NCBI GenBank assembly: GCA_023145965.1
Contig: JAGLDC010000005.1
Coordinates: 1 to 48,546, forward strand
Source of the DNA: a bacterium
Lineage (GTDB): Bacteria; UBP14; UBA6098
Direction of reading: 5' to 3'
Length of the DNA stretch: 48,546 nucleotides
Position 1 is the first letter of the stretch. Each line of letters starts with the position of its first letter. The translations under genes and the position numbers were made by a program. Below are positions 1-48,546 of this stretch, one piece after another. Under the pieces are notes generated by a model that made no database searches, had not been told where the DNA came from, and was given only the letters and a program-made list of their open reading frames with translations.

Positions 1-1
1 C

Positions 2-589
2 GAAAAGAGGAATCAGGTTCCCGAATATCGAGATACTAAAGAGATAATTCTACGCAAAACGGCTTCTTTATTAAGTGGATTGACGACAAAAAAAATCGCC
101 TCTTTAAAGAGAGCCGGGAAAGAGGGGTTATTTTTAACGAAGGACGCACGAAAAACAGAAGAGATCGAATCCGGGATTGTCGCATTGACCGTTACCTCAC
201 CGCCGTTTTTAGATATCGTGCAATACGCGAAGGACAATTGGCTACGGTGTTGGTTCAACGATATCGATAACGAAGAGATTTCTGGAAAGATCACTGTTAC
301 GAGGGATATAAGCGAATGGTCTTCGATTATGGGTGGCGTTTTTGAAGAGCTTTTTCGCATTACAAAAAAGGGTGGATGGGTCGCATTCGAGGTTGGCGAA
401 CTGAGAAAAGGCAAGATAAAACTCGAAGAATATGTCGTCCCGCTTGGCGAAAAAGCCGGTTTTGAATGCAAATCCGTAATTATCAATGAGCAGAACTTCA
501 CAAAAACATCGAATATATGGGGAGTCAGCAACAACAGCGGCGGTACGAATACAAATAGGATAGTGCTTTTCCAGAAAGTGCAGACATGA
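2..589 (+). CDS. DNA methyltransferase, C-terminal part (5' end outside window)
   Basis: The reading frame is open to the left edge, so the start lies upstream. About 65 residues in is VTSPPFLDIVQY, a clear (T)SPPY/F motif IV of an amino-methyltransferase acting on cytosine N4 or adenine N6, followed by NWLRCWF. A further strand, KKGGWVAFEVGE, resembles the conserved region after motif IV. The frame overlaps the next gene by 4 bp (ATGA), as expected of a restriction-modification pair. The product would methylate a recognition site to protect host DNA from the partner nuclease. Target and subclass cannot be told because the SAM-binding part is probably off-window. Family call is good; specificity is unknown. 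Confidence 0.8.
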   Translation, partial: EKRNQVPEYRDTKEIILRKTASLLSGLTTKKIASLKRAGKEGLFLTKDARKTEEIESGIVALTVTSPPFLDIVQYAKDNWLRCWFNDIDNEEISGKITVTRDISEWSSIMGGVFEELFRITKKGGWVAFEVGELRKGKIKLEEYVVPLGEKAGFECKSVIINEQNFTKTSNIWGVSNNSGGTNTNRIVLFQKVQT

Positions 590-1245
590 ATAAAGATTAT
601 GTGAAAAAACTTGAAGCGGTAATAGCAAAAATGTTAGAACCTTATAAGGACGTGCCATTCGACGTAATTATAAAAGGCCTTTGCGGTTTTAATGTTATTC
701 CTTTCGATCTCGACGACGAAAAGGATAAAAAACTTCTATCTACTTTAAAAAAAGTCGCAAAAAAGGTCTGCAAAGATGTAAATAGCAAACCGATTTTGCG
801 AAAAAGACCAAACGAAGCCGGCAACGACATCGAACTTTATGTAAAGCGGGTTCTCGAAGATTTTGGGTTGAAAGCCGAAATACCTACCGGAAGAAGCGGA
901 AAGAAGAAATCGACCGGTTATCCCGATATAATTTTCTTCGACGAGTCCGGTAGACCAAATTATCTCGAATGTAAAACATTTAATGACAAGAGCCTGGACA
1001 CAAGTTTTCGTTCTTTCTACCTTTCGCCCTCAGACGATTTTAAAGTAACGACTGATGCCCATCATTTAGTGATTTCGTTCGAGATATATGTCGCAGGACG
1101 TTCGAAAGAGAAAAATATTTACAAAACGAGAGGATGGAAAATCCTTTCCATCGAGAATTTATTATGCGACGTCAAACATGAGTTTAACTCCGACAATAAA
1201 AGACTTTATTCGGAAAAGCTAATTCTTACCGAAGGAACGGTCTGA
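586..1245 (+). CDS. probable type II restriction endonuclease (PD-(D/E)xK fold)
   Basis: A 219-residue protein whose start overlaps the methyltransferase stop by 4 bp (translational coupling). Residues about 113-133 read GYPDIIFFDES...YLECKTF, which matches the PD-(D/E)xK nuclease core: PD, then E-x-K about 15 residues later. An earlier Glu (GNDIELYVKRVLEDFG) fits the helix that often starts these folds. Size and position next to a methyltransferase support a type II restriction enzyme that cuts unmethylated DNA. The subfamily is not recognised, so no site is predicted. It could instead be a Vsr-like or Mrr-like accessory nuclease, but the coupled arrangement favours restriction. Confidence 0.7.
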   Translation: MNKDYVKKLEAVIAKMLEPYKDVPFDVIIKGLCGFNVIPFDLDDEKDKKLLSTLKKVAKKVCKDVNSKPILRKRPNEAGNDIELYVKRVLEDFGLKAEIPTGRSGKKKSTGYPDIIFFDESGRPNYLECKTFNDKSLDTSFRSFYLSPSDDFKVTTDAHHLVISFEIYVAGRSKEKNIYKTRGWKILSIENLLCDVKHEFNSDNKRLYSEKLILTEGTV

Positions 1246-1246
1246 T

Positions 1247-1330
1247 ATGGGTGGTTTACATAATGATATTTGCGAAGCAATAAAACAACTGGACGAAAGG
1301 GATTTAGAACCGTGGAAAAACAGTTTTTAA
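1247..1330 (+). CDS. 27-residue ORF directly after the endonuclease
   Basis: An ATG one base after the endonuclease stop opens a 27-codon frame (MGGLHNDICEAIKQLDERD...), ending at the TAA of 1328-1330. Composition is protein-like (amphipathic helix with acidic and basic residues). It resembles the first helix of a longer protein cut short where the 21-bp repeats begin. It may be a truncated third member of the restriction operon or a chance frame. Confidence 0.3.
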   Translation: MGGLHNDICEAIKQLDERDLEPWKNSF

Positions 1331-1338
1331 GAGGCGAA

Positions 1339-1566
1339 ATGAGACAAAAAAGCCTTCGGAATGGCATTCTTCTTCTTGAAAATCGCATTCCGTCAGTTAA
1401 AAATGCCATTCGTCCGGTTCAAAACGACATTTCTGTTCTTTGGAACGGCATTCCGTTTCTTAAAAATCGTGTTCCGTCAGTTAAATATGTCATTCGCCGG
1501 ATTGGAAATCCCGTTTTTCACATAACAAATCAAATTCTGTCAAATAAAATTCCCATTAGGAGGTAG
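1339..1566 (+). CDS. small ORF made of heptad (7-codon) repeats
   Basis: The ATG at 1339 sits after a purine-rich stretch (aagaggcga). The 75-residue frame is almost wholly degenerate heptads of the form N-x-I-x-x-V-K, for example NRIPSVK, NAIRPVQ, NGIPFLK, NRVPSVK. It ends at the TAG inside the ribosome-binding site of the duplicated K-subunit start, so its end is fortuitous. The frame may be translated, or open only because the 21-bp unit lacks stops. Confidence 0.3.
   Translation: MRQKSLRNGILLLENRIPSVKNAIRPVQNDISVLWNGIPFLKNRVPSVKYVIRRIGNPVFHITNQILSNKIPIRR
1359..1530 (+). repeat. 21-bp degenerate tandem repeats, about 8 units (locus 1)
   Basis: Successive 21-bp units begin TTGAAAATCGCATT, TTAAAAATGCCATT, TTCAAAACGACATT, TTTGGAACGGCATT, TTAAAAATCGTGTT, TTAAATATGTCATT and ATTGGAAATCCCGT. 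The period stays exact over several units while bases drift, and units 84 bp apart are the most alike. There are no spacers, so this is not a CRISPR array. A related array is at 11359-11475. Both arrays follow a nuclease-like gene and precede a truncated copy of an ATPase gene start. Confidence 0.75.
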
Positions 1567-1678
1567 GATGACAAAAAAATTGACACTCGCGATAGCGATT
1601 ATCGCACTTTGCACTGTCGCAGCGGCGTTTGCGCAGGTTCCAGCGGCAACCGCCGCGCAATCGACGGCGTCGAGATAG
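1552..1678 (+). pseudogene. truncated duplicate of the atpK start (leader, RBS, first 23 codons)
   Basis: Positions 1552-1637 match 2064-2149 at 85 of 86 bases, covering the aggaggtagg ribosome-binding site, the ATG (1568) and the N-terminal hydrophobic segment of subunit K. The copy then diverges and ends after 36 residues at a TAG (1676-1678), in an Ala/Thr-rich tail. It cannot make a c-subunit. The near identity implies a recent duplication linked to insertion of the ORF that now lies between the copies. Confidence 0.88.
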
Positions 1679-1698
1679 TGGAGTGAACAGTAAAACTA

Positions 1699-2055
1699 AT
1701 GGATAAAACAACACATAAAATTGTTATTGGCGATTCCCGCGATATGGCCGGGATCGACGTAATAAGTTATATTAAAAACGAAAAAGTTTACGACAGATTT
1801 ACATTCGATTTCTTTCTTAAGACCTTGTTATCATTAGACTTTGATCACGAAGAAGCAAAGAATATTATCCTTAATAATTGCCTTCTCAGCACATTAGTTC
1901 TTCAAGAAAGGATTTATAATAATTATTATAAAAAAATATCGGAAAACGAAGAAATGTCTGAAGACCTAAAAGAAGAATTCCGTCGTATTAAGAAAATTCA
2001 GAATATTGAAGTTATCGATGAAATTCGCATTGAAATAAAAAGATTATCAAAATAA
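1699..2055 (+). CDS. 118-residue hypothetical protein with methyltransferase-like first residues
   Basis: This ORF lies between the truncated and intact starts of atpK. Its first residues (THKIVIGDSRDM) look like the opening strand of N4-cytosine methyltransferases of the HKIIIGDSR...TSPPY type, but no SPPY motif follows. The rest is helical and rich in Asn, Glu, Lys and Ile. The gene is AT-rich compared with atpK, which suggests a foreign source. A weak GGAG lies 15 nt before the ATG. Function is not recognised. It could be a truncated methyltransferase start fused to another sequence, or a genuine small accessory protein of the restriction system. Confidence 0.55.
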   Translation: MDKTTHKIVIGDSRDMAGIDVISYIKNEKVYDRFTFDFFLKTLLSLDFDHEEAKNIILNNCLLSTLVLQERIYNNYYKKISENEEMSEDLKEEFRRIKKIQNIEVIDEIRIEIKRLSK

Positions 2056-2079
2056 CAAATCGACCCATTAGGAGGTAGG

Positions 2080-2658
2080 ATGACAAAAAAATTGACACTC
2101 GCGATAGCGATTATCGCACTTTGCACTGTCGCGGCGGCGTTTGCGCAGGATGCTCCCGTCGAGGCCAAAGCCGGATGGTTCAATTGGGATGCCGGAACAC
2201 TCGCGCTCATCGGAGTCGGAATCGCGGTCGTGCTGGCAGGTTTCGGATCGGCTATCGGGATCGGGATCGCGGCGAATATGTCTATCGGCGCGATGCACGA
2301 GCATCCCGGATTGTTCCCGCAGTTCTTACTTCTGTCGGCGCTTCCGGGAACGCAGGGCATTTACGGATTCGTCGCGGGATTTTTAATTATCCTGTGGACC
2401 GGGCTTCTGAACGACCCATCCGCGCTGGCGGCGCTTACGCCGGTGCAGGGATGGCATTTCCTATTCGCGGGAGTGCCTGTCGGGTTGGCCGGATTGGTTT
2501 CGGGAATTCATCAGGGCAAGGTTTGTGCATCGGGCGTTGGGCTTGTCGTAAGAGATAAGGCGAATGTCGCCAAGGCTATGACGCTCGCGGCTTTCGTCGA
2601 GTTCTACGCCATCCTCGGTCTTCTGGCCAGCGTGTTAATTTTACTCTCCATCAAGTAA
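2080..2658 (+). CDS. atpK: V-type ATP synthase subunit K (proteolipid c-ring)
   Basis: A 192-residue membrane protein with a strong ribosome-binding site (aggaggtagg) 7-8 nt before the ATG. After an N-terminal signal-like segment (residues 5-23) come two helical hairpins. The first (about 40-110) has the Gly-rich IGVGIAVVLAGFGSAIGIGI and LPGTQGIYGF, with Gln where a carboxylate would be. The second (about 128-190) holds the ion-binding Glu174 in AFVEFYAILG. This one-carboxylate double hairpin is typical of V-type K subunits, which form the rotor ring carrying H+ or Na+. It opens the cluster K-E-C-F-A-B. The leader and first codons are duplicated upstream at 1552-1637. Confidence 0.95.
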   Translation: MTKKLTLAIAIIALCTVAAAFAQDAPVEAKAGWFNWDAGTLALIGVGIAVVLAGFGSAIGIGIAANMSIGAMHEHPGLFPQFLLLSALPGTQGIYGFVAGFLIILWTGLLNDPSALAALTPVQGWHFLFAGVPVGLAGLVSGIHQGKVCASGVGLVVRDKANVAKAMTLAAFVEFYAILGLLASVLILLSIK

Positions 2659-2659
2659 A

Positions 2660-3247
2660 ATGGGTATAAATGGAATCATAAATAAAATCTCCGCCGATGC
2701 CGACACTCAGATAGCCCAACTCGAGGCCGAAAACAAAAAGGCTATGCAAAAAATAAAGGAAGAAGCGCTTAAAAACGTCGCAGAGATCGAAAAATCGGCG
2801 CAAATTCGAGCAACGGAAGAACAACAACGCGCCTTCGATCAGACACTTTCGCGCGAAGAGGCAAAGCTACGAGTCGAATTCCTCCGAGTAAAACAAGAGC
2901 TAGTCGTAGAGACTTTCGCAAAGGCGCGCAATAGCCTTCTAGGATTACCAAATGAAGAGCTAAAAAAACGCTATTTAAATCACATCGTGTCTTTCGGCGA
3001 AAAAAACGGCAAGATAATCGTCGGCTCTGAAGATAAAGCTCTTCTGGATGAAGACTTCGTGAAATCTGCGGGGGATGCGGTGGGAGGTTCTTTCGACCGC
3101 GAGCTTAGCGATAGCTTCAAACACGGTTTTATGCTTATCGCCGGCAAAATCCAATATGACGCGCGTTTCGACGAGCTTTATAATGAGATAAGCGAGAGTA
3201 AAACAGACCAAATCGCCTCTATATTGTTCTCAGGGGAGGCTGAATGA
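2660..3247 (+). CDS. atpE: V-type ATP synthase subunit E (peripheral stalk)
   Basis: 195 residues starting 1 nt after the atpK stop. Residues about 10-75 form a long charged coiled coil (AQLEAENKKAMQKIKEEAL...), followed by a globular domain with KIIVGSEDK and GGSFDRELSDSFKHGFMLIAG, the pattern of subunit E C-terminal domains. The protein is part of the stator stalk tying the catalytic A3B3 head to the membrane sector. Its stop overlaps the start of subunit C by 4 bp (ATGA). Base composition is lower in GC than atpK, atpA and atpB. Confidence 0.9.
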   Translation: MGINGIINKISADADTQIAQLEAENKKAMQKIKEEALKNVAEIEKSAQIRATEEQQRAFDQTLSREEAKLRVEFLRVKQELVVETFAKARNSLLGLPNEELKKRYLNHIVSFGEKNGKIIVGSEDKALLDEDFVKSAGDAVGGSFDRELSDSFKHGFMLIAGKIQYDARFDELYNEISESKTDQIASILFSGEAE

Positions 3248-4257
3248 GCCTCAATGTGCCCTTAGTGGTCACTCCAGACTCGAGATACTCATATGCAACC
3301 GGCGTTGTTCGCGGTAAATGGGAAAAACGCCTCAAGCGTCCCGAATTCGCACGGCTTATCGAGGCTCAACCCGAGGAGCTAGGTAAAACAATTGCCGAAC
3401 TCGGTTTTCAGGGGGCTGAAACTGATATAGAATTAGCTCTTTCTGAAGAATGGTTCAAGACTATCGCCCTCGTCGAGTCCCTGATCGATGATGCAAAATT
3501 GGCTTCACTGGCTAGAATATATACCGATTTTACAAATTTGGCGATTGCAATCAAAGCTGAGGCATTCAATTTCGATTATAAGCCTTATCATCTCCCTGGA
3601 GGACTTCTATCCTCCGAAGAAATGGCCGAACTTGTCGCCGATGAACGTTTAGCTCAAAATCAAGCCGAAGAAGAGATTTTACTGGCTATAAAAGAGGCTC
3701 GAGATGTCTATGAAAAAACAGACCTTCAGCTTACAATCAACGCCGCAGTCGATTCTCATTTCGCTACGATATTTAAAAAACTCCTTTTTGGCTCTGCTAG
3801 AGAATTCCTCATCGAATTAGCGCGTCGCTGGTTAGATTGTAAAAATTTCTCTGCATACCTTCGTTTGAGAGCAGCTAATTTCGATATTGATCTATTCAAA
3901 CAGTTTTTCGTCGAAGGCGGGCATTTAATAAGAGAAGATTACATGCGATTCGAAGAGGGCGAAATCGATGCAATCCCATCGAGATTGGTGTTCTCAATAT
4001 ATGGCAAGCCCTTCGCCGATGCCGTAGCCGACTCTATTAAAAATGAAAATTTCTCCAAACTCTCGGCGTTTTTCAATAAGCTCCTCGAGGAATTTCTCAG
4101 GAACAGTATTTATGTGCCCTTCGGTGTAGAGGTTATTATCGCATATGCCTTCCTGAAACACAGTGAAATACGCGCCGTTAGAGCCATCGCACGCATGAAG
4201 TCAGCTAAACTCGGCAAAGACATCATCGCCGAAAGGATTCGCTATGGCGACATATAA
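3244..4257 (+). CDS. atpC: V-type ATP synthase subunit C (central rotor socket)
   Basis: 337 residues, all-helical, with the AtpC/V-ATPase d-subunit signature near the start (SRYSYATGVVRGKWEKRL, then PEFARLIEAQPEELGKTIAELGF). This funnel-shaped protein links the central stalk to the K ring. Its start overlaps atpE by 4 bp and its end overlaps atpF by 14 bp, so E, C and F are probably translated as a coupled block. Length is normal for the family. Confidence 0.9.
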   Translation: MSLNVPLVVTPDSRYSYATGVVRGKWEKRLKRPEFARLIEAQPEELGKTIAELGFQGAETDIELALSEEWFKTIALVESLIDDAKLASLARIYTDFTNLAIAIKAEAFNFDYKPYHLPGGLLSSEEMAELVADERLAQNQAEEEILLAIKEARDVYEKTDLQLTINAAVDSHFATIFKKLLFGSAREFLIELARRWLDCKNFSAYLRLRAANFDIDLFKQFFVEGGHLIREDYMRFEEGEIDAIPSRLVFSIYGKPFADAVADSIKNENFSKLSAFFNKLLEEFLRNSIYVPFGVEVIIAYAFLKHSEIRAVRAIARMKSAKLGKDIIAERIRYGDI

Positions 4258-4570
4258 AACTGCTATTATCGGCGATATCGCGACTACGCTTCCATTTAAA
4301 GCAATGGGCCTCGATACAATAATCGACGACGGTCAAGTCGATTTGACTGAGGCATTCAATAAACTTGTAAATACTAGAGAATACGGCGCAATATTCATCA
4401 CCGAGGAGTCCGCAGAGAAAATAACAGAGAGTATCGAAAAGGTGCGCTATGAACCACTGCCGTCTGTGATTCTTATCCCAACTGTGCGTGGCTCGCTAGG
4501 CAAAGGCAAAAACGCGGTGCGCGAAACTATGAAACGCGCCGCCGGAAGAGACATTATGGGAGATGGATGA
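4244..4570 (+). CDS. atpF: V-type ATP synthase subunit F (central stalk)
   Basis: 108 residues with the CheY-like fold of subunit F: KTAIIGDIATTLPFKAMGLDT at the N-terminus, then YGAIFITEESAEKI and LPSVILIPTV. It binds the central stalk and regulates hydrolysis. The last 54 bp of the coding region (4508-4561) recur at 5352-5405 with one mismatch, marking a duplication. The normal next gene is A, here displaced by about 3.5 kb of accessory DNA. Confidence 0.92.
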   Translation: MATYKTAIIGDIATTLPFKAMGLDTIIDDGQVDLTEAFNKLVNTREYGAIFITEESAEKITESIEKVRYEPLPSVILIPTVRGSLGKGKNAVRETMKRAAGRDIMGDG

Positions 4571-4665
4571 TGAACAAACTTTATTATGGCGATAAATATA
4601 AGATTGGATGTAAATAAATAATAATAAACAAGATTTCTAAATAAACATAAAGCAAGGAGAGCAAG

Positions 4666-4935
4666 ATGCCAAGAGGTGACGGAACAGGACCTGACGGTAA
4701 AGGGCCAGGCACGGGTCGCGGCACAGGTCGCGGAATGGGAAGAAACTTTTCCAGAAGCGCTCAAATGAAGGCGATCATCGACGAATCGAAATGCACCGGC
4801 TGCAAACTCTGTATCGAAGCTTGCCCATTTGGAGCGATTACAGTAAATAAAACCGCCCGCGTGGACGAAACGAAATGCAATGGCTGCGGTCGATGCGTTC
4901 CGGCTTGCCCCGTGACCGCTATCACAATGAGGTGA
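4666..4935 (+). CDS. two-cluster 4Fe-4S ferredoxin with Gly/Arg-rich N-terminus
   Basis: 89 residues. The first 25 or so are the Gly/Pro/Arg-rich MPRGDGTGPDGKGPGTG type leader found on small proteins beside NifX-like genes in anaerobes. The rest holds two 4Fe-4S motifs, CTGCKLCIEACPFGA and CNGCGRCVPACPVTA. A purine-rich aaggagagc precedes the ATG. The next gene, NifX-like, starts 9 nt after the stop, so the pair probably works in iron-sulfur or electron handling. A broken second copy is at 7466-7644. Its presence inside an ATPase operon is unusual and reflects insertion, not a role in ATP synthesis. Confidence 0.9.
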   Translation: MPRGDGTGPDGKGPGTGRGTGRGMGRNFSRSAQMKAIIDESKCTGCKLCIEACPFGAITVNKTARVDETKCNGCGRCVPACPVTAITMR

Positions 4936-4944
4936 TTGGAAAAT

Positions 4945-5376
4945 ATGAAGACATTAAGGATCGCGCTCGGCTCGAACGATAACGTGAATATCGTTCTGGA
5001 TCACATGGGAGAATCAAAAAACTTCCTTATATACGATCTTTTTGAGGATGGACGGTTCGAATTTGTCGAAAAGAGAGAGAATACATCCGGCGAATCGATT
5101 AAACACGGCGATAAGGAAAAAATGCAAAAGGCTATGATGATGTTCGCAGACTCCGATATCGTCATGGCAAGGGAACTCAGCCCAAATTATATTAGGATGA
5201 GGGACAACTCCAAATTCCAGCCTGTCTTGACCCATATGGACTCGATCGAGGGTTCTATGGCGGAGATGGGCGCGTCGTTCGATGAGATATGCGGCCTCGT
5301 CGAGCGGCGAAAGCGCGGCGAAAGGATGAAGATTATTCCCAAAATCGGGAAAAAAACGCGGTGCGCGAAACTATGA
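4945..5376 (+). CDS. NifX/NifB-type dinitrogenase cofactor-domain protein, copy 1 (altered C-terminus)
   Basis: 143 residues from the ATG at 4945, chosen over an upstream TTG because the paralog at 7672 starts at the matching residue and gaggtga lies about 10 nt upstream. It has the NifX/NafY-like fold start (LRIALGSNDNVNIVLDHMGE). Such stand-alone proteins bind metal clusters or their precursors and usually sit with small ferredoxins. It is closely similar to copy 2 except at the end. After IPKIGKK the last residues (TRCAKL) are translated out of frame from a duplicated piece of atpF, so the natural C-terminus was replaced at the duplication junction. Confidence 0.85.
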   Translation: MKTLRIALGSNDNVNIVLDHMGESKNFLIYDLFEDGRFEFVEKRENTSGESIKHGDKEKMQKAMMMFADSDIVMARELSPNYIRMRDNSKFQPVLTHMDSIEGSMAEMGASFDEICGLVERRKRGERMKIIPKIGKKTRCAKL

Positions 5377-5405
5377 AACGCGCCGCCGGAAGAAACATTA
5401 TGGGA
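5352..5405 (+). pseudogene. duplicate of the 3' end of atpF
   Basis: Matches 4508-4561 at 53 of 54 bases and encodes the atpF C-terminal residues KNAVRETMKRAAGR, then diverges. It starts in an A-tract shared by the end of the NifX gene (gggaaaaa) and by atpF (gcaaaaacg), which looks like the joint of a tandem duplication. The NifX copy 1 stop codon lies within it. Confidence 0.88.
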
Positions 5406-5472
5406 CCGGATTAAAATAGCGGCGATAAAAATTAACACCAAAATTGAAAAATATGCGCCATTAGGAAAAATA

Positions 5473-5588
5473 GGCTGGCGCGAGGGCCGGGCGACGGCGC
5501 GCGATTTGCCATCGCAAATCGCGTGACGGAGCGGTGGCCGGGGGCGGAGCCGTTGCGTCCAGAGGACGTAGCAACGGGCGTGACAGCC
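5473..5588 (+). repeat. 116-bp structured repeat, copy A
   Basis: A GC-rich 116-bp element closed by ggctg...cagcc. Inside are a hairpin (cgatttgc/gcaaatcg) and a second (gttgcgtcc/ggacgtagcaac). A second copy of the same length is at 7322-7437, in the same orientation. Together they bracket the secreted-protein and alkD genes. It looks like a non-autonomous mobile or REP-like element; an RNA role is not excluded. Confidence 0.8.
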
Positions 5589-5641
5589 GGTCGAGTGACC
5601 AATAAACGAAAAAGGATTTTTAAATTTTAAAAGGAGGAAGA

Positions 5642-6571
5642 ATGAAAAAGATGATGTTTGTTGCGATGGCGATAGTTTTCGCCGCCGGAGCACTATCCGC
5701 TTATGTGGCAGCGGATTATATGCCGCTCACAGTCGGAAATTATTGGGTTTATTCAGATTCGTCGGAGGTCGGTTTGGACTCATCGAGAACGGATATCGCC
5801 GGAACATCGATATGGGAAGGAACACCGTGTTTCATAATGGAGAATATCGATTACGAGTATTCCGAGATCGAAACATCTTTTGTCTACTTCGATTCCGGAA
5901 GCTTGTGGATAGTCCAGTATGATTCGGAAGAAGGCGATCATTTCTTGGTTCTCTTCCTTCCGGCGGTTTTCGACATCGGATCGACCTGGGATGTAATATA
6001 TATGGACACGAGCTGGACAGAAGATCCGTATGAATATTTTTACACTATTCATTCGTCCGCTGTCCTCGAAGCGGTCGAAAATGTGGTTACTCCGGCAGGT
6101 TTGTTCATGAACTGCCTGAAAATATCGCAAAGTGGGTATTTCAGAATGACCGTTCTAATGGACGGAACACCGATTTATTCGGATTCTTCGGACCTCGATA
6201 TCAACTATATCTGGATTGGCGAGGATGCCGGTGTAGTCAAAGATTATACTTTCGACACCGAAGACAGCACCGAGTCTGTATCGCTATTGATACGGTCGAA
6301 CCTCACCGGTATCGACGAAGCAATTTTGCCATCGGTAAATGCGATAGCCGCGTTCCCAAATCCGTTCAATGCTGCGGTGACTATCGATGTCCCCGAAAAC
6401 ACCGAGGAAATCGAAGTTTACGACGCTATGGGAAAACTCGTCGATACCGTTCCCGTCGATTTCGGACAAGCAAGATGGAATCCATCGAGAGAGACCGCTG
6501 CGGGTATGTATTTAGTCAAGGCTAAGTCCGGCGGTCGTTTTGTTTCTAAGAAAATCGTATTTCTAAAATAG
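5642..6571 (+). CDS. secreted protein with T9SS C-terminal sorting domain
   Basis: 309 residues after a strong aaaggagga site. Residues 1-24 are a signal peptide (KKMMFVAMAIVFAAGALSA). The middle is beta-rich with no named domain (YMPLTVGNYWVYSDS... suggests a lipoprotein-like beta barrel or sandwich). From about residue 235 there is a typical T9SS/FlgD-like tail: FPNPFNAAVTIDV, IEVYDAMGKLV, AAGMYLVKA, ending KKIVFLK. The product is probably exported and attached to or released from the cell surface. It has nothing evident to do with the ATPase genes around it and lies between the 116-bp repeats, so it is likely cargo. Confidence 0.85.
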   Translation: MKKMMFVAMAIVFAAGALSAYVAADYMPLTVGNYWVYSDSSEVGLDSSRTDIAGTSIWEGTPCFIMENIDYEYSEIETSFVYFDSGSLWIVQYDSEEGDHFLVLFLPAVFDIGSTWDVIYMDTSWTEDPYEYFYTIHSSAVLEAVENVVTPAGLFMNCLKISQSGYFRMTVLMDGTPIYSDSSDLDINYIWIGEDAGVVKDYTFDTEDSTESVSLLIRSNLTGIDEAILPSVNAIAAFPNPFNAAVTIDVPENTEEIEVYDAMGKLVDTVPVDFGQARWNPSRETAAGMYLVKAKSGGRFVSKKIVFLK

Positions 6572-6599
6572 GCGTTGGACGCGATCCGATGAAAAATTT

Positions 6600-7319
6600 A
6601 TGGCCGATTTCAATAAAATCGCCGATGAAATAAAGGCCGAACTCGAAGCCATAGCCGAGCCGGAATACCGCGAACGCCTTAAAGGCTTTTTCCGCGAGGA
6701 AATTAATCCTATCGGCGTGCGAGCGAAGTTCATTCACGAGGTGGCGGCGCGGCAATGGCTAAATATCAAGGCCGAGCCAAAAGACCGAATTTTCGAGCTT
6801 TGCGAGGTTCTTTTAAAATATCGAATAGCCGAAATGACTTCCGTGGCACTCGATTTAGCGTGGAAAATCCGCCGAAAATATGAGCCGGACGATTTCGAAT
6901 TATTCCAGCGGTGGCTCGACGAATATGTCGATAATTGGGGCGCGTGTGACAATATCTGTTGTCGAAATATTGGATATATGATATTCGAAAACCGCGAGCT
7001 TATCGGAGCGCTATATAATTGGACGCGCTCCAAAAACCGTTGGCGCAAAAGAGCCTCCGCCGTTTCGTTGATATATTCCAACAAGCGCGGCGAAAATATC
7101 GACGAGGCATTCGAGATCGCAAATATTCTCATGGACGACGAAGACGACCTCGTGCGAAAAGGCTATGGATGGATGCTCAAGGTCGTCGGCGAAAAACGCC
7201 CGAAGCGCGTGTTCGATTTCGTCACGGCAAGTGTCGCGAGGATGCCGCGTGTCGCGTTCAGATACGCTATCGAAAAATTACCGCCTGAAATGAAAAAAAG
7301 GGCGATGAAAATAAAATAA
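6600..7319 (+). CDS. AlkD-like DNA alkylation repair glycosylase
   Basis: 239 residues built of HEAT-like helical pairs. Hallmarks are EINPIGVRAKFIHEVA near residue 35, WLDEYVDNWGACDNIC (the Trp/Asp pair that lines the AlkD active cleft), RWRKRASAVSLIY, and DLVRKGYGWMLKVVGEKRP. AlkD-type enzymes excise N3- and N7-alkylpurines from DNA. Length is normal. The ribosome-binding site is weak. It lies between the secreted-protein gene and repeat copy B, with only 2 nt between its stop and the repeat. Confidence 0.88.
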   Translation: MADFNKIADEIKAELEAIAEPEYRERLKGFFREEINPIGVRAKFIHEVAARQWLNIKAEPKDRIFELCEVLLKYRIAEMTSVALDLAWKIRRKYEPDDFELFQRWLDEYVDNWGACDNICCRNIGYMIFENRELIGALYNWTRSKNRWRKRASAVSLIYSNKRGENIDEAFEIANILMDDEDDLVRKGYGWMLKVVGEKRPKRVFDFVTASVARMPRVAFRYAIEKLPPEMKKRAMKIK

Positions 7320-7321
7320 AC

Positions 7322-7437
7322 GGCTGGCGCGAGGGCCGGGCGACGGCGCGAGATTTGCACATTCGCAAATCGAGTGACGGAGTGGATGGGGCGGGGAACC
7401 GTTGTCTCCGAAGGACGTAGCAACGGGCGTGACAGCC
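7322..7437 (+). repeat. 116-bp structured repeat, copy B
   Basis: Same length and orientation as the element at 5473-5588, with the same closing stem (ggctg/cagcc) and the same first 29 bases. Differences cluster in the loop and middle region, while the last 24 or so bases (gacgtagcaacgggcgtgac...) are again identical. The two copies bracket 1.7 kb of cargo. Confidence 0.8.
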
Positions 7438-7465
7438 AAAAACGACTGAAATTAAAAATTTAAGT

Positions 7466-7644
7466 AAATGGAACGGGACCGAACGGTAAAGGACCCGCCA
7501 GTAACCGTGGAATGTGTATGAGAAAATCGCCTCACTGGGGAGGCTGCAAGGCGCACCGTGAAGACGATCCATCGACCGACAAAGGGAAGCGGCTGTGGCA
7601 GATGTGTTCCCGCTTGCCTCGTGAACGCTATTGCAATGGGGTAA
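7466..7644 (+). pseudogene. degenerate copy of the ferredoxin gene
   Basis: The start region encodes NGTGPNGKGP, matching the Gly/Pro leader of the ferredoxin at 4666. From about 7586, in another frame, it encodes GSGCGRCVPACLVNAIAMG and a stop, matching the second cluster motif and C-terminus. Most of the first cluster region is lost and the frame is broken. It lies directly before NifX copy 2, as the intact ferredoxin does before copy 1, so the whole ferredoxin-NifX cassette was duplicated and this copy decayed. Confidence 0.82.
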
Positions 7645-7671
7645 AAAAATAAAAGATTGAAAAGGGGAAAT

Positions 7672-8091
7672 ATGGAAAAATTAAGGGTCGCGCTCGGCTC
7701 GGACGATGGAGTCAACATCATCCTGAATCACATGGGGGAATCGAAGAGCTTCCTTATATACGACCTTTTCGAAGATGGGCGATTCGAATTTGTCGAAAAG
7801 AGGGAGAACCTGTCCGGCAAATCAAAGAGCCACGCCGACAAGATCAAGATGCAAAAGGCCATTGAGATATTTGGGGACTCCGATGTTATCATGGCGAGAA
7901 AGCTCAGTCCAAACTATATAAAAATGAGAGACAATTCCAAATTCCAACCGGTCTTGACTAACATAGACTCAATCGAAGGTTCCATGTTGGAGATGGGTGC
8001 GTCGTTCGCCGAAATAGCCGGCCTCGTCGAGCAAAGAAGGCGTGGCGAGAGGATGAAGACGATACCAACAATTGGGGAAAAAGCATCATAA
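7672..8091 (+). CDS. NifX/NifB-type dinitrogenase cofactor-domain protein, copy 2
   Basis: 139 residues from ATG 7672 after an aaggggaaa site. It is a close paralog of the protein at 4945: LRVALGSDDGVNIILNHMGE, FLIYDLFEDGRFEFVEKREN, MARKLSPNYIKMRDNSKFQP. It keeps what is likely the original C-terminus (IPTIGEKAS). The fold is expected to bind iron-sulfur or Mo-Fe cofactor precursors. Its ferredoxin partner upstream is broken, so it may rely on the intact ferredoxin at 4666. It lies 15 nt before atpA. Confidence 0.87.
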   Translation: MEKLRVALGSDDGVNIILNHMGESKSFLIYDLFEDGRFEFVEKRENLSGKSKSHADKIKMQKAIEIFGDSDVIMARKLSPNYIKMRDNSKFQPVLTNIDSIEGSMLEMGASFAEIAGLVEQRRRGERMKTIPTIGEKAS

Positions 8092-8106
8092 TTACAAGGA
8101 GCATTT

Positions 8107-9873
8107 ATGTCTGAAGAGAAAATCGGGCGCGTCGTAAAAGTCTCCGGCCCGCTCGTAGTCGCCGAAAATATGACCGGCGCAAAGATGTACGATGTCGTGC
8201 GCGTGTCCGAACAAGGGCTTATCGGTGAAATTATCGAGCTAAAAGGCGACCTTGCCTCTATTCAGGTTTATGAGGAAACCAGTGGCATGGGCCCCGGCGA
8301 GCCGGTTCACCTTACAGGCTCACCCCTTTCCGTCGAGCTTGGCCCCGGACTTCTGACATCGATTTACGACGGAATCCAACGCCCGCTCGACGATATCGTC
8401 GAGATGGCCGGCGATTTCATCCCTCGCGGAGTTGTCACAGACAAGCTTCCACGAAATATTAAATGGGATTTCAAACCGACCGTGAAGCCCGGCGATAAGC
8501 TCATCGCGGGCGATATTATCGGCACGGTGCAGGAAACATCGATCATCGAACATAAGATCATGCTTCCGCCCGGGATTTCCGGCGAGGTCGTTTCTATCGA
8601 ATCCGGTGAATTCAATATCGAAGAGGATATTTGCGTCGTTCGTGGCGACGACGGCATCGAGCAGAAAATAAAGATGTTCCACCGCTGGCCCGTTCGTCAT
8701 TCGAGGCCATTCAAAAAAAAGCATCTACCGAGGATGCCGCTGACGACCGGACAGCGCGTAATCGATACATTCTTCCCTGTCGGAAAGGGCGGGACGGCAT
8801 GCGTTCCCGGACCGTTCGGCAGCGGAAAAACCGTGATTCAGCACCAGTTGGCCAAGTGGGCCGATGCGGATATCATCGTCTATGTCGGCTGCGGCGAGCG
8901 TGGCAACGAAATGACCGATGTCCTCAATGAATTCCCAGAACTCAAAGACCCGAAAACGGGCGAACCGCTCATGAAACGCACCGTTCTCATCGCGAACACA
9001 TCGAACATGCCGGTCGCAGCGCGCGAGGCCTCGGTCTATACCGGGATTACCATCGCCGAATATTTCCGCGATATGGGCTATTCAGTTGCGGTAATGGCAG
9101 ACTCGACAAGCCGATGGGCTGAGGCAATGCGTGAGATTTCCGGGCGGCTCGAGGAGATGCCCGGCGACGAAGGCTATCCGGCATATTTGGCGCGGCGAAT
9201 CGCGGAGTTTTACGAGCGATCCGGCTGGGTCGATACACTCGGCTCCGATGAGCGCGTCGGAGCGCTTACTGTTGTCGGCGCGGTGTCGCCTCCGGGCGGC
9301 GATTTGGCCGACCCGGTTGTGCAGGCGACGCTCCGCGTTGTCCGCGTGTTCTGGAGCCTCGAAGCCGAATTGGCATATCAGCGCCATTACCCGGCGATTT
9401 CATGGCTGAATAGCTACTCGCTTTATGGCGATGTTTTCGACGAGTATTATCGCGAGAATGTTTCCCCGGAATTCCCCGATAACCGTATCAAGGCTATGGC
9501 GATACTCCAAACTGAAGCCGACCTTCAGGAAATAGTTAAACTCGTGGGCGCGGAGGCCCTCGACCCACCTGACCGCCTCACGCTCGACTCCGCACAGTCC
9601 ATACGCGAGGATTTCTTGCAACAACACGCCTTCCACAAAGTGGACACCTTCTGTTCCATCGAAAAACAGAACCTTATGCTAACGGCGATTCTTCTTTTTG
9701 AGACCGAGGCTCGCAAAGCGCTGGATGCCGGCGCGGATTTCAAGGCTATCGACGAGCATCATATCCGCGAGGAGATTGCGCGGATGAAGCGAATTCCGGA
9801 GTCGGAGGCGATTGCGCGCATCGAATCGATAATCGAGCGCATCCCGAAAGAGCTTGGCGAATTGGCGAAATAA
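8107..9873 (+). CDS. atpA: V-type ATP synthase catalytic subunit A
   Basis: 588 residues with an acaaggagc ribosome-binding site. It has the N-terminal barrel ([16 protein letters not shown]), the A-specific insertion (about 115-190), Walker A GPFGSGKT at 235-242, [13 protein letters not shown], and the catalytic region [25 protein letters not shown] split over the nucleotide pocket. Length is standard for V/A-ATPase A subunits. It is the nucleotide-hydrolysing or -forming subunit of the A3B3 head. Its GC content is visibly higher than that of atpE and atpC. Confidence 0.97.
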
Positions 9874-9889
9874 AGAAAGGGATAAACCC

Positions 9890-11338
9890 ATGGGCGACAT
9901 GATCTTATTGGATGGAGTGAAATATTGCAGATACGAGCCGAAAACCGAGGCCGAGTTCGAGCATCTTGTGGTGGAGAACGCCGCGCAGATTTTCGGTGAG
10001 GACGCGATATATTTGGATATAAAGAAGCTCATCAAGACCGAGTGGGGCAAGGGAACGATACCGGACGGCTATCTTTTCTACCCGGAGGAGAAGCGTTTCG
10101 TTTTAGTCGAGGTGGAATTATCGAGCCACGACGTCCACTCGCATGTGAGCAGGCAGCTTGCGACATTTATTGGCTCATTTGAAAATCACAGGTCGCGGAA
10201 TAAGCTCGCAAAGCTCGTGCAAAGGCATATCGAAGAAAATCCGCAACTGCGCGAACGGCTCGGCAAAGCGGCGAAGGGCAAAGGGCTTTTCGATTTCCTT
10301 TATAACGAGGTGTTCGAGGCGCTTGCCGAGGGCGGCGGTTTCGAGACAATTGTCGTAATAGAGCGCGAAACGCCGCAAATACTCGGCGCGATGAAATTGC
10401 TGATGCCGCATCCGAAGGTTCTCGAGGTTGCCATTTACGCCCGCGAGGGCGCGGAGGAGGAATTTGCGCTAAGATTCGAACCGCAGTATGACTTCGTGAC
10501 TCAACCTATAATGAAAACGGTAAAACCAGCTCAAAAAAAACCAGACAAAGAAGAAACTCCGGTTCCGGTTAGTATTAAGGAGAGTATCGTTAAGATTAAA
10601 GGAGACTTGGAATTTCCAATAGAGATTTCCATGACCTATAAGCGCGTTGCCTATAAAGCCTTGCTATATAGCCACGATTTATTCAGATATAATGACTTAG
10701 CCTTTTCGAGCTTGACGGGATTATCCAAGTATATATCCGACGGCAAAAAAGCGGTTGCTTGGACTGCCTGGGATTGCAACTATAAAAATGCCGTTGTTAA
10801 AATCTCGGAAATAAAGGACGAAATCTGGGAACAAGGCTTCTATAAATCTATACAGGCTAACGTTAGAAGTTTAACGCGGCGAATAATAGAGGACCTAAAA
10901 GAATTAGAGAGGCAGAATCTTCTAAGATATGATACTGGAAGTAATTACAATTATTTTTATGCTCCTTATGGCGACGATGAGTTCACAGTTTTCCGTCTCG
11001 AATTAGTTTCGGATATGCCTAAAAATTACGAGGAAGAAGAATATGAAAATAACTCTGTGAGCGAATTTGACTGTGGCCCATGGAGCGATGATTTGATTGC
11101 CGTAAATCAACAAACTCATATCTCTATGGATGAGTGGGGATTCTTAATTAATCGTTATATAAAAGAATTCTACCTCCCCATAAAAGATAGACTTATAAGT
11201 TCAGGACTTTTCAGCTTACTTGAGGAGGATGATAATTCTATAGAATGGTATATAACACCCGATAACGATTTTTTCGATGTGGAGACATTTATACAAATCA
11301 TTGCAGACTTACTTAAAGAGATAAAAGATAAACAGTAA
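9890..11338 (+). CDS. PD-(D/E)xK nuclease-like protein with unknown C-terminal half
   Basis: 482 residues from ATG 9890, supported by aaagaaaggga upstream; longer starts would run into atpA. The N-terminal domain (1-200) has EFEHLVVENAAQIFG (Glu29), IPDGYLF (Asp59) and VLVEVELSSHD (Glu74-x-Glu76), a nuclease-like core of the NucS/DUF91-like kind, and SHVSRQLATFIGSF. A Lys/Pro-rich linker (about 205-222) joins a second half with no recognised domain, rich in aromatic and acidic residues. The DNA for the first half is GC-rich like atpA, the second half AT-rich, so the gene looks chimeric. It separates atpA from atpB. Possibly a restriction or repair nuclease. Confidence 0.65.
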   Translation: MGDMILLDGVKYCRYEPKTEAEFEHLVVENAAQIFGEDAIYLDIKKLIKTEWGKGTIPDGYLFYPEEKRFVLVEVELSSHDVHSHVSRQLATFIGSFENHRSRNKLAKLVQRHIEENPQLRERLGKAAKGKGLFDFLYNEVFEALAEGGGFETIVVIERETPQILGAMKLLMPHPKVLEVAIYAREGAEEEFALRFEPQYDFVTQPIMKTVKPAQKKPDKEETPVPVSIKESIVKIKGDLEFPIEISMTYKRVAYKALLYSHDLFRYNDLAFSSLTGLSKYISDGKKAVAWTAWDCNYKNAVVKISEIKDEIWEQGFYKSIQANVRSLTRRIIEDLKELERQNLLRYDTGSNYNYFYAPYGDDEFTVFRLELVSDMPKNYEEEEYENNSVSEFDCGPWSDDLIAVNQQTHISMDEWGFLINRYIKEFYLPIKDRLISSGLFSLLEEDDNSIEWYITPDNDFFDVETFIQIIADLLKEIKDKQ

Positions 11339-11342
11339 TCCT

Positions 11343-11453
11343 ATGAGAAACTCGGGGAATTATCTTAAAGATGACGACGTAGGTCTTGAAAACGTTCAGT
11401 TATGTCTTGGAAATGAGGTTATATCTTTTGAAAACGTCGATGTAGGTCTTTAA
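11343..11453 (+). CDS. 36-residue heptad-repeat ORF
   Basis: An ATG just after the nuclease gene opens 36 codons of degenerate heptads: KDDDVGL, ENVQLCL, GNEVISF, ENVDVGL. The unit is again 7 codons, as at 1339-1566. No clear ribosome-binding site is seen. It may be open only because of the repeat. Confidence 0.25.
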   Translation: MRNSGNYLKDDDVGLENVQLCLGNEVISFENVDVGL

Positions 11454-11475
11454 AACGCAAAAGGAGTCTTGGGAA
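11359..11475 (+). repeat. 21-bp degenerate tandem repeats, about 5 units (locus 2)
   Basis: Units begin TTAAAGATGACGACG, TTGAAAACGTTCAG, TTGGAAATGAGGTT, TTGAAAACGTCGATG and TTTAAAACGCAAAAG, each about 21 bp with a GTC-like end. The unit start TTNAAAAYG is shared with locus 1 (1359-1530). The array follows a nuclease-like gene and precedes a truncated atpB start. Confidence 0.7.
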
Positions 11476-11542
11476 AGCCTGAGCGACAACGACTTAAGCA
11501 AAAACATATTTTTTTGAACAAAATTATCGCAAGTTGCAAAAC

Positions 11543-11715
11543 TGAATTTATAAAATAATAATCATACGGAGGAAACAATGTTAAAAGAATATAGAACAAT
11601 TACGGAAGTCGCGGGGCCGCTGCTCGTGGTCGAAATAAATAGAAACACCGCCCCGAAATCGGGACGGCGTCGGGCTAACGATACTATCGTTAGGGCTGTT
11701 ACAGTAACATTATAA
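11543..11715 (+). pseudogene. truncated duplicate of the atpB start
   Basis: Positions 11543-11633 align without gaps with 12255-12345 (leader, cggaggaaa ribosome-binding site, ATG and about the first 18 codons) at roughly 86% identity. The frame from ATG 11578 then leaves the atpB sequence and stops at 11713-11715 after 45 residues. The tail carries the palindromes ctaacgatactatcgttag and gctgttacagtaac. More diverged than the atpK duplicate, hence probably older. Confidence 0.88.
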
Positions 11716-11729
11716 ATCAAATCGGCGAA

Positions 11730-12254
11730 ATGTCAAGATCTTCGATAAATAGAAAGCAAATTCGTCTCAAAGATTACGATTATTCGTCACCGGGAGCTTA
11801 TTTTGTGACCATTTGTTCTGAGAATAGAAAACCCGTTTTCATTAAGTTTCCTGTTTTAAAGCAAATCGCTGATAAAAACTGGAAGAAAATTCCAGAACGT
11901 TATGAAATGGCGGAGATAGACGAATATATAATAATGCCAGATCATATTCACGGAATAATATTTATCCTACCAGCCGTAGGGGCGGGTCTTGCGCCCGCCC
12001 ATGGAAACGACAATGTTCCGTGTTCGGAAAAACGGGCCGGCGCAAGACCGGCCCCTACGATCGGTAACATTGTTGGATCATTTAAATCATTATGTTTAAA
12101 AGATTGGTTGGAATATATCGAGAATAATAATATGGAAATAAGGGCAAAATTCTGGCAACGTGGATTTTATGACCATGTCATCCGAAACGAAAAAGACCTT
12201 TCTAAGGTTCGCGGATACATACAGAACAACCCAGAAATGGTTGCCGAATTTTGA
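11730..12254 (+). CDS. REP-associated tyrosine transposase (RAYT, IS200-like Y1 family)
   Basis: 174 residues with the RAYT pattern: KDYDYSSPGAYFVTICSENR at the start, EYIIMPDHIHGIIFI containing the HUH motif (His-Ile-His), WQRGFYDHVIRNE and the catalytic-Tyr region VRGYIQNNPEM. These enzymes are thought to move REP palindromes as single strands, recognising a GTAG-type tetranucleotide beside a hairpin. Between the HUH and GFYDH regions, about 28 residues (VGAGLAPAHG...RAGARPAPT) are encoded by a REP pair inserted in frame. The gene sits between the truncated and intact atpB starts. Whether the enzyme is active is not known. Confidence 0.92.
   Translation: MSRSSINRKQIRLKDYDYSSPGAYFVTICSENRKPVFIKFPVLKQIADKNWKKIPERYEMAEIDEYIIMPDHIHGIIFILPAVGAGLAPAHGNDNVPCSEKRAGARPAPTIGNIVGSFKSLCLKDWLEYIENNNMEIRAKFWQRGFYDHVIRNEKDLSKVRGYIQNNPEMVAEF
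11976..12058 (+). repeat. REPIN (two inverted GTAG-type REPs) inside the RAYT coding sequence
   Basis: GTAG at 11976 is followed by hairpin GGGCGGG-tcttgcg-CCCGCCC. A second, inverted hairpin GGGCCGG-cgcaaga-CCGGCCC ends in CTAC at 12058. The 83-bp unit keeps the transposase frame open. Related GTAG hairpins are dense at 45.2-46.8 kb. Confidence 0.88.
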
Positions 12255-12289
12255 TGAATTTATAAAACGAAAATCAACCGGAGGAAAGC

Positions 12290-13657
12290 ATGCTAAAAGA
12301 ATACAGAACAATTACCGAGGTCGCGGGGCCGCTGCTGGTTGTCGAGGGGATCGAGGGCGCGACATTCGAGGAGCTGGTCGAGATCACGCTTCCCGACGGC
12401 GAAAAGCGGCGCGGTAAGGTGCTCGAGGTCAACCGCGACAAGGCGATAATCCAACTTTTCGAGGGCACCACAGGCGTCGATGTCTATGGCTCGCGCGTGA
12501 GATTTCTTGGGCGCGGGATCGAGCTGGGCGTTTCCGAAGACATGCTCGGACGCATTTTCGATGGCCTCGGGCGGCCTATCGACGACGGCCCGGAGATTTT
12601 ACCCGAAAAGCGCCTCGACATCAATGGCGCGCCGATAAACCCATACGCGCGCGAGTTCCCCGATGAGTTTATCCAGACGGGCGTGTCGGCCATCGATGGC
12701 TTGAATACTCTGGTTCGCGGGCAGAAATTGCCGATATTCTCGGCCTCGGGATTACCACACAATATGCTCGCGGCTCAGATCGCGCGGCAGGCAAAGGTGC
12801 TCGGCACTGAGGAGAAATTCGGTGTGGTGTTCGGCGCGATGGGAATCACCTTCGAGGAGGCGGAATTTTTCCGTCGGGAGTTCGAGCGCACTGGCGCCTT
12901 GGAGCGCGCGGTGCTGTATTTAAATCTGGCGAACGACCCGGCAATCGAGCGAATCTCGACGCCGCGAATCGCGTTGACGACTGCGGAATACCTTGCGTTC
13001 GAGAAGGGGATGCACATCCTCGTGATCATCACAGATATGACGAATTATTGTGAGGCTCTCAGGGAGGTTTCAGCATCGCGCAAGGAGATTCCCGGCCGGC
13101 GTGGCTTCCCCGGCTATCTATACACCGACCTTGCCACACTTTATGAACGCGCCGGCAGAATCAAGGGCCGCGACGGCTCGATCACGCTGATCCCCGTTCT
13201 CACGATGCCCGAAGACGACAAGACACACCCAATTCCCGACCTTACGGGCTATATCACGGAGGGCCAAATATACCTATCGCGCTCGCTCCTTAAAAAGGGC
13301 ATTACACCGCCAATAGATGCACTCCCAAGCCTCTCACGTCTTCGCCAGAAAGGCGTCGGCCCCGGCAAAACCCGTGAAGACCACGATGATCTTTTCAATC
13401 AATTGTATGCGGCTTATGCTCGAGGCAAACAGTCGCAGGAACTTGCTGTGATTCTTGGCGAGGCAGCTCTTTCTGACCTCGATAAAATATATCTCGAATT
13501 CGCCTCGAATTTCGAGGAGCGATATATCGGGCAAGGATACAATAGCAACCGCACAATAGAGGAAACTCTCGATCTTTCATGGGAGCTTTTATCTAAATTC
13601 CCACGCAGAGAACTGAAGAAAATCGATGAAAAATTAATAGAAAAATACTTGAAATAG
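12290..13657 (+). CDS. atpB: V-type ATP synthase subunit B
   Basis: 455 residues with an accggaggaaag ribosome-binding site. Shows the barrel ([20 protein letters not shown]), the non-catalytic nucleotide-site region [15 protein letters not shown] in place of a Walker A, and [27 protein letters not shown], then [20 protein letters not shown] at the end. It alternates with A in the head. No subunit D gene follows, although D usually does; the operon stops here at a GC-rich hairpin. GC-rich like atpA. Confidence 0.97.
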
Positions 13658-13663
13658 ATTATT

Positions 13664-13690
13664 GGCAGGCGGGTCTCAGGCCCGCCTGCC
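13664..13690 (+). terminator. GC-rich hairpin after atpB (REP-like)
   Basis: A 10-bp stem ggcaggcggg/cccgcctgcc with loop tctcagg begins 7 nt after the atpB stop. No T-run follows, so it may be a REP-type hairpin that limits read-through or protects the 3' end instead of a standard terminator. Confidence 0.5.
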
Positions 13691-13930
13691 AGTATCAATT
13701 CTCACTCTACATTTCGCCCTAGCAATTAATTTTATAATAATTTGGAATCTAATAAATTGTGCAAAATTTCTCTCTGTAAGGGTTTCTATATATTCTATCT
13801 TTTTGGCCTATAGCCAATTCCCTTTTGCTTAAAACTACAATTTACTCCTTACCCTTTTAAATCCTTGACACTTAGGCCTTCAATATATTAATTTGTTTGA
13901 TTATATTTATTTAAAAAAATTGGAGGATAC
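13691..13930 (+). promoter_or_regulatory. AT-rich intergenic region with candidate promoter
   Basis: No gene is seen. TTGACA at 13865-13870 is followed by AT-rich caatatattaatt, a possible -35/-10 arrangement for the polysaccharide operon, though spacing of the best -10 is not ideal. ttggagg lies just before the ATG at 13931. Confidence 0.4.
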
Positions 13931-15124
13931 ATGACAATAACAAGTAAAAGAGCCAAGAAAGTCCCGCCCTCGCCAATCAGAAAACTTATGCCTTTTGCGA
14001 CTGCGGCTCAACAATTAGGGAAGAAAATCTATAAAATTAACATCGGTCAACCAGATATCGAAACCCCGATGTCTTTTTGGAACGCTATCCATCAATATCC
14101 TTCGAAGGTTCTCGCCTATGGCGACGCTCGCGGCCTTCACGATTATTCTGTCGAGCTTATAAAGTATTATGCCTCGGCGGGTATCGACATCGAAGCGGAC
14201 AACCTAGTAGTCACCACTGGTGGCAGCGAATCTATCGTTTTTGCGATGATGACTATCGCCGATCCCGGCGACGAGATAATTGTCTTCGAACCGTTTTATC
14301 CGAACTACAACGGCTATTCTGCCATGGCCGGAGTAAACCTCATACCCATCGCGACCAGCGCCGATGATGGCTATCATCTTCCGACAAGAAGCGCTATCGA
14401 AGAAAAGATTACCCCAAAAACACGCGCTATACTTATTTGTTCACCAAACAACCCTACCGGCACAGTCCTCACGCACGCCGAAATAGAGACCATTGCAGAC
14501 ATCGCCCAGAAACACGACCTGTTCGTCATATCCGACGAGGTATATCGTGAATTTATATATGAGGGGGAGCATACAAGCATCATGCACATTCCCTCACTTG
14601 CCGACCGAGCCATTCTCCTCGACTCGATAAGCAAGCGTTTTTCCGCTTGCGGTGCGCGAGTTGGATGTCTAATATGTAAAAATAAAGAGGTTAGCGATGC
14701 TGTATGGCGTCTCGCACAGGCGCGCCTATGCCCGCCAACCCTCGAACAAATCGGCGCAACAGCTGTCCTCAAAGAGCTCGATAATAAATACTTTCTCGAC
14801 ATGAAAAATGAATACTGTCACCGCAGAAACGCCGCTTTCGAGGAGGTCTCAAAAATCGATGGCGCATTCTGTAAAAAACCCAGTGGTGCTTTTTACATGA
14901 TGGTTACCCTTCCGATCAAAGACATCGAGGTCTTCGCTAAATGGATGCTCACTGATTTCGACTCAAATGGTGAAACAACCATGATTGCGCCGGGACCGGG
15001 TTTCTATGGCACACCCGGTCGGGGCTCTAATGAGGCAAGGTTGGCATATGTCCTGCGGGAAGAAGACTTAAGGAGGGCTATACAGATATTAGCTAAGGGT
15101 ATAAAAGCTTTTAACAATAAGTAA
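13931..15124 (+). CDS. PLP-dependent aminotransferase, class I/II (aspartate aminotransferase-like)
   Basis: 397 residues. Fold type I signatures: INIGQPDIETP, TTGGSESIVFAM, EPFYPNYNGY, ICSPNNPTGTVL, ISDEVYREFIYEG, and the PLP-lysine region LLDSISKRFSACGARVG, with a C-terminal Arg motif in RGSNEARLAYVL. It transfers amino groups between an amino acid and a 2-oxoacid, most likely aspartate or an aromatic/branched substrate. It opens a block of polysaccharide genes (10 nt to the next), but may serve general metabolism. Substrate is uncertain. Confidence 0.9.
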   Translation: MTITSKRAKKVPPSPIRKLMPFATAAQQLGKKIYKINIGQPDIETPMSFWNAIHQYPSKVLAYGDARGLHDYSVELIKYYASAGIDIEADNLVVTTGGSESIVFAMMTIADPGDEIIVFEPFYPNYNGYSAMAGVNLIPIATSADDGYHLPTRSAIEEKITPKTRAILICSPNNPTGTVLTHAEIETIADIAQKHDLFVISDEVYREFIYEGEHTSIMHIPSLADRAILLDSISKRFSACGARVGCLICKNKEVSDAVWRLAQARLCPPTLEQIGATAVLKELDNKYFLDMKNEYCHRRNAAFEEVSKIDGAFCKKPSGAFYMMVTLPIKDIEVFAKWMLTDFDSNGETTMIAPGPGFYGTPGRGSNEARLAYVLREEDLRRAIQILAKGIKAFNNK

Positions 15125-15134
15125 TGAGGATAAT

Positions 15135-15590
15135 ATGATCAATGAAGTTCAAGTTAAGCAATTAAAAGTTATTCCCGATTCGCGCGGAAGGCTTACGGAA
15201 ATACTTCGCAACGACGACGATATATTCGATCAATTCGGTCAAGTGTATATAACAACTACTCTGCCTGATGTTGTTAAGGCCTGGCATTTCCACCGCAAAC
15301 AAACAGACAATTTTGCTTGCGTGCATGGCACAATTCAGGTAGCGCTTTTCGATTCCCGCCAAAATTCGCCAACTTATGGCGAAATTAACGAATTCTTCGT
15401 CGGCGTGCATAAACCGCTCTTGATCTCGGTGCCTCCGGGGGTATATCACGGATGGAAATGTGTCGGCCTCGAAGAGGCAATCATCGTGAATATACCGACC
15501 AAGGCCTATGATTACAAAAACCCAGATGAAGAACGGCTTGACTGGAACGACCCATCGATACCCTATGATTGGACCAAGCGCAACGGCTAA
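15135..15590 (+). CDS. dTDP-4-dehydrorhamnose 3,5-epimerase-like cupin
   Basis: 151 residues, a single cupin of the RmlC family: DSRGRLTEILRNDD, KAWHFHRKQTDNFACVHG (catalytic His region), LISVPPGVYHGWKCVG and the C-terminal NPDEERLDWNDPSIPYDW. RmlC epimerises the keto-sugar made by RmlB, encoded next. Shorter than classical RmlC (about 180), like archaeal and FCB variants. Could act on another nucleotide keto-sugar (3,4-ketoisomerase type). Confidence 0.85.
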   Translation: MINEVQVKQLKVIPDSRGRLTEILRNDDDIFDQFGQVYITTTLPDVVKAWHFHRKQTDNFACVHGTIQVALFDSRQNSPTYGEINEFFVGVHKPLLISVPPGVYHGWKCVGLEEAIIVNIPTKAYDYKNPDEERLDWNDPSIPYDWTKRNG

Positions 15591-15606
15591 AAAGGATCGG
15601 ACACCA

Positions 15607-16557
15607 TTGGAAAATAAAATTCTCATCACAGGCGGAGCGGGTTTTATCGGCTCGAATTTCGTTAAATTATTGCTTAAAAATAGCGATTACGACGAAATCC
15701 TTATCTTAGATAAACTTACATATGCCGGAAATCTCGACAATCTCCAAGGTGCGCTGAACAACGAGCGCGTCCGCTTTTTTAAAGGGGACATCGCCGATCC
15801 CGACGATGTCGAACGAGCACTCGAAAACTGTCGCCATGTGATCAATTTCGCCGCAGAAACACATGTCGATAGATCGTTGGCGGAATCGAATCCCTTTATA
15901 AGATCGAACATTTTAGGTGTTCACACACTTATGGAAAAAGCACGCGATTTTCCACTGGAAAAATTCATCCACATAAGCACCGATGAGGTTTATGGCCCTA
16001 TCATGGAGGGCTCAGCTCATGAAAATTCACCCCTCAACCCCTCATCGCCATATTCAGCGAGTAAGGTTGCAGGGGATGCCCTATGCAACGCTTATCGCGT
16101 TACATGGAATGTCCCTACTATAACAATCAGGCCGACAAACAACTATGGACCGAACCAATTCCCGGAAAAACTCATTCCCTTCTTCGTAAAAAGGGCTTTA
16201 AATGGACAGACACTTCCTATTTACGGCGAGGGCGACCAGCTTCGTGATTGGCTCTTTGTCGAGGATAGCTGTAGAGCAATCAAACTGGTGCTCGACCACG
16301 GTGAGATAGGCGAAATCTACAACATCGGCGCCGATTGCCACAAAAAAAATATCGAGATCGCGCACACATTGCTCCAAATCCTGGCTCTTCCAGATGACAG
16401 GATCGAGCATGTCGATGATCGCCTCGGTCACGATTTCCGTTATGCTGTTGACTCGACAAAAATAAGAAACCTCGGCTGGAAATCAGAGATAGGTTTTGAG
16501 GAAGGCTTCGAAAAGACAGTCAAGTTCTTCCGGGATAAATTCGGAGGTGAAGTTTGA
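15607..16557 (+). CDS. rfbB: dTDP-glucose 4,6-dehydratase
   Basis: 316 residues. A TTG at 15607 is taken as start because the NAD-binding strand (KILITGGAGFIGSN) begins at residue 4 and aagga lies about 10 nt upstream; longer frames would overlap the epimerase gene. Short-chain dehydrogenase features: GGAGFIG, STDEVYG with the catalytic Thr/Asp/Glu, and PYSASKVAGD with Tyr and Lys. It converts dTDP-glucose to dTDP-4-keto-6-deoxyglucose, the entry to deoxysugars. Partner genes rfbA and rfbD are not in the window. Confidence 0.92.
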   Translation: MENKILITGGAGFIGSNFVKLLLKNSDYDEILILDKLTYAGNLDNLQGALNNERVRFFKGDIADPDDVERALENCRHVINFAAETHVDRSLAESNPFIRSNILGVHTLMEKARDFPLEKFIHISTDEVYGPIMEGSAHENSPLNPSSPYSASKVAGDALCNAYRVTWNVPTITIRPTNNYGPNQFPEKLIPFFVKRALNGQTLPIYGEGDQLRDWLFVEDSCRAIKLVLDHGEIGEIYNIGADCHKKNIEIAHTLLQILALPDDRIEHVDDRLGHDFRYAVDSTKIRNLGWKSEIGFEEGFEKTVKFFRDKFGGEV

Positions 16558-17792
16558 GGAAATATATTATCGTTTTATTGGCATTTTCAGTTTTCTCGAT
16601 CTCCACCGGACTTGCCCAATCCATGCAAAGCGGCCTTGGACTCCCCACGATGGAAACCTCGGGAAGAAGCGTCCGCGGAGCTACACTATCCCTCGAAGAA
16701 AAACTTAAAGAACTCGATAAGAAAAAAACCAACCTCAAAAATCTTATCGAATATATTCCAATCGAGGGAACAGTTGACGAGGAAAAATACATCGTCGGTC
16801 CGGGCGATCACTTCACTCTTAGCATTGTCGGTGGAGTCGAAGAGGAATATCAAATAACCGTCGGTGCCGATGGAACGATCATTCTGCCCTACACCGTGGG
16901 CGTTTCGGTGGGAGATAAATCTCTAGCTTCAGCCAAAAAAGCCATAATATCCAGCCTAGCTAAGGTTATACAGGAAAACGACATCAGTGTATCCTTGACA
17001 GCTACTAGATTATTTTTAGTGAATGTCGTGGGTATGGTTAATCTTCCGGGTGACCAGACTGTTAGTCCTGCACAGCGGGTGTTTTCCGCAATAGAACTTG
17101 CCGGAGGTAAGCTTCAGAATGGTAATTTCAGTCGCGTCAAACTCATACGCAACGGCCTCGAAAAGAGCCTCGATCTTACGAGGTTTCTTTATGAGGGCGA
17201 TCTCTCGCAAAATCCACATCTTCTGGATGGCGATATTATTGTCGTCCCGGGCGCGGATATAAGCCAGCCCTCGGTTTTTATCTTTGGGGCAGGTTATTCC
17301 GGAACAGTTACCAATATCTATGAAGACGAAAGCCCTATGAGCCTTATCAAAAGAGTCGGCGCTGACCGCGAACTTATCGACCTTGCTGATATCGGCCTCA
17401 TTCGAAAAGGCGAACTCTACTCCATTAATCTATTCGATAATCCTGAGACACCGATGTTTTCCGGTGACAGTATCTATTTTAAGCTCCTCCCCGATTCAGT
17501 GTATGTCGGCGGTAAGGTTGTCGGCGGGGGTTCGAAACAATATATCGCCGGCGCAAGTTATGTAACCTATATAGCAATGGCCGGGGGATTATCGCTCGAA
17601 GGCTCTTTGAGCAGAGTTAAAATTATCCGTAATGGGAAAAAGCTCAGACCGAATAAGGCTGGCATGATTCGCCGTGGCGATGCAATATTGATTGGAACAT
17701 CACCATGGTATGTTGCGAATGAAGCATTTAAGAGCCTAGGTTCCATCGGAACCTTTGCTTCGGCTGTTTATGTAATAGGTTTCAGGGATTAA
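16554..17792 (+). CDS. Wza-like polysaccharide export protein with SLBB domains
   Basis: 412 residues. The start is a TTG overlapping the rfbB stop (TTGA), with ggaggtga just upstream. A signal peptide (residues 1-21, ending GLAQ) leads to the Poly_export domain (IVGPGDHFTLSIVGGVEEEYQITVGADGTI, about 80-170). Two or more SLBB-type repeats follow (VNVVGMVNLPGDQTV, VFIFGAGYSGTVTNI, VYVGGKVVGGGSKQYI). It is expected in the outer membrane as the channel for exopolysaccharide or O-antigen, working with the Wzz-like protein encoded next. Confidence 0.88.
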   Translation: MRKYIIVLLAFSVFSISTGLAQSMQSGLGLPTMETSGRSVRGATLSLEEKLKELDKKKTNLKNLIEYIPIEGTVDEEKYIVGPGDHFTLSIVGGVEEEYQITVGADGTIILPYTVGVSVGDKSLASAKKAIISSLAKVIQENDISVSLTATRLFLVNVVGMVNLPGDQTVSPAQRVFSAIELAGGKLQNGNFSRVKLIRNGLEKSLDLTRFLYEGDLSQNPHLLDGDIIVVPGADISQPSVFIFGAGYSGTVTNIYEDESPMSLIKRVGADRELIDLADIGLIRKGELYSINLFDNPETPMFSGDSIYFKLLPDSVYVGGKVVGGGSKQYIAGASYVTYIAMAGGLSLEGSLSRVKIIRNGKKLRPNKAGMIRRGDAILIGTSPWYVANEAFKSLGSIGTFASAVYVIGFRD

Positions 17793-17794
17793 AG

Positions 17795-18982
17795 ATGGAT
17801 AATATTAAAAATGAATATTGGTGGCTTTGGGAACTACTTCGCAGATGGAAATTAATAATCTTCGGAGCTATAATTGTCGCTATCCTGTCGTTTGGTATCG
17901 CCTCTTTTTTCCCTAAATGGTATCAAGCAGAAGCCGAGGTCATGCCGCCCTATCGTGGAGGCACGGAGCTCGGAGCAATGGCCAACCTCATGACCGGAAT
18001 CATGAGCATGGGTGGAGGTGGAGGTGATTATGTTCTCCCTATGATGGTAACCCCATCCGACCTTTGGAGCGCTATCGTTTCATCGAACGCAATGGTCGAT
18101 ACTCTTATCAGTGAATTCAGTTTCGATGTGCTGTATGAGCAACCCATTCGCGAGAAACTCCACAAGGCCGTCCGAGAGCACATGGATACCGAGGTTACTG
18201 GCCAGGGCATTCTTAAAGTGAGGTATGAGGCCAAGAATCCTGCCTTTGCTGCAAATGTCACCAACACAATTGTCGATAATCTAGATTTTATTAACCGCGA
18301 CCTTCGCTCCGGTTCAGCTGGCGCCACTCGCGGATTTATCGAACAACGACTCGAGGAAACAAAGAAGGCTCTTAGTAACGCCGAATCCAACTTTTCCGAG
18401 TTTCAAAAAGAAAATGGCGCTTTCTCGATGGAAGATCAGACTCGCGTTGCTATCGAAAGTGTAGCGCAACTCGAAGCCGAGATCCATGTTGCACAAGTCG
18501 AGCTTGCCATCCTTACATCGACCAGAAAGGCCGCTCACGGAGAAGTCGAACAAGTTATATCCAGAATAAAGACGTTGAACAACCAGATAGAGGGTGTCAA
18601 GTCCGGCGAGGGCATCTCGAGCCAATTTGGCCTAATCGAAATTCCAGAACTTGCTATCGAATATGCTCGGCTCTACCGTGAAACGATGATCCAAGAAGTC
18701 CTCTATGAGTATCTCGTCCAACAACACGAACAAGCTAGCATCGAGGAAAAGAAGGATACTCCTGTTCTACAAAGACTCTCACGCGCAAAGATACCAGAAA
18801 AAAAATACCGCCCAAAAAGATCTATCATCACTCTATTGGCTCTTATTGGAGGCGGAATCCTATTATCCATATGGGTTCTCGGATCTTGCTTTTTAGAACG
18901 GATGAAAACGACAAAACCCGAAAAATATAGATTACTCACAGACAGTTTAGCCGGAAAAAAGCAAAAAAAGGAGAATTTATGA
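17795..18982 (+). CDS. Wzz-like chain-length determinant / polysaccharide co-polymerase
   Basis: 395 residues with the Wzz topology. TM1 is at about 19-40 (KLIIFGAIIVAILSFGIASFF), followed by a large periplasmic part with coiled coil (about 165-290, EQRLEETKKALSNAESNFSEFQKENG), and TM2 at about 345-365. Before TM2 is the Pro-rich signature AKIPEKKYRPKRS. No kinase domain follows. It probably sets polymer length and couples to the export channel. A Met/Gly-rich segment at 65-80 is unusual but near the expected loop. Confidence 0.85.
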   Translation: MDNIKNEYWWLWELLRRWKLIIFGAIIVAILSFGIASFFPKWYQAEAEVMPPYRGGTELGAMANLMTGIMSMGGGGGDYVLPMMVTPSDLWSAIVSSNAMVDTLISEFSFDVLYEQPIREKLHKAVREHMDTEVTGQGILKVRYEAKNPAFAANVTNTIVDNLDFINRDLRSGSAGATRGFIEQRLEETKKALSNAESNFSEFQKENGAFSMEDQTRVAIESVAQLEAEIHVAQVELAILTSTRKAAHGEVEQVISRIKTLNNQIEGVKSGEGISSQFGLIEIPELAIEYARLYRETMIQEVLYEYLVQQHEQASIEEKKDTPVLQRLSRAKIPEKKYRPKRSIITLLALIGGGILLSIWVLGSCFLERMKTTKPEKYRLLTDSLAGKKQKKENL

Positions 18983-20091
18983 CCGTTCCCCTGCTCGATC
19001 TTAAACGACAGTACAAAACAATGCAAGCTGAAATCGAGCGAGAGGTTCTTGCCGTTCTCGAATCGGGATATTATATTCTCGGGCCAAACGTAAAAGCCTT
19101 CGAGACTGAATTCGCCGAATATACCGGCTCAAAATTCGCCATCGGACTTAATTCCGGCACAGATGCTCTTCGTGTCGCGTTGCGCGCATTTGGAGTTGGT
19201 CCAGGTGACGAGATTATTACCTCGTCTTTCAGCTATTTTGCCACATGCGAGGTCATCGATGACATCGGGGCAAAAGTAATATTCGCGGACATCGAACCGA
19301 AGACTTTCAATATCGACCCCGAGGATGTCCGCCGCAAGATAACACCCAAAACCAAGGCGTTGCTTCCAGTGCATCTTTTCGGTCAACTTTGCAACATGAA
19401 TGAGATAATAAAGATAGCCAAAGAACATGATCTTTATATTCTCGAAGATGCCTGTCAGTCTGTTGGATCGAATAGCCATGCTGGCAAAGCAGGTTCTATC
19501 GGCCATGCCGGTGCATTCAGTTTTTTCCCGAGCAAAAATCTCGGTGCTGTAGGTGATGGCGGTCTTCTTACTACAAGTGATGAAGCCATCAGGGATTTCG
19601 CAAACTCGATGCGTATGCACGGCACAAAAAGCGACCGTTATCGCCATGAGCTTTTCGGATATAATAGCAGGCTCGACGAGCTGCAAGCGGCTATTCTTAG
19701 AGTTAAACTCCGCCACCTCGATGATTTTAACCAGCTCCGCCGCAACAATGCCGACCGCTACCGTGAGGCCTTCGAAAAAATAGAAGGCATCGAACCAGCA
19801 TTCGAGGAAAACGGTTATCGCCACACTTACCATCAATATACAATTCGCATTTTAGATGGTAAACGCGATAAGGTTTTCAAGCATTTACAAGAGAGTGGTA
19901 TAGGTTGCGCGATTTATTACATGGTGCCGCTTCATCGACAACCAGTATATGGAGACACCTATAAAGATGTTCATCTTCCTCAGGTTGATCTCGCCTCGCG
20001 CGAGGTTTTGTCCTTGCCGATATTCCCCGAATTGACCACGGAAGAGCAAAATGCAGTGATAAATGCTGTTATTGAAGGACTGTCTGAATAG
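18979..20091 (+). CDS. DegT/DnrJ/EryC1-family sugar aminotransferase
   Basis: 370 residues overlapping the Wzz-like stop by 4 bp. Family motifs: VPLLDLKRQY at the start, GLNSGTDALRVAL, LPVHLFGQLCNM, LEDACQSVGS and the PLP-lysine region FSFFPSKNLGAVGDGG, then MVPLHRQPVY. It transfers an amino group to a nucleotide-linked keto-sugar. With rfbB and the cupin it would give a dTDP-amino-deoxysugar for surface polysaccharide. Exact sugar unknown. Confidence 0.92.
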   Translation: MTVPLLDLKRQYKTMQAEIEREVLAVLESGYYILGPNVKAFETEFAEYTGSKFAIGLNSGTDALRVALRAFGVGPGDEIITSSFSYFATCEVIDDIGAKVIFADIEPKTFNIDPEDVRRKITPKTKALLPVHLFGQLCNMNEIIKIAKEHDLYILEDACQSVGSNSHAGKAGSIGHAGAFSFFPSKNLGAVGDGGLLTTSDEAIRDFANSMRMHGTKSDRYRHELFGYNSRLDELQAAILRVKLRHLDDFNQLRRNNADRYREAFEKIEGIEPAFEENGYRHTYHQYTIRILDGKRDKVFKHLQESGIGCAIYYMVPLHRQPVYGDTYKDVHLPQVDLASREVLSLPIFPELTTEEQNAVINAVIEGLSE

Positions 20092-20700
20092 ATGAAACCG
20101 CACTTATTGACAATACTGATAATCCTAACAGTGTTAGCTTTGAGCGCTTTCGCCCAAACGGACAGCGCCGAAACGCCGGTATTCCACGCCGAGCTCAGCC
20201 TCGTCGCTCTTCCAGACAGCCTCGTTTTTACCCGCTCGGACACTTCCTTGCTTCAGTTCAATTGGGCGGTTCGTTTCCGTATATTCAAGGACAGCCTGAA
20301 TGCGCCGGAGCTTTTCAACCTCGGAATTAAATACATAGAAGAGCCGGGCGAAGGGAGTTTTAAATCCACTGTTCATGCCGACTGCTCATGGGCACTCGAG
20401 CGCAAAAGTCCGGAAGGGACATTCTATCGAATCGGTGATATGAATTTGGTTAAAACCGATTCTAGCTGGCTTATGACCGCCGAGGTTTCAGCCTTCTTTC
20501 TCGAAGGCACCGACTCCATTCAGTTTCAAGGCGTTACCGATTGTGCGCCCGAGGGCCGATTCAAACTGCGAGACATCACCGATTATGGCAGTCCCGGAAA
20601 TCTATTGTGGGATAAAGTCGGGGACATCTCGGATAGAAGATTCGATATACGCTTTGTCCGCGGCGAACTTACTGGTTGGCCGCCCCCTGAAAAAGAGTAG
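20092..20700 (+). CDS. small secreted protein of unknown function
   Basis: 202 residues starting immediately after the DegT stop (TAGATG). Residues 1-22 form a signal peptide (LLTILIILTVLALSAFAQ). The rest is beta-rich with no recognised domain (FRIFKDSLNAPELFNLGIKYIEEPGEGSFKS). No T9SS tail. It is the last gene of the polysaccharide operon before a terminator, so it may be a periplasmic partner of export. Function not recognised. Confidence 0.75.
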   Translation: MKPHLLTILIILTVLALSAFAQTDSAETPVFHAELSLVALPDSLVFTRSDTSLLQFNWAVRFRIFKDSLNAPELFNLGIKYIEEPGEGSFKSTVHADCSWALERKSPEGTFYRIGDMNLVKTDSSWLMTAEVSAFFLEGTDSIQFQGVTDCAPEGRFKLRDITDYGSPGNLLWDKVGDISDRRFDIRFVRGELTGWPPPEKE

Positions 20701-20729
20701 TAGCATTATATTTATTTGTCAATATATTC

Positions 20730-20760
20730 AAAGCCGGCCTTTGACCGGCTTAATTTTTTT
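20730..20760 (+). terminator. rho-independent terminator of the polysaccharide operon
   Basis: Stem aagccggcc/ggccggctt-type (aagccgg ... ccggctt) followed by aattttttt, 30 nt after the last stop codon. Confidence 0.88.
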
Positions 20761-20771
20761 AGAAAAACTAA

Positions 20772-20874
20772 GAGTGTTATAGAATTGTAACAGTTTTCCC
20801 TAAGAAATACCGCCAATGTTGACTTAGAGACTTATCGTTAACGGGGATAAAGTGTTACGTTATTGTAACACTTT
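20772..20874 (+). promoter_or_regulatory. two inverted repeats, possible operator sites
   Basis: AAAGTGTTAC-gttatt-GTAACACTTT at 20849-20874 is a perfect 10-bp inverted repeat with a 6-nt spacer. A weaker copy, gtgttat-agaatt-gtaaca, lies at 20772-20793, about 77 bp (roughly 7 helical turns) upstream with the same spacer length. Two dyads before the glycosyltransferase gene suggest a dimeric repressor. No T-run follows, which argues against a terminator. Confidence 0.55.
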
Positions 20875-21015
20875 ACAAGGGCATTAAATGATAAAACAAA
20901 ATATCGCAATGCAACCATTTAATACCACGATGCTGAAGCGGTATTTGTCGGACTCATACCAGAGCTGATCGAACGCATTGATAAAATATATGACATTTAT
21001 TGAAGACGGACAAAA
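20875..21015 (+). other. intergenic stretch with possible gene remnant
   Basis: Two short frames are visible: ATG 20888 (26 codons) and, in another frame, 20923-21003 encoding AVFVGLIPELIERIDKIYDIY with a stop but no start. The latter looks protein-like and may be the end of a decayed gene. Neither is strong. Confidence 0.3.
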
Positions 21016-22221
21016 TTGAAGATTCTCGCTTTCAGCTTCTATTTCCCACCGCATGGCGGCCCCGGTGCGCTTCGGCCGCTCAAGCTATTGAAGTATGCCG
21101 CACGACTCGGCGCCGAGGGTGTTGTTATCTCGGCGGATAAAGACGATTACCCTATATTGGACGAGTCCCTATTAGCTGAGATTCCGCGCGAATTTCTCAC
21201 TCTTAGCACACCGAAGAACCGCGACCCACTTCGCTTGTTGAGAAAGAAAATGCCGAATGTTATTCACGCGCCATCGAGCGACCTTTTCTTCTTGCCTGAT
21301 AACAAAATATGGTGGATAGATATGGCTTCGCGGCTCGGTATCAAGTCGATTGAATCGCCTGACATTGTATGGGCGACATGCCCGCCTTTTTCGGCGGCAC
21401 TCGCTGCTCGACGCGCAGCGAAAGAGCTCAAAGTGCCATTGGTTCTCGATTTTCGCGATTCTTGGACAAAAAACCCAAACAGAAAACGACTTCCAGCACC
21501 TCACCGAATCATTAATCGTTATTTAGCGGCCAAGGCCTGCAACTCCGCCGATCTTATAACCTGCGTCTATAATTCAATTGCCTCCGAGATAATAGGATAT
21601 GCTCCTACGGCGAATATCCATATTTTGCCAAATGGCTACGATCCTTCGGACCGCCCGGAGGAAACCACACCGATTAATGATGATGGTCTGAACATATGCT
21701 ATCTTGGGACGATATATCCTGATTTGAATTATCCCCTCGAGTTTCTACAAGCCATGGTAAAGCTACCGAAAACACATCTGAAGATCGTGGGAAGATATCC
21801 GCAAAGGGTTGCAGAAGACGCAAAACGATTAGGTATCTCAGACAGAGTGGAATTATTGGGCTATAAAAACCACAAGGAAGCGCTTGCGATTACAAGCTCG
21901 GCGGACGCTCTGTTATTGTATATTGATAACCGCTCTTTAAACTGTGGCCAGGTGACGAGCAAAACCTATGAATATATGGGTCTTGGAAGACCGATAATCG
22001 CCTGCATTCCTCGTGGAGGCGAGGCGGAAAGCGTCTTGAAAGACTATTCTGCCGCCTATCCAATAAGCACTGGTAGTGTCAGTGCGTTAGTACGGACATT
22101 GAAGCAGCTTTCCGCAAAAAAGAAGGAGGGTGCGCTCAAGCGTGTCGCGCCGCCGCCCGAATTTGACAGAAAGCTTATTGCCGAGAAATGGTTTGAATTG
22201 ATAAAAGATATTAAGCAATAG
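21016..22221 (+). CDS. glycosyltransferase family 4-like protein
   Basis: 401 residues from a TTG (21016), chosen because KILAFSFYFPPHGGPGALRPLKL begins a GT-B N-terminal domain. Further motifs: VWATCPPFSAALAA, LVLDFRDSWTKNP, ICYLGTIYP, LKIVGRYPQ, VELLGYKNHKEALAI and the nucleotide-sugar region TSKTYEYMGLGRPIIACIPRGGEAE. It probably transfers a sugar to a lipid-linked or surface glycan. It stands alone, with operator-like repeats upstream. No clear ribosome-binding site. Confidence 0.87.
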   Translation: MKILAFSFYFPPHGGPGALRPLKLLKYAARLGAEGVVISADKDDYPILDESLLAEIPREFLTLSTPKNRDPLRLLRKKMPNVIHAPSSDLFFLPDNKIWWIDMASRLGIKSIESPDIVWATCPPFSAALAARRAAKELKVPLVLDFRDSWTKNPNRKRLPAPHRIINRYLAAKACNSADLITCVYNSIASEIIGYAPTANIHILPNGYDPSDRPEETTPINDDGLNICYLGTIYPDLNYPLEFLQAMVKLPKTHLKIVGRYPQRVAEDAKRLGISDRVELLGYKNHKEALAITSSADALLLYIDNRSLNCGQVTSKTYEYMGLGRPIIACIPRGGEAESVLKDYSAAYPISTGSVSALVRTLKQLSAKKKEGALKRVAPPPEFDRKLIAEKWFELIKDIKQ

Positions 22222-22421
22222 AGTGAAGAAAACGACTCTTAGAGCATCAATAAAAGCAAATAGAAAAAAATCTATGTGTATGAGCAAATCTTGCGTCGCT
22301 CTTTTTTCCAGTTATAGAGATATTTTCCAGTGGGGGAAAAAGTGGACTTAAACCACCTCCTGCAACATTTTAAAACCATGGTAAAATAGCAGAACAAAAC
22401 AGTTTAAAATAGGAGTAAATA
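22222..22421 (+). promoter_or_regulatory. AT-rich intergenic region before apgM
   Basis: No gene is seen. A small dyad gtgg-acttaaa-ccac is near 22341-22355. AT-rich runs (ttttaaaaccatggtaaaat) could hold a promoter. ataggag lies just before the ATG. Confidence 0.35.
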
Positions 22422-23624
22422 ATGTTTGACGATGTGCTAAAAGATTTAATCCAAAAGAATAACACCAAGGCTATATTACTCGTATCCGACGGCGTTGGGG
22501 GAACAACGGTTAACGGTCGCACCGAGTTGGAGGCCGCCAAAACCCCAAATCTCGACGAACTGGCGAAAAAAGGTTCGATGGGACTTCACTATCCTGTGGG
22601 TTATGGTCTCACTCCCGGCAGTGGCCCGGGACATCTTGCTCTGTTTGGTTATGACCCTATAAAAAACCAAATTGGAAGGGGCATTCTCGAGGCTCTTGGA
22701 AGTGGAATGACTGTCAAGCAAGGAGATTTGGCGGTTCGTGGTAATTTTGCAACCAAGAAAAACGGCCTAATCACAGACCGTAGGGCCGGACGAATACCAA
22801 CTGATAAATGCGCCGAATTAGTAGAGAAAATCCGCAAAAACCTTGCCGATGTGGATGGTATCGAATTCGATATCAAAGCTGCTAAGGACTACCGCTTCGC
22901 GGTTGTTTTCCACAGCCCTTCACTTAAAGATGATATCGAGGATGCCGACCCTCAGCAGGTGGGTTTGCAACCTCGGCCGGCTTCGGCAAAAAATCCTGAA
23001 AGCGAAAATGGTGCTAGGATTATCAACCGTTTTATCGAGGAGGTCGATTGCATACTCAAAGATGAGCGCCCAGCAAATACCTGCCTTATACGCGGTGCGG
23101 CTAACACGCCGGATATTATGCCATTCGAGGAGAAATACGGCATGTCCGCTCAGGGTATAGCAGTTTACCCAATGTATAAGGGACTTGCCAGGCTTGTAGG
23201 CATGGAAGTTTCCGACGGCTTAACCTCTCTTAAAGATGAGATCTCGCGGCTCGAAAAAACATTCGACAGTTTTGATTTCCATTTCCTACATTTTAAATAC
23301 ACAGACTCTGCCGGCGAGGACGGAGATTTTGACAGAAAAGTCGCCATGATAGAGCGATTCGACTCGATTATACCATCGGTATTGGATTTAAAGGCCGATG
23401 TAGTTGCCATTTCTGGAGACCATTCGACGCCTAGTTGCTTGAAACTCCATAGCTGGCATCCTGTGCCGCTACTATTGAACAGCCCGTATGCCTTTATGGA
23501 CGATTGTAAGAGATTCACAGAACGCGAAGCGGCGAATTGCGGGATTTTGGGACATATTCCCGGTCAGGCAATAATGCCTCTTATACTTGCCAACTGCGGA
23601 AGGCTGATGAAGTTTGGAGCATAA
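22422..23624 (+). CDS. apgM: 2,3-bisphosphoglycerate-independent phosphoglycerate mutase, archaeal type
   Basis: 400 residues of the ApgM branch of the alkaline phosphatase superfamily: [10 protein letters not shown] (metal-binding Asp), [38 protein letters not shown] and, near the C-terminus, [12 protein letters not shown]. It interconverts 3- and 2-phosphoglycerate in glycolysis. It is far shorter than bacterial GpmI (about 510). Enolase, the next enzyme, is about 10 kb away in the same window. Confidence 0.93.
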
Positions 23625-24324
23625 GCCTAAAGAGAATATAAAACAAGGTCTAAGAAAAGCACAAAATCTGTCTTTTATTGATCGAGTGGAGTTTTGGTCT
23701 CGGTTTTTTCTCAATAAACCATATTTTAAACACCCACTTTCTGACAACGGAGGCAAACAAAGTCTTCGTTTTGATGGTTTCGATTGCATGACATTAGTCG
23801 AGACATGTCTGGCATTGGGTATGTCATCTGAAATAAGGGAGGTCCTTCCAAACTTGAACAATATAAGATACTACAATAGTGCACAAGATTTTGCGCATCG
23901 CAAACATTTTGTCTCTGTCGATTGGATACCGGGAAATAGTAGTTTGGTGAAAAAATTAGATATATATACAAACTCGATATGCTCAAGAGAAATCGACAGG
24001 GTTCAGTTTTTTAATAATCAAGGTTTCAATTTTCAGGGGAATTCAAACCTTGCAAAGACCGAAAAAGTTGCCTTTAGATATTTATCTACTGATAAAATTA
24101 AAGATATTGCCAGCGCATTGCCGAGATTCTTAATTGTCCTTTTCATCGGAGGCATAGATTGGACAGTTGTTTCACATATGGGCATGCTTTCCACCAAGGG
24201 ATTTATGCTCCGTCATGCGAGCCTGAGCGAGGGCAAAGTAATCGAAATTTATTTATTTGATTACCTTAAAACCCGTTCTTCCCTCAAAGGAGTTTCTTTT
24301 CTCCAAATACTCGATAGCGCTTGA
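23614..24324 (+). CDS. DUF1460 family amidase-like protein
   Basis: 236 residues from a TTG overlapping the end of apgM by 11 bp, with ggaagg upstream. The DUF1460 (NlpC/P60-like) pattern is visible: FDCMTLVETCLAL with the likely catalytic Cys, RYYNSAQDFAHRKHFVSVDWIPG, and late VSHMGMLSTKGFMLRHASLSEG with the catalytic His. Family members cleave peptidoglycan amide bonds. No signal peptide is seen at this start, so either export differs or the enzyme is cytoplasmic. Later internal starts are possible. Confidence 0.78.
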   Translation: MEHKPKENIKQGLRKAQNLSFIDRVEFWSRFFLNKPYFKHPLSDNGGKQSLRFDGFDCMTLVETCLALGMSSEIREVLPNLNNIRYYNSAQDFAHRKHFVSVDWIPGNSSLVKKLDIYTNSICSREIDRVQFFNNQGFNFQGNSNLAKTEKVAFRYLSTDKIKDIASALPRFLIVLFIGGIDWTVVSHMGMLSTKGFMLRHASLSEGKVIEIYLFDYLKTRSSLKGVSFLQILDSA

Positions 24325-24410
24325 TTATAACGCGCCCCGGGGGGCGATATAACATGGTTTATTTACTATCTTTAAAAACCGCTAACTATAAACTAATATC
24401 ATTTTGAGGG

Positions 24411-24518
24411 TTGACAATTCAACCAATCATCTTTAAGGTTTCTTGTTCTGGTTGTGGGGCCTCAACTTTTAGAAAGGTCGTGAGGAGTGTATATGAAAGA
24501 ATTCCCCGAATGTCTTAA
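24411..24518 (+). CDS. 35-residue Cys-motif ORF overlapping the next gene
   Basis: From TTG 24411 the frame encodes FKVSCSGCGASTFRKVVRSVYE, with a CxxC knuckle, and overlaps the start of the zinc-ribbon gene at 24493. A weak tgaggg precedes it. Either a small coupled zinc-binding protein or an eroded half-ribbon. Confidence 0.3.
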   Translation: MTIQPIIFKVSCSGCGASTFRKVVRSVYERIPRMS

Positions 24519-24681
24519 ATGTAAAACAGGTAAACTTCTACCATTGTCCGATTATGGGCGCGAGGGTGCTCCTATTCTTTATAAAGTCTGGGTTTGTTCA
24601 AATCCGGATTGTGGTTTTTCACTAAGAATCGATAACGGCGAGGTAAGTTTCGGCAAATCTCTGTCGCAGTCAAATAAGTAG
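24493..24681 (+). CDS. small zinc-ribbon protein
   Basis: 62 residues from ATG 24493, with tgaggag 6-7 nt upstream (preferred over an in-frame GTG at 24487). CLKCKTGKL and later CSNPDCGFSL form a four-Cys ribbon like those in topoisomerase or replication accessory domains. No wider function can be assigned. It lies just upstream of the YbbR gene. Confidence 0.65.
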   Translation: MKEFPECLKCKTGKLLPLSDYGREGAPILYKVWVCSNPDCGFSLRIDNGEVSFGKSLSQSNK

Positions 24682-24717
24682 TTTGAATTAGATGGACAGG
24701 CACTCCGGAGCCAGAGC

Positions 24718-25629
24718 GTGAAAAATAGACTACTTAAAAACATGCCCGCGAAAATTTTCGCTTTCCTAGTGGCTTGCTTTCTTTGGATGCATGTCGCTAC
24801 AGAACAGAAGTATGAGCACGTATATAGTTTACCACTGACTATAGAGGGGCTACCCGAAGAATATGTTTTGGGAGCCCCTCTTCCCGATTCTGTTGGAGTT
24901 ATTCTTAAGGGCCAAGGCAAAGACCTCATAAAACTATTTTTCGCCGAACCCTCCATTGTCATCGATGGTAGGGGCTTTAAATACTCCGAGCGCTTTTTCG
25001 ATCTACTGGAAGCCGATCTTCGGCTTCCAGAGAGCAGCTATGAATTGATAGGTTTTACCCGCTCCGAACCAATTAGACTTGTTATTGATAGATATGCCAA
25101 CGCAGAGGTTCCGATTAAAAATCAATTATATCTTGAGTCTGCTGATGGTTATGCCATTGCATATGACAAAACTACCTTTGAACCACTTGAGATTATTATT
25201 GAAGGTCCGGGAAAAATCATTCGTTCAGTGGAATTTGTTAAAACTGTCGCGGACACTTTCCGAAATCTTAATGCTAGCACTACAGTCGCTGTCGATATTG
25301 AAAAAGAGCTGTTTCTGCTAAATTATACACCCAGCCGCGTTTCTGCGAAGATTTTTGTCGAACCTTTAATCACCGTTACCATCGAAGAAATTCCTGTTAA
25401 AATAAAGGGGCTTCAGCCCTCTCTGGGGATTTCCCTCGATAATAATAGAATTGCAATCGTTTTTAGCGGAATTAAAACGGATATCGAATTACTCGATCGC
25501 GATGATATTCATGTATTCGTTGATTATTCTACCAATAACACCAAGCAGATACAGCCAGTTATAATCTATCCCTCTGAACTTCAGATAGTATCGACCCAAC
25601 CTGAATATTTTGGTTTCATAAATAAATAG
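24718..25629 (+). CDS. YbbR-domain (CdaR-like) membrane-anchored protein
   Basis: 303 residues from GTG 24718. One N-terminal TM segment (about 9-26, MPAKIFAFLVACFLWMHVA) is followed by extracytoplasmic YbbR-type repeats: YSLPLTIEGLPEEYVLG, VGVILKGQGKDL, and later ITVTIEEIPVKIKGL. In Gram-positives YbbR/CdaR regulates the diadenylate cyclase CdaA. Here no cyclase gene is adjacent, but a PgpH-type c-di-AMP phosphodiesterase follows at 25913. The role in c-di-AMP control is inferred from family and context. Confidence 0.85.
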   Translation: MKNRLLKNMPAKIFAFLVACFLWMHVATEQKYEHVYSLPLTIEGLPEEYVLGAPLPDSVGVILKGQGKDLIKLFFAEPSIVIDGRGFKYSERFFDLLEADLRLPESSYELIGFTRSEPIRLVIDRYANAEVPIKNQLYLESADGYAIAYDKTTFEPLEIIIEGPGKIIRSVEFVKTVADTFRNLNASTTVAVDIEKELFLLNYTPSRVSAKIFVEPLITVTIEEIPVKIKGLQPSLGISLDNNRIAIVFSGIKTDIELLDRDDIHVFVDYSTNNTKQIQPVIIYPSELQIVSTQPEYFGFINK

Positions 25630-25642
25630 ACAGGCAATGTTG

Positions 25643-25787
25643 CCGGTGCGTGGGCGGTCGGCACACACTTAATGAAAATTCTCTCGGCCACAGCGCCACG
25701 ATGATAATTCCAAAGTTATGAGTTAAATTTTGCTTATATCCACAAACCTCATCCGGGGTAATTCGGTGCCGCCCGCCCACGCACCGG
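25643..25787. repeat. 145-bp element with 22-bp terminal inverted repeats
   Basis: Left arm 25643-25664 (ccggtgcgtgggcgg then tcggcac) and right arm 25766-25787 are complementary at 21 of 22 positions. The interior holds weaker dyads. Arms are GC-rich in an AT-rich gap between the YbbR and PgpH genes. It looks like a MITE-type insertion or a long structured RNA. No T-run follows. Confidence 0.75.
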
Positions 25788-25912
25788 TGTATTTTAGATG
25801 ACATCTTATATTTTAGGAAAGTGTTTACAGACACACCTCACATGCAAGCGAAAAAACGCTTGATATTAATACAGCTTATCATTATTTTGATACATATAAT
25901 CAGCGTAAAAAA

Positions 25913-28186
25913 ATGTTTCAAGATAGAGTTAATTTGGATAGCGCTTCGCCAGACAGCAACGATAATCGACACGAGTCCATAGAAAACGCCGATCGCGATC
26001 AGCCGGAGCGATCGCGTAAGTTTGTTATATCTCGGAAACACCTCTCTTATTTATTACTTACAATAACTGCTTTTTTGCTATTGCCTTTTTTTATTCCTTT
26101 TAAAGGGGTCGAGTCTGACATTCCCGATGTTGGCGATATAAGTTCAAAAGAGGTTATAGCGCCGTTTAATTTTCCTATAGTCAAACCTGAAACTGAATTT
26201 GAGAGGGAAAAGCAAACCGCACGACAAAATGTTCCTTATGTCCTGAATTATGTTGATGGTGTAGTTACAAGTGCGAAATCTGAGTTTAGCAAATCTTGGA
26301 CAAATACGCTCAAAGCAATAACAGCTAGGGGAACTACCGATTCAGGTAAGATAGACTCGATAAAAGCGCGTTTTCCAGAAATTTCCGAAGAATCAGCACG
26401 AACACTTGCTGAACTTAGGAAGCCCGCCGGCGTGAAGACTTCTGTGCTCGAGCTTCTTTCTGAGAGCTATTCTGAAGGTATCTTCAACTGGAAAAGCTTA
26501 GGGCGCGGAGATACAGCACAGCTATTCAATATCAGAAGGAATGGCCAAGAGCAGGTTATTCCAGCCGAGAGAATCACGACTATTGAAGTCACTATTAGAA
26601 AGATAGGGGAAAAATCCGCGTCGGATTTCTCGAGCTACCCCGACAAGGGACATTTAGTATATGAATTGACAACATTATTTCTAAGGCCGAATCTTCTTCC
26701 AGACAAAGAATTAACCGAACAAAAGCGCCAAAAAGCAGTCGATGGAGTCAAGCGAGAAAGAGGCATTGTTCTTCGCGACCAACGCATCGTTGATGAACAT
26801 GAGAGGGTTTCCGACGAGATACACCAAAAACTAGTATCGTTAGCAATAGCAAAATCGAGCAAATATTCGAATCGTCCGACAGTTTATAATGCGCTTACAG
26901 TATTAGCAAGACTACTTCTTGCGTTACTTATTCTATGGATCTTCTCGAAATATATTCAAATTCGTTTTCCCCAAATATGGAACACTTCCAGTAGTTTTTC
27001 AATCCTGCTTTTCAGCATATGGTTTCCATGTCTTTTTGCATTTATTTTCCGTGCTGTTGGGTGGCCTGATTTCATCACGCCTATAGCGTTTTCAGCAGCT
27101 CTTTTAGCCGTTCTTATTGGTCTCGAACCGGCTATTGCAGTGATATTTACAGCCTCAATCCTAACTTCAATTGCGAGCAAAAATCCGCACAATCTTCTTA
27201 TTACTTTACTTGTCGAAGGCACAATTTGCTCTATTCTATTTTCGCGGATTCAGGTTAGGAGAGAGAGTATTAAGGCTATTGCCTGGACTTCCGCCTCGGC
27301 TTTAATTGCTATTGCAGTTTTGGATTTTGTATCGCTAACCGAATATGGCACACTTGGCATACGCGCGCTTTCCGTTTTATCGGCCTGTGTTTTTGGTCCG
27401 CTTTTGGCATTGGGTCTCTTGCCCCTCTTTGAAAAATTCTCAGGTTTGGTTACCGACTTTACCCTCGCCGACTATGCTAACACCAACGCGCAAATACTTC
27501 AACAACTTGCTATCGAAGCGCCGGGGACATTTCACCATTGTATAGTGGTAAGCAACATGGCGGAAACAGCCGCAGAATCAATCGGTGCGGATCCGCTTCT
27601 TGCCAAAGCCGGCGCCCTTTACCATGATATCGGCAAACTTAGTCATCCATATTATTTTTCAGAGAATCTCACCGAAGACAATCCGCATGAACGACTTAGC
27701 CCGAAAATGAGCTTTATTGTGCTTTCTGGCCATGTAACCGAGGGTGTCCGTATAGCCAGAAAAAATGACATTCCGCGCCCGATAATTGACATTATTCAGC
27801 AGCACCATGGCGACAGTGTAATGCGCTTTTTCTATGAAAAAGCTCGTGAAGTGGATGATTCTGTTACAGAGAATGATTTCAGTTATCCGGGGCCAAAACC
27901 ACAATCGAAAGAAGCAGCCATTGTCATGCTTGCAGATACAGTCGAGGCTACTGTTAGGTCGATAAAGGATATTGAAAAGAAATCCTTATTGCGCTTAATA
28001 AATAACTCTATAGAAAACAAATTTTCCACCGGTCAACTTGCAGACTGTGATCTTACAACCGGAGATTTAAAACTCATCACGGATTCATTCATTAGAATAC
28101 TCGAGGGCGTCCTTCACAGAAGGCCCAGGCTTCGGCTCAAAAACGGAGGTCTCGAGGGCCAGCAAACTCGGAAAGAAGACCACTGA
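25913..28186 (+). CDS. 7TM-HD domain protein (PgpH/YqfF type, probable c-di-AMP phosphodiesterase)
   Basis: 757 residues. TM at about 44-63, then an extracytoplasmic 7TMR-HDED region (about 65-320, with VPYVLNYVDGV and RGIVLRDQRIVDEHERV), a block of TM helices (about 330-505), and a cytoplasmic HD domain: FHHCIVVSNMAETAA, YHDIGK (His571-Asp572) and IIQQHHGDSVM. PgpH proteins hydrolyse c-di-AMP. In many genomes ybeY lies between this gene and the CBS protein; here the next gene follows after 46 nt and ybeY is absent from the window. Confidence 0.92.
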   Translation: MFQDRVNLDSASPDSNDNRHESIENADRDQPERSRKFVISRKHLSYLLLTITAFLLLPFFIPFKGVESDIPDVGDISSKEVIAPFNFPIVKPETEFEREKQTARQNVPYVLNYVDGVVTSAKSEFSKSWTNTLKAITARGTTDSGKIDSIKARFPEISEESARTLAELRKPAGVKTSVLELLSESYSEGIFNWKSLGRGDTAQLFNIRRNGQEQVIPAERITTIEVTIRKIGEKSASDFSSYPDKGHLVYELTTLFLRPNLLPDKELTEQKRQKAVDGVKRERGIVLRDQRIVDEHERVSDEIHQKLVSLAIAKSSKYSNRPTVYNALTVLARLLLALLILWIFSKYIQIRFPQIWNTSSSFSILLFSIWFPCLFAFIFRAVGWPDFITPIAFSAALLAVLIGLEPAIAVIFTASILTSIASKNPHNLLITLLVEGTICSILFSRIQVRRESIKAIAWTSASALIAIAVLDFVSLTEYGTLGIRALSVLSACVFGPLLALGLLPLFEKFSGLVTDFTLADYANTNAQILQQLAIEAPGTFHHCIVVSNMAETAAESIGADPLLAKAGALYHDIGKLSHPYYFSENLTEDNPHERLSPKMSFIVLSGHVTEGVRIARKNDIPRPIIDIIQQHHGDSVMRFFYEKAREVDDSVTENDFSYPGPKPQSKEAAIVMLADTVEATVRSIKDIEKKSLLRLINNSIENKFSTGQLADCDLTTGDLKLITDSFIRILEGVLHRRPRLRLKNGGLEGQQTRKEDH

Positions 28187-28220
28187 GTATTCTCTTTTTA
28201 CACTCAACAAGGAGGTTTTT

Positions 28221-28232
28221 CCCACTTGTGGG
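28221..28232 (+). promoter_or_regulatory. hairpin between ribosome-binding site and start codon
   Basis: cccac-tt-gtggg lies exactly between aaggagg (28209-28215) and the ATG at 28233. Linear spacing is 17 nt, too long for normal initiation; folding the 12-nt hairpin would bring it to about 5-6 nt. Confidence 0.5.
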
Positions 28233-29492
28233 ATGCAGATGATAGCAGCAGTGATAACATTAGTCATTTATGGGGTAATCGTAATCTATATTTATGCGGT
28301 TTCGATTGCAGAAAACGCGGCTTTTGCACTTAACGCAGAAAACATTAGGTCACTTGTTTCAAGAAATGAACCGATAGCGAAATGGTTATCGGAGCGTCTT
28401 AAAAAACCTCGCGAATTCATACAATATTTCGTTATCGTGAAGACCTTTCTCATATCTTGTTTATTGGTCGTTTCAATAATCTTTAATTCATTTTACTTCC
28501 ATTGGACAATAATACTTGCGACAGGCTTGCTTACATGGAATATATTAATTCTTTACGCCAACGCCTTTCCCGGTAAAGCAATACGTAGAAACCGCGTGGA
28601 AAAAGCTCTCAGATGGATACCCTTCGTGCGCTTTTTGGGTTGGTTGATATGGCCATTTATTATTTTATGGAGGGCAGCACTCAGGTTTTTAGTTCCCGAG
28701 GGTGGTATTGGTGGGCCGCTGACCATAGAACGAGAGCTCGATGAGCTTATGCCTGATGGCAAGGATTTTGCCTCACTCGAAACCGATGAAAAAGAGATGA
28801 TTCGCCACGTTGTGGAATTCAGGAGCACTACTGTCCGTGAAATAATGGTTCCGCGAATAGACATGGTCTGCATTTCTCACGATGAGACTCCAACAGAAGC
28901 AGTTGAAGTAATTACAGTGGCCGGTCACACTCGAGTCCCTGTTTATAAGGAAAGGATAGACAATGTTGTCGGTGTGCTGTATGCTAAAGACCTTCTCAAT
29001 GCGATAAGTTCAGAGCAGAAGATTAGCGACCTCACTGAGATAGCTCGCGCGCCTTACTTTGTCCCTGAGTCGAAGCTAACCAACGACCTTCTTAGAGAGC
29101 TCAGACGCGAATGTGTTCACATGGCTATTATTGTCGATGAATATGGTGGAACTGCTGGTCTTGTAACACTCGAAGACCTTATCGAGGAAATTGTTGGGGA
29201 GATTCAGGACGAATATGATTTCGAGGAAATTCCTATTAGAAAACTTTCGGAAAATGTATATAATGTTCTGGCCAAGCTTCCGATAGACGAGGTCAATGAG
29301 GAGCTTGGCATAGAGCTTCCCGAAGATGACTCGGAAACCCTTGGCGGTTTCATTTATGGAATTGCGGGTGCTATTCCGAATGCTGGAGACAAGTTTGAGT
29401 TCGAGAATATCTTGTTCGTTGTCGAATCTGTTTCTGGACAGAGGCTAAAAAATGTTAAAATTGTAATAAAAAATCCCGAAGAGGAAGGCTAA
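28233..29492 (+). CDS. CNNM/CBS/CorC-HlyC transporter-type protein (hemolysin C family)
   Basis: 419 residues. The CNNM-like membrane domain (about 1-150, several TM helices), paired CBS domains (about 185-320: REIMVPRIDMVCISHDE, HTRVPVYKERIDNVVGVLYAKDLL, MAIIVDEYGGTAGLVTLEDLIEEIVGEI) and the C-terminal CorC_HlyC domain (about 335-415) are all visible. Family members are linked to Mg2+/Co2+ transport. The protein follows PgpH, as in many genomes. Confidence 0.92.
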   Translation: MQMIAAVITLVIYGVIVIYIYAVSIAENAAFALNAENIRSLVSRNEPIAKWLSERLKKPREFIQYFVIVKTFLISCLLVVSIIFNSFYFHWTIILATGLLTWNILILYANAFPGKAIRRNRVEKALRWIPFVRFLGWLIWPFIILWRAALRFLVPEGGIGGPLTIERELDELMPDGKDFASLETDEKEMIRHVVEFRSTTVREIMVPRIDMVCISHDETPTEAVEVITVAGHTRVPVYKERIDNVVGVLYAKDLLNAISSEQKISDLTEIARAPYFVPESKLTNDLLRELRRECVHMAIIVDEYGGTAGLVTLEDLIEEIVGEIQDEYDFEEIPIRKLSENVYNVLAKLPIDEVNEELGIELPEDDSETLGGFIYGIAGAIPNAGDKFEFENILFVVESVSGQRLKNVKIVIKNPEEEG

Positions 29493-29501
29493 TAATTTAC
29501 A

Positions 29502-32500
29502 ATGAGGAAATATATTATTCTGGTCAGTATAACGATTTTATCGCTGAGTTCGGCCTTTGCCGAGCTTCGATTGGCCGATATAAATTCAAGCGGTTTTTCC
29601 GCGATCTATAATTCTCCCGAATACTCCATTGAAGAAATAGCGCCTTGCCATTCGAGTTTTAAACTCGCGGGCGCAGGTATGATCTCTCATCCGGGCAATC
29701 CCGAACTTCCGGTGTTCACCGAATATATTCTACTTGCACCTAACTGCCGTCCAACTATTGAATGGGAAATTACTTCTTCTGAGACTCTTTTTGCGGATCC
29801 TCCAGCTCCATCACAATATCCAGTTCATGAGAATGGCGAGGCAGGAGGCCCGCCTGTTCCCGAATCGAGGATTTATCAATTATCTTCTGTATGGCCGGAG
29901 AGCTTTATTAACCTTGAATCTGTGGGTTCTGCGCGCGGAATTCCGTTTGGAACCTTAACTCTTTTGCCAGTTAGTTACGACTTTTCAATCAACGCCTATA
30001 TTATTGTTCTAAGGGCGCGTTTGTTTGTCGATTTAGGTGGCTGCCTACAAGCACTGGAGGATAGGCTTGCTAGCAAGCCCTATTTGGCGATGCTTACCGA
30101 AATTGCTTTAAACGGGAATGCAATGCCATCGCCACTTTCCGCCGATCCGGGGGAATATCTTATTATTTGCCCCGATACATGCTGGGATGCTGTCGCCGAT
30201 CTCGTTCAACATAAAGAATCTCGCGGGCACAGAGTCGAGGCAATAAGGTTATCTGAGATTGGTTCACCCATAACCGCCGATGCAATTTACTCTTACATTC
30301 AATCCGAATATGAAACGCATAATCCTGCACCTACTTTTGTAATTCTTGTAGGAGACAAGGAAATGAATGATGGGACAGAAGTCCCAGATTTCGGTTACTC
30401 ATTTTACAATTCTGATCATGGATATTCACTCCTCGACGGCGAGGATTTCTTTAGCGATGTTTTTCTTGGTCGAATGCCGGTAGATAATCTTCTTGAATTT
30501 CGCGTTCTTATTGAAAAAATAAAGAGATTCGAGAGTTCTCCTACAGCAAGCGGTTCTGATTGGATGCAACGCGGTATGGTTGTTTCGACATATGACCACG
30601 CTGTTACGCCGGTGTGGAACGTTCTTTGGGTTAGACAGCTTCTCTTAGATCACGGTTTTTCGGTTGTTGATAGCTTTTTTGAGAATGGAAGTTATGTTCC
30701 ACCGGCTTCGGAGATATCTGCCAAAATCAACGCTGGTGTTTCGTATGTCGACTATCGCGGCTGGGCTGGTTCCGATGGTTGGTGGGAGCCTGCTTATTAT
30801 CGTTCGGATATTGTAGCTTTGACAAACACGGCTTATCCTGTCATTACCAGCATCGTTTGCGGAACCGGTGATTTCGGTTCAACTTGGACCGATCCTTGTT
30901 TCGGAGAAGCATGGATAAGGGCCGGAAGTGTGAGTAATCCACGAGGCGCTGTGGCTTTTTTTGGGACAAGTGACCACGATAGCCACACTCGATATAACAA
31001 CCCCATGAATAGTGGTTTTTATAAGGGCCTTTTTGATCATAATCTCCCTCACCTGGGACAGTGTGTATGGCTCGCTGAGGCCGAATGTTATAGGCTTCAC
31101 CCTTTCGAACACGATGAAGTCGAGCAATATTTCATGACTTACGGGCCACTCGGTGACCCTGGGCTTATGATGTATCACGGCTGGACACCGGAGCTAGAAA
31201 TCTCGCACTCGGATATAGTTTTGGGTGCGGATGTGGACATAAGTATTACCTCAGACGGCACGGCTCTACCGGAAGCCTTGGTATGTCTTTATCGGATTGC
31301 TTCAAGCGAAAAGACTTTTGCTTACACAGATTTTACCGGTAGGGTGCGTTTAGTTGTTCCCGGTGCTGGCGCAGGAACTATCCGCTTAACGGTCGTTTCA
31401 CCTTTCCATGTATCGTATAGTGAGGATTTCTCAGTCATTGGCACGCCGAATTTGAGTGTTGCTTCCTTTGAATTCGATGACGCCTCCGGAGATTCGGATG
31501 GCTTGATAGATCCGGGCGAATCTGGGATGCTTTCCGTGGAGATCCGCAATAATGGCCCTCTGGCTAGACATATCGAAACATATCTTTGGTGTGATCACGA
31601 AGGAATCGAAGTAACATCTAACTTCGATTCCCTCGAGCGTCTTTGGGGTGGCGAAGAACGCACTGTTACTTTTCAGATAATTGCCGATGGCCTCGCTTCG
31701 GGCGGTGGTCCTGCTCGTATGAATTTGCTTTGCGACACGCGCGAGGGTGGAGCGATGCTACAATTCAATATGCCTATCGAGACTTCCGCGTTCCTGCTCG
31801 ATTCGATAATCATCGATGACCTGGGTGATAGTGATGGCATACTCGATCCTGGAGAAACAGCACAAGCACGGCTTGTTATTCGTCATAGCGGCTCGCTCGA
31901 TCCTTCGCCAATTTTGTTTAAGGTGTTTTCATATTCGGGTTGGGTGGATGTCGCGGGAGATTCTGTAGCATTAAATTCGTTGTCGGGCGGAATTGGCGAA
32001 ACTGTAGAGTTCACGCTTTCGGCATCACCGAATGCATTCAAGGGCACAGTGATCAATTTAAGTGTTCTCAGGGTAACAGAGAGGGGTTTAGCGCCTTTCG
32101 GGGAAATACAGCTTGCTCTGGGCGAAGCTGAAACCTCGGACCCAACTGGTCCCGATGGATGGGGATATTTTGCTTATGATGACACCGATATTTCCTCGGG
32201 CCATGCGCCAACATCCTCTTTTGAGGATATTTCATCTACCGGCACTTTCCGCAGTATTGATGATGATGAGATATTCACTCTCGATCTTCCCTTTGATTTT
32301 ATTTTTTATGGCGAGTTATTCGATACTCTGACAATCTGTTCAAATGGCTGGGCTGCACCGGGTGTGCAACCTTATTTTATGCTTGATTTTTATAACACAC
32401 CTATTCCCGCTCCAAACGGACCTTGGGGAACTTTAGCTCCTTTCTGGGATGATTTAGAGCCGATTGTTGGCCCCGGAGGAATATATTACGAGTATCTCGC

Positions 32501-33602
32501 GTCTGAAGGCAAATACATAGTGCAGTGGGAGCAAATGCAACACGCACGCATAGATGGTATGAACAACACTTTCCAGATAATCATCTTTGATCCTGAGGTA
32601 AATCCTTCGCGCTCTGGCGATTCACCTATTGAATTCAGGTATAGTGGAAGTATCGAGGATGTCGATTCTAATGAGGAGTATTCGACGGTGGGCATTGAAT
32701 CACCCAGCCATGTTTTCGGTCTCGAATACCAATTCGGGCTTCGTTCGGATGCTGGCGCGGCTTTTCTCACAGACGGCAGGATTATTCGTTTCACCACTGA
32801 CTGCGGTGCCGCTCTAATTTTCGGTTATGTTATGCTCGAGTTAGGTCATCCCGAAGGCGCTGAAATAACAACATCGGGGGGTCATCGAACGACACCGAAC
32901 TCTGACTGCTATTATCGATATACTGAGATCGAGCCGGGTGAGAATATATTCACCTGTTCGGCACCGGGACACTTCGCCCAAGCCGAAACTGTTACAGCAA
33001 TATCAGATGAATCTATAGAACTTGATTTTATGCTATCGGCGGTTCCTATACCAGAATTTATATCTATCAGTAAAGAGGACGGCTCGGGGAATATCACACT
33101 GAACTGGTCTTCGGTTTCACCTTCTCCCACAAGCTATAAGCTTCTGAAATTCCTCTCTCCGGGTAGCACTCCCGAGGCAATTGAATCGCCAGACACTGTG
33201 TTTATTGACACAGACGTCGTCGAGGGCAGGAAGTATTGGTATCGTATTGTCTCAATGTATGAAAACGGTGAAAGTTTTGCCAGCGCTCCCGATTCCGGCT
33301 GGTTGGTTCTTTTAACCGGTATCGATGAGATTTCGACACCGGATTTTATTGGGCTTTCTATTACGCCCAATCCGTTTAATTCATCTCTTTGTATTCGCTC
33401 TGAGGCTCCCGGAAACAAAGAGCTTGTAATCTTTGATTTACTCGGTCGAAGGGTTAAATCAATGAATATGAGCGCCGATACAAGACAAGTTTTCTGGACA
33501 GGTGATGATGAGAATTCGATGAATTTGCCTTCAGGAGTGTATTTTATCGAACTCAAGAATGAGAATCACCATTTCAAGACCAAAGCAGTTTTGATTAAGT
33601 AG
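29502..33602 (+). CDS. C25 (gingipain-like) family secreted protein with T9SS sorting domain
   Basis: 1366 residues with a signal peptide (1-20). A propeptide-like region leads to the C25 peptidase domain (about 220-560): YLIICPDTCWDAV, FVILVGDKEMNDGTEVPDF, DVFLGRMPVDN, YRGWAGSDGWWEP and CGTGDFGSTW with the nucleophile-position Cys453. Two CARDB-like segments follow (DDASGDSDGLIDPGESG, DDLGDSDGILDPGETA), then a beta-sandwich, a fibronectin-like part and a C-terminal FlgD-like tail (ITPNPFNSSL, LVIFDLLGRRV, SGVYFIELKN, KAVLIK). Where gingipains have the catalytic His (GHG), this protein has Trp421. Exported by T9SS; peptidase activity uncertain. Confidence 0.88.
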   Translation: MRKYIILVSITILSLSSAFAELRLADINSSGFSAIYNSPEYSIEEIAPCHSSFKLAGAGMISHPGNPELPVFTEYILLAPNCRPTIEWEITSSETLFADPPAPSQYPVHENGEAGGPPVPESRIYQLSSVWPESFINLESVGSARGIPFGTLTLLPVSYDFSINAYIIVLRARLFVDLGGCLQALEDRLASKPYLAMLTEIALNGNAMPSPLSADPGEYLIICPDTCWDAVADLVQHKESRGHRVEAIRLSEIGSPITADAIYSYIQSEYETHNPAPTFVILVGDKEMNDGTEVPDFGYSFYNSDHGYSLLDGEDFFSDVFLGRMPVDNLLEFRVLIEKIKRFESSPTASGSDWMQRGMVVSTYDHAVTPVWNVLWVRQLLLDHGFSVVDSFFENGSYVPPASEISAKINAGVSYVDYRGWAGSDGWWEPAYYRSDIVALTNTAYPVITSIVCGTGDFGSTWTDPCFGEAWIRAGSVSNPRGAVAFFGTSDHDSHTRYNNPMNSGFYKGLFDHNLPHLGQCVWLAEAECYRLHPFEHDEVEQYFMTYGPLGDPGLMMYHGWTPELEISHSDIVLGADVDISITSDGTALPEALVCLYRIASSEKTFAYTDFTGRVRLVVPGAGAGTIRLTVVSPFHVSYSEDFSVIGTPNLSVASFEFDDASGDSDGLIDPGESGMLSVEIRNNGPLARHIETYLWCDHEGIEVTSNFDSLERLWGGEERTVTFQIIADGLASGGGPARMNLLCDTREGGAMLQFNMPIETSAFLLDSIIIDDLGDSDGILDPGETAQARLVIRHSGSLDPSPILFKVFSYSGWVDVAGDSVALNSLSGGIGETVEFTLSASPNAFKGTVINLSVLRVTERGLAPFGEIQLALGEAETSDPTGPDGWGYFAYDDTDISSGHAPTSSFEDISSTGTFRSIDDDEIFTLDLPFDFIFYGELFDTLTICSNGWAAPGVQPYFMLDFYNTPIPAPNGPWGTLAPFWDDLEPIVGPGGIYYEYLASEGKYIVQWEQMQHARIDGMNNTFQIIIFDPEVNPSRSGDSPIEFRYSGSIEDVDSNEEYSTVGIESPSHVFGLEYQFGLRSDAGAAFLTDGRIIRFTTDCGAALIFGYVMLELGHPEGAEITTSGGHRTTPNSDCYYRYTEIEPGENIFTCSAPGHFAQAETVTAISDESIELDFMLSAVPIPEFISISKEDGSGNITLNWSSVSPSPTSYKLLKFLSPGSTPEAIESPDTVFIDTDVVEGRKYWYRIVSMYENGESFASAPDSGWLVLLTGIDEISTPDFIGLSITPNPFNSSLCIRSEAPGNKELVIFDLLGRRVKSMNMSADTRQVFWTGDDENSMNLPSGVYFIELKNENHHFKTKAVLIK

Positions 33603-33725
33603 GCGAGGAACTCTCGTATAATTCCTGGAAGCAGAAATTTAGAATAAGAATAAGCAAATCCTCGATCATATCGAGAGTTAGCTTATAAAAAAGAAAACAA
33701 GAAATAACAATAAAACAAGGAGTAA

Positions 33726-35032
<1,307 letters not shown>

Positions 35033-35033
<1 letters not shown>

Positions 35034-35398
35034 TGCCCGAACGCACTCCAAAATCGGATGTAGATAATCAAAACCGTTTTTTACGCCTTAGCGATGAAAA
35101 TCGAAAAAAAATGTGGAAAGGCGCTCAAACAACCCTTTTCATATTAATCGCGATGATCATGATTCTTTTACTTTTCGGCGGCGATTTCGGGTTAATCTCG
35201 ATCTATAAATACCAACGATATGAGAAACAAATCGCCAAACAGATTGGAGCCGAAAAAGCGCGGCAAGACTCATTAAAACAGGCGCTTATGGACCTTAACG
35301 CTAATGATGAGTTTAAAGAAAGATTGGCACGCGAAAAACTTCGTATGCTGAAAGATGGTGAAATTATTTATCGTTTCGAACCACAAGAGATTGAATAA
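35033..35398 (+). CDS. FtsB/DivIC-like septum formation initiator
   Basis: 121 residues. A cytoplasmic N-terminus of about 30 residues, one TM helix (about 32-52, TLFILIAMIMILLLFGG), then a coiled coil (YQRYEKQIAKQIGAEKARQDSLKQALMDL) and the short end REKLRMLKDGEIIYRFEPQ, where the family has a conserved Leu-x-x-x-Gly-E pattern. It is likely part of the divisome. It overlaps eno by 1 bp. Confidence 0.85.
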
Positions 35399-35405
35399 TA
35401 TCTAG

Positions 35406-35437
35406 TAACCGCCCTTAATTAGGGCGGTTATTTTTTC
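35406..35437 (+). terminator. rho-independent terminator of eno operon
   Basis: Perfect 10-bp stem taaccgccct/agggcggtta with loop taatt and a six-T run. Confidence 0.93.
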
Positions 35438-35493
35438 TTCTTTAATTTAACAACCAAGAAACACCTACCCAATTTATCGGTTTCGAAAACCGA

Positions 35494-35647
35494 GGGGGGC
35501 ATCGTGATTTCGTTGCATGCGAAAAATGCATTTTTCGCATGCAACGAAATCAGTGGACGGTCGAAGCAATATCGCTTAATAATATTATATATTAGACCGG
35601 CCGGACACCTGCGTTGCGCAAAAAAGGCGCAACGCCCGACGCCCCCC
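35494..35647. repeat. 154-bp multibranched palindromic element with 48-bp perfect palindrome
   Basis: Closed by GGGGGGC-a-TCG / CGA-c-GCCCCCC. Inside, 35505-35552 is a perfect 48-bp palindrome (tgatttcgttgcatgcg... to its complement). A second hairpin is gcgttgcgc-aaaaaag-gcgcaacgc (35611-35635). The text after the first arm (gtggacggtcg) resembles gtgacggagcg in the 116-bp repeats. It lies between two convergent genes and looks like a mobile palindromic element. Confidence 0.8.
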
Positions 35648-35690
35648 GGGAAATAGTAAGAAAAAAACCTTTCCGACCGGACATTAAAAA

Positions 35691-37097
35691 TTAAAGGTCG
35701 AAATAAAGCTCCATCTCACGAGGATTCGGATATTTAGCCACATCCTCGGCATTTTTAGAAGCAAATTCAATATGTCTATTTAAGATGGAATCCGAAAATA
35801 CACTATCTTGTGTAAGATATTTGCGGTCGCTTTTAAGTGCTTTTAAAGCCAAATCGAGGGTAGCAGGGATATCTTTAAGACTCTTTTTCTTGGATTCAGA
35901 CCACGTGTCAATATTGTCGTCGAAAGGACCGTAACCTAGAGCAGTGGGATCGAGTTTTTTCATAATACCATCGAGACCGGCAAGAAGCTGGGCAGCCACT
36001 GCTAAATAAGGATTGCATGTTGCATCCGGAGGACGAAACTCAAACCGTTTACAAGCTGGTTTGTCATCGTATTTCGGAATTCTTATAGCAGCACTTCTAT
36101 TCGCAAGACCATAAAACTTTTTGGCAGGCGCTTCGAAACCCGAAACAAGACGGCGATAGCTATTCGTTGTTGGATTTGTTAGCCCTACTATAGAAGAAGA
36201 ATGTTCCAGAACACCAGCTATATAAGCCTTTCCAATATCAGAGAAGTGTGAATATAACCCTTTCTCATCCCAAAAAAGGCTGCCGCCGTCTTTTGTCAAG
36301 TATTGATGAAAATGCATACCATTGCCGGGTTCGTTATAAAGAGGCCTCGGCATGAAAGTCGCAACCATGCCGCGGTCGAGTGCGGCCATACGAATTAAAT
36401 ATTTGAGCTTCATTACACTGTCAGCTGCTTTAACCGGTGGTGATGGCAACATCTCTATTTCCTGTTGACCAAATCGACCAACTTCATGATGGTGATAGCG
36501 TATGGGAATTCCTGCTTTTTCCGCTAAAAGAACGATTTCGCTACGAAGATCGAAATCCTTGTCCGAAGGAGACATCGAGTGATACCCTCCAGATGGCGGA
36601 TGTATATAGCTATTTTCGCGACTGTCAGCTTCGATATTCTCGAATTGAAAAAAACAAAAGGATTCTGTGGTCTTAAACGAAGCCTTATCAAAAAGATAAA
36701 ATTCGAGTTCAGGAAGCCATAAAGACTCAGCACCAAGTTTCTTTTTCAATAAAGATTCCGCACGAAAAAGAACACTTCGTGGGTCTTCGGGTATGCCTTC
36801 ACCTGTATCGGCTTCGACAACTGAACAAATAAAAACCAGTGTGCGAGCTTCAGTGAAAGGGTCTAAAAAGGCCGAGCCTATATCGGGCATAAGATTCATG
36901 TCGCCACAGTTTACTCCCCGAAAACCAGGAATACTAGAACTATCGAATGGTATCCCCTCCGAGAAAAAACAAGCGGCGCGCTCAGACGTAAGCGAAACAT
37001 GGTGCCAACGCCCTAATAAATCCACAAAACGAACATCGATAATAGAAATATTATCTTCCTCTATATAATTCAGGGCTTCTTCAACCGAATAAAACAT
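35691..37097 (-). CDS. glnA: glutamine synthetase type I
   Basis: 468 residues with aggag before the ATG. GSI features: VRFVDLLGRWHHVSLT, IPFDSSSIPGFRG, ELEFYLFD, HHHEVGRFGQQEIEM, NGMHFHQYL, the ATP-site KKFYGLANRSAAIRIP and KRFEFRPPDATCNPYLAVAAQLLAGLDGI. The loop where enterobacterial enzymes carry the adenylylated Tyr (NLYDLP) reads FDDNIDTWSE, so that control is probably absent. It makes glutamine from glutamate, ammonia and ATP. Monocistronic as far as seen; the gap upstream is AT-rich and may hold its promoter. Confidence 0.95.
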   Translation of the reverse strand: MFYSVEEALNYIEEDNISIIDVRFVDLLGRWHHVSLTSERAACFFSEGIPFDSSSIPGFRGVNCGDMNLMPDIGSAFLDPFTEARTLVFICSVVEADTGEGIPEDPRSVLFRAESLLKKKLGAESLWLPELEFYLFDKASFKTTESFCFFQFENIEADSRENSYIHPPSGGYHSMSPSDKDFDLRSEIVLLAEKAGIPIRYHHHEVGRFGQQEIEMLPSPPVKAADSVMKLKYLIRMAALDRGMVATFMPRPLYNEPGNGMHFHQYLTKDGGSLFWDEKGLYSHFSDIGKAYIAGVLEHSSSIVGLTNPTTNSYRRLVSGFEAPAKKFYGLANRSAAIRIPKYDDKPACKRFEFRPPDATCNPYLAVAAQLLAGLDGIMKKLDPTALGYGPFDDNIDTWSESKKKSLKDIPATLDLALKALKSDRKYLTQDSVFSDSILNRHIEFASKNAEDVAKYPNPREMELYFDL

Positions 37098-37526
37098 AAG
37101 TCTCCTAACGATTTAAAAGTCATTTTGAAAATTATAAGTATAATCTAAATTTATTACAATATAAAAAAAATAGCATATCATACAATAACTACCAAATAAC
37201 CGAAAAAACTAATAACCCAGTCAAAGTAATCTAATTTGTCAAATAAAATTCTACCTTACTAACTCAATCGAATTGCGGAAAAATAATGCCACAAAACGCT
37301 GGCGCGGGTGGAAGAGAAATGAATGGTGGGGATTTTTGCATAAATAATATAAGCGATAATGCACAACCCTCAGAATAGCAAAAGTCGTGACAGCGAAAGA
37401 CGGGGGGAATAAAACAAATAAAGCTATAATCGATAAAAATCAAAATGCTAATCAATCAGCTTAGATATTTTCCTTTACCTAACTAACCCTCAAGATGCCT
37501 ATCTCAGAAATCGAGAAAATAATAAC
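37098..37526. other. intergenic region between glnA and trmB-like gene
   Basis: No gene is seen. The right end nearest glnA is AT-rich (promoter-like). 37297-37395 holds a structured element like the 116-bp repeats, described separately. Confidence 0.4.
37297..37395 (+). repeat. diverged relative of the 116-bp structured repeat (copy C)
   Basis: Starts cgctggcgcg and ends cgtgacagcg, against ggctggcgcg...cgtgacagcc in copies A and B. The changed first and last base pairs are compensatory (c-g for g-c), so the closing stem is kept. The interior is unlike A and B and AT-rich. Confidence 0.45.
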
Positions 37527-37556
37527 AAAAAAAGCCCGGAATAAACCGGGCTTTTC
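37527..37556 (-). terminator. terminator of the TrmB-like gene
   Basis: aaagcccgg/ccgggcttt stem; read on the minus strand it is followed by a T-run (tttttttgtt). It lies 21 nt past the gene's stop. Confidence 0.88.
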
Positions 37557-37576
37557 CAGATAGATTTCTTTTTAGA

Positions 37577-38389
37577 TTATTTAAGGTCAGCCTCGCTAAT
37601 AATGCGACCTTTCTCCCATAATAAATTATAAGTCATATCGAAATATTCGATCAAGTCTTTATTCCGAACGAGAATTACAATAAAATCCTCTGGAGCAAGA
37701 TTGAGGTTCAAAACGATAATACTGGCGAAACGATCATAAATCGTCATTTTCATGGGAACCTGTGGCACAACCCTCAGCTTAGCAATACCTTTAGAAATCT
37801 GCTTCCGAAGATAAGCCTTAAAACCTTCATCATTAAGCATCTCCTCGGCCGCAAGCATATTGGTAGGGAAAGTCTTTTTTTCGGTTAATTTATCAAGTGC
37901 ACCAGGCTTTTCCATCATAAGATCGACAATAGAAGGTAAACACGTCATTACCTTAAATGTGTTTCTAGTTTGTGAATAATATCTTGTCATCCACTCAGTT
38001 ACATGGCGATATCCCTTCAAAATCATAAACTCAACATCTGCCTCTGAAGGAAAATCTATATTTTTATAAAGCGATTGCGCCCTGGCTTTGATAATCGACA
38101 TTCCCTCTTCGACATGCTTCTTATCCTCCTCTAAAACTTGAAGCCTTTTTACACTGAGATTCAGAAAAGATTCTTCCGGAGGAAGAACCCTAAACCTCGA
38201 GGGTTTTCCCGAAACCTCAGCTACCAAACCTTTATTAAGCAATATCTTCATAAGAGTATAGGCATGTGGTCTGCTTATATCGATTTTCTTTAGCGCTTCG
38301 GAAATCGTTGCTTCGCCCATATCTAGAAGTCTTAGATATAGGTCAACCTCTCCATCGCTAAAACCAAGTGTTTTCATTGTTGCTCTCAT
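37577..38389 (-). CDS. TrmB-like transcriptional regulator
   Basis: 270 residues. An N-terminal winged helix of the TrmB type (LGFSDGEVDLYLRLLDMGEATISEALKKIDISRPHAYTLMKILLNKGLV, residues about 8-56), a helical linker, then an effector-like domain with no named ligand site (VEFMILKGYRHVTEWMTRYY; MTIYDRFASIIVLNL). TrmB proteins regulate sugar uptake and metabolism in archaea and some bacteria. It may control the divergent or neighbouring genes; target unknown. Confidence 0.8.
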   Translation of the reverse strand: MRATMKTLGFSDGEVDLYLRLLDMGEATISEALKKIDISRPHAYTLMKILLNKGLVAEVSGKPSRFRVLPPEESFLNLSVKRLQVLEEDKKHVEEGMSIIKARAQSLYKNIDFPSEADVEFMILKGYRHVTEWMTRYYSQTRNTFKVMTCLPSIVDLMMEKPGALDKLTEKKTFPTNMLAAEEMLNDEGFKAYLRKQISKGIAKLRVVPQVPMKMTIYDRFASIIVLNLNLAPEDFIVILVRNKDLIEYFDMTYNLLWEKGRIISEADLK

Positions 38390-38479
38390 AATAACCTCTT
38401 CTTGTATTATATATTTACATATTACAATGTTTTATGTCTTATTCTACATATAAGCAATTTAAACAAATATAATTTAAAA

Positions 38480-39298
38480 TCAAGTTTTCATTACTTTTTG
38501 TAGAGTCCTGTGGAGCTTCTCGAAATTGAAGGGTTTGCTGATATATTCGTCCATCCCAGCGGCAAGAAACCGTTCTTTATCTCCGGGCAAAGCGTGCGCA
38601 GTAAGTGCTACAATCGGTATATGCCCACCGCTCGAATTCTCATTCTCGCGAATCCTTCTTGTGATTTCTACACCATTGAGATCGGGGATACCAATATCCA
38701 TAAGTATAGCATCGTAATCGCCATATTCCCAGAGGACAAGAGCGTTTTTTCCGCTATTTGCGAACTCGACTGCCCAACCAGCTTCGCATAACATCGATTT
38801 CACAACTCGTTGGTTAACATAGTGATCCTCAACAAGTAAGATGCGCTTAAAAGACTCATCATCAACCCCGCAACTCTCGCGGCGACCATAGCCCTCGACA
38901 CCAAGTATATCCAGAGATGAGTCGAGTAATTCTGGTGGCGAAACCGGTTTTGAAAGACAAAAAGTTATCCCGCTATTGAGAATCTTCTCTCTCTCTTCGT
39001 AGCTTTCACTATCGGTGATAAGAACAGATACCCTAATAAAATCCTCGTGCATTTTCTTAAGAGATTCGGCAACCTCCAGAGGTTTCGAATCACTATCCGT
39101 TGTATCCCAAACAACTATATCGACTGGATTACCACTTTTTTTTGAGTTTTTTAGGAATTTAAGAGCCTTTTTTTCGTCGGGTTCGACTATTAATTCGAAG
39201 CCCCATATCTCGTAACTCTCAGCTATATTTTTATTCTCTTCACTGTCGCGAGCAACAAGGAGGACTTTTTTTCCTTCTAAACTATATCTATAAGCCAT
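38480..39298 (-). CDS. double receiver-domain response regulator protein
   Basis: 272 residues. REC1 (about 9-130) keeps Asp in DIVVWDTTD and Lys in LSKPVSPPELL, but its acidic pocket (ARDSEE) is atypical. REC2 (about 150-268) is canonical: ILLVEDHYVNQRVV, DAILMDIGIPDLNG, IVALTAHALPGDKERF, YISKPFNFEKL. There is no output domain. It starts 12 nt after the histidine kinase stop, so it is effectively the detached receiver part of a hybrid kinase. Confidence 0.9.
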   Translation of the reverse strand: MAYRYSLEGKKVLLVARDSEENKNIAESYEIWGFELIVEPDEKKALKFLKNSKKSGNPVDIVVWDTTDSDSKPLEVAESLKKMHEDFIRVSVLITDSESYEEREKILNSGITFCLSKPVSPPELLDSSLDILGVEGYGRRESCGVDDESFKRILLVEDHYVNQRVVKSMLCEAGWAVEFANSGKNALVLWEYGDYDAILMDIGIPDLNGVEITRRIRENENSSGGHIPIVALTAHALPGDKERFLAAGMDEYISKPFNFEKLHRTLQKVMKT

Positions 39299-39310
39299 AT
39301 CGTAATTCCT

Positions 39311-41689
39311 TTATGATAAATCGAACACGATAGTGAAATGAAAATCGCTGCCAATACCAACTTCGCTTTCTACCTCTATATCTCCTCCCATCAATATAAT
39401 GATACTTTTAGCTATCGCAATGCCCAAACCCGTGCCTTTTTTATATTTAGTGGAACTATCCGCTTGTTGATAACTTTCGAAAATCATTTTCATTTTTTCT
39501 TTTGGAATACCAATACCAGTATCGATTATATCGAACTTGATTGTTTCTTTTTTCTTATCACTGTTTTTTATCTCTCTAATTACAACTCGAACCGAGCCTT
39601 CATCAGTAAACTTAATTGCATTGGAAACGAGGTTCAAGAGGACCTGCTCCAACCTAAATGCATCGCCAATAAGCAAATCTGTGACATCGGAAGAAATCTC
39701 GATCGAAAAATCAAGAACCTTCTTTTTCGCGAGAACAACCATTTTATTTCTGAGAGATAAAACAGTTTCGCGAAGAGAGAATTCCTCCTCAGCTAGCCTC
39801 ATCTCGCCTGCCTCGATCTTCGAGAGATCGAGTATATTATTTACTATTTTGAGCAAGTCCTTACCCGATTTGTAAGCCAGGCGAATATTCTCTCGTTGTT
39901 CAGCGTTTAACTGCGAACGAAGTGTAATCTCTGTCATCCCGAGCAGCCCATTAAGAGGGGTGCGGATTTCGTGACTCATATTAGCCAAAAACTGAGTCTT
40001 GGCCTTATTAGCTTTTTCGGCGATACGTTTTGCCTCAACCATTTCCTTCTCGGCACGGATACGACTGAGAGCAACCGAGGCCTGATTGATGAAGGACTCG
40101 ATAATGTCTGCATTATCTATATCGGTTTGTTCTGTAGTGATAATATTAGCGCTTCCAAAAAGTTGCCTATCCCATGAGAAACCGATGGTGTAAATATTAC
40201 CTAAATTAAGCTCCTCTTTTATCTCCTCAGATACGGTTTTGGGTATTTGCCCAAAACTCAGGGCGTTTAGGTCCCCCATAGATTGAAGACAAACTAAACG
40301 ACTCGAAAGCAGTTGCGCAATAGCATTATCATCGTTAAGCTTGAATCCTATTCCTATCATATCTTTCCCGAGCTTTCGGCGAAGAAGCTCGCGTATATCC
40401 TCGATATTTGCATATGCCTCGATCACAAACTCCATGGTCTCTGTATTTTTTGAATTTACGAGGATTTTAGATGAAGGATATAATTTTCTGAGACCCTTAG
40501 CAAGGAACTCGAATAGCTTTTTTTGGGAGGATATCCCGAGAAAAGCAATACTCGAGTCTGAAAGGAATTTCATTTCCTCGAGCCTCTTTTTAGCCTGAGC
40601 GTTTGCGATCTTTTCTTGGGTTATTTCTCTCCCAAGATAAAGAGCGCTATAATTCCCCCCTTTTTTGTTCCTTAAATAGCGCGAAATCCATACTATGGTT
40701 TTTAATTCGCCATTTCGAGCTTTAATAACCGTTTCGATCTCAACTTCTTCATTATTTCTAAAAGCGCTTAAAACCTTTTCTTTTAAGCTTTCCGAGGTCC
40801 TTTTATCGTAAAGTTTTTCCCATATTATATCGTTTCCAACAACCTCGTCGCGAGTATAGCCACTAATTTCCTCTGCAGCCTTGTTCCAAAGAAGAACGCG
40901 CCCCTCAGAATCTATAACATCCATCCATATTTTTGCATTATCTACAACACTTTCGTGGAATTGAGCAAGATTTTGGATTTCTTCCTTGGACCGGCGGTGT
41001 TCGTCAATTTCCTTGATAAGAGATATTTTGGTATCTCGAAGTTCTTTTGTCCTTTTGGCAACAATCTCCTCGAGGCGATTTTTATAATGAAAAATCTCAT
41101 CCTGAAAATCGACCTTTTCTGTAATGTTTCTTATGAGAACAGCAGCTCCTCCATTATCTTGTAAAGATGTTGATATAACTTCTGCGGGGAAAGTCAAACC
41201 ATCTTTGCTTTTAGCTTTCGAAAGACCTATCAAAAAACCCTCATTTTTAAGGGATTCTATTGGGTCGGGAAGCGCATCGGTGTTTTTAGTTATAGATGAG
41301 ATAAGATCAGTTTGTTCAAGGCCTATAAGCTCGTCTTGTGAATAACCGAACATCCTTTCAGCAGCCCGATTAGATAGGATTATTTCACCTAATCCATTCG
41401 TTACAATAAGAGTATCTGGGCTAATGCCATCGATTATCTTTGAAAGCTCCTGTTCTCTTTTGTTGGAAGTCCACCATTTTCTATATGCGAATAAGATTGC
41501 AAGTAATTGGATTAAAAAAACTATATTGACAAGCGTATGCGTTAAAGGAATAGACACATAGGATAATAGAAATTGATAGATCTCGTTTACTAGATCTATA
41601 CTTATGCTAAATATTACTAAAGCAATGGCAAGAATCGCCATTAAAGTGATCTTTATGCTATTATGTTTTTGGTTTTTAATGAATTTCAT
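39311..41689 (-). CDS. membrane PAS/GAF sensor histidine kinase
   Basis: 792 residues from ATG 41689 (a TTG 9 nt upstream is less likely). Two N-terminal TM helices (about 12-33, 42-62), PAS1 (about 85-195, ILSNRAAERMFGYSQDELIG), coiled coil, PAS2 (about 245-365, VDNAKIWMDVIDSEGRVLLWNKAAEEISGY), a GAF-like region (about 385-545), HisKA with phospho-acceptor His in FLANMSHEIRTPLNG, and HATPase (LVSNAIKFTDEG, DTGIGIPKEKM, KGTGLGIAIAKSIIILMGG). Receivers are encoded separately next door. Signal unknown. Confidence 0.93.
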   Translation of the reverse strand: MKFIKNQKHNSIKITLMAILAIALVIFSISIDLVNEIYQFLLSYVSIPLTHTLVNIVFLIQLLAILFAYRKWWTSNKREQELSKIIDGISPDTLIVTNGLGEIILSNRAAERMFGYSQDELIGLEQTDLISSITKNTDALPDPIESLKNEGFLIGLSKAKSKDGLTFPAEVISTSLQDNGGAAVLIRNITEKVDFQDEIFHYKNRLEEIVAKRTKELRDTKISLIKEIDEHRRSKEEIQNLAQFHESVVDNAKIWMDVIDSEGRVLLWNKAAEEISGYTRDEVVGNDIIWEKLYDKRTSESLKEKVLSAFRNNEEVEIETVIKARNGELKTIVWISRYLRNKKGGNYSALYLGREITQEKIANAQAKKRLEEMKFLSDSSIAFLGISSQKKLFEFLAKGLRKLYPSSKILVNSKNTETMEFVIEAYANIEDIRELLRRKLGKDMIGIGFKLNDDNAIAQLLSSRLVCLQSMGDLNALSFGQIPKTVSEEIKEELNLGNIYTIGFSWDRQLFGSANIITTEQTDIDNADIIESFINQASVALSRIRAEKEMVEAKRIAEKANKAKTQFLANMSHEIRTPLNGLLGMTEITLRSQLNAEQRENIRLAYKSGKDLLKIVNNILDLSKIEAGEMRLAEEEFSLRETVLSLRNKMVVLAKKKVLDFSIEISSDVTDLLIGDAFRLEQVLLNLVSNAIKFTDEGSVRVVIREIKNSDKKKETIKFDIIDTGIGIPKEKMKMIFESYQQADSSTKYKKGTGLGIAIAKSIIILMGGDIEVESEVGIGSDFHFTIVFDLS

Positions 41690-41905
41690 TTCTAACAAAC
41701 AAATATTGAATTATTGCAAATCGCCTTATTAATAATTCACGAGATATATATTATTGATTATTTTAATTATTATTGACAAATGAGCAACAATTTTATGTAA
41801 TTTCTAGATATATACGGACTTGAAAGAGAAAATCAATATTTCCGCAACTATCCTCTAAAAAGCCCCTAAATCTTTCAATCCGGGAAAGGATCGGAGGGAA
41901 ACGAA
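41690..41905. other. AT-rich intergenic region
   Basis: No gene is seen; likely holds the kinase promoter (minus strand). Low complexity with several att/aat runs. Confidence 0.35.
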
Positions 41906-41937
41906 AAAGCCCGGCGGTGAGACCGGACTTTTTTTTC
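41906..41937. terminator. bidirectional-looking terminator downstream of the 902-residue T9SS protein
   Basis: aaaaagcccgg ... ccggactttttttt: a stem with T-runs on either strand. It lies 30-60 nt past the minus-strand stop at 41967. Confidence 0.85.
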
Positions 41938-41966
41938 CATAAACAATGTATAATGAAGAATGGGTT

Positions 41967-44675
41967 CTATTTAATCAAGCTAACCTGTTTTGTAATCTCG
42001 CGACCTGCGCCGTTGAAGCGTATGAAGTATGTTCCGCTTGCAACATCACGACCGAGATCATCAATGCCTGTCCATGTATAACGGTGGATACCTGGGTCGA
42101 GGATGCCATCATGAATCGTGTTAATTTTCCGACCGAGTAAATCGAACACCTCGACGCGAACCACACCACCATCGCCCTCCGCAAGGCCAAACTCGATACG
42201 AGTGCTGGCATTGAACGGATTCGGCATCGGGGACTCGATATAGAACTGCTTAGGAACAGCCGCAACCTCGCCAACTTCCTTTGCAACCCAGGCAAGAGGA
42301 GCATTGGCGATGATCTCTATATTATAGATATTGCCATCACCAATGAAGCTATAATCCTTCTGCTCCAGCATATCGATATATTCATCATGGGCGGGGTCTT
42401 TCAGGTGAAGACGCATTCCTTCGGGAATGTCATCGACATCCCAGCTAACATTAACTTTTTGGCCCTTCACAGCGCGTCCATCAATGACAGCTGGCCAGCT
42501 CATTACAGATGTGCGCTCGCCTTTGAACATCGAGGAAACCTCTTGGCTCTCATCATCGAGCATGAAAACTCGAAGATGCGGCGCGGGATAGGTATAATCA
42601 GGCATTTCATAAGTTGAATAAACCGGATTAGCAGCCATTTCACTGTATTCTCTATATCCAATGAAGTTGGCAAAATCGCGCTGGCCATAAATCTCGCATT
42701 CTGCACCGAGCCTAACTTTCCATTGCGAGACAATCTCGTAGATCGGCGCTGGGCGCTCACGCCTACGAGCAATTAGGCTATGCGGACGCATTCTGATATA
42801 TACAGTATCGTCGATAATGGCTGGTGCATCTCCTGTCTTAACCCAAACTCCCTCAGCCTCGAAAATCGCATCTTCATCTCCAATCGAGGCATTCATTGGA
42901 ACATAGCCCCCATCACGATATACCTGTGCGGTAGCATCTATCCATCCCGAGGTCGCAGCTTCATCAACCACTTTTTTAACTGTGGTATCCGAAGCAAGAT
43001 AAACCTGTGCTTCGGCCCATTGGACATCTATTGTATCGCTTAAATCAGGGTCGAAGAATGGATTAGCAATCATGTTATACATAGAGTAAGAAGAGCCATT
43101 GAAAACGCCAAGAGGAATATCATAAGGTTCGGTAGTATCAACAAGCGTTCCAAAAACATCGATAGGAAGTGAATCACAGTGATCCTGAATGAACCAGTAA
43201 CCGCGACCCGGCCAGAAAGGTTCGACGCTACCCTCGATGGGAACACCGGGTCCACGGTAGCGACGGTAAGCGCCAGTTTCAGGATAATATTTGCTGACGC
43301 TCCACCAATTTCCATAGACGCCAAATACTGAGTCCTCGATGCTTATAGCATCGCAAAGCACGCAATTCGAGTCGAGATCGTCATATACAACAACTTCTTG
43401 GTCTCCTCTGCCATCGCTTCTACCCATTGCGGGCGGCCATCCCGCTGGCACAGAACCACCCTCTCGCTCGACATGCTCACGATAAGCTACAGTGTCTTCA
43501 ACAGGATAAAGCGGAACACCCATAAGGCTATAGCCACGCCACATCAGCATATTCGCCGCCATCATTGCCACAATTCTTTCGCCATAAACGATGGTTTTTG
43601 TTAAAGGCTTATCCAGCGGCTCCCACTCGCGGAGGTTTACAGTAAACCATCCACCGGTGGTTATTTCAGGGAAGGCTAAATGGCAAGCAGCATCGGCCCA
43701 GCTTGGGGTGGTCACCCAGTCATTGTCGTCAGTATAGCCAGTGGTTGGTGTTCCGGCAACATTACATTCATTCCAGGTAACACCATCAACCGTGCCGGGT
43801 GTTCCTGTAAGCGGGTTATAAACTATGTCGACAACACATTTAAATTGCTGATAGTAATCGCAAGTAACTGTAGCTCCCGCTTGTGCCGCAGAAATCGGTC
43901 CGGTGTGGTCTGTATCTATTGTAAGCCAACGAATTACGTCAGAAGCAGGAACATAGCTTTCATTGTAATCGTCAAATGTCCAATCCTGATCATAGTCAGC
44001 CCAAGTTGTAACAGAGGTGCCATCGTAAATTGGAGTGGTTTCGGCGGATGACCCCTGATTGGAATAAGAAACCTTCACATAATCGGAGGCATCAAGTGTC
44101 TTCATTTGTGTATAAGTAACAGGATCCCAATCGACGTAATCTTCATCATTTTTTGTATTGGCTGCAAAAATAACCTTGTATTGAGTCTTGTAAACGGCTG
44201 AAACGCTGTGGCTTTGATAGAATGGGAACCATGTATCGTTCGCCGCTGCGTCGTTAAACGAAGCGCCGGTAGTTGAACTCCAATGGTCGAAGTAAAACAG
44301 TGTATCGACCACGACAACCTGAGCCTCGGCGTGTATCTCCAATTTTCCTGTAGGTTCATACCAACCTTGTTGGGGCGTCAGCTCGGCATCGAAGGTCGGT
44401 GTGTATCCAAGATCGGCCATGGAATAGTCTATCTGCAGATTGAATGGCCGATGGATGTAGCCCTGCTGGTCGACATAAGTCCCATCTTCGGTGATATCGG
44501 CCGCAGTTTGCGCGATAGCGCCCTCGCTCATTATATAGGTCGAGCCGGCATCACTTTTGCCCGGAACGCCCGGCGCAAAAGTATTTCGCTCCATCTTATA
44601 TTGGCCTAACACCACACCTGTAAGACAAAGCATTAAAATGGCGGAAATTAATAAAACACTATTTTTCTTTACCAT
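41967..44675 (-). CDS. large secreted protein with T9SS sorting domain
   Basis: 902 residues from the ATG at 44675, chosen because aaggagg precedes it and a signal peptide follows (KKNSVLLISAILMLCLTGVVLGQ). The body is beta-rich and aromatic with no named domain. Segments such as PFWPGRGYWFIQDHCDSLP, VFNGSSYSMYNMIANPFFDPD and MRPHSLIARRRERPAPIYEI recall surface proteins of uncultured FCB bacteria. It ends in a typical tail: MPNPFNASTRIEFGL, VRVEVFDLLGRKI, ASGTYFIRFNG, KQVSLIK. Exported by T9SS; function unknown. A long upstream gap suggests its own promoter. Confidence 0.88.
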   Translation of the reverse strand: MVKKNSVLLISAILMLCLTGVVLGQYKMERNTFAPGVPGKSDAGSTYIMSEGAIAQTAADITEDGTYVDQQGYIHRPFNLQIDYSMADLGYTPTFDAELTPQQGWYEPTGKLEIHAEAQVVVVDTLFYFDHWSSTTGASFNDAAANDTWFPFYQSHSVSAVYKTQYKVIFAANTKNDEDYVDWDPVTYTQMKTLDASDYVKVSYSNQGSSAETTPIYDGTSVTTWADYDQDWTFDDYNESYVPASDVIRWLTIDTDHTGPISAAQAGATVTCDYYQQFKCVVDIVYNPLTGTPGTVDGVTWNECNVAGTPTTGYTDDNDWVTTPSWADAACHLAFPEITTGGWFTVNLREWEPLDKPLTKTIVYGERIVAMMAANMLMWRGYSLMGVPLYPVEDTVAYREHVEREGGSVPAGWPPAMGRSDGRGDQEVVVYDDLDSNCVLCDAISIEDSVFGVYGNWWSVSKYYPETGAYRRYRGPGVPIEGSVEPFWPGRGYWFIQDHCDSLPIDVFGTLVDTTEPYDIPLGVFNGSSYSMYNMIANPFFDPDLSDTIDVQWAEAQVYLASDTTVKKVVDEAATSGWIDATAQVYRDGGYVPMNASIGDEDAIFEAEGVWVKTGDAPAIIDDTVYIRMRPHSLIARRRERPAPIYEIVSQWKVRLGAECEIYGQRDFANFIGYREYSEMAANPVYSTYEMPDYTYPAPHLRVFMLDDESQEVSSMFKGERTSVMSWPAVIDGRAVKGQKVNVSWDVDDIPEGMRLHLKDPAHDEYIDMLEQKDYSFIGDGNIYNIEIIANAPLAWVAKEVGEVAAVPKQFYIESPMPNPFNASTRIEFGLAEGDGGVVRVEVFDLLGRKINTIHDGILDPGIHRYTWTGIDDLGRDVASGTYFIRFNGAGREITKQVSLIK

Positions 44676-45172
44676 AACGCCCTCCTTAAACGGGCCTTGT
44701 TCCTCAATTAAAATACAACCCAACCCAACTCTCGTTAAAAACTAATGCACAGACCATACCAAAACGCTAACCATATGAATATCAATACATTAAATTCAAA
44801 AGTAAAATTCTCTTTGGGCATTATCCCCGATTATCAACATCCGCTAAGGGGAATATTCCCCAGTTATCATTTTTAACTATATTATTACGCTATCCTCTAA
44901 TTATATGCCTTCATCCTAAATATTTCAATGGTTTAATGTAGATTTCAAAACAACAAAAAAACTCTGTCAAAGCTCACTTTAAATCTCTGCCATGAAGTGA
45001 ACAATTTACAAAGGCGCCGGAATACCAGCGCCTTTGTTACAAGCATTATATGAAGGCTATTCGAGAGACGGAACATCGATCTCATTGATTGAATGCTTTT
45101 ATCACACAATCGACTGCGTTATTTCATTGATTTTAAAGAACTTACGGCGATTTGGGTAATTTAACCCATTTC
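44676..45172. other. intergenic region with hairpin at 45010-45035
   Basis: No gene is seen. AT-rich upstream region of the T9SS protein, then aaaggcgc...gcgccttt (45010-45035), a stem without T-run. Confidence 0.45.
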
Positions 45173-45373
45173 GTAGGGGAGCACCCCTGTGTGCTCCCGC
45201 TCGTCACGCCAACGCCATTCGGTTTTACCGCGCCGGGAGGGCACGGGGACCCGCCCGTCGGAATTTCGGTAGGACGGACATTCTTGTCTGTCCCCGAACA
45301 GGCAGGAATGCCTGTTCTACCGACAATCATTGTTTTCAAATCCGTCGCGGGCGGGTTTCAAACCTGCCCCTAC
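45173..45373. repeat. cluster of GTAG-type REP palindromes
   Basis: Hairpins next to GTAG (or CTAC on the other strand): GTAG at 45173 with GGGAGCAC/GCTCCC, 45269-45320 with a facing pair (GTAGGACGGACA ... TGCCTGTTCTAC, a REPIN), and one ending CTAC at 45373. Positions 45234-45343 recur identically at 45952-46061. Confidence 0.85.
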
Positions 45374-45441
45374 GGGGAAATATCGTTGTCTTCTTTTTCA
45401 ATCTGCATTCTCTTCCTATCGCTCCACCCATCACATTTCTT

Positions 45442-45663
45442 TTATAACGCGTTGAACTCTTCGACACTAAGTTCGGCTTGTTTCAATAACCTACCGAGAA
45501 TGCCGACACCAAGTTCCTTGTGCTGAGGAACGGATAATGTGTATCGGTATCCTTGTTTAACAAGCATAATATGAGAACCAACCTGTCGATCTATTGTCCA
45601 TCCCGCTCGTTCGAGTTTTTTTACCGTAGCAGCGCCAGAGCATAATTTAAGGCGACGGCTCAC
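45442..45663 (-). CDS. hicA: HicA-type mRNA interferase toxin
   Basis: 73 residues of the HicA/YcfA family: VKKLERAGWTIDRQVGSHIMLVKQGYRYTLSVPQHKELGVGILGRLLKQAEL, with the active-site His in GSH and the SVPQHKEL strand. HicA is a double-stranded-RNA-binding-fold ribonuclease that blocks translation. The start overlaps the hicB stop by 4 bp, so antitoxin is made first. Confidence 0.93.
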   Translation of the reverse strand: MSRRLKLCSGAATVKKLERAGWTIDRQVGSHIMLVKQGYRYTLSVPQHKELGVGILGRLLKQAELSVEEFNAL

Positions 45664-45860
45664 ACCAAAACCTCTACCAGCAACGTCTTACGTTGCTTTG
45701 CCTTGTCGTTCATAACCGATAGCCATCCTAAAATAGCCTCTTTTATATTTGTTTCAGCTTCGGCTGCTGTTCGCCCCTGAGAGACGCAGCCGGGTAGCCC
45801 CGGCACCTCGGCAACATAATATCCTGTCTCATCCTGCTCGATGACAACCTGTAATTTCAT
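45660..45860 (-). CDS. hicB: HicB-type antitoxin
   Basis: 66 residues from the ATG at 45860, chosen because ggaggcgag precedes it and the HicB domain begins at once: KLQVVIEQDETGYYVAEVPG, PGCVSQGRTAAEAETNIKEAILGW. It is a partial RNase H-like fold that neutralises HicA. A DNA-binding domain is not evident in this short form. The pair is flanked by identical 110-bp repeats. Confidence 0.93.
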   Translation of the reverse strand: MKLQVVIEQDETGYYVAEVPGLPGCVSQGRTAAEAETNIKEAILGWLSVMNDKAKQRKTLLVEVLV

Positions 45861-45899
45861 ATAATCTCGCCTCCATAATCTGCCTTGTTTATTCGGTCG

Positions 45900-46061
45900 A
45901 GACGCATATATGCGTCCCCTACAGCGCAATCATCGTTTTCAATCTTCCGCACGGGAGGGCACGGGGACCCGCCCGTCGGAATTTCGGTAGGACGGACATT
46001 CTTGTCTGTCCCCGAACAGGCAGGAATGCCTGTTCTACCGACAATCATTGTTTTCAAATCC
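45900..46061. repeat. REP palindromes, including second copy of a 110-bp repeat
   Basis: gacgcatatatgcgtcccctac (45900-45921) is a REP hairpin with CTAC end. 45952-46061 is identical to 45234-45343. The two copies lie either side of hicBA in the same orientation. Confidence 0.9.
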
Positions 46062-46069
46062 AGGGAATG

Positions 46070-46399
46070 CTATTGTATTAAAAGCATCTCCACGATCATT
46101 TTATCGATCTTATTAATCTCCTCATTATCGAGCGTCCCGAGTTTATCCTTAATCCGCCTATCGTCTATCGCCCTTAATTGAAAGACCAGAGCTACAGAAT
46201 CGGTTTTCAATCCGTTGGACTCCGAAGGGCTAACCTCGATAGTATGCGGATATCTCAGAGCGCTGAGATTAGATGTAAAGGGAATGATTATTGCGATATT
46301 AGCCTCTACTTCCGATATAATGATTGCCGGACGCATTCCGGCTTGCTCGTGTCCACCGGTAACCGGAATTTCAACTAATATGATTTCCCCTTTTCTCAT
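46070..46399 (-). CDS. MazF/PemK-type toxin (mRNA interferase)
   Basis: 109 residues from the ATG at 46399: MRKGEIILVEIPVTGGHEQAGMRPAIII, IIIPFTSNLSALRYPHTIEVSPSESNGLKTDSVALVFQLRAIDDRRI. The strand order and GHEQAGxRPAIII motif are typical of MazF/PemK. Stop and start of the antitoxin and toxin overlap by one base (TAATG). It cleaves RNA at short sequences when free. Confidence 0.92.
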   Translation of the reverse strand: MRKGEIILVEIPVTGGHEQAGMRPAIIISEVEANIAIIIPFTSNLSALRYPHTIEVSPSESNGLKTDSVALVFQLRAIDDRRIKDKLGTLDNEEINKIDKMIVEMLLIQ

Positions 46400-46629
46400 T
46401 ACAATGCCGCCTCGAAGTTCGCAAGCGTTTCGTCGCTCAACATATCCCACTCGTTGAACTCCTGTTTCAACTCGATTCGTCTATCTATAGTGTCGAGGTA
46501 AAACAGAATAGCCCTTTCTACTATCTCCTGTTTATCGAACCCGAGCGTATCCGATGCGGATTTCACCCTTTCGTCGATTCGTTTAGATAATTCGATTTTC
46601 GTCTTTTGTTTGGACAATTCTGTTTTCAT
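46399..46629 (-). CDS. antitoxin of the MazF-type pair
   Basis: 76 residues, Lys/Glu-rich: SKRIDERVKSASDTLGFDKQEIVERAILFYLDTIDRR is like a ribbon-helix-helix dimer, and the acidic C-terminus (EWDMLSDETLANFEAAL) would bind the toxin. Placed immediately upstream of the toxin. Confidence 0.85.
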   Translation of the reverse strand: MKTELSKQKTKIELSKRIDERVKSASDTLGFDKQEIVERAILFYLDTIDRRIELKQEFNEWDMLSDETLANFEAAL

Positions 46630-46656
46630 CTATGTTAACTCTTCCTTTTCAAATCC

Positions 46657-46765
46657 GTAGGGGCGCGGTCTCCGCGCCCGATTTGTAGGGGCGGTTCGAG
46701 AACCGCCCGTTTCCATATCACGATTATCGTAATTTGACGACGGGCAGGTCTAAGACCTGCCCCTA
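46657..46765. repeat. three GTAG-type REP palindromes
   Basis: GTAG at 46657 with GGGCGCGG/CCGCGCCC, GTAG at 46685 with GGGCGGTT/AACCGCCC, and gggcaggt/acctgccc ending CTAC at 46765. Same type as at 45.2 kb and inside the RAYT gene. Confidence 0.88.
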
Positions 46766-46839
46766 CGGGGAAATATCGCGTTCATCGTTTTCAAATCGTC
46801 CGTTACCTCCCCGCGAAAAGCGCGGAGAAGGGAATTTTG

Positions 46840-48546
46840 CTACGGCGTCCGGATATTCAGCCCGGTATTGGTTGCGTCGAATGTGCCAAGATGGCTGACA
46901 TCGAGATTCGTGATGTGCAGCTCCGTGCTCGCCGCCGGTTTCACCCAATACGTGTTGTTCGTCTTATTGACCTCCAGCTCGTAGAATATCGTGGGACCGC
47001 TGATGGTGGAGTTCGTGCTACCGTCGAATCTAACGATATTATTATCGTGCGTGAACGTCCCGCTGTTCGTCCAGTTCTTGGCGACATACATCGTGCGACC
47101 ATTAGTGTCGAAGGATTTGCCCAAATTAATCGTGAAATTCCCGTTGATATCGAAGTTCTGCGTGCTGCCGGTTTCTATATAGTATGTTCCATTAACATTG
47201 ACATGGTTGAAATACGAGCCGGCACGCGTAAGGCGGAGATAGCTGCTGCCGGTTAAGTTCATCACGGCGGTTAATCTGCCGTAGTAGATCCCCCCGCCAG
47301 CATCGTTTTCTCGATAATATTGGCTTATATTCAATGTGCCACCTGAATGGGATATAACCCCGTCATAGTTCTGGAGATGCTGGACAGAAACCGTTCCGCC
47401 GTCGATTTGCGTCAAATTCGATGTAAAACCGTTTTCTTGTTTCCAAACATAATCCAGATCGACCGTCCCGCTTGTCACGTAGAACTTCCCATTGTAGTTG
47501 TATGAATAATAGTTGCCCGCTGTTCCGAAGTTCAGTGTCCCGCCGTTCACCGTCGTGTTGCCTAAAGTGCCATAATTATAGTATTCCCTGGCGATGTTTG
47601 TTGTCCCGCCGCTAAACTGGGCATATGCGCCGTTGTATTTGTAGAAACGGTATCTGCAGGTGCATGTTCCGTTCGAGACATACAGCCCACCGGTATTATT
47701 TAGATCATAAGAGTAGCCACTAAGGGAACTACTGGCATTATCGAGGTATATCCGCCCGGCGTTGTATGTATATACGTTGTTCGAAGCGTAGACGGCATTG
47801 CGCACATAGAAACGCCCCTGATTGGCGCGCAACTGGTAGCAGTTCATATTGCCGCAGGTATAAACATAGTTGGTGCTTTTATCGTTATATACATATCGAG
47901 CGGTTTTGCCGCCGAAATTTACGTAGAAGCTGTGGGTATAGCCCGTGCCGTTCAGGAAGCGGATAAACCCCCCGTTACAGGTTACATTCGAACTGGTGTG
48001 GAAATATAGGCCGCAGTAGGACGTCGATGTGCTATAAGCGCCGCAGATATACAGGTTTGGGCTGCCATCCATGGTGAGTGTAGCGCCGCTTCTGAGACGG
48101 AAACCGTGATCACCGTCTCCGCGTCCACGATATTTCACATAAGTATTGCCGCCATTTAAATCCACTGTGGCGCCGCTTTCGACATAAAGCCTGTCGTCTA
48201 TTCGCAGTGTTCCGCTGTTCACCTCGACCTCGCCACCGGTCCGAAGGTAGATATCGGAATACCCATAGCCCGAATTGCTGCCTATGTAACAGGTGCCGCC
48301 GTCAACCTGCAGCTTGCCGCCGCTTCGAATCTCCATCCTGCCAGAGGTATTGAAATTCTGGTGGAATGTCCCGCCGCTATTTATATCGAGTGTGCCATAA
48401 AGCCACGTATAGAAGTTCGTGTTCGTGCCGGTAACGGAGCCGCCGCTGTTGATGGTCAGGCTTGCACAATCGTAAGTATACGAACTCGTTCCCACGCCAA
48501 GAGAGCTTGTGAGCACAGGATAATACGTGCAACTGCTGGGTATCGT
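46840..48546 (-). CDS. repetitive beta-helix-like surface protein (5' end outside window)
   Basis: The frame is open to the right edge, so the N-terminus is missing; 568 residues are visible. The sequence is rich in Gly, Asn, Thr, Ser and Tyr, with recurring rungs such as SLTINSGGSVTG, TLDINSGGTF, MEIRSGGKLQVDGGT, VNGGTLNFG, like autotransporter or adhesin beta-helices. The end (LDVSHLGTFDATNTGLNIRTP) has no T9SS tail, unlike the other exported proteins here, so the gene may be truncated by the REP cluster. Likely surface or secreted. Confidence 0.75.
   Translation of the reverse strand, partial: TIPSSCTYYPVLTSSLGVGTSSYTYDCASLTINSGGSVTGTNTNFYTWLYGTLDINSGGTFHQNFNTSGRMEIRSGGKLQVDGGTCYIGSNSGYGYSDIYLRTGGEVEVNSGTLRIDDRLYVESGATVDLNGGNTYVKYRGRGDGDHGFRLRSGATLTMDGSPNLYICGAYSTSTSYCGLYFHTSSNVTCNGGFIRFLNGTGYTHSFYVNFGGKTARYVYNDKSTNYVYTCGNMNCYQLRANQGRFYVRNAVYASNNVYTYNAGRIYLDNASSSLSGYSYDLNNTGGLYVSNGTCTCRYRFYKYNGAYAQFSGGTTNIAREYYNYGTLGNTTVNGGTLNFGTAGNYYSYNYNGKFYVTSGTVDLDYVWKQENGFTSNLTQIDGGTVSVQHLQNYDGVISHSGGTLNISQYYRENDAGGGIYYGRLTAVMNLTGSSYLRLTRAGSYFNHVNVNGTYYIETGSTQNFDINGNFTINLGKSFDTNGRTMYVAKNWTNSGTFTHDNNIVRFDGSTNSTISGPTIFYELEVNKTNNTYWVKPAASTELHITNLDVSHLGTFDATNTGLNIRTP

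Follow-up and report, generated by a model that had tools for sequence, protein, structure and literature searches.

In fungal mitochondria, mobile endonuclease genes bring a piece of the host gene with them, so that the host gene stays whole. The bacterial V-ATPase operon described here resembles that arrangement in that an inserted gene comes with a gene piece and the host gene stays whole, but no homing endonuclease was recognised in it. For restriction-modification (R-M) genes of Helicobacter, "insertion with long target duplication" has been described (Nobusato et al. 2000, cited in PMC3031569 and PMC1643837). As outlined in these citing papers, the Helicobacter cases share with our locus R-M genes among the cargo, long direct target repeats of variable length on both sides and recognition by comparison with related genomes. 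Indeed, the inserted genes analysed here are flanked by direct repeats of the target, and insert-free, single-copy sites are present in relatives at genus-level distance (the atpF-atpA and atpI-atpK junctions of genome G003 and the atpB start of genome G004). Similar scars around R-M genes are known. Our locus departs from Helicobacter, as summarised in those papers, in that four junctions of one housekeeping operon are affected, the cargo is mixed and one allele is of apparently foreign type; the copies, moreover, are gene starts or gene ends, and one junction is head to tail. In the literature, we found no such scars accumulated at four junctions of a single operon of this kind.

Homology-facilitated illegitimate recombination has been proposed for the stacked T6SS immunity arrays of Vibrio (PMC5361080), which resemble our locus in having one conserved anchor with an illegitimate joint opposite and in stacking successive cargo with leftover gene pieces and alleles of different strains. 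The Vibrio arrays hold effector-immunity cargo in one cluster, whereas here the cargo lies between essential operon genes, the host gene is whole and the route is read from sequence. The layout at atpF, at atpB and in G003 would be compatible with homology on one side and little or none on the other. In Streptococcus pneumoniae, transformation makes merodiploid tandem duplications that keep essential genes (PMC3784515). As in the present operon, these are head-to-tail duplications in which an essential region is present once intact and once altered, but they span about 100-900 kb and use existing repeats, whereas the units here are a few kilobases at most and heavily reduced.

Gene-end copies at four junctions of the operon

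The analysed stretch of 48,546 nucleotides (the window) comes from an uncultured bacterium whose 2.5-Mb genome (G000) was assembled in 139 contigs, of which it is C5; all features given below with window coordinates lie on its forward strand. A preliminary description had reported duplicated ends of three ATPase genes, and these repeats were confirmed: the start of atpK at 1552-1637 and 2064-2149 (85/86, 98.8%), the end of atpF at 4508-4561 and 5352-5405 (53/54, 98.1%) and the start of atpB at 11543-11633 and 12255-12345 (78/91, 85.7%). As had also been described, both atpK and both atpB copies retain a ribosome-binding site and the first codons. Direct repeats were called at a length of at least 30 bp and E of at most 1e-6; at this threshold, 30 Markov-1 resamplings of the 13.7-kb sequence produced none, which rules out chance repeats. 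A genome-wide tendency to such repeats was rejected as well: 3 comparable pairs were present in the 13.7 kb of the operon but only 2 in 344 kb sampled from twenty other stretches of the same genome, a density about 40 times as high (Poisson P about 8e-5, rising to 2e-3 when the background rate is set to its upper bound). One of these two background pairs, on contig C17, flanks a gene. The related genome G002 had 22 repeat pairs in 362 kb, of which most fall into a single intergenic cluster of repeats. A transposon with short target-site duplication was also rejected, since the copies are about 31-113 bp long and variable and the cargo is unrelated.

The first 25 bases of the window are the last 25 bases of contig C21, and this 25-bp string occurs once in each contig. 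Joining the two contigs completes a DNA methylase of 418 amino acids whose frame reads through the join, with the 5' part on C21 and the 3' part at 1-589 (PF01555, above the cut-off on the C21 part and below it on the window part). Contig C21 adds a fourth affected junction: it holds atpI, a V-ATPase subunit gene absent from the window and located 1.4 kb from the contig end, and, further on, a MntA-HepT module followed by an atpI-end copy. The order is atpI, MntA-HepT, atpI-end copy, methylase, its partner type II restriction enzyme (586-1245; PADLOC REase_II, E 9e-41), a degenerate array of 21-bp repeats (1354-1508; repeat family D2) and then the atpK part. The latter begins with the atpK-start copy at 1552-1637, which comprises a ribosome-binding site, an ATG at 1568 and 23 codons, and continues directly with a second copy of the atpI end (1653-1694), ORF118 (1699-2055) and the second atpK-start copy, which runs into intact atpK (2064-2658, coding sequence 2080-2658; PF00137). 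ORF118 has no Pfam or PADLOC match; its start resembles a methylase placed between atpI and atpK in G002, and it is probably the leftover of a second R-M pair.

Since a copy of the atpI end follows the partial atpK, the atpK case is not a mere insert with a duplicate but a head-to-tail join of an atpK start to an atpI end, and the atpI-atpK junction consists of two units of atpI end, cargo and atpK start joined head to tail. Over 34 positions, the atpI end at 1654 has 2 differences from the G001 allele, 7 from the local one and 9 from that of G002, which by AtpA and AtpB is a closer relative than G001. It looks like a foreign allele that is nearest to that of G001, a call that rests on 34 bases.

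At the atpF-atpA junction, intact atpF (4244-4570) holds the left copy of the 54-bp gene end and the right copy is a remnant. The cargo (4666-5376) consists of a Fer4 ferredoxin-like gene (4666-4935; PF00037) and a NifX-like gene (4936-5376; PF02579). In the alignment, the right copy carries a G002-like tail (IMGP..) and flank, and what follows the left copy past 4561 is insert sequence; the order is therefore left flank, copy, insert, copy, right flank. A module related to Fer4-NifX lies before atpA (8107-9873), at about 7470-8091 (repeats D1 and D10).

The presence of the Fer4-NifX module twice between atpF and atpA, and likewise the join of atpK start to atpI end, would suit an ordinary tandem duplication of operon junctions with subsequent gene loss or replacement in one unit, in which case the copies would need no foreign DNA. 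Such an origin is nevertheless unlikely, as the NifX copies are only about 76% identical whereas the atpF-end copies are 98% identical, the cargo in the units is unrelated and the atpI end is of foreign type.

Between atpA and atpB lies older cargo, orf482 (9890-11338), which has no Pfam or PADLOC match and has related genes in G002, G003 and G004. It is followed by the atpB-start copy (11543-11633; leader, ribosome-binding site, ATG at 11578 and 18 codons), by a two-hairpin leader fused in frame to this copy (11634-11715), by the gene of a Y1 (IS200-like) transposase resembling RAYT (11730-12254), in which the Y1 transposase domain was found above the cut-off (PF01797, E 6e-7), and by the second atpB-start copy, which runs into intact atpB (12255-13657, coding sequence 12290-13657). 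The same two-hairpin leader was found only in G002 and G003. A known structured RNA was rejected because no Rfam family reached its gathering score within the window, and a mobile hairpin leader because there was one copy each in 3 of 290 genomes and none in viral contigs. Altogether, at least four junctions of the operon are affected in this genome by cargo that comprises R-M, MntA-HepT, Fer4-NifX and Y1 transposase genes, and each junction keeps one intact ATPase gene.

Variable cargo in related genomes

Compact, cargo-free operons were found in the class-level relatives G005, G006, G008 and G009 and also in G030 and G045. Close genomes in the window's family carry different cargo at a given junction. 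The atpI-atpK junction holds R-M genes in G002 and DUF3800 in G001 and is empty in G003; the atpF-atpA junction holds Por and a partial AlkD in G002 and is empty in G003; and the atpA-atpB junction carries an AbiEii-like pair, orf482-like, HicBA, HEPN, NYN and DUF3800 genes in various sets. A scan for gene-end copies in 113 V-ATPase loci, 80 of them from a GTDB search, mostly Clostridia, detected them only in G003 (atpB start, 79 bp, 100%, around a NYN gene), G017 (atpF start, 113 bp, 92%, around a gene judged by eye to resemble a ZIP transporter) and G007 (atpA end, 74 bp, 86%, around a pyridoxamine-oxidase-like gene); none of the 80 loci from the GTDB search had such a copy. The same search gave no close named relative, the best AtpB match being 77% (bacterium AUK196). 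The proposal that cargo was added recurrently, at several junctions, to an ancestrally compact operon is borne out by the uncargoed junctions of G003 and the compact class-level relatives, and the copies in G003, G017 and G007 represent further events.

At atpB, the left copy in the window is preceded by a leader like the one before the single atpB of G004. In G003, the same leader leads straight into the hicB start codon (alignment score 49 against a shuffle maximum of 18); there, cargo entered at the atpB start. Moreover, the window and G003 share the left junction between GTCGA and AATAAATAGAAACACC to the base as well as the two-hairpin leader, with different cargo behind it (Y1 transposase versus NYN gene). 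The atpB scar therefore does not count as a separate event; G003 and the window have it in common through descent or exchange. The comparison of operons among relatives upheld compact, uncargoed operons and variable cargo. The three independent events of the preliminary description did not find support in that form: the affected junctions are more numerous, the atpB junction is common to G003 and the atpK case is a head-to-tail join.

The number of contigs, the overlap of just 25 bp between C21 and C5 and the ability of a strain mixture to join alleles could raise the suspicion of an assembly artefact or a mixture of strains in the metagenome. At the atpB scar an artefact is unlikely, because the assembly of a second species, G003, has the same left junction. 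Similar scars in G007 and G017, a contamination estimate of 0.04 and a methylase frame that is continuous through the contig join further argue against this explanation, which we consider exceedingly improbable for the copies as a whole.

Source of the copies and a possible route

Coding differences between the copies were synonymous in 11 cases and not synonymous in 1 (synonymous in atpB, 6/6; atpK, 1/1; the core of the G017 atpF copy, 4/4; and the atpF end, 0/1). Given 29-39% synonymous changes expected, P is 1e-5 to 2e-4 if the changes were unselected, for 12 differences pooled over four copies by a decision made after the data had been seen. With most differences synonymous, both copies seem to have evolved as working genes, and import of an allele fits better than decay of a spare copy. 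The paired copies hardly differ in atpK and atpF; in atpB, the changes between them are all synonymous. Mosaic breakpoints were not resolvable in atpA, atpB, atpK, atpF or atpC, the relatives compared being too distant for that.

Selection on a translated mini-ORF could likewise account for the synonymous pattern. The partial atpB copy opens a frame of 45 codons, of the same length in G003, that stops just before the start of the cargo, and the atpK-start copy likewise opens a frame of 36 codons that ends shortly before the cargo start. Selection might have retained the partial gene starts because, as leader mini-ORFs, they drive cargo translation, and the synonymous coding differences would agree with this. 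However, the tail of the 45-codon frame changes mostly at the amino-acid level between the window and G003, the ends of atpF, atpI and atpA are left unexplained and a reason for keeping copies is not a way of making them. As an account of the copies, retained leaders are very unlikely.

In the reading that we prefer, and to which we give about an even chance, recombination added foreign genes at junctions of a V-ATPase operon that was ancestrally compact, and the gene-end copies are the scars it left. DNA of a related strain, with cargo beside a conserved ATPase gene, would enter. On one side, homologous recombination would pair the incoming DNA with the resident ATPase gene; on the other side, an illegitimate joint would form inside or near the end of a resident gene, and that end would remain as a fragment. 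Only products with one intact ATPase gene would survive, and each scar would for this reason be either the start of a downstream gene or the end of an upstream one. Additive recombination of this kind would explain the varying lengths of the copies, the unrelated cargo and the foreign-type end. We infer this route and a role of DNA uptake in it; ComEC and DprA are present in the genome, which is compatible with DNA uptake, but both are common and are no proof of competence. Against recombination, the atpK copies are nearly and the atpB copies of G003 fully identical, as plain target duplication would give.

In a true long target duplication, an enzyme would cut the two strands 30-110 bp apart and insert the cargo, and fill-in would duplicate the target. 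The order of flank, copy, insert, copy and flank at atpF and atpB is as expected for such an event, as are copies of variable length, which the papers citing the Helicobacter work report for R-M genes, the identity of the G003 copies across 79 bp and the exact left junction common to the window and G003. However, a target duplication would not predict the head-to-tail atpK junction, and the unrelated cargo genes without a common recombinase, the foreign-type atpI end and the purely synonymous differences in atpB also speak against it; we regard it as rather unlikely. The copies need not be target-site duplicates, because at least one of them looks foreign and most coding differences are synonymous. 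It is quite improbable that the starts and ends of V-ATPase genes serve as landing pads for a dedicated, lineage-specific loading of cassettes by a new enzyme, in which cargo would enter at the ribosome-binding site or start codon (compare hicB in G003) and the copied start would restore the gene. A dedicated loading element was not found. 

Entry of cargo into a housekeeping operon

The scars bear on the way in which chromosomes acquire defence and toxin-antitoxin genes in the absence of integrases. One conserved operon records several entries, and gene-end scars can give the order and the source of each. Should copies prove to be foreign alleles, "long target duplication" would be the outcome of additive recombination with related DNA and not a product of transposition, and housekeeping operons would be carriers of cargo between species.

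Repeat arrays and the two-hairpin leader

The V-ATPase junctions of the window and of two relatives, G003 and G004, bear degenerate arrays of 21-bp repeats, located at 1354-1508 and 11365-11457 in the window, at 1050-1330 and 6550-6720 in locus L035 and at 10530-10690 in the reverse complement of locus L088. In a further relative, G002, the 42-bp repeat appears to be the terminal part of an array of this kind. A two-hairpin leader was found at 11634-11715 in the window, at about 15690-15770 in locus L034 and at about 3820-3910 in locus L032. Each of the three genomes concerned, the window's, G002 and G003, has one copy of it, with no base difference between them in the 19-base palindrome, CTAACGATACTATCGTTAG. 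In the window the leader stands before a Y1 transposase gene; the genes that follow it in G002 and G003 are NYN genes.

The region from atpF to atpB

Between atpF and atpA of the window, two stretches (4666-5588 and 7273-8091) each contain the Fer4-NifX module and a GC-rich intergenic repeat (5427-5588 and 7273-7437; 81% identity); the second Fer4 gene seems to be broken. In relative G001 (L033), atpA and atpB are on one contig but on opposite strands, and another NYN gene, flanked by a methylase-start copy of 61 bp, lies between them. Six relatives of family f4 (G007, G010, G011, G014, G015 and G016) have atpA and atpB on separate contigs; thus, either the operon is split or the A-B junction was not assembled.

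Direct repeats elsewhere in the genome

A 110-bp direct repeat in the window (100% identity; 45234-45343 and 45952-46061, 718 bp apart) encloses minus-strand hicA/hicB-like reading frames and is adjoined by a MazF-like frame; the repeated sequence is intergenic and includes no gene end. On another contig of the same genome (L222, G000:C17), a 100-bp direct repeat (92% identity; 942-1041 and 2491-2590, about 1.5 kb apart) encloses, on the minus strand, what appears to be just one gene for a membrane protein. This pair possibly marks a further event of the V-ATPase-junction type, elsewhere in the window's genome.

Follow-up and report, generated by a model that had tools for sequence, protein, structure and literature searches.

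A gene for a REP-associated tyrosine transposase (RAYT, or TnpAREP) carries, inside its own coding sequence and without a break in the frame, two facing REP hairpins of the kind that its product would be expected to handle. We consider it probable that this reflects a permissive surface loop of the protein, which admits and retains the enzyme's own REPs. The gene (11730..12254, forward strand, 174 amino acids) is the only full RAYT copy in its source genome and lies in a 48,546-nucleotide stretch of bacterial DNA, called the window here. Of 189 relatives, spread over many phyla, 135 have GTAG hairpins in the same loop, and a unique insertion event is rejected because loop REPs recur among these relatives.

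The identity of the enzyme is supported by several lines of evidence. The open reading frame matches the IS200-like HUH transposase family Y1_Tnp in Pfam (PF01797, 6e-07) and the REP-associated tyrosine transposase model NF047646 in NCBIfam (8.6e-19), the latter with 67.9 bits, which is below the curated cut-off of 80. By sequence, a profile of 24 relatives recovered one solved structure, E. coli TnpAREP 4er8 (E 6.9e-07), and Foldseek with the AlphaFold model matched Y1 transposases including 4er8 (6.0e-07) and IS608 2vih. The HUH motif, seen in sequence and alignment, is His72-Ile73-His74 (11943..11951, forward strand). Residues 142-152, WQRGFYDHVIR (12153..12185, forward), are the counterpart of the GTAG-recognition region of the E. 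coli enzyme in the alignment to 4er8, with W142, Q143, D148, H149 and R152 aligned to W94, Q95, E100, H101 and R104 (W94-R104 form that region; residue roles from PMC6006769). Tyr163, which opens the motif YIQNNP (residues 163-168; 12216..12233, forward), is the predicted catalytic tyrosine, as the counterpart of Tyr115 of 4er8 in a YIxNNP-type motif. The Y1 HUH core of the family is therefore present (H72, H74, a single Y163, PF01797 and the fold). As with other RAYTs, for which this has been shown (PMC8266576), the window RAYT would be expected to recognize GTAG hairpins in single-stranded DNA and to cleave and rejoin REPs.

The first hairpin (11976..12000, forward strand; GTAGGGGCGGGTCTTGCGCCCGCCC) consists of GTAG, a 7-bp stem and a 7-nt loop, and is read in frame as VGAGLAPA. 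The second (12034..12058, reverse strand; GTAGGGGCCGGTCTTGCGCCGGCCC) faces it and is read in frame as RAGARPAPT. Together they form a REPIN-type pair of 83 nt (11976..12058), i.e. two REPs of the same family, inverted and a short distance apart. The stems differ by a compensatory pair change (GGGCGGG/CCCGCCC against GGGCCGG/CCGGCCC), and the 7-nt loop TCTTGCG is common to both. No such hairpin match is expected by chance (0.00 in 100 shuffles), and the predicted fold of the pair is far more stable than that of shuffled sequence, with z = -6.7 for single-stranded DNA and, at -62.1 kcal/mol, z = -7.2 for RNA. The initial annotation, which had described two facing GTAG hairpins here and an unbroken frame, was exact in its coordinates, and residues 83-110 (VGAGLAPAHGNDNVPCSEKRAGARPAPT), encoded by the pair, are indeed open. 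It had also placed the pair between the HUH motif and GFYDH. The position holds, with the qualification that GFYDH belongs to the recognition-region counterpart and does not hold the catalytic tyrosine (Y163 in YIQNNP); the pair thus lies between the HUH histidines (H72, H74) on one side and both the GTAG-recognition and the catalytic tyrosine regions on the other.

The AlphaFold model of the protein (mean pLDDT 81.8) contains a strand at residues 72-79 and a helix at 111-132, joined by an unstructured loop at about residues 80-110. Here pLDDT is about 53-64, against values above 90 for most of the core; the model was built on 24 sequences, and the low loop confidence is as expected for disorder. 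From this layout, the REP-coded segment is the loop that connects the HUH strand to the helix after it. A tolerated surface loop had been one of the readings offered by the initial annotation, and it has become the best supported: the model is unstructured and of low confidence exactly over the REP-coded residues, the enzyme's motifs are retained in relatives without the insert, and REPs of the same family stand in frame in other proteins of the genome.

The recurrence of loop REPs was followed in surveys of related genes, and the count of 135 of 189 combines both rounds after removal of four mis-parsed genes. In the first surveys, one or more GT[AG]G hairpins were found in the loop between the HUH motif and the recognition-region W in 86 of 106 parsed relatives, in a sample that was queried with the insert-bearing window protein and may favour insert-bearing genes. 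These hairpins are concentrated in the loop (152, compared to 9 before and 5 after it), and codon-shuffled reading frames give 8.3 for the whole set. The second survey, of 386 genomes, used an insert-free query and so leans the opposite way; loop hairpins were present in 45 of 75 new genes. Among relatives, the hairpins vary in stem, peptide and reading frame. Forward GTAG is read in frame 0 in 54 cases and in frame 1 in 17 (first surveys), and never in frame 2, which would place TAG in frame. At stem positions 5-7 all four Watson-Crick pair types occur with pairing retained, as measured with a detector that demanded near-complete pairing.

Arrangements differ as well. The first 118 genes comprise 32 with facing pairs, 24 with double-foot palindromes, 30 with single hairpins, 7 with others and 25 without; several of these 25 encode REP-like peptides with no intact hairpin, which may be decayed copies. 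On a core-only tree, which is weakly supported, the trait needs 28 changes compared to 46.8 in shuffles; on such a tree, intragenic REPs are clustered yet repeatedly gained or lost. The distance from GTAG to CTAC is not a multiple of three in 30 of the 32 facing-pair genes (it is 2 modulo 3 in 22 and 0 in two). Exact insertion from GTAG to CTAC alone would therefore usually shift the frame, and extra bases or selection must be involved. One added base at an end would fit most facing pairs, but shared ancestry and peptide preferences could also give the bias. The same spans do not support a clean in-frame cassette with scarless excision. Across the first 118 genes, GTAG is preceded by C or T in 63 of 69 cases, and CTAC is followed by G or A in 68 of 80. 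In-frame REPs also occur outside the main loop, before the HUH motif or after WQ (loci L031, at about residues 47-67, L075, L103 and L130). At some RAYT loci, partial copies of the RAYT gene end at REPs (L015, upstream of the gene, and L024), e.g. a remnant MPNHIHEIFF followed by GTAG, which suggests duplications across REPs.

Where relatives carry REPs both inside and beside the gene (46 genes, flanks within 500 nt), the two match closely, with a median edit distance of 1 and identity in 22 of 46. Flanking REPs compared with the intragenic REPs of other loci have a median edit distance of 8, and the observed mean was reached in none of 2000 permutations. Judged by sequence, the intragenic REP is thus the enzyme's own (cognate) REP, since in relatives it matches the REPs flanking the same gene. 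Self-targeting, another suggestion of the initial annotation, would be compatible with this match. Core protein distance also correlates with intragenic REP distance (rho 0.29; equalled in 0 of 500 permutations). For 128 genes, the correlation with the core is 0.25 for the stem arm and 0.12 for the loop, both beyond all 500 permutations; the idea that the hairpin loop, rather than the stem, tracks the enzyme is thus not supported.

The REP family is dispersed in the 2.5-Mb source genome, with 15 copies, two of them intragenic in the RAYT, compared to 0 for a reversed control pattern (genome-wide counts here are pattern searches). GTAG-headed REPs repeated in the host genome are thus found as in other members of the RAYT / TnpAREP family, and the claim that the pair is of the enzyme's own kind is supported. 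An additional stem class, GGGAGGG/CCCTCCC, occurs in the source genome, and several REPs elsewhere in it have CC ahead of GTAG. Another REPIN pair there spans 77 nt (contig C64, 16450-16526), and the sister genome G002 has several of 77 nt; descent of the window pair as a recent copy of this 77-nt REPIN of the genus is not supported, as the spacer peptides differ. Related copies are found in same-genus and same-family genomes (18 in G002, 14 in G004), and a search of these two whole genomes for a RAYT gave no match at the thresholds used, despite the presence of the REP family. Within the window, there are more GTAGGGGC-type sites at 45363-45373 and 46657-46766, including a REP-like hairpin at 46742-46766 on the reverse strand.

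In the source genome and in the sister G002, some proteins that bear C-terminal sorting domains also contain same-family REPs in frame. REPs or REPINs lie within these domains, repeatedly at the same sites (L005, L007, L008 and L010; in G002, L146, L147 and L148), and encode peptides such as GEGLAPSR and VGAGFTPALNDVADNNERDGARPSPT; the matches to PF18962 are below the curated cut-off. In-frame tolerance of REPs is general in the source genome and its sister, but across bacteria the RAYT loop is a preferred site.

The RAYT gene is flanked by the genes for V-type ATPase subunits A (8107-9873, upstream) and B (12290-13657, downstream). A 91-nt stretch (12255-12345), which takes in the start of the B gene with its first codons and ribosome-binding region, is duplicated upstream at 11543-11633 with 86% identity, and in the sister genome G003 the B gene has its first 19 codons duplicated with identical protein sequence. 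In sister genomes the A/B junction holds other genes, by eye HicAB-, NYN-, AbiEii- and HEPN-like (L152, L154-L157), and the junction (9874-12289 in the window) looks like an insertion hotspot in this bacterial family. A 494-residue open reading frame without a Pfam match (9854-11338) has homologs of 52% and 60% identity in G002 and G004, where they too occupy the ATPase junction, and three imperfect, GACGTAGGTCTTGAAAACG-like direct repeats of 30 nt lie upstream of the RAYT at 11365-11457. The RAYT of the same-genus genome G001 has a different location, beside a gene that, from a reading of the sequence, is DnaK-like, and on the core tree, which is weakly supported, proteins of other families are the closer relatives of the window RAYT. 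For these two reasons the window RAYT was likely, if not provably, acquired by transfer.

How, then, did the REPs come to be in the gene, and why do they persist? Under the explanation that we prefer, a permissive loop that follows the HUH strand and precedes the next helix would have received cognate REPs in frame, presumably inserted by the RAYT itself. Copies landing there would survive since the protein would tolerate almost any peptide if the frame stays open, and would be either replenished or preserved in the long run; the protein would for the most part tolerate them without needing them. Intact hairpins are more frequent at this one loop than pure tolerance by itself would explain, as decay would then be expected. 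Renewal by the enzyme or selection may keep them intact. It is conceivable, if rather unlikely, that the intragenic pair is selected as a built-in, co-evolving cognate substrate, so that one gene by itself would form a unit able to move horizontally and to seed REPs. Loss of the REPs would then damage the gene, and transfer of the gene alone would seed a new REP population. Such a role agrees with the 47 of 93 first-round insert-bearing genes that have no flanking REP within 500 nt, the window gene among them, and with genome G024, whose six RAYTs each carry their own type of intragenic REP; four of the six have flanking REPs, and in two of these four the intragenic REP is identical to the flank. 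The co-variation of RAYT core and REP across phyla also agrees with it, but simple inheritance of the insert and functional recognition of the cognate REP would account for it just as well. Against such a role, roughly one gene in four has no intact loop hairpin, and 15 first-round genes have flanking REPs only.

The strong predicted RNA fold of the pair raises a regulatory role, in which the hairpins in the mRNA, or RAYT bound to them, limit translation or trigger cleavage of the enzyme's own transcript. Another transposase, that of ISPpu9, is regulated by secondary structure of the 5' UTR (PMC8450116). The window element lies mid-gene and not at the start, many relatives have one hairpin or none, and the known binding is to single-stranded DNA rather than RNA (PMC8266576), so that we regard autoregulation as improbable. 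That the segment is ordinary protein sequence, with codons forming inverted repeats by chance, has nothing in its favour beyond the open frame and is rejected as virtually inconceivable: near-identical hairpins occur elsewhere in the source genome, and conservation lies in the hairpins, not in the peptide. The initial annotation had reasoned that a conserved protein segment with unconserved hairpins would reveal ordinary coding sequence; the opposite was found, since the hairpins are maintained, with covariation, among relatives whose peptides differ.

In-frame REPs have already been described for TnpAREP subclass 2.4, with a predicted peripheral position (Quentin et al. 2018, PMC6006769), a subclass equated with RAYT group 4 (PMC6006769). 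The window RAYT appears nearest to this group. Both share the HUH/Y1 transposase, the WQ (W142-Q143) and YIxNNP motifs, and an insertion, variable in sequence, that separates strand beta3 from helix C and holds REPs in frame between the HUH and Y motifs; long REPs are inserted in the tnpAREP gene of the subclass (PMC6006769). The window gene differs in having no REP outside it within 500 nt, and in reading DHIH in place of the published NH[IFV]H. Since 13 genes with intragenic REPs, the window gene included, have D at the first position of this motif, the residue is not a sharp border of the subclass. Our broad and independent sample (189 genes, many phyla) confirms the habit of this subgroup to carry REPs inside its own gene, and adds that the intragenic REP is cognate, matches gene-adjacent REPs and co-varies with the enzyme core. 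The subgroup is also handy for studies of REP spread and of how RAYT residues recognize REPs, as enzyme and substrate can be read from one sequence. Compared to the REPtrons (E. coli TnpAREP 4er8, and the Stenotrophomonas and Pseudomonas RAYTs), the enzyme family, the GTAG-headed hairpins and the recognition-residue counterparts are alike, whereas their REPs flank the gene and those of the window are inside it; cleavage of single-stranded REPs by TnpAREP has been shown for the E. coli, Stenotrophomonas and Marinomonas enzymes (PMC8266576). Genes of other kinds have also been reported to contain REPs (PMC3733652). Those GTAG/CGTC REPs and the Rickettsia palindromic elements are likewise palindromic repeats that add roughly 20-30 in-frame residues, but their host genes are unrelated, whereas the host gene in the window encodes the very enzyme that is thought to act on the repeat.
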